Shown one piece after another: positions 1-64,000 of a DNA stretch of 64,000 bases (its first letter is position 1; each line of letters starts with the position of its first letter). This stretch comes from Acidobacteriaceae bacterium (lineage in GTDB: Bacteria > Acidobacteriota > Terriglobia > Terriglobales > Acidobacteriaceae): contig DASZBM010000002.1 of NCBI GenBank assembly GCA_035944135.1, positions 1,116,001 through 1,180,000 of the forward strand. Reading direction: 5' to 3'. A program made the translations under genes and the position numbers. The notes under the pieces are model-generated. The model worked only from the letters and a program-made list of their open reading frames with translations, was not told the DNA's origin and made no database searches.

Positions 1-84
1 TCCGAGAGAGCGAGCGCCCTCATCGGCTTCTTCGGAAAGAACGGTGTTTCACGGCCCAAACCTTTTCGTGTTGCGGTTCTCTGA
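1..84 (+). CDS. possible C-terminal end of a truncated gene
   Basis: Frame 1 is open from the first base to a TGA at 82-84. It would encode the last 27 residues of a protein entering from the left, ending in RPKPFRVAVL. The stretch is too short to recognise and has no detectable domain, so it may be a chance open frame. The rest of the stretch before the lacI-type gene (85-294) shows no convincing gene. Confidence 0.25.
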   Translation, partial: SERASALIGFFGKNGVSRPKPFRVAVL

Positions 85-294
85 ACGGCTAGTTTTAGCA
101 CAACCTGCACTGGCCTCAATGTAATTTTTGCGTCATCGATCTCCGCGAAGGCGCCTGTCACCAACCGCATCAACCCACCCGCCGGGCCTAGGATCTTGGG
201 CCATACCCAGGTGCACACAGGTAGACGTCTAAGTTGTTTCTGCTGAAGATATTGCACCCCCACGGACGCCGGGAGGGATACACTACTTCCCGTC

Positions 295-1356
295 ATGCCG
301 AAAGAGAAATCCTCGCCCCCGCCCGGCGCGCGCGTGTCGCTGAAGATGCTCGCCGAGTACCTCGACCTCTCTCCGGCAACCGTCTCCTTTGTGCTGAACA
401 ACGCACCCAACCGCTCCATCCCGGAAGTCACGCGTGAGCGCGTCAAGGCTGCCGCCCGCAAGTTCGGCTACCGACCTAACCTCATTGCGCGCTCGCTCCG
501 CGGCACTAACACGTGCACAGTCGGCATCCTTCTTCCGGTCATCGGCGAGGGCTATCACGCGCAGGTTCTCTCCGGCGCCGCAGACGTCCTCATGCGCGAG
601 GGATACTTCTTCTTCACCGCTCACCACCGCCATCGCCCCGACCTTATCGCCGAGTACCCCCGCCTCCTGCACTCCCGCGGCGTCGAAGGCATCCTCGCCA
701 TCGACACCCGCCTCTCGGAACCGCCCGTGGCTCCAACGGTCTCCATCGCCTCCCACATGCCGCTTCCGGGAGTCTCGAACATCGTGCTCGACAGCACACG
801 CGCGGCGGAGCTCGCGCTTGGTCACCTGTTTCGGCTGGGTCATCGAAAGATTGCTTTCATGCGCGGCCAGGCGTTCAGCTCCGACTCCGACACCCGCTGG
901 CGTGCAACGGTGCAGGTCGCGCGGACGCTTGGCATCCGCGTGTCGTCCGATCTCACAATTCTTCTCGACAGGGACATGCAGTCTCCTGAGCTCGGCTACC
1001 CGGGCATTCAGCAACTGCTGATGCGGCGGCGCGACTTCACCGCCATTGTCTGCTTCAACGACATCTCCGCCATCGGCTGCATTCGCGCGCTGCACGATGG
1101 CGGCCTGCGCGTTCCCGAGGATGTGTCGGTCGTCGGCTTTGACGATATCCAATCGGCGAACTATCACGTTCCAAGCCTGACAACTATTCGCCAGCCGCTT
1201 CAATCGATGGGAGAGCTCGCCGCGACCACGCTGCTGAAAAAAATCGCACGCGAAGAGCAACCGGACATATTGCCCGTGCAACCGGAGCTCATCGTTCGCG
1301 AGTCGACCGCCCCCGTCGCGACATCCGCCTCAGGAGCCGGCAAACACAAGAAGTAA
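295..1356 (+). CDS. LacI family transcriptional regulator
   Basis: A 353-residue DNA-binding repressor of the LacI/GalR family. The N-terminal helix-turn-helix (about residues 14-60) reads VSLKMLAEYLDLSPATVSFV and includes the hinge-type sequence ANPNLIARSLRG-like region near residue 65. A periplasmic-binding-protein-like ligand domain follows (about 70-335), with the typical end motif VVGFDDI near residue 285. Length is normal for the family. The start follows a GGGAGGG stretch, although the spacing is long. It lies 102 bases upstream of a KduD-like dehydrogenase on the same strand, so it probably controls sugar-acid or uronate catabolism. That role is inferred from context; the effector cannot be read from sequence. 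Confidence 0.93.
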   Translation: MPKEKSSPPPGARVSLKMLAEYLDLSPATVSFVLNNAPNRSIPEVTRERVKAAARKFGYRPNLIARSLRGTNTCTVGILLPVIGEGYHAQVLSGAADVLMREGYFFFTAHHRHRPDLIAEYPRLLHSRGVEGILAIDTRLSEPPVAPTVSIASHMPLPGVSNIVLDSTRAAELALGHLFRLGHRKIAFMRGQAFSSDSDTRWRATVQVARTLGIRVSSDLTILLDRDMQSPELGYPGIQQLLMRRRDFTAIVCFNDISAIGCIRALHDGGLRVPEDVSVVGFDDIQSANYHVPSLTTIRQPLQSMGELAATTLLKKIAREEQPDILPVQPELIVRESTAPVATSASGAGKHKK

Positions 1357-1458
1357 ACGCGTGCGCGAAACAGACATGCACTGCGGCTTTGCCGTACTCT
1401 GTTGCTGACAATCAAAGGGAGAGCGATTCGCTTTCTCACGAGAACTCCCAGGAGATTC

Positions 1459-2238
1459 ATGTCCGCTTCAATTCTTGATCTCTTCCGCCTCGACGGCCGC
1501 GTCGCTCTCGTCACCGGCGCAGCGAGCGGGCTTGGCGCCGCGATCGCCGCTGCCTTCGCAGAGGCAGGAGCGCAGGTCGCCGTGCACGGAAACCGGCGCG
1601 CCGCTACCGACACCGCCCAGGCTATCGGCGCTTCGTCGGCCGCGTTCCAGGCAGACCTCGGCGATCCGGCGGGCGCGGAGAAGCTCTTCTCCGAGGTCAA
1701 GCAGCGTTTCGGCCGCGTCGACATTCTCGTCAACAACGCCGGCACCATTCACCGCGATGCAGCCGAGGACTTCAAGCTTGAAGACTGGCAGCGCGTTCTG
1801 CAGGTCAATCTCACCAGTGTGTTTCAGCTCTCGCAACTCGTGGGCCGCGATCTTCTTGCGCGCAAGTCCGGTGGCCGCAGCTCCGGGGGCAAGATCATCA
1901 ACATAGCTTCGCTTCTCAGCTTTCAGGGCGGCATTCGCGTTCCCGCCTATGCCGCGTCGAAGGGTGGCGTCGCGCAGCTGACCAAGGCGTTGGCGAATGA
2001 GTGGGCTGCACACGATATTCAGGTCAACGCCATCGCGCCGGGGTACTTTGCAACGACCAACACCGAAGCCCTGCAGGCTGATCCCGTACGAAGCCGTCAG
2101 ATCCTGGAAAGAATCCCTGCAGGCCGATGGGGCCTGCCTCAGGATCTGTCCGGCGCGGCCCTGTTCCTCGCTTCCCCAGCAAGCAACTACGTCACCGGCA
2201 CGGTTCTCACAGTCGACGGCGGCTGGATGAGCCGCTAG
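1459..2238 (+). CDS. kduD: SDR family oxidoreductase, KduD-like (2-deoxy-D-gluconate 3-dehydrogenase type)
   Basis: A 259-residue classical short-chain dehydrogenase. The NAD(P) motif TGAASGLG is at about residues 19-26, NNAG at 92-95, and the catalytic Ser151, Tyr164 and Lys168 are present (YAASK). The N-terminal LFRLDGRVALVTGAASGLG and C-terminal VTGTVLTVDGGW follow the KduD/gluconate 5-dehydrogenase pattern; KduD reduces or oxidises 2,5-diketo-3-deoxygluconate in pectin-uronate degradation. An in-frame ATG at 1402 exists, but the start at 1459 has an AGGAG-type site just upstream and gives the family length. The preceding LacI regulator is a likely controller. Exact substrate is uncertain, because gluconate 5-dehydrogenases look very similar. 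Confidence 0.8.
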   Translation: MSASILDLFRLDGRVALVTGAASGLGAAIAAAFAEAGAQVAVHGNRRAATDTAQAIGASSAAFQADLGDPAGAEKLFSEVKQRFGRVDILVNNAGTIHRDAAEDFKLEDWQRVLQVNLTSVFQLSQLVGRDLLARKSGGRSSGGKIINIASLLSFQGGIRVPAYAASKGGVAQLTKALANEWAAHDIQVNAIAPGYFATTNTEALQADPVRSRQILERIPAGRWGLPQDLSGAALFLASPASNYVTGTVLTVDGGWMSR

Positions 2239-2354
2239 CACCCGAAGCTACCGCCCTCCACGTTCGGCACCTGTTACCCGATGGTGCCATTGGAATCCCT
2301 TGTCGGGCCGACCCATACTTTTCCTGCGGGCAACTGTCTCGCAAGGAGAGGCCG

Positions 2355-2585
2355 ATGGCGGCGAGGGATCAGGGATTTCAGGATTTCGTTCTGCTTCTGC
2401 CCACCCCTTTGCGCGCTCGCGCAGAAGAGATGGCCTCGCGTGAATCGCTCTCTCTGAATCTGTTCATCCTGATGGCAATCGCCGAGAAGCTGCAGCGCAC
2501 GCAGCTCCAGCATTGCCTGGGGATCAGTGAACGCGACGAGCTGTTGGTCGAAAGAAGCTCGTCCGGCAATCCGCTGATTCACTAA
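2355..2585 (+). CDS. small ribbon-helix-helix-like protein (HicB-type antitoxin fold)
   Basis: A 76-residue protein preceded by a good AAGGAGAG ribosome site seven bases before the ATG. The central segment, RARAEEMASRESLSLNLFIL followed by MAIAEKL, matches the pattern of Arc/CopG-type DNA-binding proteins annotated as HicB-family antitoxins (a beta strand, then a SLNxFI helix). Longer in-frame starts upstream lie in non-coding-looking sequence and were not used. No toxin gene is adjacent, so it may be an orphan regulator. Function is inferred only from the short motif. Confidence 0.55.
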   Translation: MAARDQGFQDFVLLLPTPLRARAEEMASRESLSLNLFILMAIAEKLQRTQLQHCLGISERDELLVERSSSGNPLIH

Positions 2586-2950
2586 ATCCCCTGCGTTTCC
2601 CGCTGGATACAGCGATTCCTCACCTCTGAATTTTGCGCGCAGATCGCATCGCGCGTGCGCGCGCCTGACCATCAAACGACTTGTCTGTCATCGGCTCGCG
2701 CGGCCAAGTGGAAGATTCTTCAACACTACTGTGCAGAACATTTCATGGTCACCTTAAAAGTGGTGACCCAAGTACCACAATCCACAAAACAACCGTTGGG
2801 CAACCTATGCGCTCCAACATGAGTGAGCAATGCAAACGTAGTTGGAGGCCAGCAGCACGATTTCGCTGGTCGCCGTTCCTGGGGAGGGTTTGCAGCTCAT
2901 TGGTGGCAGCACCTACAGGCACTTCGCTGGAGGCGGAGTCGAGGAGGACT
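2586..2950. other. gene-free leader upstream of the PEP-CTERM gene
   Basis: This 365-base stretch contains no credible gene. Its base composition is more A/T-rich than the flanks from about 2700 to 2850. It carries a perfect inverted repeat at 2747-2768 and ends in a strong GAGGAGGA ribosome site immediately before the ATG at 2951. It probably holds the promoter and control region of the PEP-CTERM protein gene. Confidence 0.6.
2747..2768. promoter_or_regulatory. perfect inverted repeat, candidate operator
   Basis: GGTCACC and GGTGACC are exact 7-base inverted arms separated by eight A/T-rich bases (ttaaaagt). The site lies about 180 bases upstream of the PEP-CTERM gene in its long untranslated leader. 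The symmetric shape suits a dimeric regulator, but no regulator is assigned. A weak RNA hairpin is the alternative. Confidence 0.4.
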
Positions 2951-3634
2951 ATGAAAAATACGTTTTGGGTTTTAGCCCTTGGAGCTGCGTTTGCAGCTTC
3001 AGCAACAATGGCAAAGGCAGACAGCATTATCAGTTCATCGCCAGTCAGCACGATCTCGGTGACTGGCTCTAACTTCCAGTTCAACCCCAACACCGGCATG
3101 CTCACGTTTGCGCCGAATGGGACGGGTGCCGGACTTGGGAACTACACGGTTGGCGGCGCGACTGGCACGTTCGCGACCTACTTCTCGAGCCCGAACCCGG
3201 TCACGTTCTTCCCGACGATGCCGCAGCCCGGCCCCTTCACGATTCCTCTCGGGGTCATGTCCACTCACACGCCTCCCGGTGGCTCTCTTGAAGTGCTGAG
3301 CACCACTGAGAACGGTGAGACTCTCACCTTTACCCTCACCTCCGAAGCCTGGTCGTATGGACCCGATCCTACCGGCCAGTACACGGAACTGATGTTGACC
3401 GGAACCGGTATCTTCAATCTGACCGGCGCAACCAATTACGTGCCTGAAGACGCTTCCTTCAACTTCACGGCGCAGCAGACCCCGGGTGGTTACACCGAAC
3501 TGGTGAGCTTCTCCGGTACCGGCACTGCTCTCGGCCCTGTGCCTGAGCCGAGCAGCCTTGCCCTGCTGGGAACCGGCCTGCTGGGTGCAGCAGCGTTCGC
3601 TCGCCGTCGGCTGAGCGCGCGCCTCTCCGCCTAA
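2951..3634 (+). CDS. PEP-CTERM sorting domain-containing secreted protein
   Basis: A 227-residue exported protein. It has a signal peptide (MKNTFWVLALGAAFAASATM, cleavage probably after AKA at about residue 23), a Gly/Thr/Ser/Pro-rich beta-type body without a recognised enzyme domain, and a C-terminal sorting signal. That signal is the motif VPEPSS at about residues 197-202, a hydrophobic helix LALLGTGLLGAAAF and the basic tail ARRRLSARLSA. Such tails are recognised by exosortases. A longer in-frame ORF from 2681 is rejected because the signal peptide and GAGGAGG site both fix the start at 2951. It is the only PEP-CTERM protein in the window, next to the exosortase locus, and a strong terminator follows. 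Confidence 0.93.
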   Translation: MKNTFWVLALGAAFAASATMAKADSIISSSPVSTISVTGSNFQFNPNTGMLTFAPNGTGAGLGNYTVGGATGTFATYFSSPNPVTFFPTMPQPGPFTIPLGVMSTHTPPGGSLEVLSTTENGETLTFTLTSEAWSYGPDPTGQYTELMLTGTGIFNLTGATNYVPEDASFNFTAQQTPGGYTELVSFSGTGTALGPVPEPSSLALLGTGLLGAAAFARRRLSARLSA

Positions 3635-3656
3635 CCTTCACTCCGTTATCCAACTC

Positions 3657-3690
3657 AAAGCAGGGAGCCCATTCGGGCTCCCTGCTTTTC
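3657..3690 (+). terminator. rho-independent terminator after the PEP-CTERM gene
   Basis: AGCAGGGAGCCC pairs exactly with GGGCTCCCTGCT around an ATTC loop, followed by TTTTC. It lies 23 bases after the stop codon. The stem can be extended by the flanking A and T runs. Confidence 0.9.
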
Positions 3691-3741
3691 TATGCTCCCA
3701 ACAATTGTCCCTGCTCAAAACCGCCTTGGTAGGATGAGTCG

Positions 3742-3990
3742 ATGAGATCCGATTCATCCAAGTTGACGCCAGCTCGCACTCCCGCCTTGCGCGCTCTCAT
3801 CGAGATCGTCTTCATCATGTTTCTCTTCTACTCAAATCTGCTGATGGGGGAATTCAATCGCTCCGCTGGACGGGGCAAAACCCTATACGTTGCTTTGCAG
3901 GACATCATCACTCCCGCCAACTTCGCCATCGGCCTAGCAGCTTCACTGGCGGGATACGTCACGTTCGAGTTCCTTCGCAGGAGGCTTTGA
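3742..3990 (+). CDS. small two-helix membrane protein of unknown function
   Basis: An 82-residue protein with two predicted membrane segments: about residues 19-36 (ALIEIVFIMFLFYSNLL) and 55-75 (ANFAIGLAASLAGYVTF). It ends in a basic tail FLRRRL. No family was recognised. It sits between the terminator of the PEP-CTERM gene and the convergent TPR gene of the exosortase operon, and so may be part of that locus, but nothing in the sequence proves it. The ATG at 3742 is preceded by a weak GGATGAG site. Confidence 0.6.
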   Translation: MRSDSSKLTPARTPALRALIEIVFIMFLFYSNLLMGEFNRSAGRGKTLYVALQDIITPANFAIGLAASLAGYVTFEFLRRRL

Positions 3991-4042
3991 GTCTCAATTG
4001 GTCTGATTCCGGGCTATATCAATTCGCGGTTCTCCATCCAGC

Positions 4043-4077
4043 AAAAATGCCACGCAGAGAGATTCCTCTGCGTGGCA
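4043..4077 (-). terminator. rho-independent terminator of the exosortase/TPR operon
   Basis: Read on the minus strand, TGCCACGCAGAG pairs exactly with CTCTGCGTGGCA around a six-base loop and is followed by TTTTTGC. It lies 21 bases after the stop of the TPR gene. The run of A on the plus strand sits only on this side, so it serves the minus-strand transcript. Confidence 0.88.
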
Positions 4078-4097
4078 CCGTTGCTTTGCTGTAGTGA

Positions 4098-6401
4098 CTA
4101 GAGTGTGCCGAGCGCTTTCGTAGCGTCGGTGCTGGTCTGCGTCCCAGGAGCGAGACTGACCGCCTTCTTTAGGTGATCGGCTGCGTCTGTCTTCTTCCCC
4201 ATCTTGCTGTACACCATGCCGAGGTGATACTGGATCGAGGCATCGTTGGGGTTCGTCTTGGCCGCATCCTCGAGCAGCGTGCGCGCCGATTCGTAGATGC
4301 CCTTGTGATAGTAGGCCCACGCGAGCGTATCGGCCGTACTCGGCGAGTGCGGCATCGTACGGCGTGCCGACTGTGCCAGCGAGAGCGCCACATCCACGTC
4401 CTCATTGTTCGACAGCATGAGGTAGGCAAGATTGTTCTGCGCGGTCGCGTTGTCCGGCTGAATCACGAGGGCCTTCTTGTAGTCGTCCTCTGCGCCACTC
4501 TTGTTGCCGCGGCCTTCCTCGAGCGTGCCCAGGATGATCTCCCCGCGCGGATCGTTCGGGTGCGCGCCGTTCCACTGCTGCCACTTCACGATCGCTGCAC
4601 TCGAGTTCCCGGACGCGGTCGTCGCACGCGTGTACGCCATCACCGCATCGCCGTCGGAGGGATTCAACTGCATCGCCTTCTGCGAGGAGTTCACCGCCCC
4701 ATTCACGTCCTTGGTCGCAAGCTGCAGGTCGGAAAGCTGGTCATACAAAGCGCTGTTGTTCGGACTCTTTGTGATCTCCTGCTGAACCAGGGCAAGAGCC
4801 TTGTCCGGCTGGTGCTGCAACATGTAGTAGGTTTCGAGCAACTGCAGCGCCGGCAACTGATTCGGATTGGCATCGAGCGCCTGCTGAGCAAGCTGGACAC
4901 CTTCCGGATTGCGCTTCTCGCGGAAACGCATCTCCGCAAGAGCCACCAGCGCCGCGGAGTCCTTGGGGTTCTTCTGGATTGCGCTCTGCAGGTCCGCGTC
5001 AGCCTTCTCCGGCTGGTTCTCCGCCGCCTCGGCCACACCGCGCCACAGGTACCCCTCAGAGGAGTTCGGGAAGCGCGTGATCATCGTGTTCGCAACCTGT
5101 TCCAGGAGTGCGTTGTCATGCGTCTGCGCGGCGAGCTGGGCGAGATCCTGCTGTGCCCGGAAGTTGTTGGGTTGCGCCTGCGTCACGGTGCGAAGGTTCT
5201 CCTCGGCTCCGGGAAGATCACCCTTTACTCTGTCGGTCTGCGCCAGCCAGTACTTCAGAACCAGATTGTCCGGCGAATTTTTGACCGCATTCTGCAGGAG
5301 CGTGAGCGCGTCATTCGCCTTGCCGGAGCGCAGCAGCAACATGCCGGTCATGGCCTGCACCTGCGGATCGGCGGCGGTGCTCTTGTTCTTGTTCAGATCA
5401 TCGACGATCTGCTGCACCTTGGCGAAGTTCCCCTGATCGACCAGGATCTCCGCGTACACCATCTTGATGGGCACGCTCTTTGGATATTTGTTGACGAGCT
5501 GCTCATACGTGCCGGGCGCCCGATCAAACTGCCCGGTCTGGCGATAGAAATTGAAAAGGAGCGAAGCGCCTTCCGTGGTGTCATGCAGATTGTCCGTGGC
5601 CTGCATCAAGGTGGACTCAGCCTTCGGCTTGTCACCGTGCTGGAAGTACAGGGCTGCAAGCATCATCCAGGCACGAACGTTTTTTGGCTCGATCTGCGTC
5701 GCAGACTGGGCTTCAGCCTCGGCGCCCGCCGTGTCACCTTTCTTTTCGAGCATGCTGGCGAGCAGCAGGTGAGCCGCCCCGTTCTTCGGATCGAGCTTAA
5801 CTGCCTCCCGCACCTGCTCTTCGCCGTTGTTGGCCGTCGAAGGATCGGTACCCTGGATGAGACCGAGCTGGGCGTGGAAGCCGGCGCGGTTAGGAGCGTA
5901 GGTCAGCGCCTGCTGAATATCTTTGAGCGCCTCTGGATGATCGTTGTTCGCCATCGCGATGGCTGATTTGAGGCCCCACGCATCGGCGTTCTTCGGGTCG
6001 ATCGCGAGGATCGCATTCGCCTGCTCAAGAGACTTCGGGTAAGCGTGACCGGCGAGATAAATCTGGCCGAGTTCCAGGCGCGCATCAACATTCTTCGGAT
6101 CGAGATCGACCGTCCGGCGGAGCTCCGCGTACGCACCCATCGGCGAGCCGGTCTTCAGATACGCCTTCGCGAGTTCGAAGTGCGCGTCGGCATAGTGAGG
6201 ATCGATCTTGATGGCGTTCGAGAACTGAATGATCGCTTCCTTGTCCTTGCCCTGCGCCTCATAGGCCTTTCCGCTGTTCAGGTATTTCACTTTGCGGACG
6301 TTCGGGTTGCGCGTGCATCCCTGCGTAAGCACGGCGAGTACGGTTACACAGGCAAGAGCCGCAATACGGCCCATACGGTGAGAGTGCGAGTTCTTCATCA
6401 A
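4098..6401 (-). CDS. TPR-repeat lipoprotein, PrsT-like, exosortase-associated
   Basis: A 767-residue exported protein made almost entirely of tetratricopeptide repeats from about residue 35 to the end. Repeat landmarks include YADAHFELAKAYLKTG, IDPKNADAWGLKSAIAMANN and NATAQNNLAYLMLSNNED. The N-terminus is a signal sequence with a weak lipobox ending LTQGC at about residue 29. TPR proteins of this kind (PrsT) accompany exosortase loci and are thought to scaffold exopolysaccharide or PEP-CTERM export in the periplasm. A GGAAGGAAC ribosome site precedes the start. It is the last gene of the minus-strand operon, 145 bases after epsI, and ends at a strong terminator. Confidence 0.85.
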   Translation of the reverse strand: MMKNSHSHRMGRIAALACVTVLAVLTQGCTRNPNVRKVKYLNSGKAYEAQGKDKEAIIQFSNAIKIDPHYADAHFELAKAYLKTGSPMGAYAELRRTVDLDPKNVDARLELGQIYLAGHAYPKSLEQANAILAIDPKNADAWGLKSAIAMANNDHPEALKDIQQALTYAPNRAGFHAQLGLIQGTDPSTANNGEEQVREAVKLDPKNGAAHLLLASMLEKKGDTAGAEAEAQSATQIEPKNVRAWMMLAALYFQHGDKPKAESTLMQATDNLHDTTEGASLLFNFYRQTGQFDRAPGTYEQLVNKYPKSVPIKMVYAEILVDQGNFAKVQQIVDDLNKNKSTAADPQVQAMTGMLLLRSGKANDALTLLQNAVKNSPDNLVLKYWLAQTDRVKGDLPGAEENLRTVTQAQPNNFRAQQDLAQLAAQTHDNALLEQVANTMITRFPNSSEGYLWRGVAEAAENQPEKADADLQSAIQKNPKDSAALVALAEMRFREKRNPEGVQLAQQALDANPNQLPALQLLETYYMLQHQPDKALALVQQEITKSPNNSALYDQLSDLQLATKDVNGAVNSSQKAMQLNPSDGDAVMAYTRATTASGNSSAAIVKWQQWNGAHPNDPRGEIILGTLEEGRGNKSGAEDDYKKALVIQPDNATAQNNLAYLMLSNNEDVDVALSLAQSARRTMPHSPSTADTLAWAYYHKGIYESARTLLEDAAKTNPNDASIQYHLGMVYSKMGKKTDAADHLKKAVSLAPGTQTSTDATKALGTL

Positions 6402-6546
6402 AGTTCCTTCCCAAAGCGGCTGCCAGAGCCGGCGACGTCATGCTCAACGCAAACGAACAACAACCTGATAGCTGAAAACTGTGCCGCTTCAGAATCCGAA
6501 GATCCCGCGCGCGCGCCAGCCGAACATAAGAAATTCACGTACACGA

Positions 6547-7203
6547 TTAATTTGGAATGAAGCGGGGCAGCAGTGGAGTCACCTGGTTGGCAAATTGAAT
6601 CGCGCGTTGCTGCGCCGAGTCGAGAGCCTCGTTCTGTCCCACCGGTGTGACGATGCGCACGAGAGCGCCGTCGGTGCGGTTCCAGCGGATCGCATCCAGC
6701 ATCATGTAGGCCTTCGCCTTGTAGTCGCTGGCCACGCTGCGGCCGTGTGCGAGATACCAGTACAGCACTACCTGCTTCTGGCCGGCGTTCCCGATCAGGT
6801 ACTCGCCGACCGGGTACGGGTGTCCGTCCGCCGTCGGCAGATTGATCACCTTGGAGGATAGAAACGCCCATCCTGCGCCCGGCAGGCAATTCTGCGGAGA
6901 GTGAATCGACTGCCCCGACCGCTGCGTCGGGAAGTAGCCAATGAAAAGCGATACCGGGGCGTTAAGCCGCTGCTGCACCGGATCCGGGTTTGAATAGACA
7001 CGATTGAGGAAGCGGCCGTCGCCGAGCACGGCCAGCGTCTCGCTGTCCAGCGGATAATCCTGCGAGATCAAGCCATCGATGTTCTGAGGCAGGAGCGTCA
7101 GGGGAGGCGTGGGCGGAACGTGATCCACGTCGCCGCGCAGCTTCAGCGTCGTGAGGCAGCCGGCGAGAAGAATAAGGACCACCCAGAACTTTGCAGATCT
7201 CAT
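6547..7203 (-). CDS. epsI: EpsI-family exosortase-associated protein
   Basis: A 218-residue protein with one N-terminal membrane anchor (VVLILLAGCLTTL), predicted to face the periplasm. The diagnostic EpsI sequence HSPQNCLPGAGW is at about residues 101-112, followed by PVGEYLIGNAGQKQVVLYWY and the R-x-Y-x-K region. In many XrtA proteins this domain is fused to the exosortase; here it is separate. Its ATG overlaps the exosortase stop by four bases (ATGA), showing translational coupling. Its biochemical role is not established, but it is a consistent partner of exosortases in polysaccharide loci. Confidence 0.9.
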   Translation of the reverse strand: MRSAKFWVVLILLAGCLTTLKLRGDVDHVPPTPPLTLLPQNIDGLISQDYPLDSETLAVLGDGRFLNRVYSNPDPVQQRLNAPVSLFIGYFPTQRSGQSIHSPQNCLPGAGWAFLSSKVINLPTADGHPYPVGEYLIGNAGQKQVVLYWYLAHGRSVASDYKAKAYMMLDAIRWNRTDGALVRIVTPVGQNEALDSAQQRAIQFANQVTPLLPRFIPN

Positions 7204-8117
7204 CGGCGCCCTCCCCGCAGCCTTGCCTGCAGATTCATCGCAGTGTGAAGCACGTAGAGCAGCACCAGCGATACAACAAAGATGAGCCAGCCGGAGAACT
7301 CATGGAAGAATCCAAGCGCCTTGTCCGGGTCCCAGTACTGTACGGCGAGCCCCGTGCCCACAATGCGTGCTCCGTTGGCGAGCACCGCAATCGGCAGCGC
7401 CGCGAGCGCCAGGATTACCCGTCGCGTCGTGCTCGGCTCCAGGAAATAGCCATAAAAGATGGCCGCCGTGAACAGGCTCATCAGCGAACGGATACCGCTG
7501 CAGGCCTCGGCCACCTCAAGCGGCATCGATGGCAACTGAATAATGTTGCCGTCGCGCAGCACCGGAACCCCGAAGAGCGGAAGCACAGCCGCGGCAACCT
7601 TCGAGGCGAAGATCTGCAGGGGAAACGTGATCTGGTTATAGATAACCTTCGGAAGCGGGATCGCCAGCAGCAGGACCAGCACCGGAAAGCGCAGTTCGCG
7701 GAGCATGTCCCGGCCGGCCATCATCCATATCAGCCCTGCCAGCAGCATCACCATCGAGACACGCGCCAGAAACAGCTCGGCACCGTACACACCCAGAAGC
7801 AGCGTGATGATGGCAAGGAGGACCAGCGGCAGACCCGCCCAGCTCTGTCTCACCGGGGTGTTTTTCAGCGTTTCCCGTTTCGTCCATATCAGATACGCCG
7901 AAAACAGCGGAACGAGAAACCCGTGTGAAAAGTCCGGGTCGAGATACCAGTTTTCAACGAGCTTGATCGAGATGCCCCAGTAGATCGCCACGACGATGGC
8001 AGCCAGGAGTAGCGCTGGCAGCCAGCGCTGCCAGGTTGAACGCACAGGAACCACCTCGCGCTCTTGGCCCGAGGGAGCCACAGGGGCGGGCTGGATAACC
8101 GGTTGTGTGACCATCAT
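7200..8117 (-). CDS. exosortase (PEP-CTERM processing transpeptidase)
   Basis: A polytopic inner-membrane cysteine transpeptidase with about eight membrane helices. Counting from the chosen start, the conserved catalytic residues are Cys206 (EACSGIRS), Arg251 (NGARI) and His272 (FHEFSGW). The early hallmark DPDFSHGFLVPL is at about 60-71. It should cleave PEP-CTERM tails such as that of the protein at 2951 and attach the product to a surface partner. An in-frame start at 8195 would add 26 residues without membrane or conserved character. The start at 8117 has an AGAGGA site upstream and is preferred, with 8114 as an alternative. It is first in the minus operon. Confidence 0.92.
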   Translation of the reverse strand: MMVTQPVIQPAPVAPSGQEREVVPVRSTWQRWLPALLLAAIVVAIYWGISIKLVENWYLDPDFSHGFLVPLFSAYLIWTKRETLKNTPVRQSWAGLPLVLLAIITLLLGVYGAELFLARVSMVMLLAGLIWMMAGRDMLRELRFPVLVLLLAIPLPKVIYNQITFPLQIFASKVAAAVLPLFGVPVLRDGNIIQLPSMPLEVAEACSGIRSLMSLFTAAIFYGYFLEPSTTRRVILALAALPIAVLANGARIVGTGLAVQYWDPDKALGFFHEFSGWLIFVVSLVLLYVLHTAMNLQARLRGGRR

Positions 8118-8245
8118 GGGGTCCAGGATCCTCTGAGATGACGTGAGCAATTTGCCTGCCGTTTCAGACTGGCGCCCAATCCTCCCATGCACCATAGCCT
8201 AATGCACTCCAGCCTCTCAAGATTGAGAATCTTCTTGCACAAGAG

Positions 8246-8262
8246 TGGCAAACAATTTCCCA
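8246..8262 (-). promoter_or_regulatory. candidate sigma-54 (-24/-12) promoter for the exosortase operon
   Basis: On the minus strand the sequence is TGGGAAATTGTTTGCCA. GG and GC are exactly ten bases apart, the -12 core TTGC is perfect, and the -24 element keeps TGG-A. Transcription would begin roughly 12 bases downstream. Short motifs of this quality can occur by chance. Confidence 0.4.
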
Positions 8263-8414
8263 CATAAGGACCGTTTGATCGGGGCGATACTATTAGTTCT
8301 GCGTATCTTCACGATCTAGTTACGTCAACTTACCCCGGAAATGAGCGGTGCGGGCCCACAATTCGGGCTGGAAAGCGACTCCTCGACAGGTTTCGGGCCA
8401 CCTTCCATAGGAAT

Positions 8415-8431
8415 TTGGCAACTGTTGTGCA
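8415..8431 (+). promoter_or_regulatory. candidate sigma-54 (-24/-12) promoter for the EPS export operon
   Basis: TTGGCAACTGTTGTGCA has TGGCA at -24 and TGC at -12 with the required GG-N10-GC spacing. The predicted start of transcription is close to 8442, leaving a very short leader just containing the ribosome site before the GTG at 8456. The tight leader lowers confidence. Confidence 0.38.
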
Positions 8432-8455
8432 TACAGCTCAATAAGAGAGGATTTT

Positions 8456-9142
8456 GTGAAGGTATCAATTACCACCGCTGCATCGAAAGTTAGCCGTTCC
8501 AGCTCCTTCCGCGGAGTTCTTCTGTTTCTCGGGATGCTGGGAATCGCTGCGCTGTGCGTCGCCCAGGCCGCCAAGCCCATTCTTACGCCCGCGCCGGTCC
8601 CCCCGAGCCAGACCCCTCCGACGCCAAACACCGACGCTGTCGCATCCATGCCGATCGACCCCTCCACCTATCTGATAGGGCCTGAGGATGTCCTCCAGAT
8701 CACTGTCTGGAAGGAGCAAACTCTCTCCGGCACCTTCCCGGTTCGCCCGGACGGGATGATCTCCATGGTCCTGCTCGGCGATGTGAAGGCTGCCGGTCTG
8801 ACCCCGCTGCAACTGACCGCCAACCTGACCAAGGAATACAAGAAGTACATTCAGGAACCCCTTGTAACTGTTGGAGTCCAAGCGGTTAACAGCAAGCATA
8901 TCTTCCTCGTCGGTGAAGTAGGTCGTGTGGGCCCCATCCCGCTTACACCCGGCATGACACCTTTGCAGGCAATTTCGGTTGCCGGAGGCCCGACTCCCTA
9001 TGCGCATCTAAAACGCATCTATATTTTGCGTGGGCCTCAAGGAAAGCAGGAGAAGATTCCATTCAACTACAAGGCAGCTTTGAAGGGAGACAACCCGCGA
9101 GACGTGATTCTGGAACCGAACGACACGGTTGTGGTCCCATGA
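8456..9142 (+). CDS. polysaccharide export protein (Wza/EpsE family)
   Basis: A 228-residue exported protein starting at GTG, with an AGAGAGG ribosome site. The signal peptide occupies about residues 20-37 (GVLLFLGMLGIAALCVAQA). A polysaccharide-export domain follows, with YLIGPEDVLQITVWKE and the typical VRPDGMISMVLLGDVKAAGLT, then an SLBB-type beta-grasp region (IFLVGEVGRVGPIPLTPGMT) and end DVILEPNDTVVVP. It should form or cap the outer-membrane exopolysaccharide export channel. It overlaps the next gene by four bases and leads the plus-strand EPS operon. Confidence 0.92.
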   Translation: MKVSITTAASKVSRSSSFRGVLLFLGMLGIAALCVAQAAKPILTPAPVPPSQTPPTPNTDAVASMPIDPSTYLIGPEDVLQITVWKEQTLSGTFPVRPDGMISMVLLGDVKAAGLTPLQLTANLTKEYKKYIQEPLVTVGVQAVNSKHIFLVGEVGRVGPIPLTPGMTPLQAISVAGGPTPYAHLKRIYILRGPQGKQEKIPFNYKAALKGDNPRDVILEPNDTVVVP

Positions 9143-10440
9143 GAACGATAACCACAAGTCTTCTCGCGCTCTCGATCCTCGCCCTGCCGGCCACCGGGCG
9201 GGGCCAGGCGAACACGCCTGCGCCGGTATCCAACTCGATGCCGCAGAATAACTTCGGCTTCAATCTGCCGACGCATCTGGGCACGCTCGATTACTCCGTG
9301 AGCGGATCCGAGATGCTCGAGTTCGGATCTGAGCAGGGGTCATCCGCATACGCGAGCACCGCGCTCAGCGGGAACCTCGCTTACATGTCTCCCAGCCAAA
9401 GGTTCCCGTTCAGCATGATCTACTCCGGTGGCCTTGTGTTCACCACGGTCCCGGGAAACAGCAACACGGAAACCTTTCAGGACATTGCGGTTTCCCAGGT
9501 CGCAAACTTCAAATCATGGGTCTTCGTCGTGTCGGATTCCCTTAGCTTTCTGCCCGGCTCCCCTACAACCGGACTCTCGGGATACGCCGGGGTAGGTGAT
9601 GTGGGTGTCGCTCCCGTACAGACTGGCATTGGACCCAATCAGAGCATCCTGACGAACTACTCCAACCGCATCGGTAACGGGCTGGAAGGCAGCGCTACTT
9701 GGCAGGCTACCCCCAGTCTGGACCTCGAAGCCTCCGGATCCTGGCAGGTGCTCCACTTCACCGGAAACGTAGACGCTGTGAATACCAACCAGATCTCGGC
9801 CACAGCCGGTCCGTCTTACCGGATCGATGCCCGCAATTCGGTGGGCGCCGCCGCATACTACAGCGACGTGACCTACCCGAGCTACGGCGAGTACAAGATT
9901 GAAACCGAAGGCGTGAACATTAATTACAACCGCGCCTGGACACGTAAGTTGAGCACGACCTTCAGCTTCGGTCCGGCCCGAACGCATGGCATCACCACTG
10001 CTGCGATCCCGCAGCGGTGGAACCTGGCCGGCTCGGCCCAGGTGAGCTATGCAACCCGCACGACCGGTTTCTATGGCAGCTATGACCGGTCAGTAAACGG
10101 CGGATCGGGCATCATCTTCGGCGCACTCACTGACAGCGTTGCGGTGGGGATGGAACGCCCCATCAACCGGGACTGGAACCTAGGCCTTCAGGCCACCTAC
10201 TCTCGCAGCGTCGGGCTCATTCCAGTAAACGGCCTTGTTCCAAGTTATAACTCCGTCTTCGGAGGCGCCCAGGTATCGCGACGTATCTCCGAGTCACTCT
10301 CATGTTATGGAAGCTACACGGTTGTCTGGCAGTCCGGAAAAAATCAGCCGTCAGCTCTCGGCCCCGCATTCAACGGCACGAATAACATCTTCGGCTTCGG
10401 CATCACATTCGCTCCTGCGCCGCTTCTGAGCGGCCGGTAA
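9139..10440 (+). CDS. outer-membrane beta-barrel protein of the EPS/exosortase operon
   Basis: A 433-residue protein with a signal peptide (about residues 1-22, ending GRGQA). The body is dominated by alternating hydrophobic/polar strands rich in Gly, Ser, Tyr and Asn, as in outer-membrane barrels. Examples are YASTALSGNLAYMSP, NSVGAAAYYSDVTY and ISESLSCYGSYTVVW. Its position between export protein and chain-length regulator matches the barrel proteins seen in exosortase-linked polysaccharide clusters. Start and upstream stop overlap as ATGA, so the genes are translationally coupled. The precise family could not be named from sequence; a porin-like secretion partner is the likeliest role. Confidence 0.72.
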   Translation: MRTITTSLLALSILALPATGRGQANTPAPVSNSMPQNNFGFNLPTHLGTLDYSVSGSEMLEFGSEQGSSAYASTALSGNLAYMSPSQRFPFSMIYSGGLVFTTVPGNSNTETFQDIAVSQVANFKSWVFVVSDSLSFLPGSPTTGLSGYAGVGDVGVAPVQTGIGPNQSILTNYSNRIGNGLEGSATWQATPSLDLEASGSWQVLHFTGNVDAVNTNQISATAGPSYRIDARNSVGAAAYYSDVTYPSYGEYKIETEGVNINYNRAWTRKLSTTFSFGPARTHGITTAAIPQRWNLAGSAQVSYATRTTGFYGSYDRSVNGGSGIIFGALTDSVAVGMERPINRDWNLGLQATYSRSVGLIPVNGLVPSYNSVFGGAQVSRRISESLSCYGSYTVVWQSGKNQPSALGPAFNGTNNIFGFGITFAPAPLLSGR

Positions 10441-10450
10441 GGTATTCCTT

Positions 10451-11998
10451 ATGCTTGGTCATCGCACATTAACGATAGAAGACTACCTAACCATTCTGAA
10501 GCGTCGTTGGCTCGTCATCCTCATCCCAACGGTCATCCTTCCGATTCTGGCGTTCGGCATCAGCTATCGCATGACGCCCATCTACACCTCCCAGACGCTG
10601 ATCCTCATCGAGCAGCCGAAGGTGCCGGATGACTACGTCAAGTCGGTCGTTGACGAGAGTCTCGACAACCGCCTGGCGTCGATGAAGGAACAGATTCTCA
10701 GCCGCTCGCGTCTCGAGCCGATCATCAAGCAGTACAACCTCGGCGATCCGAAGGCGGACATGGATACACGCCTCGAAAGCGTGCGTACCGCCATCGGCAT
10801 CAAGGCGATTCACTCCGATATCTCCGGCGCAGGCGGTCTACCCGGCTTCTACATCTCGTTCAAGGCCGGCGACGCACACACCGCGCAGCAGGTCTGCCGC
10901 CAGATCACCTCTCTCTTTATCACTGAGAGCGCAAAGTCCCGCGCGGCATCGGCACAGGGCACGACGGAGTTTCTGGAGGAGCAGCTCAACGACGCAAAGA
11001 GCAACCTCGATGCGCAGGATGCGAAGCTCGCCGCCTTCCAGCGCGAGAATATCGGCGCGCTGCCTGACGATCAGGATGCCAACATGAACATGCTCACCAC
11101 CCTCAACACGCAGCTCGACGCGGCCAACCAGGCGCTGGGGCAGTTACAGCAGGAGAGATCCTACCGCGAGGCGATGCTCGCCCAGCAGGGTAGCGGCCTG
11201 ATCTCGACCTCCGAGACAGGCAGCAAACCCGGGCCGGCTCAGCGCGGCGCCGCTCAGGCCACGCCCGAACAGGCGGCCGAGATGCAGAAACTGCAGGATG
11301 GGCTCGCCGACCTTCTCAATCACTACACACCTGACTATCCCGACGTTATTGCTACGAAGCGCAGGATCGCCGACCTGAAAAAGGAGATCGCGGCCAACGG
11401 TGTAGCCTCCGGACCGAACGGAGCTCCGGTCGTCGTCGAATCACCTGCCGTCCGCCAGCTCCACATGCAAATCTCTGCGATCGACGACGCGATCCAGCAG
11501 AAGCGCAAAGATCAGTCCAACATCCAGCGGCAGATCGGTATGTACCAGGGCCGTATGCAGGCGAGCCCGCTGGTCGCTGCCAAATACAAAGAGCTCAGCC
11601 GCGACTATGCGACAGCTGAAAAAGGCTACGACGACCTCCTCGCTAAGAAGAATCAGTCCCAGATGGCGACCGAGCTCGAAAACCAGCAGCAGGGAGAGCA
11701 GTTGCGCCTGATGGATGATGCCAATCTGCCCGATGAACCCACCTTCCCGAAACGCTCCATGTTCGCCCTGGGCGGACTGGCGGCCGGCCTCGCGCTGGGC
11801 GTGCTTCTCGCCGCTTATCTCGAGTATCGCGACAAGTCGCTTCGCTCGGAACGTGACGTTTGGGCCTTCACGAAACTGCCGACGCTTGGCATCATCGCGC
11901 TAAGTCCCAACGCAACCGCTTCAGCCACAAACGGCACCAGCTGGTTCAAGCGCCGTCTGAAACCAGCGAATCCGCCTCTGGCGAAAGTGGGTGGGTAG
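10451..11998 (+). CDS. polysaccharide chain-length determinant (Wzz/GumC family co-polymerase)
   Basis: A 515-residue inner-membrane protein. TM1 is at about residues 18-38 (WLVILIPTVILPILAFGISY) and TM2 at about 437-457 (FALGGLAAGLALGVLLAAY), with a long periplasmic domain between them containing coiled-coil stretches (EFLEEQLNDAKSNLDAQDAK; LHMQISAIDDAIQQKRKDQ). The Wzz signature DEPTFPKRSMFALGG precedes TM2. No kinase domain is fused; the tyrosine kinase is a separate gene downstream, the usual arrangement of exosortase-linked clusters. It would control the length of the exported polysaccharide. Confidence 0.92.
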   Translation: MLGHRTLTIEDYLTILKRRWLVILIPTVILPILAFGISYRMTPIYTSQTLILIEQPKVPDDYVKSVVDESLDNRLASMKEQILSRSRLEPIIKQYNLGDPKADMDTRLESVRTAIGIKAIHSDISGAGGLPGFYISFKAGDAHTAQQVCRQITSLFITESAKSRAASAQGTTEFLEEQLNDAKSNLDAQDAKLAAFQRENIGALPDDQDANMNMLTTLNTQLDAANQALGQLQQERSYREAMLAQQGSGLISTSETGSKPGPAQRGAAQATPEQAAEMQKLQDGLADLLNHYTPDYPDVIATKRRIADLKKEIAANGVASGPNGAPVVVESPAVRQLHMQISAIDDAIQQKRKDQSNIQRQIGMYQGRMQASPLVAAKYKELSRDYATAEKGYDDLLAKKNQSQMATELENQQQGEQLRLMDDANLPDEPTFPKRSMFALGGLAAGLALGVLLAAYLEYRDKSLRSERDVWAFTKLPTLGIIALSPNATASATNGTSWFKRRLKPANPPLAKVGG

Positions 11999-12000
11999 CC

Positions 12001-12927
12001 ATGTATAAAAAGTTCTTCAACCTTCAGAACAGTCCGTTCGGCACCAGTCCTGACCCGCGGTTCATGTACATGATGCCGCATACCCGCGAGGTCCTGGCCG
12101 GTCTGGAATACGGCATCTTTGCTCGCAAAGGCTTCACGGTCCTTACCGGCGAGGTCGGCACCGGCAAAACGACCATCCTGCGCCGCGCGCTCAGCGCGCT
12201 CAGCCAGGAGCGCGTCTATACCTCGTTCGTCTTCAATCCCCTGCTCGAGCCGCTGGACTTCCTCGAGTTCGTGCTCTCTGACTTCGGCCTCACCCCAACC
12301 TCGCGCACCAAGAGCGGAATGCTTTTGCAGCTCAACCGCTGGCTCATCGAGCGCTTCCGCATGAACGAGACCTGCGTCGTCGTCGTTGACGAAGCGCAGA
12401 ATCTCTCCTGGGAGTTGCTCGAGGAGATTCGTCTCCTCACCAACCTCGAGTCCTCGTCCGAGAAGCTGCTGCAGATCGTGCTCTCCGGTCAGCCGGAGCT
12501 CGAGGAGAAGCTCCGCCATCCGAGCGTTCGTCAGCTTCGCCAGCGCATCTTCCTCTGGTGCCGCACTCAGCCGCTCACCGCCGATCAATCGGCCGAATAC
12601 ATCGTCGAGCGGCTGCGCATCGCCGGAGCCACGCACCCCATCTTCACTCCTGAAGCCGCGAGGCTCGTCCATCAGCACAGCCGCGGCATTCCGCGCCTGA
12701 TCAACCTGATCTGCGAGCACGCTTTGATCCTCGCCTACGTTGAGCAGAGCCAGCAGGTCACGGCCGAGACCATCACCTCCGTCGCCGCGGACCTGGAGTT
12801 GGAAATGCAATCCTTTCTGATTCCTCCCAATGATGTGGTCGAGGAATCGCGTATTAGTTCCGGGCCCGGAGATCCTTCCCGCCCAATTCACTTCTTTGGT
12901 CGAACTGCGGAAAGGCAGGTCCGATGA
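12001..12927 (+). CDS. AAA ATPase, exosortase/EPS-associated (ExeA/GspA-like)
   Basis: A 308-residue cytoplasmic ATPase. The N-terminal signature MYKKFFNLQNSPFGTSPDPR is typical of ExeA/GspA-like and XrtA-associated ATPases. Walker A GEVGTGKT is at 50-57, Walker B VVVVDEAQN with Asp130-Glu131, a sensor region ends in LSGQPELEEKL, and RGIPRLINLICEHAL is near 240-255. An upstream in-frame ATG at 11860 lies inside the preceding gene and was rejected. The ATG at 12001 falls two bases after the chain-length gene's stop. It overlaps the kinase gene by four bases. It probably powers or organises EPS assembly. Confidence 0.9.
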   Translation: MYKKFFNLQNSPFGTSPDPRFMYMMPHTREVLAGLEYGIFARKGFTVLTGEVGTGKTTILRRALSALSQERVYTSFVFNPLLEPLDFLEFVLSDFGLTPTSRTKSGMLLQLNRWLIERFRMNETCVVVVDEAQNLSWELLEEIRLLTNLESSSEKLLQIVLSGQPELEEKLRHPSVRQLRQRIFLWCRTQPLTADQSAEYIVERLRIAGATHPIFTPEAARLVHQHSRGIPRLINLICEHALILAYVEQSQQVTAETITSVAADLELEMQSFLIPPNDVVEESRISSGPGDPSRPIHFFGRTAERQVR

Positions 12928-14027
12928 GTCGCATTTACGAAGCGTTACAGCGAGCTGAAGCAGAGCGCCAGGCAGAGCGCGAAGACAGCAAAGCCGCCGT
13001 ACTCACACCGGCATCGGAGGCCGAAGCTGCACCGGCTGAGCCGGCACCGCGTGCGCAATCGGTCGCTCCAGTTGGTACCAGAGCTCTCGTCGAGCGCCCC
13101 GTGGAACGCCCCGCGGTCGAGAGAATGGACACGCCCGAGCCTCAGCCGTTTATTCCGCCCGTCATCCCGCAACGGATCCCGGAACGCGTCAGCCGCCCCG
13201 TAGGCGAGCGTTTCTCCTCGCCACTAATCGAGTCTCCACCCCTGTCCGCATCTGCCGCCTTCACCGACCGTCACCCCGCGCCGCGTACGCTGTGGAGCGA
13301 GATTCGCGCCACCGACTGGCATCTCGCGATCGAGCGCTTCCCTGCTCTGGAGCAGCGTGGCGCCATGGTCGAGCAGTTCCGCAGCCTGCGCTCCCGGCTG
13401 GAAGAGTTCCGCGCGATGAACCGCCTCCAGTCGCTGCTCGTCTCCAGCGGCGTGCCGCAGGAAGGCAAGAGTTTCATCGCCTCCAACCTCGCACTCTCGC
13501 TCGCCCTCCACAAGAGCAGCAAGGTATTGCTCATCGATGGCGACATGCGCCGCTCCACGCTGCAGGAGTACTTTGGCTGCCAGGCGCACCCAGGCCTGTC
13601 GGACTATCTCTCCGGCAAATGCGAGATCGTCGATGCCATGCAGCGCCCCTCGTCCGCGAGCACGCCTTCGCGCCTCATCGCGCCGTTCCTTAGCAATCTT
13701 GTCGTTATCCCCGGAGGAAGCGTCGGCGATCGCGCCGCCGACCTCGCCGGCAGCCCGCGTTTCGAGGAGCTGCTCCGCGTCGCCAACGAGCACTTCGACT
13801 GGATCATCGTCGACTCCTCGCCCGTCATCCCCGTCTCCGACTCCGTCAGTATGGGCCGTGCCTGCGACGCTGTTCTTCTCGTCGCACGCTCCGGCATCAC
13901 CAGCTATACCGTCGCGCAGCGCGCGCAACACGAGCTCAAGGCATCCAACATCATCGGTTTTGTGCTCAACGCCGTAAAGAACCCGCCCGCTGCCGACAGT
14001 TATTACACCTACGACGCTGTGAACTAA
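12924..14027 (+). CDS. BY-type protein-tyrosine autokinase (CpsD/CapB family)
   Basis: A 367-residue cytoplasmic kinase. The first 120 residues are a Pro/Glu/Ala-rich linker. The P-loop kinase fold follows with Walker A variant SSGVPQEGKSF (about 174-184), Walker A' VLLIDGDMRR (201-210) and Walker B WIIVDSSPVIPVSD. The C-terminus carries the tyrosine cluster YYTYDAVN (Tyr360, 361, 363), the usual autophosphorylation site. Together with the separate chain-length protein it should control polymerisation and export. It starts within the last four bases of the ATPase gene. Confidence 0.92.
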   Translation: MSRIYEALQRAEAERQAEREDSKAAVLTPASEAEAAPAEPAPRAQSVAPVGTRALVERPVERPAVERMDTPEPQPFIPPVIPQRIPERVSRPVGERFSSPLIESPPLSASAAFTDRHPAPRTLWSEIRATDWHLAIERFPALEQRGAMVEQFRSLRSRLEEFRAMNRLQSLLVSSGVPQEGKSFIASNLALSLALHKSSKVLLIDGDMRRSTLQEYFGCQAHPGLSDYLSGKCEIVDAMQRPSSASTPSRLIAPFLSNLVVIPGGSVGDRAADLAGSPRFEELLRVANEHFDWIIVDSSPVIPVSDSVSMGRACDAVLLVARSGITSYTVAQRAQHELKASNIIGFVLNAVKNPPAADSYYTYDAVN

Positions 14028-14084
14028 GAGCTTTAAGCAGGACTCTGAACTAAGCTGTAAGCAAGACCCCGAAACTAATCGACC

Positions 14085-15461
14085 ATGATTCGCTTTTTGA
14101 ACGTCTACTATCCCACGCGCACGGTCATCCTCCTCCTCTGCGAGGCCCTGATCGTCGGTGGCTCTTTTATTGTCGCCTGCCTGGTTCTTTTCGGGCCTTC
14201 GACAATGAGCGTTCTCCTGACGAACCATGGCCTGCTGAAGATCGGCATCCTCACCGCACTGACGATTCTCTGCGCGTACTACTTCGACCTCTACGAACCG
14301 CAGCAGCTCTCGGCGCCGTGGGAGATCTACTTCCGCCTGCTGCTCGTCATCGGCTGCCTTTCGCTGCTGCTCTCGCTGGTCATCTTCATGTTCCCGCAGG
14401 TGGACATCGCACGCTATGTCTTCCTGCTCGGCCTCGCGCTGGTCGTCACCTTCCTCATCATGTGGCGTCGCGCCTTCGAGTGGATCAGCGGTAAAGCCAT
14501 GTTCCAGGAGCGCGTCTTCGTGCTCGGTAACGGCGCCATCGCCGCACACCTCATCGAGGCCATCCGCACTCGTAAGGAAGCCGGCATGGAGGTCATCGAG
14601 TCCACCAGCCCGCTGATCGTCTCGCCTGAAGGCACCCACTCCTACCACGACATCATCGAGCGTATCGCTACCATCAAACCGCCGATCCATCGCATCATCA
14701 TCGCCATGGAAGAGCGCCGCGGCGAGCTCCCCGTGGACGACCTGCTCGCCATGCGCATGCGTGGAGTTGAGATCGAAGAGGTCGGCAGCCTGCTCGAGCG
14801 CCTCACCGGCAAGCTGCAGCTCGAAGGCCTTCGCCCCAGCAATCTGCTCTTCTGCGAAGGCTTCAACATGAAGCAATCGCTGCAGCTCACCCAGCGGCTC
14901 GCATCCTTTGTCGTTGCGCTCATCATCCTTCTGCTCTTCGTTCCGTTCTTCCCCTTCGTCGCGCTGGCCATCAAGCTCTCATCCAGCGGCCCCATCTTCT
15001 TCTCGCAGACACGCGTCGGCCTCGATAACAAACCCTTCAAGGTGCACAAATTCCGCACCATGTTCACCGACGCCGAAGCCAAGGGCGCGCGCTGGGCCAC
15101 CAAGGACGACCCGCGCGTCACCCGCATCGGCGGCTACTTCCGCAAGACCCGCATCGACGAGATCCCGCAGCTTTGGAATGTGCTCCGCGGCGAGATGAGC
15201 TTCGTCGGCCCGCGCCCCGAGCGCCCCGAGTTCACCTCCTGGCTCGCGCAGGAGATCCCCTTCTACAACCTCCGCCACATGGTCCGTCCCGGCCTCACCG
15301 GATGGGCGCAGGTGCGCTACGGTTACGGCGCCACCCTCGCCGAGTGCCGCGAGAAGCTCGCCTACGATCTCTACTACCTCAAGCACAAATCGATGGGCCT
15401 CGACTTCCTCATCATGTTCGAGACCATCAAGACCATCGTCCGCCGCCGCGGCGCCCAGTAG
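14085..15461 (+). CDS. exopolysaccharide initiating sugar transferase (EpsB/WcaJ-like)
   Basis: A 458-residue membrane protein. There are four to five N-terminal helices (about residues 14-130), a nucleotide-binding-like middle domain (RVFVLGNGAIAAHLIEAI near 143), a further helix near 275-300, then the C-terminal bacterial sugar-transferase domain. Conserved motifs are KVHKFRTMFTDAEAKGARWA, RKTRIDEIPQLWNVLRGEMS and FVGPRPERPEF. It would transfer the first sugar-phosphate to undecaprenyl phosphate. It ends the plus-strand EPS cluster. No polymerase, flippase or further glycosyltransferase follows, so the rest of the pathway must be encoded elsewhere. Confidence 0.93.
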   Translation: MIRFLNVYYPTRTVILLLCEALIVGGSFIVACLVLFGPSTMSVLLTNHGLLKIGILTALTILCAYYFDLYEPQQLSAPWEIYFRLLLVIGCLSLLLSLVIFMFPQVDIARYVFLLGLALVVTFLIMWRRAFEWISGKAMFQERVFVLGNGAIAAHLIEAIRTRKEAGMEVIESTSPLIVSPEGTHSYHDIIERIATIKPPIHRIIIAMEERRGELPVDDLLAMRMRGVEIEEVGSLLERLTGKLQLEGLRPSNLLFCEGFNMKQSLQLTQRLASFVVALIILLLFVPFFPFVALAIKLSSSGPIFFSQTRVGLDNKPFKVHKFRTMFTDAEAKGARWATKDDPRVTRIGGYFRKTRIDEIPQLWNVLRGEMSFVGPRPERPEFTSWLAQEIPFYNLRHMVRPGLTGWAQVRYGYGATLAECREKLAYDLYYLKHKSMGLDFLIMFETIKTIVRRRGAQ

Positions 15462-15556
15462 TCCTCACAAGCCGAACCCTGACTCAATGCGATAGATTGG
15501 ATACGTCCTTCGAGACCAGTCTCCCGGCCTTCGTCCGGGTATAGGAACCTATTCGC

Positions 15557-17137
15557 ATGCGTATCGTTGCCGGAGTCGACTTCGGAACCCTCAGCACACG
15601 TGTCACCCTGCTCGACGCCGAGCGCGGCCGCCTCGGAACAGCCTCAGCCAGCTATCCCCTTCATCGCCGCCGTGACGACCCGGACTTCGCCACGCAATCC
15701 CACGCCGACCAGATGAACGCGCTCGTCGAGGCCATGAAACAGGTCCTCGCAGAAACCGGTACCTCTGGCGACCAGGTTGAGGCCATCGCCCTCGACACCA
15801 CCGGCTCCAGCGTCATCCCCGTCGACGCCAGCATGCAGCCGCTCGACGAATACTATCTCTGGTGCGATCACCGCGCCCTCCGCGAGGCCCAGCAGATCAC
15901 CGCTCTCGCGCACCAGCGCAACCTCGAAGCCATCCAGTGGTGCGGCGGCGTCTACTCGCACGAGTGGGGATGGGCCAAGCTCCTCCACTGGCTCCGCCAC
16001 AACCCTGACAAGCGCGCCAACTTCGCCTCCGTCTTCGAGCACTGCGACATGGTCGCCGCCACGCTCTGTGGGATCACCAACCCTGCCGACGTAAAACGCT
16101 CCGCCTGCGCCATGGGCCACAAGTGGCTCTGGAACCCGCGCTGGGGCGGCTACCCTCCCGAAGAATTCCTGACCGAACTCGATCCGCTCCTCGCTGGCGT
16201 GCGCGACAAGATGACCGGTGAGGTCCTCACCTCCGATCACATCGCCGGCCATCTCTCGCCCGAGTGGGCCGCCAAGCTCGGCCTCCGCGCCGGCATCCCC
16301 ATCCCCGTCGGCGCGTTTGACGCCCACTGGGACGCCATCGGCGCCGGCTGCCGCGAAGGCGACGTCGTCAACGTCGTCGGAACCTCAACCTGCATCATCG
16401 CCATGGGTCACGGCGCGAAGCTCATCCCCGGCGTTTGCGGCGTTGTCCCCGGCAGCGTGCACCCTGCGTTCACCGGCGTTGAAGCCGGCCTCTCTGCCGT
16501 CGGCGACATCTTCGAAGCCATCGCAAAACGCGCCGGCACCGACGTCCGCAAACTCTCCGAAGGCCTCGAAAACTACCGCGCCGGCCAGACCGGCCTCTTG
16601 CGTCTCTCCTGGGACAACGGCGACCGCACCGTGCTCGTCAAGAGCGAGCTCGGCGGCATCACCCTCGGCTGGAACCTCATCCACACCGCGCAGGACGAGC
16701 TCTTCGCCGCCATCGAAGGCACCGCCTTCCATACCCGCATCATCCTCGAGCGCATGGCCGAGTACGGCGTGCCCATTGAGCGCATCATCAACGCCGGCGG
16801 CATCCCGCAGAACAACGCCGTGCTCAACCAGGTCTACGCCAACGTCTTCAACAAGCCCGTACTCGTTCCCACGACGCCGCCCACCAGCATCGGCTCCGGC
16901 ATCTTCGCGCAGCTCGCCGCCGGCATCTTCCCCGACATAGAGACAGCCCAGCAGAAGATGTGCCCCAAGCACCGCATCTTCACGCCCGAACCTCGCGCGG
17001 CGGCCATCTACGACAAGCTCTACCCACTCTACCGCCGCGTCTACTTCGCCTTCGGCGATGAAGGCGTAACCAGCGCGCTCGGCGACATCCTGCGCGCCCT
17101 GCGCGACATCGCCGCCGAAGTCCGCTCGCAAGCTTAA
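15557..17137 (+). CDS. araB: ribulokinase
   Basis: A 526-residue FGGY-family carbohydrate kinase. The N-terminal ATPase motif VDFGTLSTR is at about residues 7-15, substrate-side motifs include LDTTGSSVIPVD and YYLWCDHRA, and the C-terminal half has GTSTCIIAMG and NAGGIPQNNAVLNQVYANVF. Length and motifs fit AraB, which phosphorylates L-ribulose in L-arabinose catabolism. It is followed 42 bases later by the epimerase gene araD on the same strand, supporting the assignment. An L-arabinose isomerase gene (araA) is not present in the window. Confidence 0.93.
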   Translation: MRIVAGVDFGTLSTRVTLLDAERGRLGTASASYPLHRRRDDPDFATQSHADQMNALVEAMKQVLAETGTSGDQVEAIALDTTGSSVIPVDASMQPLDEYYLWCDHRALREAQQITALAHQRNLEAIQWCGGVYSHEWGWAKLLHWLRHNPDKRANFASVFEHCDMVAATLCGITNPADVKRSACAMGHKWLWNPRWGGYPPEEFLTELDPLLAGVRDKMTGEVLTSDHIAGHLSPEWAAKLGLRAGIPIPVGAFDAHWDAIGAGCREGDVVNVVGTSTCIIAMGHGAKLIPGVCGVVPGSVHPAFTGVEAGLSAVGDIFEAIAKRAGTDVRKLSEGLENYRAGQTGLLRLSWDNGDRTVLVKSELGGITLGWNLIHTAQDELFAAIEGTAFHTRIILERMAEYGVPIERIINAGGIPQNNAVLNQVYANVFNKPVLVPTTPPTSIGSGIFAQLAAGIFPDIETAQQKMCPKHRIFTPEPRAAAIYDKLYPLYRRVYFAFGDEGVTSALGDILRALRDIAAEVRSQA

Positions 17138-17179
17138 ACTTGCCGGTATCATCGCTGCGTATAAAAACAAGGACCCGTC

Positions 17180-17911
17180 ATGCTCCTCAAACAACTTCGC
17201 GAACAAGTCCTCGAGGCCAATCTCGAACTCGTCCGCCGCGGCCTCGTCCTCTACACCTTCGGCAACGCCTCCGGTGTCGACCGCAACGAAGGCCTCGTCG
17301 TCATCAAGCCCTCCGGGGTCGACTACGAACACCTCCGTCCCGGCCACATGGTTGTCACCGACCTCAACGGCAAGATCGTCGAAGGCGAGCTCCGTCCCTC
17401 CTCCGATCTCGATACCCACACCCTCCTCTACCGCGAGTTCCCCTCCATTGGCGCCGTCGTCCACACGCACTCTGAGTACGCCACCAGCTTCGCGCAGGCC
17501 GGTCTTCCCATCCCTCCCCTGGGCACCACGCACGCCGACTACTTCTACGGTCCCGTCCCGGTCACCGCGCCGCTCACCGACGAAGCCATCGGCGGCCGCT
17601 ACGTTCACGAGACCGGCCTCGCCATCGTCGCCCGCTTCAAAGGCGCTGACGGCCAGCCCGCGATCGATCCCCTCGCCGTCCCCGCCTGCCTCGTCGCCGG
17701 CCACGCGCCCTTCGCCTGGGGCGGAACCCCGCACGATGCCGCCCACAACGCCGTCGTCCTCGAAGCCGTCGCCCGCATGGCCTACCGCACCCTCACCCTC
17801 AAGCGCGAGGCCGCCGAGGTCTCCCAGGCCCTCCTCGACCGCCACTACTTCCGCAAACACGGCGCCAACGCCACCTACGGCCAGTCCACGACACATAGCC
17901 CGTCATCCTGA
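17180..17911 (+). CDS. araD: L-ribulose-5-phosphate 4-epimerase
   Basis: A 243-residue class II aldolase-fold epimerase. Metal ligands His95 and His97 (VVHTHSEY) and His175 (LVAGHAPFAWG) are present, as are Asp76 (SSDLDTH), Asp120 and the C-terminal HYFRKHGANATYGQ, which contains the catalytic Tyr. It converts L-ribulose 5-phosphate to D-xylulose 5-phosphate. An AAGGA site precedes the ATG. The final residues after TYGQ (STTHSPSS) and the stop codon run into a dispersed intergenic repeat (GTCATCCTGAGCG), so the native C-terminus has probably been altered by that element. Confidence 0.93.
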   Translation: MLLKQLREQVLEANLELVRRGLVLYTFGNASGVDRNEGLVVIKPSGVDYEHLRPGHMVVTDLNGKIVEGELRPSSDLDTHTLLYREFPSIGAVVHTHSEYATSFAQAGLPIPPLGTTHADYFYGPVPVTAPLTDEAIGGRYVHETGLAIVARFKGADGQPAIDPLAVPACLVAGHAPFAWGGTPHDAAHNAVVLEAVARMAYRTLTLKREAAEVSQALLDRHYFRKHGANATYGQSTTHSPSS

Positions 17912-17940
17912 GCGAAGCGCACAGCGCGAAGGACCCCGAA
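17901..17940. repeat. dispersed GTCATCCTGAGCG repeat, copy 1
   Basis: The element starts GTCATCCTGAGCGAAGCGC and ends GCGAAGGACCCCGAAG. Related copies are at 26138-26210 and 42669-42700. Its TGA serves as the araD stop codon. Confidence 0.75.
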
Positions 17941-17990
17941 GAAGTCTGTTCGACCACAAGATTTCGGACCTTTTCCACCTCGGAGCATCA

Positions 17991-20057
17991 ATGAAGAAGC
18001 TCGCACTCGCCCTCCTCGCCGCAGCCTGCGCTCTTCCCCTCTGCGCCATCGACGCCCAACAACCGCTTCCTCCCGAGCCGAACAAGGTCCCGCTCGAGCT
18101 CGGCGCCGCCTGGTACCCCGAGCAATGGCCCGAATCCCGCTGGGACGCCGACCTCACCCTCATGGAGCAGGCGCACATCCACTTCGTCCGCGTCGCCGAG
18201 TTCGCCTGGTCCACCATGGAGCCATCCGAGGGAAACTTCCAACTCGACTGGCTTGACCGCGCCATCCGCCTCGCGGAGAAGCACCACATCGCCGTCGTCA
18301 TCGGCACACCCACCGCCGCGCCGCCTGCCTGGCTCACGCAGAAATACCCGGAAACTCTCCGCACCATGCCTGACGGCCGCCGCGACACTCACGGCAATCG
18401 CCAGCAGTTCGATTTCGGCGATCCGAAGTACCGTGAGCTCTGCCGCATCATCGCCACCAAGCTCGCCGAGCGCTTCGGCCATGACCCCAACGTCATCGGC
18501 TGGCAGATCGACAACGAGTACGCTCGCGACAGCGACGGCGCCGACAACCGCGCACAATTTCAGGACTGGCTCCACGCGCGTTACAAGACGCTGGACAACC
18601 TGAACGCCCGCTGGACCACCGCCTACTGGTCGCAAACCTACAATGCCTGGGACCAGATCAACATCCCCATGCCGTCGGAGCGCGCCGAAAACCCAGGCCT
18701 CAATCTCGCCTGGCGCGAGTTCGTCTCCGACACCTGGCGCAGCTACCAGCGCAATCAGCTCGATGCGATCCGCGCCCACGCCGAGAAGCGTCAGTTCATC
18801 ACCACCAACATGATGGGCTGGTTCGACGCCTACGATCACTACGACGTCTCGCAGGACCTCGACCTCGCCTCCTGGGATGACTATGTCGGCAGCGGCCATC
18901 TCAACTTCGAGCGCAACGGCGCCACGCACGACCTCACGCGCGGATTCCTCCGCAAGAACTTCTGGGTCATGGAAACGCAGCCCGGCATGGTCAACTGGCA
19001 CACCAACAACAACTCGCTCAACAAGGGCGAGGTCCGCGCGATGGCCTGGAACGCAATCGGCCACGGCTCCGAAGCCGTCGAGTACTGGCAGTGGCGCAGC
19101 GATCTCAACGGACAGGAGCAATACCACGGCACGCTGGTCGGCGCCGACGGCACGCCCGTCCCGCTCTACGCCGAAGTCCAGCAGCTCGGCGCCGACTTCG
19201 ACAAAGCCGGCCCCGTCCTCGCCGGTACCACCGTCCACTCCGACGTCGCTCTGCTCAACGACTATCCCTCACGCTGGGCCATCGACTGGCAGCGCCACAA
19301 CAAGGCCTTCGACCCCGTCGACGCCTTCATGAGCTTCTACACGCCGCTGCATGATGCCGTGCGCTCCGTCGACGTCATCCCCGACACCGTTCCGCTCGAC
19401 CACTACAAGCTCGTCGTCGCGCCCGCGCTCAACCTCATCACACCCGAAGCCGCGAAGAACCTCGAAGCCTACGTCCGCAACGGCGGTCATCTAGTTCTTG
19501 GCCCGCGCTCCGGCATGAAGGATGAAGACAACGCCCTCTGGCCCGAGCGCCAGCCCGGCCCGCTCGCCGAGCTCCTCGGCGCACGCGTCGAACAGTTTTA
19601 CGCGCTCGACTCCACCGTTCCCCTCAGCGGCGACTGGGGCAACGGCGAAGACACTCTCTGGGCTGAACTGCTCTCCACCAAATCACCCGACACCAAAGTC
19701 CTCATGCGCTACGGCAAGTCCAACGGCTGGCTCGACGACCAGCCGGCCGCAGTCACGCGCAAAATCGGCAACGGCTCCATCACCTACATCGGAGCCTCAC
19801 TGGACGCTGCCGCCATGAAGCGCGCCGCCGAGTGGATGCTCTCCGACGCCGGCCTCGCTCCCATCCTCCCCAACATCCCCGCAGGCGTCGACGTCGGCAT
19901 CCGCTCCGGTGACAACAAACACATCCTCATCCTCACCAACTACAACGCCACTCCCGTCACCATCGCATTGCCCTCAACAATGCACGACATCCTCGCCGGC
20001 ACCACCACCAGCTCGATCACGCTGCCGCAGTACGGCGTCGCCGTCCTCCAGCAATAG
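17991..20057 (+). CDS. secreted GH42 beta-galactosidase
   Basis: A 688-residue exported glycoside hydrolase. The signal peptide covers about residues 1-22 (cleavage near CAIDAQQ). The catalytic barrel has LGAAWYPEQWPESRW (37-51), VRVAEFAWSTMEP, acid/base Glu176 in GWQIDNEYA and nucleophile Glu328 in WVMETQPGMVNW. The trimerisation and C-terminal beta domains follow from about residue 400. An in-frame ORF reaching back to 17274 crosses araD in another frame and was rejected, because the signal peptide fixes the start. Together with araBD it suggests use of arabinogalactan-type polymers, with galactose released outside the cytoplasm. Confidence 0.92.
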   Translation: MKKLALALLAAACALPLCAIDAQQPLPPEPNKVPLELGAAWYPEQWPESRWDADLTLMEQAHIHFVRVAEFAWSTMEPSEGNFQLDWLDRAIRLAEKHHIAVVIGTPTAAPPAWLTQKYPETLRTMPDGRRDTHGNRQQFDFGDPKYRELCRIIATKLAERFGHDPNVIGWQIDNEYARDSDGADNRAQFQDWLHARYKTLDNLNARWTTAYWSQTYNAWDQINIPMPSERAENPGLNLAWREFVSDTWRSYQRNQLDAIRAHAEKRQFITTNMMGWFDAYDHYDVSQDLDLASWDDYVGSGHLNFERNGATHDLTRGFLRKNFWVMETQPGMVNWHTNNNSLNKGEVRAMAWNAIGHGSEAVEYWQWRSDLNGQEQYHGTLVGADGTPVPLYAEVQQLGADFDKAGPVLAGTTVHSDVALLNDYPSRWAIDWQRHNKAFDPVDAFMSFYTPLHDAVRSVDVIPDTVPLDHYKLVVAPALNLITPEAAKNLEAYVRNGGHLVLGPRSGMKDEDNALWPERQPGPLAELLGARVEQFYALDSTVPLSGDWGNGEDTLWAELLSTKSPDTKVLMRYGKSNGWLDDQPAAVTRKIGNGSITYIGASLDAAAMKRAAEWMLSDAGLAPILPNIPAGVDVGIRSGDNKHILILTNYNATPVTIALPSTMHDILAGTTTSSITLPQYGVAVLQQ

Positions 20058-20079
20058 AACCGCCGAATCCGGGTGGCCT

Positions 20080-20108
20080 ACCCTTTCACAGTTTCATCGT
20101 GAAAGGGT
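20080..20108. repeat. hairpin element, GGGTGGGTTA family copy 1
   Basis: ACCCTTTCAC and GTGAAAGGGT pair around a nine-base loop. The element is flanked by GGGTGGCCT on the left and GGGTTA on the right. The same layout with different stem bases recurs at 42719-42766. Confidence 0.7.
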
Positions 20109-20114
20109 GGGTTA

Positions 20115-20140
20115 TCGCGCGTTAAGACGCGCGAGTCTTT
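20115..20140 (+). terminator. terminator-like hairpin after the GH42 gene
   Basis: TCGCGCGT and ACGCGCGA pair around TAAG, followed by GTCTTTT. It lies about 60 bases after the stop codon and directly after another hairpin, so it probably ends the GH42 transcript. Confidence 0.6.
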
Positions 20141-20235
20141 TGCCTTTGCCTTTGCCTTTGCCTTTGCTTTTGCTTTTGCTTTTCTTGCTGTCATCCCCGA
20201 CGGGGATCTGCTTTTGCTTTTGCCTTGCCGTTGCC
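20137..20235. repeat. TTTGCC/TTTTGC microsatellite
   Basis: Tandem hexamers TTTGCC grade into TTTTGC between 20137 and 20186 and again at 20211-20235. The two tracts are separated by a palindrome, ATCCCCG-a-CGGGGAT (20193-20207). The region is non-coding and lies between two convergent glycosidase genes. Confidence 0.8.
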
Positions 20236-20244
20236 TCTAGGTAC

Positions 20245-20307
20245 CCCGAGGCTTCAGCCTCGGGTCTCATATGCCGTTACAACCCGAGGGGCTTTAGCCC
20301 CTCGGGT
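20245..20307. repeat. two GGCTnnAGCC-core hairpins
   Basis: CCCGAGGCT-tc-AGCCTCGGG at 20245-20264 and ACCCGAGGGGCT-tt-AGCCCCTCGGGT at 20282-20307 are perfect hairpins with two-base loops. They lie between the convergent ends of the GH42 and GH13 genes. A third relative is at 28091-28110. Confidence 0.8.
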
Positions 20308-20312
20308 ATGCC

Positions 20313-22094
20313 CTACCGCACCTCTGCCACCCACGCCGAATACGCCGGCAGCGTCACATTCTGCAACGACCCCACTGCCTTCAGCGAATCCTCACTCGCC
20401 GCAATCGTCTTCACCGTCTTCCCCGTAACACCGGCCGCACCCACATCCAGCGACACCGTCTTCGCCTGCGCGCTCATATTGATCGCCACCACCACCGGCT
20501 TGCTTCCCGTCCGCACATACGCCAGCACATCCGCGTCGCCCGCATCCAGCATCACGAACCCGCCATCGTGCAGCGCCGGGTTCGTTCGGCGCAACTCGAT
20601 CAGCTCCTTGTACCAGTTCAGCAGCGACCCAGGCTCACCGCTCTCCGTCTGCACATTGACCGTCTTGTAGTCGGGCGCAATCGGCAGCCACGTCGTCTTA
20701 GCCGTCGAGAACCCCGCATCCAACCCCGGCGTCCACTGCATCGGCGTCCGCTCGCCGTCGCGCCCCTTCTCCTTCGGCCATCCCGTAATCCCGATCGGGT
20801 CCTTCACATCCTCCTTGCGCGTCGGCACCGTAGTCGGCATCCCAATCTCCGCGCCGTAGTATGTCAACGCCGTCGCACGCGTCGTCAACAGCATCGCCGC
20901 CACTGTCTTCGCAATCGCCACATCGTGCACGCCATCGCCGTACCGCGTAATCGAGCGCGGATTGTCATGGTTGTCGAACACAAACAGCGGTTGCGATCCA
21001 TTCAGCTCCGTCTCCGCCTCTCCAATCGTCTTCCTGAAGTGTGCGGCCGAGTACCTACCCCCGAAACCAACCAACATATCCATCGGCAACTGCAGCTCAT
21101 TCTTCGACGCGCCCCCGTACCACTTCTGCAGCGCCGCCGTGTTCGGCAGATACGTCTCGCCAATCAGCACGCGATTCCCCGGATACGCATTCACCATCGC
21201 GCGCATCCGCCGAATCACATCGTGCACCTCAGGCAGATTGTCCGTGTACTCCGTGTTCACATTCGGATCGCCATACGCGTTCACACCGCCCGTCTCCGGC
21301 TCATTGCGCAGCTTCGGGTCCTCAAACAGCGACGGAATTGCATCCAGCCGAAACCCAGCCACACCCTTGTCCAGCCAGAACCTCATCGTGTCGAACATCG
21401 CCTTCTCGACCGCCGGATTGTTCCAGTTCAAATCCGGCTGCTGCTTATAGAAGCGGTGATAGTAAAACTGTTTCCTCGCCGGCACCCACTCCCACGCCGA
21501 CCCGCCAAACACCGACGTCCAGTTATTCGGCGGCACCATCCCGACATGCTCCCACCGCTTTTGATACGCCGTCACTCCTGGCGCATCCGCCTTCACGCCA
21601 TCGTTCCAAACATACCAATCCGCTTTCGCATTCGTCCTTGAGCTCGCCGACTCTACAAACCACCTGTGCTTGTCCGACGTATGGTTCAGCACCATGTCCA
21701 GAATGATCCGCACATTGTGCTGCTTCCCCGCCGCCAGCAGCGCGTCAAAGTCCTTCATCGTCCCATACTGCGGATCGACATTCTCGTAGTCCGAAATGTC
21801 ATAACCAAAATCCACCTGCGGCGAGGGATACATCGGCGCAATCCAGATCGCATCCACCCCCAGCCCCTGCAGATATCCCATCCGCTCGCGAATCCCATTC
21901 AGATCGCCAATGCCATCGCCATTCGAATCCTGAAAACTCCGCGGATAAATCTCATAGATCACCGCATGCTTCCACCACGTCGCATCGTGGCTCGGCGCCT
22001 GCGCCGACGACACACTCGCCTGCTGCGCCCATCCCCACGCAGGCCCCCCACACAAACACGCCGCAAGTAAAACTCCAGCAAACGAACGCTTCAT
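20313..22094 (-). CDS. secreted GH13 alpha-glucosidase / oligo-1,6-glucosidase type
   Basis: A 593-residue exported alpha-amylase-superfamily enzyme. The signal peptide spans about residues 1-24 (GWAQQ). Conserved GH13 regions are DMVLNHTS (133-140), nucleophile Asp251 in GVAGFRLDAIP, acid/base Glu313 in VLIGETY and transition-state stabiliser Asp377 in FVFDNHDNPRS. The opening WWKHAVIYEIYPRSFQDSNG is typical of oligo-1,6-glucosidase, alpha-glucosidase and trehalose-synthase-like subfamilies. The small C-terminal beta domain ends LPAYSAWVAEVR. It is convergent with the GH42 gene. Substrate (maltose- or isomaltose-type) cannot be fixed from sequence. Confidence 0.92.
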   Translation of the reverse strand: MKRSFAGVLLAACLCGGPAWGWAQQASVSSAQAPSHDATWWKHAVIYEIYPRSFQDSNGDGIGDLNGIRERMGYLQGLGVDAIWIAPMYPSPQVDFGYDISDYENVDPQYGTMKDFDALLAAGKQHNVRIILDMVLNHTSDKHRWFVESASSRTNAKADWYVWNDGVKADAPGVTAYQKRWEHVGMVPPNNWTSVFGGSAWEWVPARKQFYYHRFYKQQPDLNWNNPAVEKAMFDTMRFWLDKGVAGFRLDAIPSLFEDPKLRNEPETGGVNAYGDPNVNTEYTDNLPEVHDVIRRMRAMVNAYPGNRVLIGETYLPNTAALQKWYGGASKNELQLPMDMLVGFGGRYSAAHFRKTIGEAETELNGSQPLFVFDNHDNPRSITRYGDGVHDVAIAKTVAAMLLTTRATALTYYGAEIGMPTTVPTRKEDVKDPIGITGWPKEKGRDGERTPMQWTPGLDAGFSTAKTTWLPIAPDYKTVNVQTESGEPGSLLNWYKELIELRRTNPALHDGGFVMLDAGDADVLAYVRTGSKPVVVAINMSAQAKTVSLDVGAAGVTGKTVKTIAASEDSLKAVGSLQNVTLPAYSAWVAEVR

Positions 22095-22121
22095 CGCAAC
22101 TCCTTTTTTCGATCTAGAAGT

Positions 22122-22239
22122 AGTTAGTGGTTAGTAGTTAGTCGTCAGTAAAAAACAACCCCACTTCTAACTCCCTAACTTACTAACTCCCTAACTCCCT
22201 AACTCCCTAACTCACACTAACCACTAACCACTAACCACT
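22122..22239. repeat. tandem CTAACTCC / ACTAACC repeats with inverted arm
   Basis: Six octamers of the CTAACTCC type occupy 22167-22214 and three ACTAACC heptamers 22216-22236. GTTAGTGGTTAGT at 22123-22135 is the exact inverse of ACTAACCACTAAC at 22216-22228, so the region can form a long-looped hairpin. The stop codon of the next minus-strand gene lies inside the heptamers. Confidence 0.85.
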
Positions 22240-23094
22240 CACAACCCCATACTTCTCCGCCAGAAACTCCCCCAGCTCCTCTGGCACAACTCCCGCCAGC
22301 TCCTGCCACGTCAGCAGCTTCAGCCTGCACCTCAGCTCAAACGATCGCACCGCGCGCATTACCGCGTACCAGATCTCCACCAGCTCCGGCCTGCGCGCAT
22401 CGCACACCACGCCAAACGAGCACCCGCTCGCAGACGCGGCCAGCGTTCCGCGAATCAACTGATACCCCAGCACCGTTCCATTCCGCACCGGCAACTCATC
22501 CGTCTCAAACACCTCTTCCAAATCGCGATATCTCTCAATCAAACTCAGCCGAGCCGTCTGAAAATCCGACTCCGTCAGCTTCGCCTCCACCAGCAGATCG
22601 CCCACGCGCATATCGACCTCGGTGTTGTCGGTCATGCCGTCGCGCTTGCCTCCCTTAAGCGGTGTCCGCGGCTTCACCCCAAACTCCGGCACCGCGCCTG
22701 CGCCAACACCCAGCAGCGCCCGCACACCCTCACTCTCCATCACGCCCGGATAACAAAACACATTCATCAGCAGCGCGTCCGAGCTGTTCGCGCAATCCAG
22801 CTCCATCCACTGCCAGTCCGCCCGCGCCCGCACGCGCTTATGCGCCGTGTGGACCTTCTTCAGCCTTCGCGCCCACTCCGCGTTCCCGCAGATCGCCTGA
22901 TACGCCCGCTCATGAAAGTTCCCATGTCCCGCCTGCTCGCCGGGCGCAAAAATGATGCTCGGCACCTCGCCGTCCGTCCGCTCATACGCCAGCCCATGCT
23001 TCGCGGCGAAACGCATTCCGCGCACACTCAGCTCCGTCCGCAGGCTCAATCCGCCCGGAAGCTCTTCCCACGCTCCTGTCGCATCCGCAAACAC
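22231..23094 (-). CDS. putative PD-(D/E)XK-type nuclease (PGN_0703-like)
   Basis: A 287-residue soluble protein without signal or membrane segments. The nuclease-like signature is TEVDMRVGDLLVEAKLTE, giving Asp161-x8-Glu170-Ala-Lys172, the core spacing of PD-(D/E)XK endonucleases. The N-terminal half has FHERAYQAICGNAEWA. I associate the overall pattern with the PGN_0703 family of putative restriction endonucleases, but this is recognition from memory, not a search. No methyltransferase or helicase is adjacent, so a classic restriction system is not supported. The last residues VVSG and the stop codon are encoded by a microsatellite repeat, so the C-terminus may be recently changed. Confidence 0.6.
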   Translation of the reverse strand: MFADATGAWEELPGGLSLRTELSVRGMRFAAKHGLAYERTDGEVPSIIFAPGEQAGHGNFHERAYQAICGNAEWARRLKKVHTAHKRVRARADWQWMELDCANSSDALLMNVFCYPGVMESEGVRALLGVGAGAVPEFGVKPRTPLKGGKRDGMTDNTEVDMRVGDLLVEAKLTESDFQTARLSLIERYRDLEEVFETDELPVRNGTVLGYQLIRGTLAASASGCSFGVVCDARRPELVEIWYAVMRAVRSFELRCRLKLLTWQELAGVVPEELGEFLAEKYGVVSG

Positions 23095-23294
23095 TTAGCC
23101 ATAATAGTCTGCTCGGCTGTGCACCTATGTCTCGCTCCTAACATATGAGCTCACAGATATCGCCACTCCCCTCACCTTTCGCCGCCATCTGTCGATAAAT
23201 CCACCAAAGTCGGCTTTCTCTCAGCCCACTTCTCTGCTACCGTTACCCGCGAGATTCCTCTCAACTCAATCGGCTCTCTGAAAGATTTGTTCGG

Positions 23295-26123
23295 ATGCAC
23301 ACGTTTCATCGGCTCGCTCGGCTCCCGGCTATCTCCTCTCTGTTTCTGCTGTCGTGTCTCTCTTTCGCACAGAGTCCCGCTCCGCGCATCCGCGGCCCCA
23401 TCGAAGCCGCTCCGTCCGTCACCCTCGCAGGCTCGCTCGACCCGCACATCCGCACCGCCGATGACCTCGGCCCCCTCCCGCCCGACACACGCATCGCCGG
23501 CGTGACCCTTGTCTTCAACCGCAGCGCCGCGCAGCAGGCCGACCTCGACCAGCTCGTCGCCGGCCAAACCAACCCCGCGTCGCCCCTCTTCCATCATTGG
23601 CTCACTCCCGATGAGTTCGGCGCTCGCTTCAGCATCGCCGCCTCGGACATCGCCGCCGCCCAAACCTGGCTCCAGTCCCACGGCTTCACCATCGACGCCG
23701 TCTCACGCGACCGCATTACCTTCTCCGGCAACGCCGCCCAAATCCAGCAGGCCTTCGGCGCCGAGCTCCACCGCTTCCGCTCGACCACCGCCAACCAATC
23801 CGAGCTCCACTTCGCTCCCGCCGCCGACCTCTCGCTCCCTCCCGCGCTCGCGCCCGTCACCGCTGCCGTCCTCCATCTCTCCGACTTCCGGCCCAAACCC
23901 AGCGTCCGGCCGCATCCGGCGTATACCACGCGCTCCACCCAGAGCCACTTCCTCGATCCGCAGGACATCGGCAACATGTACGACATCTGGCCGCTGCTCG
24001 GAAGCGATAGCCTCACTGACGGCCAGGGTCTCGCCATCGTCGGTCAGTCCTTCGTCCAGACCGGGTACGGCTCCATGGTTTATGTCTTCGACACCTATCT
24101 CAGCGGCGACCGTCAGATCACTCCCGTACTCGTCCCAGGTTCGGGCGTAGAAGCGATCTTTGATGGCGACCTCGGCGAATCCGAAATCGACCTCGAATAC
24201 GGCAATGTCTTCGCCGGCGGCGCCAACATCTTTTTCGTCTACACCGGCTCCAGCGCCAATTACAGCGTCTTTGACGCGCTCTCCTACGCCATCACCCAGA
24301 ACATCGCTCCTGTTATCAGCATCAGCTATTCCGAGTGCGAGACACTTCTGAGCCCCAGCGACGCCCAGCAGTACAACGCCCTCCTCGATCAGGCAACCGC
24401 CCAGGGTCAGACCATCATCGCCGCCTCCGGTGATAGCGGGGCGACTTCTTGCGCCGCCTACAGCACCTCAAACGGTATTACCGCCGCGCAGCAGGAAGCC
24501 TTGGCCGTCGGCTTTCCCGCCAGCAGCCCGTATGTCACGTCCGTCGGTGGCACCCAGATGGCGCCCGCGACCTTCGCTCCCGGAACCAACTCCTATTGGA
24601 GTTCCGCATCTTCTTCCAGCGACAACATCCAGTCGCTGATCGGCTATGCGCCTGAGATTGTCTGGAACGAAAGCTCCCCGACACTGGGCATCGTTGCCTC
24701 GGGCGGCGGCAGCAGCTCCTTCTTTTCGCGGCCTGCGTGGCAGGCTGGCGTCCCGGGCATTCCTGCGGGCAGCTTCCGTCTCATACCTGACGTCGCCCTT
24801 CAAGCTTCCGTCGCCAATCCCGGCTACATCATCTGTTCGGATGACCCCTACATCGCCGGCCCGCATAACGACTGCGATAACAGCCTGCAATTCGGCAACT
24901 CTTATCTGCTCGACGGCGGCACCAGCTTCGCTGCTCCGATCTTCGCGGGAGCTCTCGTCGCTCTCAGCGGCTCCAAACACGCTTATGGCCTGGGCAATAT
25001 CAATCCCGTCCTGTACAGCCTGGCCGCGCAGCCTGCCATCTACAGCACGGCCTTCCACGACATCACCTCCGGCACAACCGCTTGTGGCTCGGGCGACGGC
25101 AACTGCGGAACGGCTGGCCAATCCAACTACGCCGCTGGCATCGGTTACGACCTCGCCACCGGCCTGGGCAGCGTCGACTTCGCCAGGCTCGCCGCCGCTT
25201 GGCCACCCACCCCCACCGCCAGCCTCATCCCTACCTACATCTCCTTCTCCGGCTCCGCGTCCTCTGTGAATCCCGGGGCGCCGCTGGCGCTCGAGATGAC
25301 CGTCTGGCCCATCAATCCCACGCCCTCCAGCACGCTGGCCACGGGAACCCTGTCGGTCGCTATCGACGGGCATGTCATCGCCTCCTCGCTTTCGCTGCCC
25401 ACCAGCTCCCTCAACGCCGGCGCTACCGTCACTGACACTGTTTCCTCGCCAACCACCGGCATAACGCACATCGTCACCGCGAAGTACTCCGGCGACGCAA
25501 CGCACGCTCCCGCCACATCCACCTTCGTCGTCACCGAGGGCTCGACCATCGCAACCGGCACCGTGACCATCTCGGCAGACAGTCTCAGCCTATCCGGCAA
25601 CAGCACCGGAACCACGCAGCTCACGATCACGCCATCCGGCGGCTACAACGGCATGCTCACCTGGTCCTCCAACTACAGCGGCGGCACAGAAGACATGGCC
25701 ATCTGCTATGTCGTCAAGGCTCCGCCAGTCAATGGTCCAACTACCGGGACCATCAACATCGGCGTGGGGACCGCCTGCAGCTCGCCCTCAGGCTCGATGG
25801 CTCCGTCCAGCGTGCAGCGATCCTCTCTACGCCAGGCAAACCAGCCGTCGCGCGGAGCACCCGCGGCAGCCACCTTCTTCGCGCTTCTTCTCTTTGGCAT
25901 GCTTCCAGCGCGGCGTGACCGGAAATTTCTGCCCACCCTCTGCACTGCCTTGCTCGCCGCCATCGTCGTCACGCTTATCGGCTGCGGCTCGGGGACCGGA
26001 GGTAGCGGAAGCGGAGGCGGCGGCAGCCCAACGCCGCAGGTCTACACCATCACGATCATGGCCAAGGACTCCGTAAACACCACCATCACGGCGTCCACCA
26101 ACTTCACTCTCACCGTCCAATAG
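23295..26123 (+). CDS. secreted S53 (sedolisin/kumamolisin-type) serine-carboxyl peptidase with Ig-like and C-terminal tail domains
   Basis: A 942-residue exported acid protease. The signal peptide is at about residues 10-26. An activation propeptide spans about 45-200 (HHWLTPDEFGARFS and the following motif). The S53 catalytic domain follows with Glu295 and Asp299 (GESEIDLEY), oxyanion Asp380 (ASGDSGATSC) and nucleophile Ser544 (GGTSFAAP). Ig-like beta repeats occupy roughly 640-855. The tail has a hydrophobic segment, an Arg cluster (LPARRDRK, 870-877), a second hydrophobic segment ending LIGCG (about 892-898), a Gly/Ser linker and a short beta domain ending FTLTVQ. The tail architecture recurs in the protein at 60111-62522. 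Confidence 0.9.
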   Translation: MHTFHRLARLPAISSLFLLSCLSFAQSPAPRIRGPIEAAPSVTLAGSLDPHIRTADDLGPLPPDTRIAGVTLVFNRSAAQQADLDQLVAGQTNPASPLFHHWLTPDEFGARFSIAASDIAAAQTWLQSHGFTIDAVSRDRITFSGNAAQIQQAFGAELHRFRSTTANQSELHFAPAADLSLPPALAPVTAAVLHLSDFRPKPSVRPHPAYTTRSTQSHFLDPQDIGNMYDIWPLLGSDSLTDGQGLAIVGQSFVQTGYGSMVYVFDTYLSGDRQITPVLVPGSGVEAIFDGDLGESEIDLEYGNVFAGGANIFFVYTGSSANYSVFDALSYAITQNIAPVISISYSECETLLSPSDAQQYNALLDQATAQGQTIIAASGDSGATSCAAYSTSNGITAAQQEALAVGFPASSPYVTSVGGTQMAPATFAPGTNSYWSSASSSSDNIQSLIGYAPEIVWNESSPTLGIVASGGGSSSFFSRPAWQAGVPGIPAGSFRLIPDVALQASVANPGYIICSDDPYIAGPHNDCDNSLQFGNSYLLDGGTSFAAPIFAGALVALSGSKHAYGLGNINPVLYSLAAQPAIYSTAFHDITSGTTACGSGDGNCGTAGQSNYAAGIGYDLATGLGSVDFARLAAAWPPTPTASLIPTYISFSGSASSVNPGAPLALEMTVWPINPTPSSTLATGTLSVAIDGHVIASSLSLPTSSLNAGATVTDTVSSPTTGITHIVTAKYSGDATHAPATSTFVVTEGSTIATGTVTISADSLSLSGNSTGTTQLTITPSGGYNGMLTWSSNYSGGTEDMAICYVVKAPPVNGPTTGTINIGVGTACSSPSGSMAPSSVQRSSLRQANQPSRGAPAAATFFALLLFGMLPARRDRKFLPTLCTALLAAIVVTLIGCGSGTGGSGSGGGGSPTPQVYTITIMAKDSVNTTITASTNFTLTVQ

Positions 26124-26137
26124 CGTGGAGAAAAGGC

Positions 26138-26210
26138 CATCATCCTGAGCGAACGATAAAAGCCGGTCATCCTGAGCGGAGCGCGTAGTCGAAGGACCCG
26201 AAGGACCTGA
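26138..26210. repeat. dispersed GTCATCCTGAGCG repeats, copies 2a and 2b
   Basis: A truncated copy ATCATCCTGAGCGAA (26138-26152) is followed by a fuller one starting GTCATCCTGAGCGGAGCGC at 26166 and running through TCGAAGGACC to about 26207. Confidence 0.72.
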
Positions 26211-26354
26211 TCGCGCCACATCCGCGCCACCGGTTTCACGAGGACCGGCCGCTTGACAAACACCGGCCCCACCAACCCCTCCTCACGCGCCTCCTCGTCC
26301 TTCCGCCCAGCCGGAACGCTCCTGAAGTCCAGACCTAAAGTCTCTTCTTCGAAG

Positions 26355-26393
26355 ACTTTGCACAAAAAAGTACGGGGGAGGGGGTATCCGACG
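26355..26393. promoter_or_regulatory. G-rich element shared with the gmhA leader, copy 1
   Basis: The core is TTTGCACAAAAAAGTACGGG followed by GGAGGGGGTATCCG, about 50 bases upstream of the dehydrogenase start. A closely similar block lies at 50498-50536. Its function is unknown. On the opposite strand, GCAAAGTCTTCGAAGAAGAG lies next to it and resembles part of the same repeat family. Confidence 0.45.
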
Positions 26394-26443
26394 CACGCCT
26401 CCGCTACTCTAATCCTCGGACAAGAAAACCAGAGGCTGCATTC

Positions 26444-28051
26444 ATGAACACCGTTGCACTTCCGCCCTTCCGTAACGAGCCCTTCACCGACTTCTCCGCG
26501 CCTGACAACCGCCGCTCCATGCTCGACGCCCTCGCCCGCGTCCGCTCCGAGCTCGGCCGCACCTATGACCTCGTCCTCGGCGGCCGTCCGACCCAGACCG
26601 GCGCTCGCTTCACCTCCACCAACCCCGCCCGCCCCTCCCAGGTCATCGCCACCCACTTCGCCGCCGGCCCCTCTGAGGTCGAAACCGCCATCGATGCCGC
26701 GACCGCCGCGTTCACTACCTGGTCACGCCGCCCCGCCTCGGAACGCGTCGAAATCCTCCTCCGCGCCGCGCAGCTGATCCGCGAGCGCCACCTCGACTTC
26801 TGCGCGTGGCTTACCTTCGAGGTCGGCAAGAACTGGGCCGAGGCCGACGCCGACGTCGGCGAGTGCATCGACTTCCTGGAGTTCTACGCGCGCCAGGCCC
26901 TCCAGCTCGACGCCGCCACAACGCCAATCCAGTACCCAGGCGAGCGCAACATCCTCCGCTACGTTCCCCTCGGCGTCGGCGCCGTGATCCCGCCCTGGAA
27001 CTTCCCGTTCGCCATCATGGCCGGCATGACAGCAGCCTCCGTCGTAACAGGCAACACCGTCGTGCTCAAGCCTTCGCCCGACGCGCCCACCATCGCCGCG
27101 CGCTTCGTCTCAATCCTCACCGAAGCCGGCCTGCCTGATGGCGTCGTCAATCTCCTGCAGGGCGGTCCCGAACCCGGCCGCCTTCTCGTCGAAAGCCCGA
27201 AGGTCCACTTCATCGCCTTCACCGGATCGAAGAAGGTCGGTCTCGAGATCCACGAGCGCGCCGCACGCACGCAGCCTGGCCAGCGCTTCATCAAGCGCAC
27301 CATCCTCGAAATGGGCGGCAAGGACGCGATCGTAGTCTCCGCCGACGCGGACGTCGATGCCGCAGTCGAAGGCGTCGTCGCTTCGGCCTTCGGCTTCAAC
27401 GGCCAGAAGTGCTCTGCCTGCTCACGCGCGATCGTCGAAGCACCCATCTACGACGCCTTCAACGAGCGCCTCCGCGATCGCGTCGAGCAGCTCAAGACCG
27501 GCGACCCCGCCGACAACGCCCCCACCGGACCCGTCATCAACAAGGCCGCCTACGATCGCGTGTTGAACTACATCGCTCTCGGTCAGCAGGAAGGCAAGCT
27601 GCTTGCCGGCGGCGCCCCTGCAACCAACGACGGCAACGGCTATTTCATCCAGCCCACCGTCTTCCGTGACGTCGCCCCGAACGCCCGCATCGCGCAGGAA
27701 GAGATCTTCGGCCCGGTCCTCGCCGTAATCCGCGCCGACAACTTCGACGATGCCCTCGAGATCGCGAACGACACGGAGTACGGCCTCACCGGCGCCATTT
27801 ACTCCCGCGACCGCGACAAGCTAAACCGTGCGTCCCGCGAGTTTCACGTCGGCAATCTGTACCTGAACCGCAAGTGCACTGGAGCGATGGTGGGAGCGCA
27901 TCCGTTCGGCGGCTTCAACATGAGCGGCACCGACTCCAAGGCCGGCGGACCGGACTACCTTCTGCTCTTCACGCAGGCCAAATCCATCGCGGAGAAAAAG
28001 GGCTTCGTCTCCGAAGCCGCCGAGGAACAGGAACAGCGCATGGGCCTATAA
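26444..28051 (+). CDS. pruA: L-glutamate gamma-semialdehyde (1-pyrroline-5-carboxylate) dehydrogenase
   Basis: A 535-residue aldehyde dehydrogenase of the P5C dehydrogenase (RocA/PruA) type. Catalytic Cys323 is in GFNGQKCSACSRAIV, the general-base Glu289 in LEMGGKDA, and the NAD-binding FTGSKKVG is at about 259-266. Other family markers are PWNFPFAIMAGM and the C-terminal GAMVGAHPFGGFNMSGTDSK. It oxidises glutamate semialdehyde to glutamate in proline and arginine catabolism. No proline dehydrogenase gene is adjacent; in bacteria with monofunctional enzymes it is often elsewhere. Confidence 0.93.
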   Translation: MNTVALPPFRNEPFTDFSAPDNRRSMLDALARVRSELGRTYDLVLGGRPTQTGARFTSTNPARPSQVIATHFAAGPSEVETAIDAATAAFTTWSRRPASERVEILLRAAQLIRERHLDFCAWLTFEVGKNWAEADADVGECIDFLEFYARQALQLDAATTPIQYPGERNILRYVPLGVGAVIPPWNFPFAIMAGMTAASVVTGNTVVLKPSPDAPTIAARFVSILTEAGLPDGVVNLLQGGPEPGRLLVESPKVHFIAFTGSKKVGLEIHERAARTQPGQRFIKRTILEMGGKDAIVVSADADVDAAVEGVVASAFGFNGQKCSACSRAIVEAPIYDAFNERLRDRVEQLKTGDPADNAPTGPVINKAAYDRVLNYIALGQQEGKLLAGGAPATNDGNGYFIQPTVFRDVAPNARIAQEEIFGPVLAVIRADNFDDALEIANDTEYGLTGAIYSRDRDKLNRASREFHVGNLYLNRKCTGAMVGAHPFGGFNMSGTDSKAGGPDYLLLFTQAKSIAEKKGFVSEAAEEQEQRMGL

Positions 28052-28090
28052 GCCTTCATGCGCCGTTCTTCTGAAACACTATTTCACTGA

Positions 28091-28110
28091 GTCCGGGCTG
28101 AAGCCCGGAC
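28091..28110. repeat. GGCTnnAGCC-core hairpin, copy 3
   Basis: GTCCGGGCT-ga-AGCCCGGAC is a perfect nine-base stem with a two-base loop. It lies between the convergent ends of pruA and the LuxR-type gene and may act as a bidirectional transcription stop, although no T-run follows on either strand. Confidence 0.7.
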
Positions 28111-28123
28111 CTAACTCGCCAGC

Positions 28124-28780
28124 TTACGCGCTGCGGACCAGCTTCTCGCGCACGCGCTCCGCCGCCTCGGCCAGTGCCCGATGGTGGATCGTGAACAGCG
28201 CCAGCTCCAGACGGTCGCTGACGCCCGTCTTGTCGTAGATGCTGCGCAGGTAGTTCTTCACCACCTGCTCCTTGGTCCCGAGCTGCAGTGCGATTTCCTT
28301 GTTCTTCGAACCCTCGGCGATCAGTGCGACAATCTGCAGTTCCTTGGGCGTCAGCCGCTCGAGCACATTCGTGCCCACCCGATCCGGCGACGGCATCGTC
28401 TTCAGGTTCGCGCGCTGCACGCTGCGCTGTCCGGCCGCCACACGCAGCAGGCAGTCGACCAGCTGTGGAGCGGCCACGGAGCGCAGCACCGTTCCCTCCA
28501 CGCGCGCGACGTATGCATCATCCAGCGTGGCCCCATGTTCCAGGATCACTACCGACCTGCTGCCGGCCTGCTCTATCCAGTCCAGCAACTCGTTCATGTC
28601 CGGCGCAAAGCTCGAAGGATAGATCACAATGGACTTCCGAAGGCTGCCAACTGCTTCCTTCAGACGTTCATAGTCCGGGCACTGCGCGACTACCTGCAGG
28701 TTTCGCTCCTGGCCGAGCACACGGGCTACGCCCGCGCGAAAGATCGCCTGGTTATCTGCAAGAATTACTTGATGGGCCAA
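28124..28780 (-). CDS. LuxR-family DNA-binding protein with degenerate receiver domain
   Basis: A 218-residue protein built like a NarL/FixJ response regulator. The N-terminal receiver-like domain covers about residues 1-120. A linker and a C-terminal LuxR helix-turn-helix (about 140-200) follow, with LTPKELQIVALIAEGSKNKE and VVKNYLRSIYDKTGVSDRLE. The first acidic residue (Asp9 in ILADNQAIFRAG) remains. The strand that normally ends in the phosphorylated Asp reads SIVIYPSSF (about 50-58), with no Asp. It is therefore probably not controlled by phosphorylation and no kinase gene is adjacent. Its target is unknown. Confidence 0.85.
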   Translation of the reverse strand: MAHQVILADNQAIFRAGVARVLGQERNLQVVAQCPDYERLKEAVGSLRKSIVIYPSSFAPDMNELLDWIEQAGSRSVVILEHGATLDDAYVARVEGTVLRSVAAPQLVDCLLRVAAGQRSVQRANLKTMPSPDRVGTNVLERLTPKELQIVALIAEGSKNKEIALQLGTKEQVVKNYLRSIYDKTGVSDRLELALFTIHHRALAEAAERVREKLVRSA

Positions 28781-28998
28781 AGGGTTCTCCTGGCGGCCGT
28801 GATGTCGCGATCTGATGCGAACCTCACTCCTGCTCGATCAGAAATCAGGGGGAACCTGAGGAGGAATACCACAAATCTGTCAGAACGTCCCCTGAACCTC
28901 ATTGCGCCGGTAGCCCCAGGTCGTACATCCAATTGCCCTTATACGTTATTCGCAGCACGACCCGTACAGCTGCCCAGATCTAGGATACCCTGTACGCG

Positions 28999-29427
28999 AT
29001 GAGTCCGCTTCGACCTTTCCACATTGCCTTTCCCGTCGACGACCTCGCCGCCGCTCGCCATTTCTACGGCACCGTCCTGGGCTGCCCGGAGGGCCGCAGC
29101 GCGGACCAGTGGATCGATTTCGATCTCTTCGGTCACCAGATCGTCGCGCATCACAAGCCCCGCCCCGCCGGCACCGACGCCCCCCACAGCAATCCGGTCG
29201 ATGGCCACGACGTCCCCATTCCCCACTTCGGCGTCGTCCTCACTCAAACCGACTGGGAAGCCCTGGCAGAACGTGTCCGCGCCGCGGGAGTGAAATTCAT
29301 CATCGAACCCTATACACGTTTCAAAGGCGAGGTGGGCGAGCAGTCTACAATGTTCTTCCTCGACGCCGCAGGAAATGCTCTCGAATTCAAGGCCTTCTCC
29401 GATCTCTCGCAGCTCTTCGCAAAATAG
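28999..29427 (+). CDS. VOC-fold (glyoxalase/dioxygenase-like) protein
   Basis: A 142-residue single-domain vicinal-oxygen-chelate protein. Likely metal ligands are His8 ([10 protein letters not shown]), the His in PHFGVVL near residue 76 and the Glu in GNALEFKAF near 131. The strand-helix arrangement of [16 protein letters not shown] is typical. The substrate is unknown; such proteins range from lyases to resistance proteins. It is followed 28 bases later by an acetyltransferase gene on the same strand, and the two may be co-transcribed. Confidence 0.85.
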
Positions 29428-29455
29428 ATCACAGCCACACAGACAGAAAGACGTC

Positions 29456-29953
29456 ATGAGCGCATTCGCTGTCGCCACGCCCGCTGCTGAAGAAGTTCTG
29501 TATCGTCCCGCCACACCTCTCGACGCCTCCGCCATGGCGCAGCTGCGCTCCGAGCACTGGGGCAACGCGCCTGACTGGGAACACACGATTGCTGCTTATC
29601 TAAGCGGCGAACATCATCCCCGGCACGCGCTGCTGCCACGCGTCGCCATCGTCGCGGAACTTGATGGCCAGATCATCGGCTTCATCGCTGGCCATCTCAC
29701 ACGGCGTCACCAATGCGAGGGCGAGCTGCAGTGGATCAACGTCTCCGCCGATCATCGCGGCCTGGGCATCGCTGCTCAGCTTCTCCGCGAACTCGCGGAT
29801 TGGTTTGCGTCGAACAACGCTCGCCGCATTTGCCTCGACGTGCGCCCGCGCAACACAGAGGCGCGTGCGTTTTACGCGCGCCATGGCGCCCAACAGCTCA
29901 ACGACCACTGGATGGTTTGGAACGACATCGCCGGCGCCCTCTCTGACCTATGA
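29456..29953 (+). CDS. GNAT family N-acetyltransferase
   Basis: A 165-residue acetyltransferase. The acetyl-CoA loop is in NVSADHRGLGIAAQLL (the R/H-x-x-G-x-G/A pattern), and the usual C-terminal motif is RPRNTEARAFYARHGAQQL. An in-frame ATG at 29375 lies within the VOC gene and is less likely. The downstream hydrolase gene begins within its last four bases (ATGA), so the two are coupled. The acyl acceptor is unknown. Confidence 0.88.
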   Translation: MSAFAVATPAAEEVLYRPATPLDASAMAQLRSEHWGNAPDWEHTIAAYLSGEHHPRHALLPRVAIVAELDGQIIGFIAGHLTRRHQCEGELQWINVSADHRGLGIAAQLLRELADWFASNNARRICLDVRPRNTEARAFYARHGAQQLNDHWMVWNDIAGALSDL

Positions 29954-31149
29954 GAACGGCCGCTGCCGCTCTCGCTCTCTTCCTCGCGGCATCGGCATCG
30001 GCGCAACTGCTGTATCGCATCGATGGAACCACACTGTCTGCGGACAGCGCACACGCCATCGCCGACGCTGAACTCGCTCGCGATCATGTGACCGGCGCGC
30101 AGATCGCTCTTCTTCACAACGGCCGCACTGTCTGGACCTACGCCTACGGCCTGCGCGACATCGAGCATCATCTCCCCATGACGCCCGACACCTACACCTG
30201 GGCCGCGTCCGTCACCAAGGCTGTCTTTGCCACCTGGGTCATGACACTCGTTGAGCAGCACCGCCTCGATCTCGACAAGCCCATCGCTGAGTACATGCCC
30301 GGCGGCCTCTCCGGCTACTACCACGACACCTCGCTGTTCACCGCGGACCCGCGCTATCGCCGCATTACACCGCGCATGCTGCTCTCGCACACATCCGGCC
30401 TCTGCAACTATGCCCCGGCCGACATGCCGGACGGCAAGCTGCGCATCCTGTTCGACCCCGGCACGCGCTACGCCTACTCCGGCGAAGGTCTCACGCTGCT
30501 TCAGTACGTCATCGAGCAGGCCATCACGCACGAGCCGCTCGAGACATCGATGCAACGCGATCTCTTCACTCCGCTCGCGATGAACACGACGAGCCTCATC
30601 TGGAACAATCGCTTTTTCGCCAACAACGCCGTGCGTTATGGCGCGTCCGGAAACTTTCTGAATTACACGCGCAAAGACCATGCGGGCGCGTCCGGATCAA
30701 TGGCCACCAGCGTCGACGATCTCTCCCGATTTCTCGAAGCGCTCTTCGCCAACCGCATCCTTCAACCGGCCAAACGCGAGCAGATGCTGACGCCGCAGAT
30801 CGCTATCCGCGCAGCGCACCAGTTCCCTACGCTCGATCCCGCAACCAGTGACGAAGGCCCCCTCGTCGGCCTGAGCTACGGCCTCGGCTGGGGTCTGCTC
30901 ACGCACACGAAGTACGGCCCCGCGTTCTTCAAAGAAGGCCACGGCGATGGCGCCGAGAACTACCTGATCTGCTTCACGCGCCATCAGGACTGCATGATTC
31001 TGCTCACCAACTCCGACAACGGAGAGCTCGCCTTCCGTCCGCTGCTTGAGCAACTCCTCGGCGACACCGTAACGCCGTGGACGTGGGAGAGCTACACGCG
31101 CGAGCAGATCTTGAATAATCCCGAGCATCATCCACAAACGCAACACTAG
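29950..31149 (+). CDS. secreted beta-lactamase-family serine hydrolase
   Basis: A 399-residue exported protein of the class C beta-lactamase/penicillin-binding-protein fold. The signal peptide is at about residues 1-18 (LAASASA). Nucleophile Ser87 with Lys90 is in ASVTK, the second motif YSG is at 176-178 and a third HGDG-type motif lies in KEGHGDGAENY. These proteins are usually esterases or D-peptidases rather than resistance enzymes. It is translationally coupled to the preceding acetyltransferase. A second member of the family lies immediately downstream. Confidence 0.9.
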   Translation: MRTAAAALALFLAASASAQLLYRIDGTTLSADSAHAIADAELARDHVTGAQIALLHNGRTVWTYAYGLRDIEHHLPMTPDTYTWAASVTKAVFATWVMTLVEQHRLDLDKPIAEYMPGGLSGYYHDTSLFTADPRYRRITPRMLLSHTSGLCNYAPADMPDGKLRILFDPGTRYAYSGEGLTLLQYVIEQAITHEPLETSMQRDLFTPLAMNTTSLIWNNRFFANNAVRYGASGNFLNYTRKDHAGASGSMATSVDDLSRFLEALFANRILQPAKREQMLTPQIAIRAAHQFPTLDPATSDEGPLVGLSYGLGWGLLTHTKYGPAFFKEGHGDGAENYLICFTRHQDCMILLTNSDNGELAFRPLLEQLLGDTVTPWTWESYTREQILNNPEHHPQTQH

Positions 31150-31221
31150 AACGGATTGATCGCAGAACCAGCGCACACTAGAAGCATTCGCTAAACTGTT
31201 GCGGTCTTCGGAGGATCCCGG

Positions 31222-32688
31222 ATGTCGTTCGCGAGCGGACTCGTTGCGATTTGCAGTCTCGTCTTCATTGCTTCACCGCTGCTGACGGCGCAATCCGGGA
31301 GCACCGAGCAAACGATCGATAAGATAGTGCAGTGCCTTCCGCCACCCGTCGTCGTCAAAGGCGAGCCGCCCGCATGCACGCCTTTGCTCACGCGCATGCA
31401 GCAGCTTCACATTCCCGGCGTCAGCATCGCCGTCGTGCACCACGGCGTTATCGAGTGGGCGCGCGGCTACGGCATCGCAGCGCCCGACAACAAGCCCGTC
31501 ACGCCCGAGACACTCTTCCAGGCAGGCTCGATCAGCAAGCCTGTCGGCGCGATGGCTACGCTGCATCTCGTGCAGGAAGGCAAGCTCTCGCTGGATGCAG
31601 ACGTGAATACGCAGCTCACCTCCTGGAAGGTGCCCGCGACCACCTTTATCGCGCCGGGAGCGATCGTCACACTGCGCGAACTCCTCACGCACACCGCCGG
31701 CATGACCGTCCACGGCTTTCCCGGTTACGCTGCAGGCGCTCCCGTGCCGACACTCGTGCAGGTGCTCAACGGCGAGAAGCCCGCCAATACTGAAGCAATT
31801 CGCATCGAGACGCCTCCCGGCAAAAAATGGAACTACTCCGGCGGCGGCTACACCATTACGCAGCAGCTCGACATCGACGTCTCGCACGAGCCCTTCCCAA
31901 AACTTCTGCACGATACCGTCCTCGCACCCATCGGCATGACGCACAGCACCTATGAGCAGCCGCTGCCTGCAGCCATGCAGGCGAACGCCGCGGCGCCGTA
32001 CGACGAGCATGGCGCGCCTGTGCCCGGCGGAGCGCACACCTATCCCGAGATGGCCGCTGCAGGTCTGTGGACCACGCCATCCGATCTCGGCCGCTACATT
32101 ATCGAGAATCGGCGCTCGCTTGAGGGCAAAGCCAATCACGTACTCTCGCAGGCGATGACCAAGGAGATGATGACACCGGGCAAAGGCTCGTGGGGACTCG
32201 GCTTGCAGATTGGCGGCTCGCCATCAAACCCGTACTTCGAGCATGGCGGAGTGAACGAAGGCTTCGAAGCCCTCTTCGTCGGTTACGAAAACAATGGCGA
32301 AGGCGCAGCGGTCATGACAAATGCGCAGGGCGGCTCGCGCATCTGTTCCGAGATCATGAGCGCAATAGCCATCGCCTACGGCTGGCCCGATTTCAAGCCT
32401 GCAGAGCGCACACAGATTCAACTCCCACCCGACGCGCTCAATCAATTCGTGGGCAGCTATCAGGCCACAACGCCATCCGTCACGTTCACCTTCACCGTTG
32501 AAGACGGGCACCTGATGGGCGTCGCCGGCGCTCAGCGCAAGATCGAATTCTTCCCCGAATCCCCAACGCGCGTCTTCGCCAAAGTCGTTCCGGTTGAGAT
32601 TGAGTTCGTGAAGAACGACAAAGGCGAGATCACCGGCATGGTCGTGCATCAGGGCGACAACCAGCTCTCCGCCACCAAGAAGAAGTAA
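31222..32688 (+). CDS. secreted beta-lactamase-family serine hydrolase with C-terminal lipocalin-like extension
   Basis: A 488-residue exported protein. The signal peptide is at about 1-23 (LLTAQ). Ser103 and Lys106 are in GSISK, the YSG motif is at 205-207 (NYSGGGYTIT) and the third motif is HGG in FEHGGVNEGFEA. About 90 residues of beta-rich sequence from DALNQFVGSYQA to the end form an extra domain of the type often fused to this family. An AGGATC region precedes the ATG at 31222. It is clearly diverged from the hydrolase just upstream, so this is an old tandem arrangement or a chance clustering. Confidence 0.9.
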   Translation: MSFASGLVAICSLVFIASPLLTAQSGSTEQTIDKIVQCLPPPVVVKGEPPACTPLLTRMQQLHIPGVSIAVVHHGVIEWARGYGIAAPDNKPVTPETLFQAGSISKPVGAMATLHLVQEGKLSLDADVNTQLTSWKVPATTFIAPGAIVTLRELLTHTAGMTVHGFPGYAAGAPVPTLVQVLNGEKPANTEAIRIETPPGKKWNYSGGGYTITQQLDIDVSHEPFPKLLHDTVLAPIGMTHSTYEQPLPAAMQANAAAPYDEHGAPVPGGAHTYPEMAAAGLWTTPSDLGRYIIENRRSLEGKANHVLSQAMTKEMMTPGKGSWGLGLQIGGSPSNPYFEHGGVNEGFEALFVGYENNGEGAAVMTNAQGGSRICSEIMSAIAIAYGWPDFKPAERTQIQLPPDALNQFVGSYQATTPSVTFTFTVEDGHLMGVAGAQRKIEFFPESPTRVFAKVVPVEIEFVKNDKGEITGMVVHQGDNQLSATKKK

Positions 32689-32733
32689 TAACCCGCTGCC
32701 GTCGGCACGAAGAGTTCTTTCGGCCCACGCGCG

Positions 32734-33741
32734 TCACCACAACGCGGGCACCTGCGTCTCCTGCATCGTGGTCCCCTTCTGGACGTGTAACGCCGACAGG
32801 AACGGCTGCGCGCTCGGGTCATACTTCACCGTAATCGTGCCCGGCCTTCCATCCGATCCGGCTCGGCCATCCTGCCCATCGTGCCCCGCGAATCCGTCAC
32901 TGCCCGGCGGACTCCCCATCCCTCCTGAGCCTCCGGCGCCGCCTTTGCCGCCTTTGCCGCCAGCACCACCGCTTCCACCCGCCGAGCTCACTGTCAGCGA
33001 CCCACCCTGCGGATCGACCAGGTAGAACCATTCCTTGTGCCCTGCGGCCTGCACCGACGCCTGCAGCAGTGGGTGCGCTCCAGGACGCAGCCGCAGCAGC
33101 ACCTGCACGTTTGGCCCGTCGCCGCCGTCGCTGCCATTTCCTCCATCGGTACCGTCCGTGCCATTCCCGCCGTCGCCGCCGGCAGAGGGATTATTCGGGT
33201 CCATCGATCCCGTGCTTCCACTCGAGCCATCCGAGCCATTCGTGCCATCCAGGCCGTTGCTTCCATCGCTTCCCCGAAAGCTCGCCGCAAACGCAAAGTC
33301 GTAGCGCACGGGCACATCCAGATCGGCATGCAGTCCAGGATGGCTCGGCACCGCGATCGTCACGTGCCCAATCTTCCCATCGCTCAATCGAGGATCATGC
33401 CCAAGCGACACGACGCCCTTCTTGCTCACCGACACGAGCGTCGGGGTCACCGACAAATCACTCCAGCGAACCTTGCCTTTGCCCGCTCCCGTTGTCGTCA
33501 GCACGGTCCCGTCCGGCTGAGTAAACGTCACGATGAGCGGCGACTTCTCGCCCGGAGCTACGCCCGGGTCCCCCTGCAGACGCGCGTCCATGGATGTAAC
33601 AGGAAGCTTGGCAATCTCCACCCGCATTCCCAACTTCACCTGCAGCCTGCTGCATCCGCACAGCGTGAGAACGCACAGCGCTGCAATCAACTTACCTGTA
33701 TTTGCAAACTGCGAACGCATCGACGCCGGTCTCGTGCTCAT
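32734..33741 (-). CDS. lipoprotein with collagen-like Gly-rich repeats
   Basis: A 335-residue exported lipoprotein. The signal sequence ends in a lipobox with Cys30 (VLTLCGC). A beta-rich region follows (about 35-155, with a RWSDLSVTPTLVSVSKKGVV segment like bacterial Ig domains). Two Gly-X-Y-type stretches come next: about 157-210 (GSDGSNGLDGTNGSDGSSG and on) and about 258-305 (GGSGGAGGKGGKGGAGG, then GSDGFAGHDGQDGRAGSDG). They are separated by a compact globular segment (VQVLLRLRPGAHPLLQASV). No family was recognised for the folded parts. It lies downstream of mqnE on the same strand. A surface or adhesive role is possible but unproven. Confidence 0.75.
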   Translation of the reverse strand: MSTRPASMRSQFANTGKLIAALCVLTLCGCSRLQVKLGMRVEIAKLPVTSMDARLQGDPGVAPGEKSPLIVTFTQPDGTVLTTTGAGKGKVRWSDLSVTPTLVSVSKKGVVSLGHDPRLSDGKIGHVTIAVPSHPGLHADLDVPVRYDFAFAASFRGSDGSNGLDGTNGSDGSSGSTGSMDPNNPSAGGDGGNGTDGTDGGNGSDGGDGPNVQVLLRLRPGAHPLLQASVQAAGHKEWFYLVDPQGGSLTVSSAGGSGGAGGKGGKGGAGGSGGMGSPPGSDGFAGHDGQDGRAGSDGRPGTITVKYDPSAQPFLSALHVQKGTTMQETQVPALW

Positions 33742-33855
33742 GGGGCAAACTCTGCGACCTCAATCGCTTGCATGAACACAGATTCCAGCAGCGTGTTGCG
33801 ACACACACAATACAACTTGCAAATTCTCATCTGGGGATGAAACGAGGCTGAGACA

Positions 33856-35007
33856 CTACACCGCGACGGTAAAGCTGTCCTCGCTGCGCGTGACCGCGCG
33901 ATACATGGTGTCGCGCTCAAATGCCACACGCCCGGCCTCCGTGATCAGCCGTTCAAGATCGCGCCGCCGCAATCCCTGTGGTGTGGTTGCGCCTGCATCG
34001 TGATAGATTTTCTCTTCCACAACCGTGCCGTCGATATCATCCGCGCCAAACCGCAGCGATATCTGCGCCATCTTCGGCGTCACCATCTGCCAGTAGCTCT
34101 TGATGTGCGGAAAGTTGTCGAGCATCAGACGGCTCACCGCAATCTGCTTGATGTCCTGCATGCCGGTCGACTTGGGCAGATGACTCAGTGCCGTGTGGTC
34201 GGGATGAAAACTCAGCGGGATAAACGTCTGGAACCCACCCGTCTCGTCCTGCACCTCGCGCAGCTTCAGCAGATGATCGACACGGTCTTCGTCATTCTCA
34301 ATGTGCCCGTAAAGCATCGTCGCATTCGAACGAAGGCCCGCCTTGTGCGCCAGCCGCGCAGTATCCAGCCACTCGCTCCCGTCGATCTTGTGGTCGCAGA
34401 TGATGTGCCGCACGCGGTCGGCAAAGATCTCCGCACCTCCGCCAGGGCACGAGTCCACGCCCGCAGCTTTCATGCGCTCCAGCGTCTCCGCAATCGACAG
34501 CTTCGCGCGCTTGGCGAGAAACGCAACCTCGACCATCGTGAACGCCTTGATATGCACCTGCGGGTAGCGCTCCTTGAGCCCGCTCACGAGGTCCATGAAG
34601 TACTCGAACGGCAAATCAGGATGCAGCCCGCCGACGATGTGAAACTCCGTCACCGCCTCCGTAAGGCCCTTGCCCGCAGTCTCCCACGCCTCTTCGAGCG
34701 CCATCGTGTACGTATCTGCCGCGCCCTTCTTGCGCCCAAACGCGCACAGGCGACAGCTCGCGACACATACGTTCGTCGGATTGATATGCCGGTTGACGTT
34801 GAAATAAGCGACATCGCCGTGCATGCGCTCGCGCACGAGGTTCGCCATCCAGCCCACGGCGAGAATGTCTCCGCTGCGATAGAGCGCGAGGCCGTCGTCA
34901 TAGCTCAGGCGCTGACCGGCCTGCACCTTCTCGGCAATCGGTTCCAGCGCAGCGTCGTCAGTTTGAAAGGAGTGGCGCGGTCTGGCCTCGATCGAATTGC
35001 GGTCCAT
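33856..35007 (-). CDS. mqnE: aminofutalosine synthase (radical SAM)
   Basis: A 383-residue radical SAM enzyme. The cluster ligands Cys81, Cys85 and Cys88 form the CxxxCxxC motif in NPTNVCVASCRLCAF. Other MqnE marks are HIVGGLHPDLPFEYFMDL and RLMLDNFPHIKSYWQMV, and the end block RFGADDIDGTVVEEKIYHDA. It makes aminofutalosine in the futalosine route to menaquinone. The related MqnC is less likely because the GGLHPDLPFEYF and SRLMLDNFPHIK stretches are those of MqnE. No other menaquinone gene is in the window. Confidence 0.92.
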   Translation of the reverse strand: MDRNSIEARPRHSFQTDDAALEPIAEKVQAGQRLSYDDGLALYRSGDILAVGWMANLVRERMHGDVAYFNVNRHINPTNVCVASCRLCAFGRKKGAADTYTMALEEAWETAGKGLTEAVTEFHIVGGLHPDLPFEYFMDLVSGLKERYPQVHIKAFTMVEVAFLAKRAKLSIAETLERMKAAGVDSCPGGGAEIFADRVRHIICDHKIDGSEWLDTARLAHKAGLRSNATMLYGHIENDEDRVDHLLKLREVQDETGGFQTFIPLSFHPDHTALSHLPKSTGMQDIKQIAVSRLMLDNFPHIKSYWQMVTPKMAQISLRFGADDIDGTVVEEKIYHDAGATTPQGLRRRDLERLITEAGRVAFERDTMYRAVTRSEDSFTVAV

Positions 35008-35045
35008 AGCTCTATTCTACCGCTCGCGTTTTGCTAAGCCGCCAC

Positions 35046-37103
35046 CTAACGCGAGCCTGCGCGGGTAGTTGACTGCGAGTCACCTGCGAAAGGGGAGGCC
35101 ACCATCTTCGGCTCAACCACCACGCCATCAAACAGCGTCGCGCCGATCAAGTGATCACCCACCGGCCGCAGGAAGCGCAGCGGCCATCCTGTGTCCCAGT
35201 AGCTGACCTTGTAGTCCGGCAGCGTCGCCGCGAAACCGACCGTTCCGCCCGCGGAAGCCACCAGCACGCGCTTGTTCGCCGCGTCAAAGTAGATCCCATC
35301 GACGATCCTGACGAACAGATTGCGCAGCGTCTTCCACGAATTGCCGCGGTCCGTCGAATAGAACACGCCTTCCGGTCCGCCGATCCAGATGTTCCCAAGC
35401 CCGTCGATTGCCAGCGCGCCGATCTGCGTCAGCGTCGCCGGCGGCATCACGCCCGTCCAGCTATCTCCGCCATTCTGCGAGAGTGCCAGTCCTGTAAGAC
35501 TGGACGCGACAATCATCTGCTGGTGCGCCGCAATGTAGCGGCCCTCCGTAAGCTGCGGGACGTGCACCTGCGACCAGTTCTGGCCGCCGTCCTGGCTGCG
35601 CCATATGCCATCAGATGTCCCGGCATAGATACCGGCGGTTCCGCTTGCGAGCGCATACACGGCCGCTTTGTTCAGCTCGCTCGCGGCGCTCTCCTCGGTC
35701 CTGTACCTCGGCGCCGGCGCCTGACCTTTATGAGCGCCCTTCTTGCCCACCACCTTCTTCGGCGCAGGAGCAGGTTTGCGCGCCGGAGGGCTCGCGACAA
35801 CCGCAGGAGCCCATGTCCCTCCCGCGAGTTGGAAGATGCCATGCGAGGTCCCAGCTAGCAGCGTATCTGTCGGCGTCATCGTCAGGCTGTAGACATCGCG
35901 CCCACCCAGCCCCGTGCTCATCTGCCGCCAGCGCACACCGCCGTCCGTGCTTGCAAAAACTCCGCCCGTCTCCTTGTCATTCACCACGCCGACATACAAC
36001 TGCGCGGAGTCACGAGGATCGGCCGCGTACGCAACCACCTGCCGCAGCGTGAAGCCGTCGTTCGACGCCGTAAAGGTCAGCCCTCCGTCCTCGCTGCGCA
36101 GAACGCCTCCGCGATCCGTCGCAAGCAGCACGTGCTGCGGCTGATTCGGATCGATATAGACGTCGTTCACGATCACGTCCGGCTGCGTAACCCGAACCCA
36201 CGTCGACCCCGCGTCCGTCGACTTGAAGAGCCCTTCCGTTGTTCCCGCGTAGATCGTGTTCGGCTGCGTCGGGTCCAGCCTAAGCTTGCGTGTCCTGCGC
36301 GCGGAGCTCGGAATTCCCTGCCCGCGGTTGATGCTGACGCCCCCCTTGAACTGCTGGCCCGCGTCCAGGCTCTTGTAAATGCCGGAGCATGCACTCGCGT
36401 ACACGATGTTCGGGCTGCCGGGATCGATGACGATCGAAAACACATCCGAGTCGTCGATAATCCCTTCCTTGATGTTGTCCCAGTGCGCCCCTCCATCCGT
36501 CGTCTTCCACGGCAGGTGCCACGTTCCCGCGTAAATAATGTTCGGGTCCTTGGGGTCGATGGCGATCGATTCAACCTCATGAATCTCGCTTGACCCGGAC
36601 GGGCTGATCAGATCCCAGTGCTTCCCATTGTCCTTACTGCGGTAGACACCCTCGAGCGTGCCTGCGATGAGAATATTCGGGTCGGACTGCGCGCGCGCCA
36701 GCGAGCGCACCGACTGCCCGCTCATCTGGGCTTGCTTGGCCCAGTGTTTCCCGTTGTCGTCGCTGATATAAATTCCGCCGCCCGGCTTGTTCACGATGTA
36801 CGCGCCGACAATCAGCCGGCTCGGATCCGCCGGGTCCGTCTCAATCTGTTTGATCAGCAGGTCGCTGCTGCCATCCACCTGCGACACCCGCTTCCAGGTG
36901 GCGCCGTCGTCGTGGCTCTGATAGAGCCAACCGGTTTCCGTACCCAGGTAAAGATGCTTTGAGTCGTGCGGATCAACCGCAAAAGAACGCGCATCGCCGC
37001 CGTAGGGCCCGAGCGGGAACCAGGTAACCGCCCGCGCCGGTGTCCCCATCAGAGGACACGCCAATATCAATACGCCGAGATGGCGAAGCAGCCCTGCCTT
37101 CAT
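35046..37103 (-). CDS. secreted BNR/YCF48-type beta-propeller protein
   Basis: A 685-residue exported protein. The N-terminal signal is at about residues 6-25 (HLGVLILACPLMGTPARA). At least eight propeller-type repeats follow, with SxDxGxxW-like Asp-box motifs: SHDDGATWKRV, SDDNGKHWAKQ, SKDNGKHWDLI, TTDGGAHWDNI, STDAGSTWVRV, STDGGVRWRQM, SQDGGQNWSQV and STDRGNSWKTL. A Pro/Lys-rich linker (KPAPAPKKVVGKKGAHKGQ) interrupts the repeats near residue 445. Proteins of this kind resemble photosystem assembly factor and sialidase-like propellers, but no catalytic residues for hydrolysis can be identified. It is probably a cell-surface binding protein. Confidence 0.82.
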   Translation of the reverse strand: MKAGLLRHLGVLILACPLMGTPARAVTWFPLGPYGGDARSFAVDPHDSKHLYLGTETGWLYQSHDDGATWKRVSQVDGSSDLLIKQIETDPADPSRLIVGAYIVNKPGGGIYISDDNGKHWAKQAQMSGQSVRSLARAQSDPNILIAGTLEGVYRSKDNGKHWDLISPSGSSEIHEVESIAIDPKDPNIIYAGTWHLPWKTTDGGAHWDNIKEGIIDDSDVFSIVIDPGSPNIVYASACSGIYKSLDAGQQFKGGVSINRGQGIPSSARRTRKLRLDPTQPNTIYAGTTEGLFKSTDAGSTWVRVTQPDVIVNDVYIDPNQPQHVLLATDRGGVLRSEDGGLTFTASNDGFTLRQVVAYAADPRDSAQLYVGVVNDKETGGVFASTDGGVRWRQMSTGLGGRDVYSLTMTPTDTLLAGTSHGIFQLAGGTWAPAVVASPPARKPAPAPKKVVGKKGAHKGQAPAPRYRTEESAASELNKAAVYALASGTAGIYAGTSDGIWRSQDGGQNWSQVHVPQLTEGRYIAAHQQMIVASSLTGLALSQNGGDSWTGVMPPATLTQIGALAIDGLGNIWIGGPEGVFYSTDRGNSWKTLRNLFVRIVDGIYFDAANKRVLVASAGGTVGFAATLPDYKVSYWDTGWPLRFLRPVGDHLIGATLFDGVVVEPKMVASPFAGDSQSTTRAGSR

Positions 37104-37264
37104 TCTCTTGCCTTACTCCTACATCAAGATTAATGCATTGAACGCGCCAGAGGCTGTATCCCCCAACTTGCGTACACGCAAAGGAACATCTATCGGGGAA
37201 AGACGTTTGCCCTGGACCGGACGCGCTATTCTCACGGCCCGCGGCAGACTCAACCCCGCCAGAC

Positions 37265-37303
37265 AAAGAAAACGGCTGGCCGGGGGAGCCGGCCAGCCGT
37301 TTT
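37265..37303 (-). terminator. rho-independent terminator of the OmpA-like gene
   Basis: AAAACGGCTGGCCGG pairs exactly with CCGGCCAGCCGTTTT around a five-base loop. On the minus strand it is followed by TTTTCTTTGTCT. It lies 17 bases after the stop codon. Confidence 0.9.
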
Positions 37304-37319
37304 CGACTGATTACAGCGG

Positions 37320-39047
37320 TTACTGGTTCGAGGCCGCTGCCTTGTGATGGCGGCGGTGATGGCGCTCCGGAGCATTCCGAGGCACAGCGTGGATCGTCCC
37401 TTCATCCACCGGGGTCAGACCGGTGTTGTCCAGGGTGGCGCCATCAGGAATCAGCGTGGTGTTGGCGGTATCGGTGCCCGCGGTCCCGGTGTAAACCGAG
37501 ATGCGAGAGGCATCGACGCCCTTCTCCGTGACCAGGTATTCCTTTTCGTTGACAGCGCGCTCGGCCGCACGATGCTCGGCCTCGTGCTCTGCCGTCTCGT
37601 GATGGCCACGACGCTCACGCACCTCGACCGGTGCCGAGTTGCCGACAACCGCCAGCTTCGCGTTCGGATCCTGCTGCAGGCTCAGGGCGATGTCGTCAAG
37701 GCAAGCCTTGGCTTCATTGTCCACACGAGTCGGACGGTGCTTGTCGCGGTCGAAGTTGATCGAGCAGAGGCTCTTGGTCTCGGGCTTCACAACCGGCGGC
37801 GGCGCGTTCACCGTCACCGTGGTCGTCTGCGAAGCAGTCTGGCCCTTGTCGTCAACCGCGTTGCAGGTGACCGTAATCACGCCCGGCGCAACGCCAGTGG
37901 TGGTCAGGGTCGCCGTCGACGTGTTGCCGCTGATGGAGCCGGCGGTCGCCGAGTAGCTGTAGGTCAGAGGCCGGTTCTGCGGGCTCACGCCATTCGCCGT
38001 GATCGTCGAAGGATCGCCCGGGTTCACCGTCGAAGGATTGGCCGAGCAGCCAACGGTCGGCGGCTGGAACTGCGTTACGGTAACCGTCGCCGAGCAGTCA
38101 GCGAACTGACCAGGCTTCTTGCCTTCCTCGACATGGCCCTTCACCGTGTAGGTGCCGGGGTTCAGGCTCTTGGTATCGATCGTCACCGTGTTCGTCGTGC
38201 TGGTGGCAACGACGCCCTGGTCGCCCGACCAGCTATAGCCGGCCGTCTTCTTGGGGTTCAGGTTCGTCGCCGTTCCCGTGATCGTCACCTGGTCGCCCGG
38301 GTAGACCGTGCCCGTCGGGGCCGTCACGGAGCAGGAGTACTGCACCGGCGGCGGCGGGACGATATGGCCGAAGTGCACCAGGATACCGCTGCTCAGCTCG
38401 GCAACGCCCAGATTCGCGCGGCCGCCCTCAGCTCCACCCACCGGGGGGTTCACAGCCGGACCGAAGTCGGTGTGGATGTAACGGTAGTCCGCCTGGAAGA
38501 GGCGCAGGCCGAACCGGCCGTCCATAAACGGCAGGTTGTAGTCCATGCCGCCGCCGACCAGAAGGCTCGGGCCCCAGGTGTACGGATTGTGTCCGAAGGT
38601 CGCCGGGTTTTCGCTGTTCGGTCCACCAAGCTTCGTTGCGCCCGCAGCTGCGTGCGCAAACAGGGTGAAATTCTCCATCGGGGCGCGGACGATCGGGCCG
38701 ACATAGGCGCCGTACGCTCCGTCATTCTGGCCATCGGGGTTGGCGATGAAGCTGAACTCGCCGCCGATGTACTTGTTGAAGTAATACGCGCCGCTTCCGA
38801 TCGCGCCTTCGTCAACCGACGAGAAACGGATTCCCTGCGGCTTAATCTGGCCATGCGCGCCAAAGTACGAGTACCCCATAAACAAATCAACGCGCGAAGG
38901 GTTGTTTTCACCATAGGCCGCAGCATTCGTCGTGGACGTGCTGGCAGATGCCGTGGTGGTCTGCGCACTCAGACTCGCTACTCCAAAGCTGACCGCACAT
39001 GCAGCCAGCAGGAACCGGCTGATACTGCGAAACGGACGATAAGACAT
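37320..39047 (-). CDS. outer-membrane beta-barrel protein with Ig-like region and OmpA-like C-terminus
   Basis: A 575-residue outer-membrane protein. The signal peptide is at about residues 10-30 (LLAACAVSFGVASLSAQ). A barrel domain follows (about 45-235: VDLFMGYSYFGAHGQ and LFQADYRYIHTDFG), then two to three Ig/PKD-like repeats (about 240-415: CSVTAPTGTVYPGDQVTITG and GCSANPSTVNPGDPSTITA). The OmpA-like domain begins LCSINFDRDKHRPTRVDNEA and ends in a His/Arg tail (RHHRRHHKAAASNQ). The OmpA part is degenerate in its peptidoglycan-binding loop. The start at 39047 has a GGAGGG site; the in-frame start at 39104 does not. A strong terminator follows. Confidence 0.85.
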   Translation of the reverse strand: MSYRPFRSISRFLLAACAVSFGVASLSAQTTTASASTSTTNAAAYGENNPSRVDLFMGYSYFGAHGQIKPQGIRFSSVDEGAIGSGAYYFNKYIGGEFSFIANPDGQNDGAYGAYVGPIVRAPMENFTLFAHAAAGATKLGGPNSENPATFGHNPYTWGPSLLVGGGMDYNLPFMDGRFGLRLFQADYRYIHTDFGPAVNPPVGGAEGGRANLGVAELSSGILVHFGHIVPPPPVQYSCSVTAPTGTVYPGDQVTITGTATNLNPKKTAGYSWSGDQGVVATSTTNTVTIDTKSLNPGTYTVKGHVEEGKKPGQFADCSATVTVTQFQPPTVGCSANPSTVNPGDPSTITANGVSPQNRPLTYSYSATAGSISGNTSTATLTTTGVAPGVITVTCNAVDDKGQTASQTTTVTVNAPPPVVKPETKSLCSINFDRDKHRPTRVDNEAKACLDDIALSLQQDPNAKLAVVGNSAPVEVRERRGHHETAEHEAEHRAAERAVNEKEYLVTEKGVDASRISVYTGTAGTDTANTTLIPDGATLDNTGLTPVDEGTIHAVPRNAPERHHRRHHKAAASNQ

Positions 39048-39260
39048 TCGACAACCCTCCACTAAGAAAACTTGCTGATATGTTCTGCAGACTCGTAGGT
39101 TCAATGCGGCCTGCTGGACCTTTGTTAATTCGAAAAAAAGTTTACCGCGTTTGAAGCTTGTGTCGAGGACAAAATTACTGCGTTTCCTACTATCTCACTA
39201 TGACTTACTGCAGCCTCCAAATTTCTCCAGTTACCAATCAAGCACCTCTTCACGCCATTC

Positions 39261-39878
39261 TCAGGTGAGATTCAACGTCTCTTTCAGACTTCCGCGCGTC
39301 GCCTGAATCTTCTCCTGAAGCAGCGTAATCGCATACAAAAGCTGCTCAGGTCGCGGTGGGCAGCCCGGCACATACACGTCCACCGGAATCACCTGGTTCA
39401 CGCCTTGCAGCAGCGCATAATTGTTGAAAACTCCGCCCGACGTCGCGCAGGCGCCCATCGAGATCACCCATTTCGGCTCCGGCATCTGCTCATACAGCCG
39501 CCGAATCACCGGCGCCATCTTCTGCGACACCCTCCCCGCGATAATCATCAGATCGCTCTGCCGCGGGCTCGGCCGGAACACCTCCGCGCCGAATCGCGCG
39601 ATGTCATATCGGCTCCCGCCCATCGACATCATCTCAATCGCGCAGCACGCCAACCCAAACGTCATCGGCCAGATCGAATTTTTCCTTACCCAGTTGATCG
39701 CCGCGTCCATCGACGCCAGTACCACGCCCTCGGGCTTGTCATCACCCCAGTTCACCTCGGCAATCTTGTCGCGGTTCTTGCCGAAACTCTCCAGATTGCC
39801 GAATAAATAACGGTCGTTGCGCTGCGGAACCGCAGTCGGTCTTCCGCTCGTGGTGGTCTGGTTGGGATCACTGCTCAT
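39261..39878 (-). CDS. nuoB: NADH-quinone oxidoreductase subunit B
   Basis: A 205-residue Complex I subunit carrying the N2 [4Fe-4S] ligands Cys78 and Cys79 ([10 protein letters not shown]), Cys144 ([10 protein letters not shown]) and Cys173 ([10 protein letters not shown]). The quinone-site region [20 protein letters not shown] is intact. A longer in-frame start at 39992 gives unconserved residues, so the ATG at 39878 is preferred, though its ribosome site is weak. No other nuo gene is adjacent: glnD is upstream and the OmpA-like gene downstream. The solitary location is unusual for a Complex I subunit. Confidence 0.92.
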
Positions 39879-40031
39879 ATTGCTCAGTATACGTACTGCC
39901 AAAATCAAGGCATTAACGCCTGCCTCTACCACTCCCTGCTTAAAGATTTCGTTGTTGTGATGCGATTGTAGTGCACTGCGTTGTCGAAACAACAGAAAAG
40001 AGGGTATCGAAACCCCTGAAAAAACGGTATC

Positions 40032-42587
40032 TCACCGGGCGTTTTCGTCAATTGCCTCCACCAGCGCGTCGCGCAGTTCCCGCTTCTGTGCCGCAGACAG
40101 CCGGTTCCCATTCTGGGTCAGGTAGAAAACGTCGATCGCCGTTTCGCCCTCGGTGTCTACAAGTGCCACCTCAACATTGAACCGCATCTGGCTCAGCGTA
40201 ACGCTGATCGTCCGCAGCAGCCCCGGCACATCCTGCGCCACTACCTGCATCAGCGTGCTCGCCGCCGAAGCCCCATCGTCGAACTCCACCGCCGTCTCCA
40301 CCACCACACGCGGGCTCTTGCGCCGCCCGCGCCTGCGACTGCTCAGCATCGCCTCCGCTGAAACCCTGCCCTCCACCACGTCGCGCACTGTCGCCACAAA
40401 CCGCTCGCGCTCGCTCTCGTTCAGCTCCAGCGTGCGGAACGTATCCTGAAACCGGAAGCTGTCCACCACCACGCCCTCCGCATTCGCGAACGCCTCCGCC
40501 GTAACGACATTCATCCCCCACGCTGCCAGCGCCGTCGTGATCGACGCGAACAAACCCGGCCTGTCGCGGCTCACCAGCGTAATCTGGCTCGTTCCAGGCT
40601 CGTACTCGAACTCTAACTGCACAGCCTCGCTCTTCAACCGCTGAGCCAGTTGAAACTGCCCATAAATCACCTTCGACGGACGCGTGCGCACGTACCGCTC
40701 CGGAAAGCCCTCCACAAAATGTTCCAGCGCCTCACGCTCGCCCGGCTGCGCCCTCGCCAGCAGCCGCGAGATTCGTCCCGCATCCCCGCCGCGCCGCGCA
40801 TAGCCCGTCCGCGCCGGCTGCACGCGCTCCTGGTCCACGTTGCGGTCCAGCTGGTTCGCCGTCGACATCGACAGCCGCCACAAATTCTCCGCCTTCCACG
40901 GTGTCAGCGCATCTGGATGCACCGCGCGAATATCGGCGTACGTAAACAGCGTCAGCATCCACAACGACTCGTGCGTCTGCACCTTCCCCGCAAACGACCT
41001 CACCGTCTCCGTATCGAAGATGTCCCTGCGTAGCGCCGACGACATCTCCAGGTGCGTCTCGATCAACTGCAGCACCATCGCCTGGTCGTACGGATCCATC
41101 TCCAACCGGTTCAGCACACTCTCCGCCAGCCGCGAGCTCTCCGTCGCGTGATCATCGCCCGCGCGTCCCTTGCCCGTGTCGTGCATCAGCGCTGCCAGAT
41201 ACAGCAGCGCCGGGTTCTCCAGCTCATGAATCATCTTGCCCAGCCGCACTCTCCAGTCCGGCGCACCGGGTGCCGGCGGCTCTTCGAGCTCATGCAGCGT
41301 ATCGATCAACACAAACGTGTGCTCATCCACCGTGTACCGGTGATATGCATCGCGAATCACCAGCGCATCAATGCCGTGAAACTCCGGCAGGATCAGTTCC
41401 AGCACACCCACCGCATGCATCGAGCGCAGCGCCACACCCGCGCGCGACCCGGTCAGAATCTCTGCCAGCCGCGACCACAACGCCTCCCCTTCTTCCAGCC
41501 GCGCCGAGAGCACCGGAATCATCGCCTCGATGCGATCCTCGCTCGCCGTGCCCAGTCGAATTCCCGTCCGCGCCACTGCGGCAAACGCCCCCAGCACAAC
41601 GTCCGGATCCTGCGCCGGATCTCCCTTCGGTCCCGCTGCATCCAGCTCGATCCGGCCATTGTTCACACGGAATCCGGTCTGCGACGCCGGCTTGGAACCA
41701 TTCAACGGACGAGCGCTCACAACACTCTGCCCCGCAGCTTCCATAACTGTTAGCAGCCGCCGCTCAATCAACCTTGCGTGCCGGAAGTACACACGCATCC
41801 AGTACGCCGCATCCACCCGCTGCGGCCTCTCGCGAAGAGGCAAACCAATCCCGCGCTCCGCCGCCCCATCCTGCGCCAGCCAGTCGAGCACGTTGTCATC
41901 GCGCTCGTGCCTCCAGTGCAGAAAACAACGCGCCGACGTCAGAAACGCAATCGCGTCCTGAAACTCGTCCTCATCGCTCTCATGGCGCGCGCCCACCAGC
42001 TCCGCAACCCAGCTGCAGACATTCGTATCGCGCAGCCCGCCCGGACAGTCCTTGATGTTCGGCTCCAGGTGAAACAGCGTGCCGCCGTATTTTGAATAGC
42101 GATCCCGCGTCAGCGTTCCCAGCTCTGCGAGAATCTTTCGCCCATCTCGTCCGCGCCGGTTCGCCTCAAGCTTCCGCTCCAGCGACGCAACCACCTCGGA
42201 ATCCCCTGTCACGTAGCGCAGGTCCAGCAGCGCCAGCGCAAACTCCGGGTTCGCCGCGTCGAAGTGCTCGCAGTCCTTCGGTGTGCGCGTGGTCAGCGCC
42301 ACCTGCAGCCCCGAATCCCACAGCGTCTGCGACACGCGCCGGATCGCATCCTTCACCACCGCCGGCTTCGCCGCACACACCAGGAGATCGACATCCGAGT
42401 ACGGAAACAGATTGCCGCGCCCGTATCCTCCGATCGCTGCAATCGCCACACCGCTGGCCAGCTTCCTGTCCGTGGCAACCTCGCGCGCCCACAACGAGCT
42501 CACCACCTCGTCTACCAGCGCCCTGCGCGCCTCCACCGCACCAGGCCCGTCACCATCAGTCTCAAACGCGCGCCTCACCTCCAGCAT
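40032..42587 (-). CDS. glnD: bifunctional [protein-PII] uridylyltransferase/uridylyl-removing enzyme
   Basis: At least 851 residues. The nucleotidyltransferase motif GGYGRGNLFPYSDVDLLV is at about 53-70 with Asp65 and Asp67. The HD domain has LAALMHDTGKGRAGDDHA. Two C-terminal ACT domains are near 680-745 (LVSRDRPGLFASITTALAAW) and 785-850 (VVAQDVPGLLRTISVTLSQM). GlnD modifies PII according to glutamine level; the PII gene lies 195 bases upstream. The first ATG (42587) has no ribosome site. In-frame residues SGAPARSEYQSRMLEVRRAF continue the GlnD N-terminus upstream to a CTG at 42641, just after GGGGAGGG, so the true start may be this CTG. Confidence 0.9.
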   Translation of the reverse strand: MLEVRRAFETDGDGPGAVEARRALVDEVVSSLWAREVATDRKLASGVAIAAIGGYGRGNLFPYSDVDLLVCAAKPAVVKDAIRRVSQTLWDSGLQVALTTRTPKDCEHFDAANPEFALALLDLRYVTGDSEVVASLERKLEANRRGRDGRKILAELGTLTRDRYSKYGGTLFHLEPNIKDCPGGLRDTNVCSWVAELVGARHESDEDEFQDAIAFLTSARCFLHWRHERDDNVLDWLAQDGAAERGIGLPLRERPQRVDAAYWMRVYFRHARLIERRLLTVMEAAGQSVVSARPLNGSKPASQTGFRVNNGRIELDAAGPKGDPAQDPDVVLGAFAAVARTGIRLGTASEDRIEAMIPVLSARLEEGEALWSRLAEILTGSRAGVALRSMHAVGVLELILPEFHGIDALVIRDAYHRYTVDEHTFVLIDTLHELEEPPAPGAPDWRVRLGKMIHELENPALLYLAALMHDTGKGRAGDDHATESSRLAESVLNRLEMDPYDQAMVLQLIETHLEMSSALRRDIFDTETVRSFAGKVQTHESLWMLTLFTYADIRAVHPDALTPWKAENLWRLSMSTANQLDRNVDQERVQPARTGYARRGGDAGRISRLLARAQPGEREALEHFVEGFPERYVRTRPSKVIYGQFQLAQRLKSEAVQLEFEYEPGTSQITLVSRDRPGLFASITTALAAWGMNVVTAEAFANAEGVVVDSFRFQDTFRTLELNESERERFVATVRDVVEGRVSAEAMLSSRRRGRRKSPRVVVETAVEFDDGASAASTLMQVVAQDVPGLLRTISVTLSQMRFNVEVALVDTEGETAIDVFYLTQNGNRLSAAQKRELRDALVEAIDENAR

Positions 42588-42668
42588 CCGGCTCTGGTAC
42601 TCCGATCGCGCAGGCGCGCCGCTCGTGGTCGTTGTCGCCAGTTGCCCTCCCCATGACCCAGGTAAGCC

Positions 42669-42700
42669 GTCATCCTGAGGCGTAGCTAAAGGACCTCAGT
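42669..42700. repeat. dispersed GTCATCCTGAGCG repeat, copy 3 (variant)
   Basis: GTCATCCTGAGGCGTAGC continues to TAAAGGACCTCAGT. The inner CTGAGG and CCTCAG can pair. It lies in the glnB-glnD spacer. Confidence 0.65.
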
Positions 42701-42718
42701 ATTTGGATCCGCACAATG

Positions 42719-42766
42719 CGGGTGCCCCATTCATGCCGACAGCCTTTCGTCGGCATGGGTGGGTTA
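42719..42766. repeat. hairpin element, GGGTGGGTTA family copy 2
   Basis: CATGCCGAC (42732-42740) pairs with GTCGGCATG (42749-42757). The flanks GGGTGCCCCATT and GGGTGGGTTA mirror those of the element at 20080-20108, although the stem bases differ. It lies between glnB and glnD. Confidence 0.7.
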
Positions 42767-42782
42767 ACACAGCATCCAGTCC

Positions 42783-43121
42783 TTACAACGCAATCTCCCC
42801 ACGTTCATCATTCCGAATCCGGATCGCCTCATCAATCCGCGACACAAAAATCTTTCCATCGCCAATCCGTCCCGTACGCGCCGCCGAAATAATCGCCTCG
42901 ATCGCCCGCTCCTTCATCTCATCCGTGACCACCAGCTCCAGCTTCACCTTCGGCAGCAGGTCCACCGCGTACTCGCGTCCGCGATAGAACTCCGTGTGTC
43001 CCTTCTGCCGCCCATGTCCACGCGCCTCGAAGATCGTGATTCCCGAGACCCCAGCCTCAACCAGCGCTTCCTTCACCGCATCCAGCTTTGACGGCTGAAT
43101 CACCGCCTCAATCTTCTGCAT
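42783..43121 (-). CDS. glnB: P-II family nitrogen regulatory protein
   Basis: A 112-residue PII signal protein. The T-loop GHTEFYRGREYAVDLLPK contains the uridylylation site Tyr51, and the ATP-binding segments are GHGRQKG and RTGRIGDGKIFV (about 85-96). Length is standard. It lies 51 bases downstream of amtB on the same strand, so they are probably co-transcribed, which makes GlnK-type control of the transporter likely. The modifying enzyme GlnD is encoded just downstream after two repeat elements. GlnB and GlnK cannot be separated by sequence alone. Confidence 0.95.
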   Translation of the reverse strand: MQKIEAVIQPSKLDAVKEALVEAGVSGITIFEARGHGRQKGHTEFYRGREYAVDLLPKVKLELVVTDEMKERAIEAIISAARTGRIGDGKIFVSRIDEAIRIRNDERGEIAL

Positions 43122-43136
43122 CTCAGCTTCGCCTTT

Positions 43137-43171
43137 CTCTACTCTCTACCCTCTATCCTCTACACTCTGCC
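43137..43171. repeat. CTCTACC-type heptamer repeat in the amtB-glnB spacer
   Basis: Five degenerate heptamers, CTCTACT, CTCTACC, CTCTATC, CTCTACA and CTCTGCC, fill most of the 51-base spacer. On the coding (minus) strand they read GGTAGAG-like and so give several purine-rich, ribosome-site-like stretches upstream of glnB. Confidence 0.75.
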
Positions 43172-43172
43172 T

Positions 43173-44606
43173 CTAAGCGGCTTCCCAGTCGTAGCCCTCT
43201 TCTCCGTGCTGCGACAGATCCAGCCCCTCGCGTTCAGCATCTTCGCTGACCCGCAGGCCAATCAGCTTATCAACTATGAACAGAATGACCAGCGTGCCCA
43301 CAATTGACAATCCCCAGGCAATCGCAACGCCAATAGCCTGATTCAGCAACTGTCTCGCATTTCCCGCAAAAAGTCCGTTAATATGCACGGTCGGATTGAT
43401 GAACGCCCGCGCAAACAGCCCCGTCAGCAGCGCCCCCATCGTCCCGCCCGCTCCATGCACACCAAATGCATCCAGCGAGTCATCGTAGCCGAAGATGTTC
43501 TTCACCTTTACCACCATCCAGAAGCAGAACACCCCCGCAATCAGTCCGATCCACAGCGCGCCCATTGGCGTCACAAAGCCCGAAGCCGGCGTAATCGCGA
43601 CCAGCCCGGCCACCGCGCCCGAGATCCCGCCCAGTGCGCTCGGCTTGCCATTGCGAATCCACTCTGCCGCCAGCCACCCGATCGCCGCCGCCGCGGCGCC
43701 AAAGTGCGTATTCACGAACGCACTCGTCGCCAAACTGCTCGCCGCCAGCGCCGACCCTGCATTGAACCCAAACCATCCCACCCACAGCAAACACGCGCCG
43801 ATAAAGCTCAGCACCACCGAGTGCGGCGGCATCGGCCGCTGCGGATACCCCAGTCGCTTGCCCAAGTAGATCGCGGTCACCAGCGCGCTCACACCGCTCG
43901 TCACATGCACCACCGTTCCACCCGCGAAGTCCAGGCACGGAATCTTGCCGCCTGTTGCGTTCAGGAACCCGCCCGCGCCCCAAACCATGTGCGCCATTGG
44001 GCTGTACACAATGACTGCCCACAGCACCATGAACACCAGCATCGCCGAAAACTTCATCCGCTCCGCAAACGCGCCCGTAATCAGCGCCGGCGTGATGATG
44101 GCAAACATCAGCTGGTACACCATGAAGGTCTGCTCCGGAATCGTCGCCGCATAGCTCGGATTCGGCGCCAGCCCCACGCCCCTCAGAAACACGTGCTGAA
44201 ATCCGCCGATAAATGCATTCCCTGTGCCGAACGCCAGCGAGTACTCCACAAACGCCCAAAGCACCGTCACAACCGCCATCATCGCGAACGTCTGCATCAT
44301 CGTTCCGAGTACGTTCTTCTTCCGCACCAGTCCGCCGTAGAACAGCGCCAGCCCCGGCCCGCTCATCATCAGCACCAGCGCCGCGCTCACCAGCATCCAG
44401 GCGTTGTCGCCGGCCGACTGCGCCTGCGCAATCGCCGCCGTGTTCGCCGCCGCACTCTTCTCCAGCGCCGCAATCCGGTCCGTCGAAGCCGTCGCATTCG
44501 TCTGCGCAAAACACGCGCCCGCACTCAGGAGCACGCCTAGCAGCATTCCCGCTACCGCCACCATCATCACAAACCGCTTCCGCCCGAATGCTGCAAACCA
44601 GCGCAT
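43173..44606 (-). CDS. amtB: ammonium transporter
   Basis: A 477-residue Amt-family channel. The N-terminal signal-like helix is at about 13-34 (ending ACFAQ), followed by a short Ala-rich coiled segment (IAALEKSAAANTAAIAQAQ) and eleven membrane helices. The twin pore histidines lie in GGTVVHVTSGVSAL and AFGVHGAGGTMGALLTG. It brings ammonium into the cell. An AGGAGAGC site directly precedes the ATG. The order amtB then glnB is the reverse of the usual glnK-amtB operon. Divergent from the cupin gene. Confidence 0.95.
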   Translation of the reverse strand: MRWFAAFGRKRFVMMVAVAGMLLGVLLSAGACFAQTNATASTDRIAALEKSAAANTAAIAQAQSAGDNAWMLVSAALVLMMSGPGLALFYGGLVRKKNVLGTMMQTFAMMAVVTVLWAFVEYSLAFGTGNAFIGGFQHVFLRGVGLAPNPSYAATIPEQTFMVYQLMFAIITPALITGAFAERMKFSAMLVFMVLWAVIVYSPMAHMVWGAGGFLNATGGKIPCLDFAGGTVVHVTSGVSALVTAIYLGKRLGYPQRPMPPHSVVLSFIGACLLWVGWFGFNAGSALAASSLATSAFVNTHFGAAAAAIGWLAAEWIRNGKPSALGGISGAVAGLVAITPASGFVTPMGALWIGLIAGVFCFWMVVKVKNIFGYDDSLDAFGVHGAGGTMGALLTGLFARAFINPTVHINGLFAGNARQLLNQAIGVAIAWGLSIVGTLVILFIVDKLIGLRVSEDAEREGLDLSQHGEEGYDWEAA

Positions 44607-44781
44607 GCTCTCCTACCCCTCCAGCCAACGTGTGCAGATACACCTCAGGCCCGGCGCCCGAAGGCACAGCCCGATTCAAAATAGCCCCGCCACGTCGCGG
44701 TGGCCGAACCCTCACTTGTTATCCAATTGGCTCTACTTTACAACGCATTTACTCGTGCTCCAACACTTGTAAACTCGCTCT

Positions 44782-45156
44782 ATGAGCGAACGCCCCATCC
44801 ACATCGCCTGGAGCTCCATCCCACCCGAGCAGCTCAACCCTCTTCTCTCGCGCCAGTTCGTCACCGGCTCCCAGGCCATGCTCTCGCGCATTCAGCTCGC
44901 CAAAGGCTGCATCGTCCCGCGCCACGTCCACGCCAACGAGCAGATCGCCTTCATCCTCTCCGGCGCGCTCCGCTTCTCGCTCGGCGACGAATCCTCCGCG
45001 GAAGACATCATCGTCCGCGCCGGCGAAGTCCTCGTCATCCCTGGCAACATTCCGCACCTCGCCGAGGCCCTCGAAGACACCGACAACCTCGACATCTTCG
45101 CCCCGCCCCGCCAGGACTGGATCTCCGGCAACGACGCCTACCTCCGCAGCAAATAG
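44782..45156 (+). CDS. cupin domain-containing protein
   Basis: A 124-residue single-cupin protein. The first metal motif is PRHVHANEQIAFILSG (His48, His50, Glu53), and the second includes GEVLVIPGNIPH (His92). No signal peptide. Such small cupins can be sugar-binding, epimerase-like or regulatory. It lies 44 bases upstream of the RfbD-like gene on the same strand, but a specific role is not evident. Confidence 0.88.
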   Translation: MSERPIHIAWSSIPPEQLNPLLSRQFVTGSQAMLSRIQLAKGCIVPRHVHANEQIAFILSGALRFSLGDESSAEDIIVRAGEVLVIPGNIPHLAEALEDTDNLDIFAPPRQDWISGNDAYLRSK

Positions 45157-45200
45157 TGCCTTTCCTAACTCCTCACCCCAACTCGCTAACTCAGGAATCT

Positions 45201-46106
45201 ATGTCCGACCGCATCCTCGTCCTCGGAGCCTCCGGCCAGCTCGGCGCCGCGCTCTGCCGCCAGCTCGGCCCCTCTGCCATCCCCGCCGCGCGCCGTCCTG
45301 CCTCGCCCAACTGGATCACCCTCGACCTCAACACCCTCGTCGAATCCCCTGACGAACTGGTCTCTACCCAAAAACTCACCGCCATCATCTGCTCCGCCGG
45401 CGCCACCGACGTCGAGCGCTGCGAGTCTGACCACGCCTGGGCCGACGCCGCCAACCACCTCGGCCCGCTCGCCCTCGCCCGCGCCGCCGCGCACGCCAGG
45501 ATTCCCTTCGTCTTCTACTCCACCGATTACGTCTTCCCCGGCACGCCCGAAAATCCCGGCCCCTACACCGAAGACGCCCCCACGCACCCGCTTTCCGTCT
45601 ACGGCGGCACCAAGCGCGAGGGCGAAGTCGAAATCCTCAAAGAAAACCCCGCCGCCCTCGTCCTCCGCACCACCACCGTCTACGGCCCCGATCCCCAGGG
45701 CAAAAACTTCCTCTACACCCTCCGCCGCCTCCTCACCTCCGGCCAAACCATGCGCGTCCCCACCGACCAGCTCGCCACGCCCACCTACAACGAGGACCTC
45801 GCCACCGCCACGCTCGCCCTCCTTCGCGGCGGTTACACCGGCCTCTTCCACGCCGCCGGCCCCGAGATGCTCGCGCGCATCGACTTCGCCCGCCTCGCCT
45901 GCCGAATCCTCTCGCTCGACGCCTCGCTCCTCATCCCCCTCACCACGCCGGAGCTCAACCAGCGTGCCGCCCGCCCCCTAATCGCCGGCCTCGACTCCAC
46001 CCTCCTCACCACCACCCTCGGCCGCCAGTTCTTCCGCACCCCGGAGCAGGGCATCCTTGATTGGAAATCAGCCTTGGCAAACGACCCTCCAGCCCTGAAA
46101 CCCTAG
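45201..46106 (+). CDS. rfbD: dTDP-4-dehydrorhamnose reductase-like (RfbD) SDR protein
   Basis: A 301-residue extended-type SDR. The NAD(P) motif LGASGQLGAAL is at about 7-17, the catalytic Thr/Ser region FYSTDYVFPGTPE follows, and Tyr/Lys are in SVYGGTKREGE. The C-terminal pattern matches RfbD, which completes dTDP-L-rhamnose synthesis. No rfbA, rfbB or rfbC is adjacent, so a related nucleotide-sugar reductase is possible. An in-frame ORF extending back to 44700 crosses the cupin gene and was rejected; the ATG at 45201 is preceded by a weak AGGAAT site. Confidence 0.82.
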   Translation: MSDRILVLGASGQLGAALCRQLGPSAIPAARRPASPNWITLDLNTLVESPDELVSTQKLTAIICSAGATDVERCESDHAWADAANHLGPLALARAAAHARIPFVFYSTDYVFPGTPENPGPYTEDAPTHPLSVYGGTKREGEVEILKENPAALVLRTTTVYGPDPQGKNFLYTLRRLLTSGQTMRVPTDQLATPTYNEDLATATLALLRGGYTGLFHAAGPEMLARIDFARLACRILSLDASLLIPLTTPELNQRAARPLIAGLDSTLLTTTLGRQFFRTPEQGILDWKSALANDPPALKP

Positions 46107-46169
46107 AGACGCAAGCGATTACCTAAGTTTTCTTGGCACGACGCTCGCCAGTCGATAGGCTGGCGCGCG

Positions 46170-47288
46170 ATGCATTCCTCAAGGGAATCCAACCGCATCC
46201 GCACGCTGGATGGCTGGCGAGGTATCGCCATCCTGTTGGTTGTCGCCGGACACGCGGCCTTTTCCACCCGGTTCGAGAATCTCTTCCTCGCCCACCAGGC
46301 CTGGACTGCCGTCGACATTTTCTTCGTCATCAGCGGCTACATCATCACCGCCGGCCTTTTGCTGGAGGGTGCCGAACTCAACCTGCCCGCCTTCTACGCC
46401 CGCCGCGCCCTCCGAATTCTCCCGCCCGTCATTCTGTACCTCGCACTCGTTGCACTCTTCGCAGCCATCGGGCTCATCAACGATGTAACCCCGTCCGATC
46501 TGGCAGGCTCGCTCTTCTTTTTTCGCAACTACCAGATCGCGCATCACCCCACCGGCGTCTACACCGGACATTTCTGGTCGCTTGCCATCGAAGAGCACTT
46601 CTATCTGCTGTGGCCCGCCCTGCTTGCTTTCTTTCGCTCGCGCCGAGCCCTGTATGTCGCCGCAACCGGCGCCATCTTGTGCGCACTGTGGCGGCATCAC
46701 TGCATCGCGACCGCCGACCCCGTCAGATCGCTCTACTTCGTTGTCATCCGAACCGACTGTCGCCTCGACGGCCTTCTCATCGGCTGCTGCCTGGCCATTC
46801 TCACCAGCGACCCATCCGTCCAATCATGGATTCGCCGCAACGTCCCCAAAGAAACCCCTCTCCTCTGCGGATTTCCCGCCATCCTGCTCCTCAGTGCATA
46901 CTCCGGCCTGCCCTCCATCTGGTTCTATCTGCTCGTCGCCATCGCTATCGGCTCCACGCTCTTCGTGCACGAGGGCCTTGTCTACAAGTGGCTGAACCTC
47001 CCGGCTCTCGCCTGGATCGGCCGTATCTCCTACGGCGTCTATGTCTATCAGGAAATCTTCCTGATGCATCCGCTGCACGCCCAGCACCTTCCACGCTGGC
47101 AGATCTTCCCACTCAACCTCGTCCTGCTATTTCTTCTCGCAACCGCCTCGTACTACTTCCTTGAGCGGCCTATCTCGCGAATCGCGCACCGACGCTTCGC
47201 CGCCTCGCGCCCCAACGCAGCTTTAGTAACTGTTCGAGACCAGGGAATTACGTATTCTGAGCTTTCAAATCCGCCACTGCTCGATTAA
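46170..47288 (+). CDS. acyltransferase family 3 membrane protein (OafA/NodX type)
   Basis: A 372-residue polytopic membrane protein of about ten helices. Family marks are RTLDGWRGIAILLVVAGHAAF at the start with its His, DIFFVISGYIITAGLL, FYARRALRILPP and HFWSLAIEEHFYLLWP. Members O-acetylate or otherwise acylate cell-surface sugars. The C-terminal cytoplasmic tail (about 345-372) is short. It lies among other surface-glycan genes, which fits modification of exopolysaccharide or O-antigen. Confidence 0.9.
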   Translation: MHSSRESNRIRTLDGWRGIAILLVVAGHAAFSTRFENLFLAHQAWTAVDIFFVISGYIITAGLLLEGAELNLPAFYARRALRILPPVILYLALVALFAAIGLINDVTPSDLAGSLFFFRNYQIAHHPTGVYTGHFWSLAIEEHFYLLWPALLAFFRSRRALYVAATGAILCALWRHHCIATADPVRSLYFVVIRTDCRLDGLLIGCCLAILTSDPSVQSWIRRNVPKETPLLCGFPAILLLSAYSGLPSIWFYLLVAIAIGSTLFVHEGLVYKWLNLPALAWIGRISYGVYVYQEIFLMHPLHAQHLPRWQIFPLNLVLLFLLATASYYFLERPISRIAHRRFAASRPNAALVTVRDQGITYSELSNPPLLD

Positions 47289-47385
47289 GCTGACGCAAAC
47301 CCTCCGTTGGATTTGCGATGTCCTCTATGATCGCGCCCGAGCACCATCGCGAAGATCCAGCACTGAGGGGCAAGGAGCGAACACT

Positions 47386-49161
47386 GTGGCATCTCAGGCC
47401 TGCAGTCCTCCAATTCAGCCAGTTCAAACGGGCAATCGGCTCGGCGTCGCCGCACTAGCATTGGCTATTGGAGCACTCGCGGCAATCGGCGTCTTTCTCC
47501 TACCGTTCTCGTTTCCTCCCTCGCATCCCAGCTTGTCCGCCGCATATACCGCCGGTTTTAACAATAGAGTCGCTGCCGTAGCAGCAGTTCTTGTCGGAGT
47601 TCTAAGCTTCGCCCTGGCATGGAAATTCGACCTGTTTCCCAGCCGCGCTGAAGATCCCGATCGAGAATCAACGCCGAAATGGGTAGTTATAAGTTGCGTG
47701 GCAGCCTCCGCCGCGTTCACAGTCGCGGTCGGCTACCTTCTTTGTAAGGTTGAGCTGGCATCAGTCGACAACCGATTATTTCTGGAATGCATGGATGATG
47801 TAGCCAGATATCATCAGCGTCTCTATGGAGATTTCTCTTTCGTTTATGGGCCGCTACCCCTGTATTTCCCGTTGTTTGTGTATTGGCTCTTGCGGCCCGT
47901 TCACATCGGGATAGAAGGCTCCTACTACGTTGCCTTGACGGCTACACACGTCTTTGGCCTGGTAATCGCATGGCTCACACTGGAAGTTCTCCCACTGGGC
48001 AGGAAAACCAAATCGATCACCCTTTGCATGCTCGCCATTCTGTCAATGTGCCCGGTGATGGGATTGAATTACACACTCATTCGCTTCCTGGCTCCCTTCT
48101 CTACGCTCCTATTTGCTTCGCGGATAAAGAATCCATCCCTCGTTGCATTGGCATTCTTCTTGGGCGAGGCCCTGCAACTCGGTATCTCATCTGAGGTGGG
48201 CTTCGCGTTTGCTGCTGGAGCCTGCTTCTATGCGAACTGCATGATTGCCAAACACGGCCCTGCTTGGATTCCCGCTCTCGTCGCTCCGCTGCTGGCAGGG
48301 GTCGCATTTCTTTTCCTCGCAGGTCCCCATTACCTCGAGTCAATGCGGAAGTATTCCCATGGCGACTACAACCTCATCGTTGAGCCGCTGGGCTACATCA
48401 TTCTCTTCTTGATCGCAACATTGTGGCTAGTCCCGCGCATGCTGGCAGGCGCATTCCGGCAGCGACGGCCGGAGGCCGTGCTGCTTGCAAGTTTGTTCGT
48501 GGTCTCGCTCGGATTTGTACCGCCTGCCTTCGGTCTCTGCGATCCGCTCCATGTCTTCTTCAATGGCGCGGGAATTTTCGTCCTTGCATCGGTAGCGATC
48601 GGTGGATACTCCCGGCGCATCCGTCAATTATGGTTCTTTTGTTTTGCCTGTTCTTTGATGTGGATGCAGTTTGTAAATTTTATGCTTCGCCCTGATGTAA
48701 AGCAGGCAGTGGGATTTGCCCCCGGGGCGTCCGAACAGAAAAACTGGATCGACGTCGCTAAGCTTGAGTCGATAGTCGGAGATGCAAAAATTTCCGTGCC
48801 ATTTTGGGTACCGCTCGGCGTCGAAAACGAGTTGAAGCGAAGCGGCCATTTCTTACCAGATCGCGAAAGCTTTAATCTGCTCGTAACAAATCCGGATGCG
48901 GAAAAAGCGCGAATGGCCCGTATGGACCGCGCTCAATGGGCCCTGATCCCTGCGAAGGATTTTCTAATCAAAGAAACCGTATCGAACACATCCCGGATAC
49001 TTGGGATTGGCTACAACTTTTATCCGATTCGCCGCCAACCATACGTGTATGGCGCAATTCTGCTCAACGAACTCCAAACGCATTGGACCCCCGTGGCCTC
49101 GGTCGGGGACTGGATTGTCTATCGCCAGAACGCCCAAAAGGGTCAATCCTTCGACCCGTGA
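47386..49161 (+). CDS. large polytopic membrane protein, possible GT-C type glycosyltransferase
   Basis: A 591-residue membrane protein starting at GTG with a GGGGCAAGGAG-type site upstream. About eleven hydrophobic segments are followed by a soluble C-terminal region (about 440-591). The loop after the third helix holds LECMDDVARYHQRLYGDFSF and YGPLPLYFP, a pattern like the periplasmic loops of dolichol- or polyprenol-sugar-dependent transferases, but no family is certain. Codons are noticeably less GC-rich at the third position than in the flanking genes, which suggests a different history. The next gene starts at its stop codon (GTGA overlap), so they are probably co-transcribed. Confidence 0.65.
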   Translation: MASQACSPPIQPVQTGNRLGVAALALAIGALAAIGVFLLPFSFPPSHPSLSAAYTAGFNNRVAAVAAVLVGVLSFALAWKFDLFPSRAEDPDRESTPKWVVISCVAASAAFTVAVGYLLCKVELASVDNRLFLECMDDVARYHQRLYGDFSFVYGPLPLYFPLFVYWLLRPVHIGIEGSYYVALTATHVFGLVIAWLTLEVLPLGRKTKSITLCMLAILSMCPVMGLNYTLIRFLAPFSTLLFASRIKNPSLVALAFFLGEALQLGISSEVGFAFAAGACFYANCMIAKHGPAWIPALVAPLLAGVAFLFLAGPHYLESMRKYSHGDYNLIVEPLGYIILFLIATLWLVPRMLAGAFRQRRPEAVLLASLFVVSLGFVPPAFGLCDPLHVFFNGAGIFVLASVAIGGYSRRIRQLWFFCFACSLMWMQFVNFMLRPDVKQAVGFAPGASEQKNWIDVAKLESIVGDAKISVPFWVPLGVENELKRSGHFLPDRESFNLLVTNPDAEKARMARMDRAQWALIPAKDFLIKETVSNTSRILGIGYNFYPIRRQPYVYGAILLNELQTHWTPVASVGDWIVYRQNAQKGQSFDP

Positions 49162-50423
49162 GAATGCCCGTGAGTTCGGCCCAGCCCAACGCCTTGAAGG
49201 CATCCCCACCCTCTCGCCCGACACCTGGCGCCATCATCCTCTTCCTCGTCTTCTCCTTCATCACCCTCACCATCGGCATCATGGCCCTGCCGCGCGCTGG
49301 CCGTCTCTATGACTTCCGCGCCTTCTACGGCGCCGGCTGGCTTCTCCTCCACAACCCGCACCAACTCTTTAGCCTCTCCCTCCAGGAGACCGTCCAGAAC
49401 GCCATCGTCTGTCCCATGTGGCGCGGCGTTCCCTTCTACCACCCGGCGTATGAGGCCCTCCTCTATGCGCCTCTCACTCTGCTCTCCTATCGCCACGCCT
49501 ACATCGTCTTCGCCGTACTCAATCTGCTTCTGCTCGCCCTCTGCTACACGCTCGCGCCTCGGTCCGCCGACCCGCGCATCGCCAGAATCCCGCGCCCGCT
49601 CCTCTTCTCCCTCTGCTTCCCTGCCTTCATGGGCATCGCCGAAGGTCAGGACTCGATCGTCTTCTTCCTCCTCATTTGCCTTCTCTGGCGAGCGCTCGCC
49701 TCCACGCGCGACCGCACCGCGGGCATACTGCTCGCGCTCGCCCTTTTCAAGGTCCAAATCGCTCTCGCGCTGCTCGTCTTCCTCGCGATCTACCTGCCCA
49801 CACCCCGTCGAGTCCGCCTGCTTCTCTCCTTCCTTCCTTCCGCCGCCGCGGTCGCGCTCACCTGCCTCCTCATCACCGGTTCGCGCGGCATGGCAGCGTG
49901 GTTCCGTCTCATCGCCTCATCCTCCGTCGCCTCTCACCTGGACCACCACGCGCAATCCATCATCGCGGTCTACCCCAGGGCCATGCCGACGCTGAACGGC
50001 CTGCTCTACGTTTGCGGCGCACGCCTGCTTCCAGCACGCGCCTCTCTAGCGCTCGATCTCCTTCTGTCCGCCATCGTCTTTGCGCTCGCGGTCTATCTCT
50101 GCCGCACCGCCAGCAGCCTCGCCGTCGCCTTCTGCGCCACGCTCGCCGCCGCGATCCTCCTCGCCCCCCACCTCTTTCTCTACGACTACGTTTTGCTCCT
50201 CCTCCCTATCCTCCTGCTCACGCAACCTCATCAGCCACTCCTGACCGCGCTCTTCTACGTCCTCAACTACGCTCTTTTCGCCATCGGAGGAATCGATTGG
50301 TTCGCGTTCATGGCTCTAGTTCCGGTCGCCTTTCTCACCTCACTCCTCCTCACAGAACGTTCTCACCGCCTCCACCATCCCGTTCCGGAAAAAGTGACCC
50401 CCCACCCGTTAACTGCCCTGTAA
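49158..50423 (+). CDS. DUF2029/GT87-like polytopic membrane glycosyltransferase
   Basis: A 421-residue membrane protein with about ten helices. The region YDFRAFYGAGWLLLHNPHQL and the following PFYHPAYEALLYAPLTLLSY resemble the DUF2029/GT87 family of polyprenol-phosphate-mannose-dependent transferases, where an early Asp acts at the membrane surface. Translation may begin at the GTG at 49158, overlapping the previous stop, or at the ATG at 49164. A longer in-frame ORF from 48936 runs inside the upstream gene and was rejected. Acceptor sugar unknown. Confidence 0.75.
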   Translation: MRMPVSSAQPNALKASPPSRPTPGAIILFLVFSFITLTIGIMALPRAGRLYDFRAFYGAGWLLLHNPHQLFSLSLQETVQNAIVCPMWRGVPFYHPAYEALLYAPLTLLSYRHAYIVFAVLNLLLLALCYTLAPRSADPRIARIPRPLLFSLCFPAFMGIAEGQDSIVFFLLICLLWRALASTRDRTAGILLALALFKVQIALALLVFLAIYLPTPRRVRLLLSFLPSAAAVALTCLLITGSRGMAAWFRLIASSSVASHLDHHAQSIIAVYPRAMPTLNGLLYVCGARLLPARASLALDLLLSAIVFALAVYLCRTASSLAVAFCATLAAAILLAPHLFLYDYVLLLLPILLLTQPHQPLLTALFYVLNYALFAIGGIDWFAFMALVPVAFLTSLLLTERSHRLHHPVPEKVTPHPLTAL

Positions 50424-50497
50424 TCAAGATTTTGCCTATAAGCTGTTTGTTTTCAATATTTTGACAAGGAGGCGTTATACAAAACCTTTGCAATCAG

Positions 50498-50536
50498 TAT
50501 TTTGCGCAAAAACCCGGGGGGAGGGGTACCCGTCAC
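50498..50536. promoter_or_regulatory. G-rich element shared with the pruA leader, copy 2
   Basis: TTTTGCGCAAAAACCCGGGG continues to GGAGGGGTACCCGTCACC, about 30 bases before gmhA. It closely matches 26355-26393. Immediately upstream (50425-50500), read on the minus strand, are three spaced CAAAATnTTGA-type repeats (CAAAATACTGATTGCAAA, CAAAATATTGAAAACAAA, CAAAATCTTGATTACAG). Confidence 0.5.
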
Positions 50537-50566
50537 CGCAAAAATGTATCCTCAGATGCAGCACTT

Positions 50567-51157
50567 ATGCTCGACATCGTTCGCCGCCAGCTCCAGCAAT
50601 CCCTCGACACGCTGACCAGGGTCCTCCACGACGAATCGGTCCACAAGTCCGTCCTTGAAGCCGCGCGCGTCACCGCCGAGGCCATGAAGAATGGCCACAA
50701 GCTTCTCGTCTGCGGCAACGGCGGCAGCGCCGCCGACACTCAGCACGTCGTCGCCGAGCTCGTCGTCCGCCTCACCGTTGACCGTCCCGCGCTTCGCGCC
50801 ATCGCCCTCACCACCGACAGCTCCATCTTCACCGCCATCGGCAACGACTACGGCTTCGAGCACATCTTCTCCCGCCAGGTCGAAGCTCTCGGCCAGCCCG
50901 GCGATGTCCTGCTCGCCATCTCCACCTCGGGCAACTCCCCCAACTGCATCCGCGCCCTCGAGACGGCCCGCTCCATTGGCCTCACCACCGTCGCCTTCAC
51001 CGGCTGCTCCGGCGGCAAGATGGCCCCCCTCGCCGGCATCAACGTCATCGTCCCCTGCAACGTCACCATGAACATCCAGGAGTCGCAGCTCGCCCTGGAG
51101 CACATCTTCTGCATGCTCGTCGAGCGCTGCTACTTCGGTCCTGACTTCGTCGGCTAG
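50567..51157 (+). CDS. gmhA: sedoheptulose 7-phosphate isomerase
   Basis: A 196-residue SIS-domain isomerase. The family block HKLLVCGNGGSAADTQHVVA (about 44-63) binds the phosphosugar. ISTSGNSPNCIRALETAR and the C-terminal ESQLALEHIFCMLVE are also conserved. It makes D-glycero-D-manno-heptose 7-phosphate, the first step to lipopolysaccharide or S-layer heptose. It may instead be a GmhA-like homologue with another role. The start was chosen at the first ATG that includes the conserved N-terminal helix. Confidence 0.88.
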   Translation: MLDIVRRQLQQSLDTLTRVLHDESVHKSVLEAARVTAEAMKNGHKLLVCGNGGSAADTQHVVAELVVRLTVDRPALRAIALTTDSSIFTAIGNDYGFEHIFSRQVEALGQPGDVLLAISTSGNSPNCIRALETARSIGLTTVAFTGCSGGKMAPLAGINVIVPCNVTMNIQESQLALEHIFCMLVERCYFGPDFVG

Positions 51158-52725
51158 TCCGCGCTCACCACAGCCTCTGTACTGACCGCGCGCGCCGCCA
51201 GCGGCAGCTGCACGATCAGTCGCGCGCCGCCACCTTCATGGTTCTCCGCCCGAACCGATCCTCCGTGTGCCCCCGCCACCGCCTGCACAAACGCCAACCC
51301 CAGCCCATACCCCCGCGACGCGCTCCCCCTCACCCCCTGCTTGAACAGCTCGCTCTCAATCTCCGGCGAGAACCCCGGCCCGTCATCCTCCACCACAATT
51401 TCTGCAAACTCCCCCGCCGCACGCAGCGCAATCGATACCGTCCGCGAAGGCGGCAGATGTTTCATCTCGTTGTCCAGCAGATTCGCCACCATCCGGTGCA
51501 CCAGCGCAGCGTCAGCCATTACCTCCAGCGGCTGCCCTGCGGAAAACTCCAGCCGCAGTCCCCTGTCGCTCATGCACGGCCGGTACAGCTCAATCATCCC
51601 GTCAAGCAACTGCTCAAGGTCGACACGCTCCGCTTCCAGCCGCAGTGCATGCGCCTGCGCCTCCGCCACATCCAGCGACTGATTCAGAATCTCCGTCAGC
51701 CGATCAATCTCATTGATCGCGCGCTCAATCGACTCCGCATCCTGCTCCTGCACATCGCGCGTCAGCACAATCTCCAGCCGCGCACGAATCGCCGTCAGCG
51801 GGCTGCGAAGATCATGCGCCAGCGAGTTTGTAATCGTGTGCAACTGGTGCACCGACTGCTCAATCCGCTCCAGCATCCGGTTCAGCGTCGAAGACAGTTG
51901 CGCAATCTCATCGTTCCATCCGCTCGTGGGCACGCGGCGGCTCAGGTCTGACTCCCCGATATGCGCCGCAACCTCACTGATCCTGCGCACATCGCCCAGC
52001 ATCCGCCGCGTGGTGTAGAAGATGATCGCAAACCCCAGCAGCACACACAGCGCCCACAGCTTCATGAAGTGCTCGCGCATCTGGTGCAGCACGTGCAACT
52101 CATCCCGCTCGGAGAGCCCAAGGTAGACATGACTGCCGTCCGGGATCACCACCTCGGCCACGCGAAATGGAACCTTTATGTCCGCCACGTGCAGATCGAA
52201 CGGCGTATCCGGCTGCGCATTCACACCGCGGATAGCGTTCAGATACGGCCTGCCATCTCCATCACCGGCCCACAGCACCGGCGCACCGTCAGCCCCGGTT
52301 TGCAGAAAGAACACCGGAGCCGTCTGCAGCTCGCCGGGACGCGGCGGTCGATTTGGAACTTCACGGCTAGCGAGCTCCGCCATCTCGCCTACCACTCGGC
52401 CATACAGCGCGTTCTTCGGAGTGCGCTCCGCCACATCGCTCAGCGTCTCCACCTCGCCGGAGATCCATGCGTCGGTCCTTCGCTGAATATCCTTCGCCAC
52501 AAACGAGTGCAGCGACATGAAGATGATTAGCGTGCCGCACGCAAACGCAACCGTTCCCCACAGCGAGATCCGCCAGGCCGCGCTGTGAACGCGTGAGGAT
52601 TTTCCCTGAGGCTGCAACCCGGAGCCGGCATCGTTCGGGCCGTTTTCCAGCGAAGAAAACGGCTTCGCGTTCTTCCTCGAAGGGCGAGGTGTCAGGGAAA
52701 ATCCTTTACCGGTCGCGGAGGACAT
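51154..52725 (-). CDS. sensor histidine kinase
   Basis: A 523-residue inner-membrane sensor kinase. TM1 is at about residues 51-72 (LWGTVAFACGTLIIFMSLHSF). A periplasmic sensor region of about 150 residues is followed by TM2 near 225-245 (LWALCVLLGFAIIFY), a HAMP linker and the phosphoacceptor His in NSLAHDLRSPLTAIRARLE. The ATPase N-box is near NLLDNEMKHL and the G-boxes are DDGPGFSPEI and GYGLGLAFV. The start was set at the ATG at 52725, which has GAGG upstream; a GTG at 52734 is possible. It overlaps the response-regulator gene by 20 bases and its last four bases overlap gmhA's end. Confidence 0.92.
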   Translation of the reverse strand: MSSATGKGFSLTPRPSRKNAKPFSSLENGPNDAGSGLQPQGKSSRVHSAAWRISLWGTVAFACGTLIIFMSLHSFVAKDIQRRTDAWISGEVETLSDVAERTPKNALYGRVVGEMAELASREVPNRPPRPGELQTAPVFFLQTGADGAPVLWAGDGDGRPYLNAIRGVNAQPDTPFDLHVADIKVPFRVAEVVIPDGSHVYLGLSERDELHVLHQMREHFMKLWALCVLLGFAIIFYTTRRMLGDVRRISEVAAHIGESDLSRRVPTSGWNDEIAQLSSTLNRMLERIEQSVHQLHTITNSLAHDLRSPLTAIRARLEIVLTRDVQEQDAESIERAINEIDRLTEILNQSLDVAEAQAHALRLEAERVDLEQLLDGMIELYRPCMSDRGLRLEFSAGQPLEVMADAALVHRMVANLLDNEMKHLPPSRTVSIALRAAGEFAEIVVEDDGPGFSPEIESELFKQGVRGSASRGYGLGLAFVQAVAGAHGGSVRAENHEGGGARLIVQLPLAARAVSTEAVVSAD

Positions 52726-53380
52726 ACCCCACACCTCGCAGCGTGCGGATCAGCGGCGGCAATCCCTCGGCGTCTACCTTGCCGCGCAGACGATAGATAT
52801 GCACATCCACCACATTCGTCGCCGGCTGAATCCGCATGCCCCACACCTTATCCAAAATCATCGATCGCGTCACCACTCGCCCCGGATTGCGGCACAGATA
52901 TTCCAGCAGCGTGAACTCCTGCGGCGTGAGGTTCAGCACCCGCTCACCGCGGATCGCCTCGCGTCGCAGCAAGTCCAGCTCGAGGTCCAGCACACGCAGC
53001 CGCGTAGCCTCCGTCGCAGGCAAGTTGCGCTTCAGCAGATTGCGCAACCTGGCCATCAATTCCGCCAGCGCAAACGGCTTCGTCAGGTAGTCGTCGCCGC
53101 CTTGCTCCAATCCGAGCACGCGGTCATCCACAGTCCGCCGCGCCGACAGAATCATCACCGGCGCATTCACTCCCATCTGACGCAGACGCATGATCAACGC
53201 CATGCCATCCTGATCCGGCAGGCCCAGGTCCACGATCAGCGCATCGTGGCGGCTCTCCATCGCCAGGCGCTCGGCTGTCTTTGCGTCACCGGCCGCATCC
53301 ACGTGATAGCCCGCTTCTGTCAACGCGTTGCGCAGGAACGTCTGTATTTCGAGATCGTCTTCCACTAACAACAACTGCAT
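52706..53380 (-). CDS. OmpR-family response regulator
   Basis: A 224-residue two-component regulator. The receiver has Asp8-Asp9 (LVEDD) and phosphoacceptor Asp51 (LIVDLGLPDQDG). The winged-helix effector at about 125-220 reads NLTPQEFTLLEYLCRNPGRV and VDVHIYRLRGKVD. It is transcribed first, followed by the histidine kinase in an overlapping reading frame, so the pair should form one signalling unit. Its target genes are unknown; the gene next to it on the other strand encodes a cytochrome b561-like protein. Confidence 0.94.
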   Translation of the reverse strand: MQLLLVEDDLEIQTFLRNALTEAGYHVDAAGDAKTAERLAMESRHDALIVDLGLPDQDGMALIMRLRQMGVNAPVMILSARRTVDDRVLGLEQGGDDYLTKPFALAELMARLRNLLKRNLPATEATRLRVLDLELDLLRREAIRGERVLNLTPQEFTLLEYLCRNPGRVVTRSMILDKVWGMRIQPATNVVDVHIYRLRGKVDAEGLPPLIRTLRGVGYVLRDR

Positions 53381-53559
53381 GTCGCGATGTTAGTGCATCT
53401 CGTCGCGTGCTTGAACAATCCAACGGCACGCGTGCAAATTTCAGCGCATGAAAGATGAACATCGCGTCATTTGTACGTTTTTCGCAGGTCATCTCTAACC
53501 CTTATAACCAGGTACACGTGGCGCACACATCCGCGTCTCACCCATCGAGGCCCCACCGC

Positions 53560-54330
53560 ATGCTGCTCTCCCGGCTCCGTCGCACCTTGTCCTTGTCCCT
53601 TGTTGCGGTTCTCGGATTCTTCGCTTCCGCACACCTCGCGCCGGCGCAGACCTACTCCAGTTCTGACACGACCCAGATCAGCAGCGCGGCGTTGCCCGAT
53701 GCGCCCTCCGCAATCCAGGCGCAGGAGCAGCAACAACAACAGCAACAGCCCACATCGCAGCAGCCGCAGCAACAGCCACCGGCGCAGAATCCCGCCGCGC
53801 CCTCGCTTAGCGACCTCGGCCTATCGCCCGCGCAGACTGCGCCCGACCCCGCTCTGCAGGCGCGCCTCGACCGCCATACGCAGATGCTGAAGATTCACCA
53901 GAAGCTCGGCCTGCTTACGCTGATCCCGATGGCTGCCGCCGTCATCAGCTCCGGCGGAGCGACAGCCGGACACAACGGCGCGCCCGGCACTACAACCACC
54001 GGCGGCGGCCCCACCACCAGCCGCGACCTGCACGCCGCGCTCGGCGGCCTCACCGTCGCCATGTACGGAACAACAGCCTACTTCGCGATCGCCGCGCCGA
54101 AGATCCCCGAAGGCCATGTCAAAGGCGGCATCAAGGTGCACAAGTACCTCGTCTGGATTCACGGCCCCGGCATGGTTCTCACGCCCATCCTCGGAGCCAT
54201 GGCCTTCAACCAGCTCAACAACGGCGAGAAGGTGCACGGTATCGCCTCCGCACACGCCGCGGTCGCCTGGACCACAGTCATCTCGTACAGCGCAGCGATC
54301 GTCGCTGTCTCCTGGCCCATCAAGCTCTAA
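53560..54330 (+). CDS. cytochrome b561-like membrane protein with Gln-rich linker
   Basis: A 256-residue protein. The N-terminal signal or anchor is at about 10-30, then a low-complexity Gln/Pro linker (about 55-80) and four hydrophobic segments. Potential haem-binding histidines lie near the helix ends: His113 (LKIHQKLGLL), His158 (DLHAALGG), His194 and His201 (KVHKYLVWIHGPGM), His226 and His232. The pattern resembles cytochrome b561-type proteins, and the next gene encodes a YceI-family protein, the partner found in the E. coli yceJ-yceI pair. The start is the ATG at 53560, just before the signal sequence; an in-frame start at 53455 adds an unlikely extension. Confidence 0.65.
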   Translation: MLLSRLRRTLSLSLVAVLGFFASAHLAPAQTYSSSDTTQISSAALPDAPSAIQAQEQQQQQQQPTSQQPQQQPPAQNPAAPSLSDLGLSPAQTAPDPALQARLDRHTQMLKIHQKLGLLTLIPMAAAVISSGGATAGHNGAPGTTTTGGGPTTSRDLHAALGGLTVAMYGTTAYFAIAAPKIPEGHVKGGIKVHKYLVWIHGPGMVLTPILGAMAFNQLNNGEKVHGIASAHAAVAWTTVISYSAAIVAVSWPIKL

Positions 54331-54345
54331 CCCTCAAAGGTGTTC

Positions 54346-54885
54346 ATGAAGCTCGTTCGTCTCGCTGCTCTCTTTTTGCTGTCCCCACTCGCGCTGGCAC
54401 AATCGCCGCAAACCTTCGTCCTCACTCAGTCTTCGCTTACGTATCACATGGTCCACCCGGTCCATACGGTGGACGGCACAAGCCACGCCGCGCGCGGCAA
54501 GGGTGTCTGCGGCAACGGCGTGTGCGACTTCCTCGTCGCCGCGCCTGTGAAGTCTTTCGACTCCGGTGACACCAACCGTGACGAGCACATGATCCAGGTC
54601 ACACGCGGCGCCGAGTTCCCCATAGTCACGGTGCGCTTCCGCATTCCCGAGTCCGCCATCAATTCGGCCACGCTTGATTGCGATCTCGAGGTCAACTTCG
54701 CCGGCAACACCGCGCACTACACGCACGTGCCGTTTCAGCAGACGATCCAGGGCAACACGCACCACATCACCGGCAGCGTTCCGGCCACACTCACCGACTT
54801 CAAAATCCCGGCGCCGTCGTTCCTCACCGTGCCCATCAAGAACGAGATCCCGGTCAAAGTCGATACCACCTGGCAGCGGCAGTAA
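54346..54885 (+). CDS. YceI-family protein
   Basis: A 179-residue exported protein. The signal peptide is at about residues 1-18 (LLSPLALAQ), followed by a lipocalin-like beta barrel typical of YceI-family isoprenoid-binding proteins (SSLTYHMVHPVHTVDGTS, FPIVTVRFRIPESAIN, and the C-terminal KIPAPSFLTVPIKNEIPV). An AAAGG site stands six bases before the ATG; the GTG two codons earlier overlaps that site and is rejected. It follows the b561-like gene after 15 bases, consistent with co-transcription. Confidence 0.85.
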   Translation: MKLVRLAALFLLSPLALAQSPQTFVLTQSSLTYHMVHPVHTVDGTSHAARGKGVCGNGVCDFLVAAPVKSFDSGDTNRDEHMIQVTRGAEFPIVTVRFRIPESAINSATLDCDLEVNFAGNTAHYTHVPFQQTIQGNTHHITGSVPATLTDFKIPAPSFLTVPIKNEIPVKVDTTWQRQ

Positions 54886-57735
54886 TTACTTCGCGCTGGC
54901 CACTGACATTGGTGGCGTCGATCGAATAGGCACCATGCGCACGACCTGGTCCGCGCCCAACAACGCTACCTTTGAGCCGGAGTCTACAAAGGCCGCGAAG
55001 CGCAGTGGCGTGCCCATCTCCGCATGAGCCAGTTCCTTGCCCGACGCGTCGTATACCACGGCCTCGTCCTCGCGATTTCGCAGGCAAATCCGGCCCGTTG
55101 CGACGTCCTCGCCCAGCATCGCACCGTACATCTGCCGAACCAGCCGTCCATCCTTCAGCGAGTACACCTGTGTGCGGTTATCCTCGGTTGACGCATACAG
55201 CAGGTCGCCCACGCGATTCAATCCATTCGTGCCCGCGTAGGCCTTTGAAAGCTCCATCACCACGCTCGCCGTCGTCTTCCCTGTTCCCGCGTCCACAACC
55301 TCGATCAGACGCCCATCATCTTTCTTCTTCACGGCCGCGGCCTCGGCGGTCAGTGTCGCATCGCCTTTCACCTGCGCCTTCGCATAGCTCGAGTTCAGAT
55401 GGAAGCTGAACAGCAGGTCCTTCCATCCATAGCTCGCTGTGTAGTAAGGCCTGCCTTCACTGAACGTGCGACGCCACAGCTCCGAGCCATCGTTCGGCCG
55501 ATGCACGATCAGGTCCTGCGCATGCCTGCCGGCGTCCTTGGCATCTTTCCACTCGTCCAGCATCCCGTAGTCGACGGTCATGTCGCCGAGGGCATACTTC
55601 ACCGGGCCCGCGTGCATGGTCTTCATCGAAGCGTCCACCAGCATCGCGTCCTGCTTCTCACGCTTGGGAAACTCCATCATCAGGTCATCGCCATTCCACG
55701 CCGCGTGAAAACCGCGCAGGTACAACATTCGCTTGCCCGTGCGCAGGTTCCACAGGCCGCCGCGCGTGCGCGTCGACATCGCCAGGTACTGTCCGTCCGG
55801 CGAGAGCGCGACAGAGTACAGCCGCGCCAATTGGCTCTCCGGCGGCTGCACGGTCGCAATGCCGTTCAGCTTGTCCACATCGATCTTCGCCAGAACAACG
55901 TGGCCGTCCCTGTTCTCTGAGGCCAGCATGCCGCCCCAGACATCCAGCGCCTCGCTCTCAGAGCCGAGCATGACGCGGCCGGCGTCGACATTGCTCAGCG
56001 ATATCTGGAAGTCCTTGTAGCCATCGGACAGGACATACGAACTGCCGTCCATCGCTGAAACCGCCTTCAGCTTCGAGAACGGGAGATCTACCTTCTTCAA
56101 CTGTTTCCCTTCAGGAAAGCTGTAGATGCCCGAATTTTTCGGGTCAGCGCGGTTCACTCCGGCGATGCGGTCGTTGCCTAAAAACGCATACGCTCCGGTG
56201 GCCTTGTTCATCAGCGCTCCGCCGAGCCTTACCGGCGTGCGCGTGCGCAGATCGAACGCAACCTTGCTGTCGTCCGGCCCGATCAACAAATAATTTCCAT
56301 CGGGGGAAAAGCTCGACGGCACAAAGTCACCGGCTACCTCGCTGCCATCGGTGAAGTACATCAGGAACGCAAAGAAAAGGCTCGGCTGGAAGAAGTTGTT
56401 CTTCTGCCATACGACGTTGCCGCTCTCGGAATCCAGCAGCGACAGGTCCATCCAGTAGCTCTCGGGGTTGAGCGCCAGGCACACGATCGTGCGACCGTCC
56501 GGCGAGAGCTTCGTCTGCACGCACGGGTTCTTCGTCAGCGGCTCATGCACCTGCATCATCTTCTGCTGCGCGATGCTCCACTCCTCCGTGTGCAGGCCGT
56601 GGGTCGTAAACACCACGCGCTTTGAGTCCGGGCTGAACTGTGCGGCCAGCGCGTTCGGCGCGTCAATCTTGAAGTCCACCTTCAGCGGGTCGCGATCCAT
56701 CACAAAGATCGTGGACTCGTCCTGGGCCAGCAGCTTCGATCCATCCGGGCTGAATCGCAGCCTGTCGAGGTCCATGCGCAGCGGGGGCGTCAGCGGAATC
56801 TCCTGCGCTCCATCGATGTGCGCCGCCTCCACGCCGCGGTTCTCGAGCACACGCTCATGCCATGCCGCGAAGCCGGCCGACTGCACTGCCTGCTGGCCGC
56901 CGCAGCCCGATGGAAGCGTGGCGATCAGCTTTTGAATCTTGCCCAGTCGCCGCTCGTTTGGCTTCGAGAAGCCAAAGAAGTTCGACAGCGTCCCGCCGCT
57001 CTTGCCCTTCGTGAAGAACATCCGGTCCCAGAACTCCGCGCTCGCCTGCGGCCTGTACCCAGCCGCGGCGATCACGTAGACGCCGATGTGGTCGGCCTCC
57101 TCCTGCTTGTCGTCGTCATCGCCCCCGCTGCTGGTGTGCGCTCGCAAGCGTGCATCGTCGAGCTGCTGAAACTTCGCAAAGATATCCGCGCGGTCGCCCA
57201 CGCTGGTGACGCCCATCAGTTTTTTCAAGTCACGCGTTGTCTCGAACGCAAACTGGTGCGAGGCGATGTGCCCCATCTCATGCCCCAGCACCGACGCCAG
57301 CTCGTCGTCGCTCTTCGCCTCGGAGGCGAGCTTGCGAGTGAGATAAATTCTTCCGCCCGCCAGGCTGAAGCCGTTCACCTCCGGCGAGTCGATCAACTGC
57401 ACATGAAAATGAATATGCGTGTCCGGCAATGTTGCCGCGAGGCGGTCGACAATTCCCTGCAGGTACGCATTCTCGGCCGGGTCGCGGATCAGCCGGAACT
57501 CTGATTCCACCTGGTCGGCCATCGCTTCGCCGAGCCATTCCTCCTGCTGCTCGCTGAAGAAGTTCGGGCGCAAATCCGGCGCGACCACCGGCGGCGCCCC
57601 GCACCCCACATTTTGCGAAGCAGGCTTCTGTTGAGCGACCGTGCACAGCGGCACACAAAAGACCAGGGCCGGCGCGAAGAGGCGAACCGCGTTTCGAAGC
57701 GTCATAAGGAACCGATGGAAGATCGCCGGAAGCAT
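54886..57735 (-). CDS. secreted M48 metallopeptidase fused to a beta-propeller
   Basis: A 949-residue exported protein. The signal sequence is at about 15-36 (LFAPALVFCVPLCTVAQQ). A zincin domain follows with the HExxH motif in VLGHEMGHIASHQ (His152, Glu153, His156) and the third ligand probably in the KQEEADHIGV helix near 213. From about 320 onwards there are propeller-like repeats (RLRFSPDGSKLLAQDEST, VALSPDGQYLAMSTRTRGG, VGDLLYASTEDNRTQVYSL). A GGAGG site precedes the start at 57735. A short TPR-like metallopeptidase of the BepA type is the closest known relative in general form, but the long propeller is unusual. Confidence 0.85.
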   Translation of the reverse strand: MLPAIFHRFLMTLRNAVRLFAPALVFCVPLCTVAQQKPASQNVGCGAPPVVAPDLRPNFFSEQQEEWLGEAMADQVESEFRLIRDPAENAYLQGIVDRLAATLPDTHIHFHVQLIDSPEVNGFSLAGGRIYLTRKLASEAKSDDELASVLGHEMGHIASHQFAFETTRDLKKLMGVTSVGDRADIFAKFQQLDDARLRAHTSSGGDDDDKQEEADHIGVYVIAAAGYRPQASAEFWDRMFFTKGKSGGTLSNFFGFSKPNERRLGKIQKLIATLPSGCGGQQAVQSAGFAAWHERVLENRGVEAAHIDGAQEIPLTPPLRMDLDRLRFSPDGSKLLAQDESTIFVMDRDPLKVDFKIDAPNALAAQFSPDSKRVVFTTHGLHTEEWSIAQQKMMQVHEPLTKNPCVQTKLSPDGRTIVCLALNPESYWMDLSLLDSESGNVVWQKNNFFQPSLFFAFLMYFTDGSEVAGDFVPSSFSPDGNYLLIGPDDSKVAFDLRTRTPVRLGGALMNKATGAYAFLGNDRIAGVNRADPKNSGIYSFPEGKQLKKVDLPFSKLKAVSAMDGSSYVLSDGYKDFQISLSNVDAGRVMLGSESEALDVWGGMLASENRDGHVVLAKIDVDKLNGIATVQPPESQLARLYSVALSPDGQYLAMSTRTRGGLWNLRTGKRMLYLRGFHAAWNGDDLMMEFPKREKQDAMLVDASMKTMHAGPVKYALGDMTVDYGMLDEWKDAKDAGRHAQDLIVHRPNDGSELWRRTFSEGRPYYTASYGWKDLLFSFHLNSSYAKAQVKGDATLTAEAAAVKKKDDGRLIEVVDAGTGKTTASVVMELSKAYAGTNGLNRVGDLLYASTEDNRTQVYSLKDGRLVRQMYGAMLGEDVATGRICLRNREDEAVVYDASGKELAHAEMGTPLRFAAFVDSGSKVALLGADQVVRMVPIRSTPPMSVASAK

Positions 57736-57824
57736 ATCATCTGCCTCCGTTTGCGCAACCCTCCAGAATCGCGGTACCTAAGTACTGCTTCGATGCCTCG
57801 TTCGCGCGCGATTTCTCTCCGCCG

Positions 57825-59993
57825 CTACAAAGTCTTCGCCGGACGCTTCTTCGCCGATGGCTGCGGCGTTTCCTCTACCGCATCGCAGTAGACGCGTACC
57901 GATCGGCCGCCGAGGATCACCTTGTCGTGAACGTCGGCCCTGCAGAACGGATCGTCGACGTTCTCCGTGTCGAGAATCATCCGCCACGGGTTCTTGTTCG
58001 GCGGCTCCGGCAGTACATACTCGACTCCGCCGTCAGAGGCGTTCACAAGGATAAGGAAGCTGTCGTCAACGACTTGCTCGCCGTCCTCGTCCATCACGCC
58101 CAGCGTGCGCCCGTTGAACATCACTCCGATGGACTTGCTCCACGGCTCATTCCAGACCTGATCCGAGATCTCCTGCCCATCCGGGCCATACCAGGCAACG
58201 TCGCGTACGACAGATCCGCGGATCGTGCGGTCCTGAAAGAACCGGCGACGGTGAAGGTTAGGATGGTCCTTGCGCAGTTGGATCAGGTTTGCGGTGAACT
58301 CGAGTAACCGCTTGCTCTCGTCATCGAACTTCCAGTTGAACCATGTGAGCTCGTTGTCCTGGCAATAGCCGTTATTGTTGCCTTTCTGCGTATGCGCAAC
58401 TTCATCACCGCCGAGCAGCATGGGGACGCCCTGGCTGAGCATCAGCGTAGCGAGGAAGTTGCGCATCTGCCGCTCACGAAGCATATTAATGTTCGGATCG
58501 TCGGTCGGCCCTTCGGCGCCCATGTTCCAACTGTCGTTGTTGTCAGCGCCGTCTTTGTTATCGTCTCCGTTTGCTTCATTGTGCTTGTCGTTGTAGCTGA
58601 CGAGATCGCAGAGCGTGAAGCCATCGTGCGCGGTAATAAAGTTGATCGACGCCGACGGCGTGCGGCCTTCACCCTGGTACAAGTCGCTCGATCCGGTGAG
58701 GCGATACGCGAAGTCGGAGAGCTGCCCGCTGTCGCCCTTCCAGAAGCGGCGAACGTTGTCGCGATACTTACCGTTCCACTCCGCCCACAAGACCGGGAAA
58801 TTTCCGACCTGGTAGCCGCCTTCTCCAACGTCCCAGGGCTCGGCGATCAGCTTGACGTCAGCGAGCGTCGGATCCTGATGGATGGTATCGAAGAAAGCGC
58901 CCAGCTTATTCACGTCGTGCAGCTCGCGCGCGAGCGTTGAGGCAAGGTCAAAGCGGAAGCCGTCGACATGCATCTCGGTGACCCAGTAACGCAGGCTGTC
59001 CATCACCATCTTGAGCACCTGCGGGTGATACATGTTCAGCGTGTTGCCCGTGCCCGTGTAGTCCATGTAGAACTCCGGGTTCTCCTGAACGGTGCGGTAG
59101 TAGGTGGTGTTATCGATGCCCTTCCAGGAGATCATCGGCCCCATCTGATTGCCTTCGCAGGTGTGGTTGTAAACCACATCGAGAATGACCTCGATTCCCT
59201 CCTGATGCAGGCGCTTCACCATGCCCTTGAACTCTGCCACCGGCTGCATGTCCGTGCCGCTGGAGCTGTAACGCGTCATCGGCGCAAAGTATCCAAGCGT
59301 GTTGTAGCCCCAGTAATTGCGCAGACCCTTGTCGGCAAGGTTCCCCTCGTCGATGAAGTAATGCACTGGCAGGAGCTCAACCGCTGTAACGCCCAGCTTC
59401 TTCAGATAGTTGATGCTCGACTCATGCGCGAGCCCCGCATACGTTCCGCGCAGATTCTTCGGAACATCCGGATTGAGCATCGAGAAGCCGCGGACATTCA
59501 TCTCGTAAATAATCGAGTCGGCGATCGGCGTCTCTGGCGGGCAATCATTACCCCAATCGAAATGACCGTCGATCACGATGGCCTTGGGAACGCCCGCGGC
59601 GCTGTCCTGGTCGTCCTTCTTTTTCGGATCGCCGGACTGGACATCGTAAGGAAAGATCGGCGCCTTCCAATCGATCTCACCGCTGAGTGCTTTTGCATAG
59701 GGATCGACAAGCAGCTTTGCGGGGTTGAAACGCAGGCCCTTTTCCGGCTCCCAGGGGCCCTCCACGCGATAGCCGTAGCGCTGCCCGGGCTTGATGTTGC
59801 GGATTAAACCGTGCCACACGAACGCCGTACGCTCGCGCAGACGCACGCAATCAGTCTGGTTGCCTTGTTCGTCAAAGAAGCAGACGTGAACGGCAGTCGC
59901 CGCTTCCGAATAGAGCGCAAAGTTCGTTCCCTGGAGTGTAGGTGTCGCTCCCAGCGGATAGGGTTTTCCAGGCAAAAGTGTGCGGGTCGGCAT
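57825..59993 (-). CDS. glgX: glycogen debranching enzyme
   Basis: A 722-residue GH13 enzyme without signal peptide. The N-terminal carbohydrate-binding domain includes GKPYPLGATPTLQGTNFALY. The catalytic nucleophile Asp is in HVDGFRFDLASTL, the acid/base Glu in LIAEPWDVG, and the third Asp in FITAHDGFTLCDL. YNHTCEGNQMGP and GDEVAHTQKGNNNGY are also conserved in GlgX-type enzymes. It removes short branch chains from glycogen in the cytoplasm. No other glycogen gene is adjacent, but it is in the same strand block as the M48 gene, which starts 89 bases after its stop. Confidence 0.95.
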   Translation of the reverse strand: MPTRTLLPGKPYPLGATPTLQGTNFALYSEAATAVHVCFFDEQGNQTDCVRLRERTAFVWHGLIRNIKPGQRYGYRVEGPWEPEKGLRFNPAKLLVDPYAKALSGEIDWKAPIFPYDVQSGDPKKKDDQDSAAGVPKAIVIDGHFDWGNDCPPETPIADSIIYEMNVRGFSMLNPDVPKNLRGTYAGLAHESSINYLKKLGVTAVELLPVHYFIDEGNLADKGLRNYWGYNTLGYFAPMTRYSSSGTDMQPVAEFKGMVKRLHQEGIEVILDVVYNHTCEGNQMGPMISWKGIDNTTYYRTVQENPEFYMDYTGTGNTLNMYHPQVLKMVMDSLRYWVTEMHVDGFRFDLASTLARELHDVNKLGAFFDTIHQDPTLADVKLIAEPWDVGEGGYQVGNFPVLWAEWNGKYRDNVRRFWKGDSGQLSDFAYRLTGSSDLYQGEGRTPSASINFITAHDGFTLCDLVSYNDKHNEANGDDNKDGADNNDSWNMGAEGPTDDPNINMLRERQMRNFLATLMLSQGVPMLLGGDEVAHTQKGNNNGYCQDNELTWFNWKFDDESKRLLEFTANLIQLRKDHPNLHRRRFFQDRTIRGSVVRDVAWYGPDGQEISDQVWNEPWSKSIGVMFNGRTLGVMDEDGEQVVDDSFLILVNASDGGVEYVLPEPPNKNPWRMILDTENVDDPFCRADVHDKVILGGRSVRVYCDAVEETPQPSAKKRPAKTL

Positions 59994-60110
59994 AGGCGTG
60001 CGCCCTCCGTGAATCAGTTCAACAGGTTTCCCATGAAGAGAATTGGCCGTGTTGCCATGACGATAGATGCCGCCAGCGACGCCGGAAGCTGTCCGGACTC
60101 CGCAAGTGCG

Positions 60111-62522
60111 TTATTCGACCGCGAGCGTGACGTTGGTGGTATGCACTACGACATTGCCGGCGAGGTTGGTCCCGGTAGCCTGCACCACGATCGCGTAGTT
60201 GGTCACCGGCAGGACGGATTCAGGCGCTGTGCGGGCCCCGCAGCCTGTGACACCGAAGAGCCCGGCGGCGACAATCAACACCAGAAGGAGCGGAAGAGTT
60301 CGCCTGCGTCGTAGAGCGAGCAGGCAGATTGCGAGGCTGGAGGCGAATGCGAAATCCGGCCGAGGGATGGCGCGGTGCGCGGTCGTCGCAGGCGCAACAA
60401 TTGTCATCGTGACCGGCGCAGTGGAGGCTCCGGGCACAACGGCCGGCGGAGAGAAGCTGATCGTCGCTCCCGCAGGCAACCCCGTGGCGCTGAACGTGAC
60501 CGCACCTGTGAACGGCGATCCCTGAGAGGCAACCGAAAGCGCGAAGCTGGCAGATGACCCCGCGATCGCCGTTTGTTGCGTGTTCCCGGTCACACCGATC
60601 GTGAAGTCCGGCATGGCATTCACGGCCTCGTTGACCGTTGCCGATGTGCTCGCTCGGAAATTTGCGTCGCCCGAGTACGAGACAGAAAGTGTGTGATTGC
60701 CTGTTGCAGGGTTGAGCTCCACGACCGATGCCGATCCGTTGATCAGCACCGCCGTCCCAACCACGTTGCTGCCGTCCAGAAATTCCACCGTGCCCGTCGG
60801 CGTGCCCGAAGTCGTGGAGGCGACCTGGGCATTCAATTGAATCGGCAACGACGCGTAGGCGGTCGACGGAGGAGCGAAGATCAATTTCGTGGCTGCTGGA
60901 ACGATCGTGAGAGTTCCAGAGCTTGGCGCGATCGACAGTGTGTAGTTTGAGCTGACCGCGCCGGTGAGCTTCGCCGTGATCGGATAAGTCCCGACCGTAG
61001 GCATCCCGGACGAAGCCGCAGTGAACACCACCGAGACATTCGATTCGTCCTGTGGCAGAACTCCCACGAGCGTGCCGTTGAACGCGGGAAGCGGCGCGCC
61101 GTAGCTGGCAGTCGCCGCTACAGCCGTAGCGGTCACGGGTGCGGGCGAGATGACGATGGATGATGTTGCGGTGCTTGAAAGATGGAGACCATCGCCGCCA
61201 TACAGCGCGGTGAGATTGTGGCTGCCGGCGCTCAGGGTCGGCAGCGCCACTGTTGCGCTGCCCTGTGCGAGCGCAGCCGTCGCAACTGGCGTAACGCCGT
61301 CGAGGATCTGGACCGAACCCTGCGGCAGCGCAGGACTGCCCGCAGCGGTGATAACAGCCTGCGCGGTGCCGTAGACCGCGTTGGGTGTGGACTGCGCGAG
61401 CGTCGTTGTCCGCCCCGACGGCGCGCCCAGCGAGTAGAGCTTGCCGTCGCTGAATACAATCTGCACGCTGTGATTGGCCGCGTCCGCGATGACTGGCCAG
61501 CCGAAGTTGGAGACCGCTGCGCCCGCCGGGAGATTCTGCGGTGATGTCAGAGCGATTGAGCCATCAGGCGCGAGACCCTGCAGGCCGCCGCCCGCGACAG
61601 TTGTGATCGTTCCGCCAGCTGCGATGCGCCGCAGGCGATGGTTGTTCTCGTCGGCGATAAAGAGGTCGTTTGCGCTGTCGATCGCAAGCCCAGTGGGGCG
61701 GTTGAGTTGCGCGGCTGTTGCGGGGCCACTGTCGCCGGAGTTGCCGCCCACGCCGGTACCCGCATAAGTAGAGATAATTCCCGCGGCGCTGATAACCCGC
61801 ACGCGCTGGTTCGCTGAATCGGCAATGAAAACGCGGCCGTCAGAGGTCGCAACGATGCCGGAGGGTTCGTTGAGCTCGGCTGCTGTGGCCGCGCCGCCGT
61901 CGCCCGCGAAGCCTTGCGTGCCATTCCCCGCAATCGTCGCGATCTGCCCGGCACTGATGCGCCGCACACGATCATTGCCTTGGTCGCAGACAAGGAGCGC
62001 GCCGGTTGCGTCAATCGCGAGAGCGACGGGATGATTCAGCGACGCGGACGTTGCGAGGCTGCCGTCGCCGCTGTATCCGCGCGCACCGTTGCCTCCAAAT
62101 GTGGTGATGCTGCCACTCTTCACGGCGCGAATGCGCTGATTGCCGGTGTCGGCGATATACAGCGTGCCATCCGCACCGATGGCAACCGACGACGGAGAGT
62201 TCAACTCCGCAGCGCTGGCTGGGCCGCCATCGCCTGAGAATCCCTGCGTGCCGTTCCCTGCGACTGCCGTGATGGCGCCGCCAATAGAAATTTCGAAAAC
62301 CTGATTACGCGCGCTGTCGGCGATGAACAGATCGCCCGCGGAATCGTATGCGATGCCTGCCGGGCGCAGCAGCGGCGATGAGGCGGTCTGCGCCTGCGCC
62401 GACGACATTGCGACAACCGCAAAGCTCAGCGCAGCCCAGACAAACTTCAGCCCTCGAAGCCCGGCGACCAGGAATCCTCCTCTGCGTTTATCGCGGATTC
62501 TGGGTCGATCATACCGTCGCAC
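60111..62522 (-). CDS. secreted NHL-propeller and Ig-like repeat protein with C-terminal tail
   Basis: An 803-residue exported protein. The signal sequence is at about residues 27-45 (FVWAALSFAVVAMSSAQAQ). Six NHL-type repeats follow (about 50-370: LRPAGIAYDSAGDLFIADSA, LNSPSSVAIGADGTLYIADT, LNEPSGIVATSDGRVFIADS), then Ig-like repeats (about 385-715), including bacterial Ig-like-domain-3 types (YGTAQAVITAAGSPALPQGS; PTGTVEFLDGSNVVG). The tail has a hydrophobic segment, RRRR (about 737-740), a second hydrophobic segment ending VTGCG (about 757-761), and a short beta domain ending NVTLAVE. The same tail layout is seen in the S53 peptidase at 23295-26123. Confidence 0.88.
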   Translation of the reverse strand: MRRYDRPRIRDKRRGGFLVAGLRGLKFVWAALSFAVVAMSSAQAQTASSPLLRPAGIAYDSAGDLFIADSARNQVFEISIGGAITAVAGNGTQGFSGDGGPASAAELNSPSSVAIGADGTLYIADTGNQRIRAVKSGSITTFGGNGARGYSGDGSLATSASLNHPVALAIDATGALLVCDQGNDRVRRISAGQIATIAGNGTQGFAGDGGAATAAELNEPSGIVATSDGRVFIADSANQRVRVISAAGIISTYAGTGVGGNSGDSGPATAAQLNRPTGLAIDSANDLFIADENNHRLRRIAAGGTITTVAGGGLQGLAPDGSIALTSPQNLPAGAAVSNFGWPVIADAANHSVQIVFSDGKLYSLGAPSGRTTTLAQSTPNAVYGTAQAVITAAGSPALPQGSVQILDGVTPVATAALAQGSATVALPTLSAGSHNLTALYGGDGLHLSSTATSSIVISPAPVTATAVAATASYGAPLPAFNGTLVGVLPQDESNVSVVFTAASSGMPTVGTYPITAKLTGAVSSNYTLSIAPSSGTLTIVPAATKLIFAPPSTAYASLPIQLNAQVASTTSGTPTGTVEFLDGSNVVGTAVLINGSASVVELNPATGNHTLSVSYSGDANFRASTSATVNEAVNAMPDFTIGVTGNTQQTAIAGSSASFALSVASQGSPFTGAVTFSATGLPAGATISFSPPAVVPGASTAPVTMTIVAPATTAHRAIPRPDFAFASSLAICLLALRRRRTLPLLLVLIVAAGLFGVTGCGARTAPESVLPVTNYAIVVQATGTNLAGNVVVHTTNVTLAVE

Positions 62523-62570
62523 GCGGCCCAGGCAGCAGCCGCGAAAGTGGGATGGCCTGCGCTCCGACGG

Positions 62571-63704
62571 CTACTCCTGCACAACCGCCTTCACCAGGTT
62601 GCGCGGGCGGTCGACGTCGACGCCATTCTCCAGCGCCATGTAGTACGCGAAGAGTTGCAGCGGAATAACTTCCGTAATGGGCAGAAGGTACTCGTTGGCC
62701 GGCTCGATCTCGACAAGGTCGGTGGCGACCTCGCGGAGCTTCGCGTCCCCCGTGTTCCCGAGCACGATGGTGCGCGCACCCTGCGCTTTCAGATCGCTCA
62801 GAAGCGAGACCGTCTTTTCGTAGCGCAGCACGGACTCGGCGTCCTGCCAGTCAACCGTCGCGAGCGCCACCAGCGGCACTTCATCCGAAACCAGCGCGTT
62901 CGGGCCGTGCTTCAACTCGCCGGCCGGATAGCCCTCCGCGTGCATGTAGGACGACTCCTTGAGCTTCAACGCGCCTTCGCGTGCGATCGGATAGTGAATG
63001 CCGCGGCCGAGATACAGCAGCGTCTTCGCGGAACTGTAGCGCGATGCGAGGCGCTCGGTCGTCTCACGCCATCCGTCGAGTTGCCGCTCGATCATCGGCG
63101 GAATCTCCCATAGCTCGGCAAGCTGGCGCTGCATCTCGTTCGCATCGATCGTGCCGCGCGCATCGGCCGCCTCAAGGCTCAGCAGACGGAGCACAAGAAG
63201 CTGCGCGGTGAAGCTCTTGGTCGCGGGAATCGCGCGCTCCACCCCGGCATGCGTCGGCAGGTACAGATCGGCTTCGTTCGCCATCGAAGAGTGCTCTACG
63301 TTCGTAACGGCAAGCGTGGGATGTTTGCGCTGCCGGGCTTCGCGGAGCGCGGCCAGCGTATCGGCCGTCTCACCGGACTGCGAGATGACCAGCACAGCGG
63401 GGTCGCGCTTCGTATTCGTCGAGCGCGTGATGTACTCGCTGGCGTACTCCACATCCACGGCCAGGCCGGAGGCGTCCTCAAGCATGATCTCGGCAGCCAT
63501 GCCCGCGTGCCGGCTCGATCCGCTGGCCGCAATCACCAGGTCCTTATGCTTCCGGAAGCACTCGGCCGCATCGGTCAGGCTCTTCATCTGGATGCGGAGC
63601 TCGGCCCCGGTGGAGGCGACATACTGCTCCATCGTGCGCGCCAGCGCATCGGGTTGTTCGTAGATCTCGCGAAGCATCGCGTGCGCAAAAGTGCGATCGC
63701 TCAT
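62571..63704 (-). CDS. GlmS-like double-SIS-domain sugar isomerase lacking the glutaminase domain
   Basis: A 377-residue protein with two SIS domains. The first has [20 protein letters not shown] and [19 protein letters not shown]. The second has [20 protein letters not shown] and [18 protein letters not shown], with the C-terminal tail [11 protein letters not shown] typical of GlmS. The N-terminal glutamine amidotransferase domain is absent. It may deaminate glucosamine 6-phosphate or handle a related aminosugar phosphate, as in AgaS or FrlB-type proteins. Divergent from engB, 58 bases apart. Confidence 0.88.
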
Positions 63705-63762
63705 CGGTGATGGTCTCCAAAGGCTTCATTGTAGCGAGAGCGAACGCGTTAGTCTGGTGAGG

Positions 63763-64000
63763 ATGCGCCTCGTTCCCAAATTCCTCCTGTCCGCGACTTC
63801 GCCCGAACACTTCCCCGATGCCGCGCGCACTGCCGACGCGCCCGAGATCGCATTCCTCGGCCGATCAAACGTCGGCAAGTCATCGCTCATTAACGCGCTA
63901 CTGGGGTCCGCCGAGGCAAAGGTTTCCTCAACGCCGGGACGCACGCGCGCCATCAACTTCTTCGCTCTGCATGAAGGAACGCAGCAAAAATTCAAGCAGC
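63763..64000 (+). CDS. engB: ribosome biogenesis GTP-binding protein YihA/YsxC, partial at window end
   Basis: The first 79 residues of a small TRAFAC GTPase that runs off the right edge. The P-loop is in [19 protein letters not shown] (about 29-47) and the switch I/G2 region in [19 protein letters not shown]. The start [20 protein letters not shown] matches YihA/YsxC. This protein is essential for assembly of the large ribosomal subunit. A GTG two codons earlier (63757) is a possible alternative start. Confidence 0.93.

Follow-up and report, generated by a model that had tools for sequence, protein, structure and literature searches.

The window, meaning the whole stretch of 64,000 nucleotides analysed here from a genome of the Acidobacteriaceae (contig DASZBM010000002.1), encodes two secreted proteins with different domains and the same kind of C-terminus. 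One is a kumamolisin-type peptidase of family S53, in which a domain search finds Pro-kuma_activ (pro-kumamolisin); the other carries NHL repeats with MBG and Big_3_5 domains (domain search), and the two are referred to below as the S53 and NHL proteins. By eye, each begins with an ordinary signal peptide without a lipobox. Both tails present, in the same order, a hydrophobic segment, an Arg cluster, a hydrophobic helix, a lipobox Cys, a linker and two beta strands (Table 1). The S53 tail reads ...FFALLLFGMLP-ARRDRK-FLPTLCTALLAAIVVTLIG-C-GSG..., followed by the linker and strands ending in TLTV, with the lipobox context L-I-G-C-G. The NHL tail reads ...SSLAICLLAL-RRRR-TLPLLLVLIVAAGLFGVTG-C-GAR..., followed by the linker and strands ending in TLAV, with the context V-T-G-C-G. 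This is the shared anatomy that the initial annotation had described from the letters.

Table 1. Features of the two tail-bearing genes, with frames lying near extra Lgt genes in the last line. Positions are those of the window unless a locus is named.
Feature	Position	Strand	Evidence
S53 (kumamolisin-type) peptidase gene with tail, 942 aa	23295..26123	+	Pro-kuma_activ; NF058595 at residues 847-942
S53 N-half of split Ig-like domain, six strands, residues 754-828	25554..25778	+	intact-Ig HMM positions 2-62, 12.3 bits; AF2 strands 2-73 of tail
S53 first hydrophobic helix	25863..25898	+	AF2 helix 104-115 of tail
S53 basic cluster RRDRK, residues 873-877	25911..25925	+	sequence; tail position 123 is R in at least 90% of 84 rows
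S53 second hydrophobic helix (signal-peptide-like h-region)	25929..25976	+	AF2 helix 126-141 of tail
S53 lipobox Cys897 (LIGC, then G)	25983..25985	+	invariant column C144
S53 C-half of Ig-like domain, last two strands	26034..26120	+	intact-Ig HMM positions 71-96, 8.6 bits; AF2 strands 162-172 and 179-188; model 1..189 aligns to one solved Ig domain
NHL / MBG / Big_3_5 protein gene with tail, 803 aa	60111..62522	-	domains; NF058595 29.4 bits (L012)
NHL N-half of split Ig-like domain	60396..60608	-	intact-Ig query residues 1-72, E 1.3e-4; HMM 38.6 bits, positions 8-71; AF2 pLDDT 97-98
NHL first hydrophobic helix	60312..60353	-	AF2 helix 86-99
NHL RRRR cluster	60300..60311	-	sequence
NHL second hydrophobic helix	60252..60296	-	AF2 helix 105-119
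NHL lipobox Cys (VTGC, then G)	60240..60242	-	invariant column C123
NHL C-half of Ig-like domain, last two strands	60117..60203	-	HMM 3.2 bits only, at positions 69-96; AF2 strands 136-147 and 153-164, pLDDT 89 at start, 97-98 after
NHL Asp at N-half start, partner of C-half His	60606..60608	-	covarying pair
NHL His in C-half, partner of N-half Asp	60141..60143	-	covarying pair
ECF-sigma-like and kinase- or TPR-like frames	L216:5112-5738 (-), 2338-5115 (+); L249:291-890 (-), 6178-8004 (+)		by eye

NCBIfam has an existing model of this tail, NF058595 (invert_tail, "lipo-invert putative C-terminal anchoring domain"; 113 positions, curated cut-off 37 bits), whose hydrophobic segment, Arg cluster, second helix, Cys and final strands are those of the window tails. 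The S53 tail lies above the cut-off (44 bits as a protein, 49.5 bits in the genome search) and the NHL tail below it (29.4 bits over model positions 4-112 in the genome search; absent at E up to 1 in the protein search). The NHL tail is a divergent relative of NF058595, with the same anatomy and fold, rather than a counted member. To judge from match lengths, the model begins close to the last N-half strand and leaves most of the preceding Ig domain outside. The genome that contains the window has nine matches above the cut-off, among them an uninterrupted Ig domain with neither hairpin nor Cys (L009, C1:280666-280782; 39.1 bits at model positions 74-112), which is a false positive of the model. 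By eye, the full tail anatomy is present in 13 proteins of this genome (L001-L008, L010-L013 and L015). A further weak match there (L014, C2:886590-886874; 26.1 bits) contains an in-frame TGA and is possibly a broken or frameshifted copy.

The initial annotation knew the tail from two proteins and had named as a test whether a family exists beyond this genome, which proved to be the case. Within the genus, each of 21 genomes has the tail (E up to 1e-4). In the class it occurs in 184 of 299 genomes at E up to 1e-8, the window's family contributing 73. A sample of the phylum has it in 33 of 297 genomes at E up to 1e-10; 31 of these come from the window's family and the other 2 from a family that does not belong to the class. 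No match in the 14 control genomes exceeds the cut-off, although below it all 14 give weak matches when E may be as high as 10, and one still does at 1e-4. Among named genomes, six relatives were found (one being the query's own record), all bearing acidobacterial titles, two of them Terriglobia and one Acidipila, and a search of plasmid sequences with the NHL tail gave no match.

For a description of the family, tails were collected from the loci of the three genome searches, 80 further stretches and the intact-domain loci. A tail HMM, whose 28 seed tails were chosen by a Cys-requiring pattern, matched 164 frames, of which 10 were excluded for not ending like a tail: the plain Ig domains L016, L092, L093, L095, L096 and L097, one frame of L069, and L006, L015 and L111, which by eye do have hairpin and Cys but end differently. 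Removal of redundancy left 148 frames, and removal of the intact Ig domain L090 left 147 tails, from which alignments of 130 (A1), 120 (A2) and 84 (A3) were made. Frames without Cys at the lipobox column were excluded, so the presence of the Cys in 147/147 tails is to be read with that rule; the only frame concerned was L090, an uninterrupted Ig domain. The residue before the Cys is Gly, Ala or Ser in 147/147 (G 96, A 32, S 19), and position -3 is loosely lipobox-like (L in 53/147, also T 8, Q 6, S 5). Position +2 is G in 108, S in 19, N in 6, A in 4, T in 4, I in 3, L in 2 and D in 1, that is, Gly or Ser in 127/147. At least three Arg or Lys residues stand within the 12 residues preceding the second helix in 146/147 tails, the last basic residue lies 13-23 aa from the Cys (mean 18), and the chain ends 34-53 aa after it (median 43). 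In the 130-tail alignment, where mean column identity is 20%, the Cys is the sole invariant column.

Bacterial lipoproteins are taken as made from N-terminal signals. The tail shares with a type II signal peptide the basic n-region, the hydrophobic h-region, the Gly, Ala or Ser before the Cys and the mostly Gly +2 residue, but it is internal, lies close to the C-terminus, follows a stop-transfer-like helix and sits inside a folded domain, and the proteins bear a separate N-terminal signal. A simple scan of 30 tail proteins whose frame start lies inside the DNA examined found no N-terminal lipobox, and by eye these mostly begin with ordinary signal peptides (L069, L108 and L114 have no clear signal). 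The L015/L216 protein, outside these 30 and adjoining an extra Lgt gene, has a possible N-terminal lipobox. Candidates for N-terminal lipoproteins at the same loci, for comparison of lipoboxes, number six only, at least one being an Lgt by eye. Of the initial annotation's interpretation, an internal element resembling a type II signal, close to the C-terminus of proteins that have an N-terminal signal as well, is supported, and in a large family.

The match of L009 above the NF058595 cut-off suggested that the strands after the Cys belong to a common Ig-like domain. As a query, this intact domain matches the stretch of the NHL protein before the hairpin (query residues 1-72, E 1.3e-4), and in further proteins it matches both hairpin flanks, for example with residues 1-68 and 70-97 in one frame of genome G299. 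An HMM built from 47 intact Ig domains (96 positions) aligns as two pieces around the hairpin in 137/147 tails; the other 10 give the N piece only (5), the C piece only (4) or a match crossing the hairpin (1). The N piece ends at positions 66-75 of 96 in 115/137 and the C piece starts at positions 64-72 in 116/137, with a hairpin insert of 41-82 aa (median 68). Shuffled parts almost never match the scores of the real pieces, while reversed C-parts reach 10 bits in 24%, which points to some effect of composition on the score, and for the NHL C-half the HMM score alone is weak. Across the hairpin, an Asp at the start of the N-half covaries with a His in the C-half. No Pfam model was above cut-off for the two intact Ig domains or the four tails tried.

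AF2 predicts one Ig sandwich in both window proteins, with less certainty for the S53 tail (mean pLDDT 75.7, pTM 0.55) and with a pLDDT of 63 for the block of the NHL tail that contains the Cys. The S53 tail model, over 1..189, aligns with one solved Ig domain (PDB 2ber, residues 405-502), presumably the Ig-like domain of the Micromonospora viridifaciens sialidase, in which, by difference, the matched stretch is continuous and has no membrane insert. Sequence comparison and structure prediction together indicate that the parts before and after the hairpin form one beta sandwich, which is an ordinary Ig domain split at one site. The "short beta domain" that the initial annotation placed at the C-terminus is therefore present as strands and not as a domain of its own, being the end of the split Ig domain. 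Nor does the predicted fold bury the Cys in an ordinary domain, the outcome that would have spoken against an internal signal: AF2 places it in coil 3-4 residues past the second helix and outside the strands, at low confidence there. We suggest that the NCBIfam model should take in the Ig half before the hairpin.

An Lgt gene adjoins a tail gene in a few genomes. The genome of the window encodes one LspA, a LolA and three Lgt-like genes, of which an extra copy on contig C1 (L216:8770-9546) is 30% identical to the main copy and starts 66 bases past the stop of a lipo-invert gene that runs in the same direction. Used as a query against the 299 class genomes, this extra Lgt has a match in 135 at E up to 1e-15, with two matches in 6. 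Copies in G111 (L250) and G269 (L249) also adjoin lipo-invert genes, convergently and about 18 bases apart in G111 and on the same strand in G269, where about 100 bases separate the tail gene from the Lgt open frame. The three tail-linked Lgts form one group apart from 30 main-clade Lgts (SH-aLRT 94), an uncertain placement in which long branches meet. Since the tail HMM had no match in L216-L218, a pattern scan was added for the Lgt loci; the tails of L216 and L249, for which the HMM gave nothing in long frames, were found by pattern and eye, and for shorter pieces of the L216 gene the HMM gives 33-34 bits. Near the extra Lgts of G187, G094 and G182 (contig ends), neither HMM nor pattern finds a tail in the stretches examined, and 28 other class loci with an Lgt match contain no HMM tail, mostly within 1500 bases per side and less in L242, L245 and L247. 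Pattern-only matches near Lgt genes were rejected in L234 and L235, which by eye are multi-helix membrane proteins, and in L223, a small frame overlapping the Lgt frame. Against plasmids, the Lgt paralog gives five weak matches in other organisms. The link between tail and extra Lgt is thus sparse.

Two further observations concern these loci. The third Lgt-like gene of the window's genome (L217:6711-7484, minus strand; 60.6 bits) is very divergent, with no tail gene by HMM or pattern in the 14 kb examined. Two of the three linked loci, which come from two genera, have by eye an ECF-sigma-like frame and a kinase- or TPR-like frame near the lipo-invert/Lgt pair (Table 1).

We infer topology, lipidation, cleavage and final location of the tail proteins from these features, and consider it likely that the tail is a self-clamped internal lipoprotein anchor in a loop of the C-terminal Ig-like domain. 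Lgt would lipidate this anchor and LspA would probably cut it, so that an Ig domain of two chains results. Exported by way of its N-terminal signal peptide, the protein would be halted during translocation by the first hydrophobic segment together with the Arg cluster, the latter staying on the cytoplasmic side. The next hydrophobic segment would then serve as an internal type II signal and carry the last 34-53 residues back out, where the Cys would receive diacylglyceryl from Lgt and LspA would probably cut in front of it. The two strands after the Cys would fold back onto the Ig strands that precede the hairpin, closing a single sandwich, so that the protein would stay fixed to its lipidated end even if the chain were cut. 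Under the E. coli +2 rule, which may not hold in this host, Gly or Ser would favour release to the outer membrane, a move that would require the first helix either to be cut away or to travel with the protein. With slightly less than even confidence, we further read the tail as a self-splitting anchor: LspA would cut the exported protein, and the split Ig domain would hold the long chain non-covalently to a short triacylated two-strand peptide, giving C-terminal lipoproteins, in some genomes by way of a dedicated second Lgt encoded beside its client.

A plain membrane hairpin, anchoring the split Ig domain with a Cys that is lipidated by Lgt or left bare and a chain that is never cut, has in its favour that the split fold alone would hold an uncut chain together and that no further enzyme would be needed. 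We regard it as unlikely, because it needs neither an invariant Cys at the outer end of the second helix (130 tails) nor the Gly, Ala or Ser that always precedes it, and extra Lgt genes adjoin three lipo-invert genes. Far less probable is that an LspA cut sets free a small lipoprotein or peptide that acts independently, in a role of its own. The lipobox features would suit such a product, but the piece from the Cys onwards matches the last two strands of the Ig domain begun before the hairpin, and through the Asp-His covariation it is tied to the sequence that precedes the hairpin. Among the roles offered by the initial annotation, a membrane hairpin with a lipidation site fits best, and the release of a small lipoprotein badly.

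Known C-terminal sorting systems offer partial likenesses. PEP-CTERM signals end after a basic tail. A hydrophobic segment followed by an Arg cluster recalls these exosortase substrates, and exosortase genes occur in 181/299 class genomes; the lipo-invert tail, however, does not end at its basic cluster but continues for about 65 residues in both window proteins. Nor do tail and exosortase associate: among the 299 genomes both occur in 113, the tail only in 71, exosortase only in 68 and neither in 47 (odds ratio 1.1, p 0.72), so the distinction from PEP-CTERM drawn in the initial annotation is borne out. Rhombosortase was above cut-off in 0/299 class genomes, which counts against a GlyGly-CTERM-like signal, general rhomboid-like matches being found in 295/299. 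A signal for exosortase or rhombosortase is on these grounds more improbable still than a freed lipoprotein. The window itself has an exosortase match (PF09721, 7245-8003, minus strand, E 9.3e-80), one of three in its genome; no link to the tail was found. The MYXO-CTERM tag of the myxosortase system (PMC11980579) is a C-terminal sorting tag with which the tail shares an invariant Cys, a membrane helix, an Arg-rich stretch and predicted lipidation; there the order is Cys, helix, Arg and end, whereas here it is helix, Arg, helix, Cys and strands. In both window tails the Cys lies past the second helix, and the alignment of the 147 tails took this order as its basis. That two low-complexity tails resemble each other by chance has a negligible probability: strands rich in Thr, Val and Ser and hydrophobic stretches are common in such proteins, and composition does contribute to the C-part scores, but the shuffle controls and, decisively, the counts of 184/299 class genomes against 0/14 controls rule it out.

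The tail is known already as an NCBIfam model; the searches of open-licence literature described here did not bring up the division of the Ig domain, covariation between its two halves or an extra Lgt next to a tail gene. Among open-licence papers, nothing was found on lipo-invert, invert_tail or NF058595, on Acidobacteria with PEP-CTERM, protein sorting or lipoprotein, or on Acidobacteriota with Lgt. Among the papers listed, titles and abstract openings did not yield this arrangement under internal or C-terminal lipobox, C-terminal sorting or split Ig domains, nor this tail under Acidobacteria with lipobox and C-terminal.

These results describe a putative internal lipidation signal built into a domain loop near the C-terminus of 13 proteins of one genome, counted by eye, and present in 184/299 genomes of the class. 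If the chain is cut, the products would be two-chain lipoproteins joined by an Ig fold, and if the self-splitting reading is true, secreted enzymes and proteins with Ig repeats would be turned into lipoproteins through their C-terminal ends. Such an anchor, if true, would explain how these bacteria, a soil group, hold many large secreted proteins.
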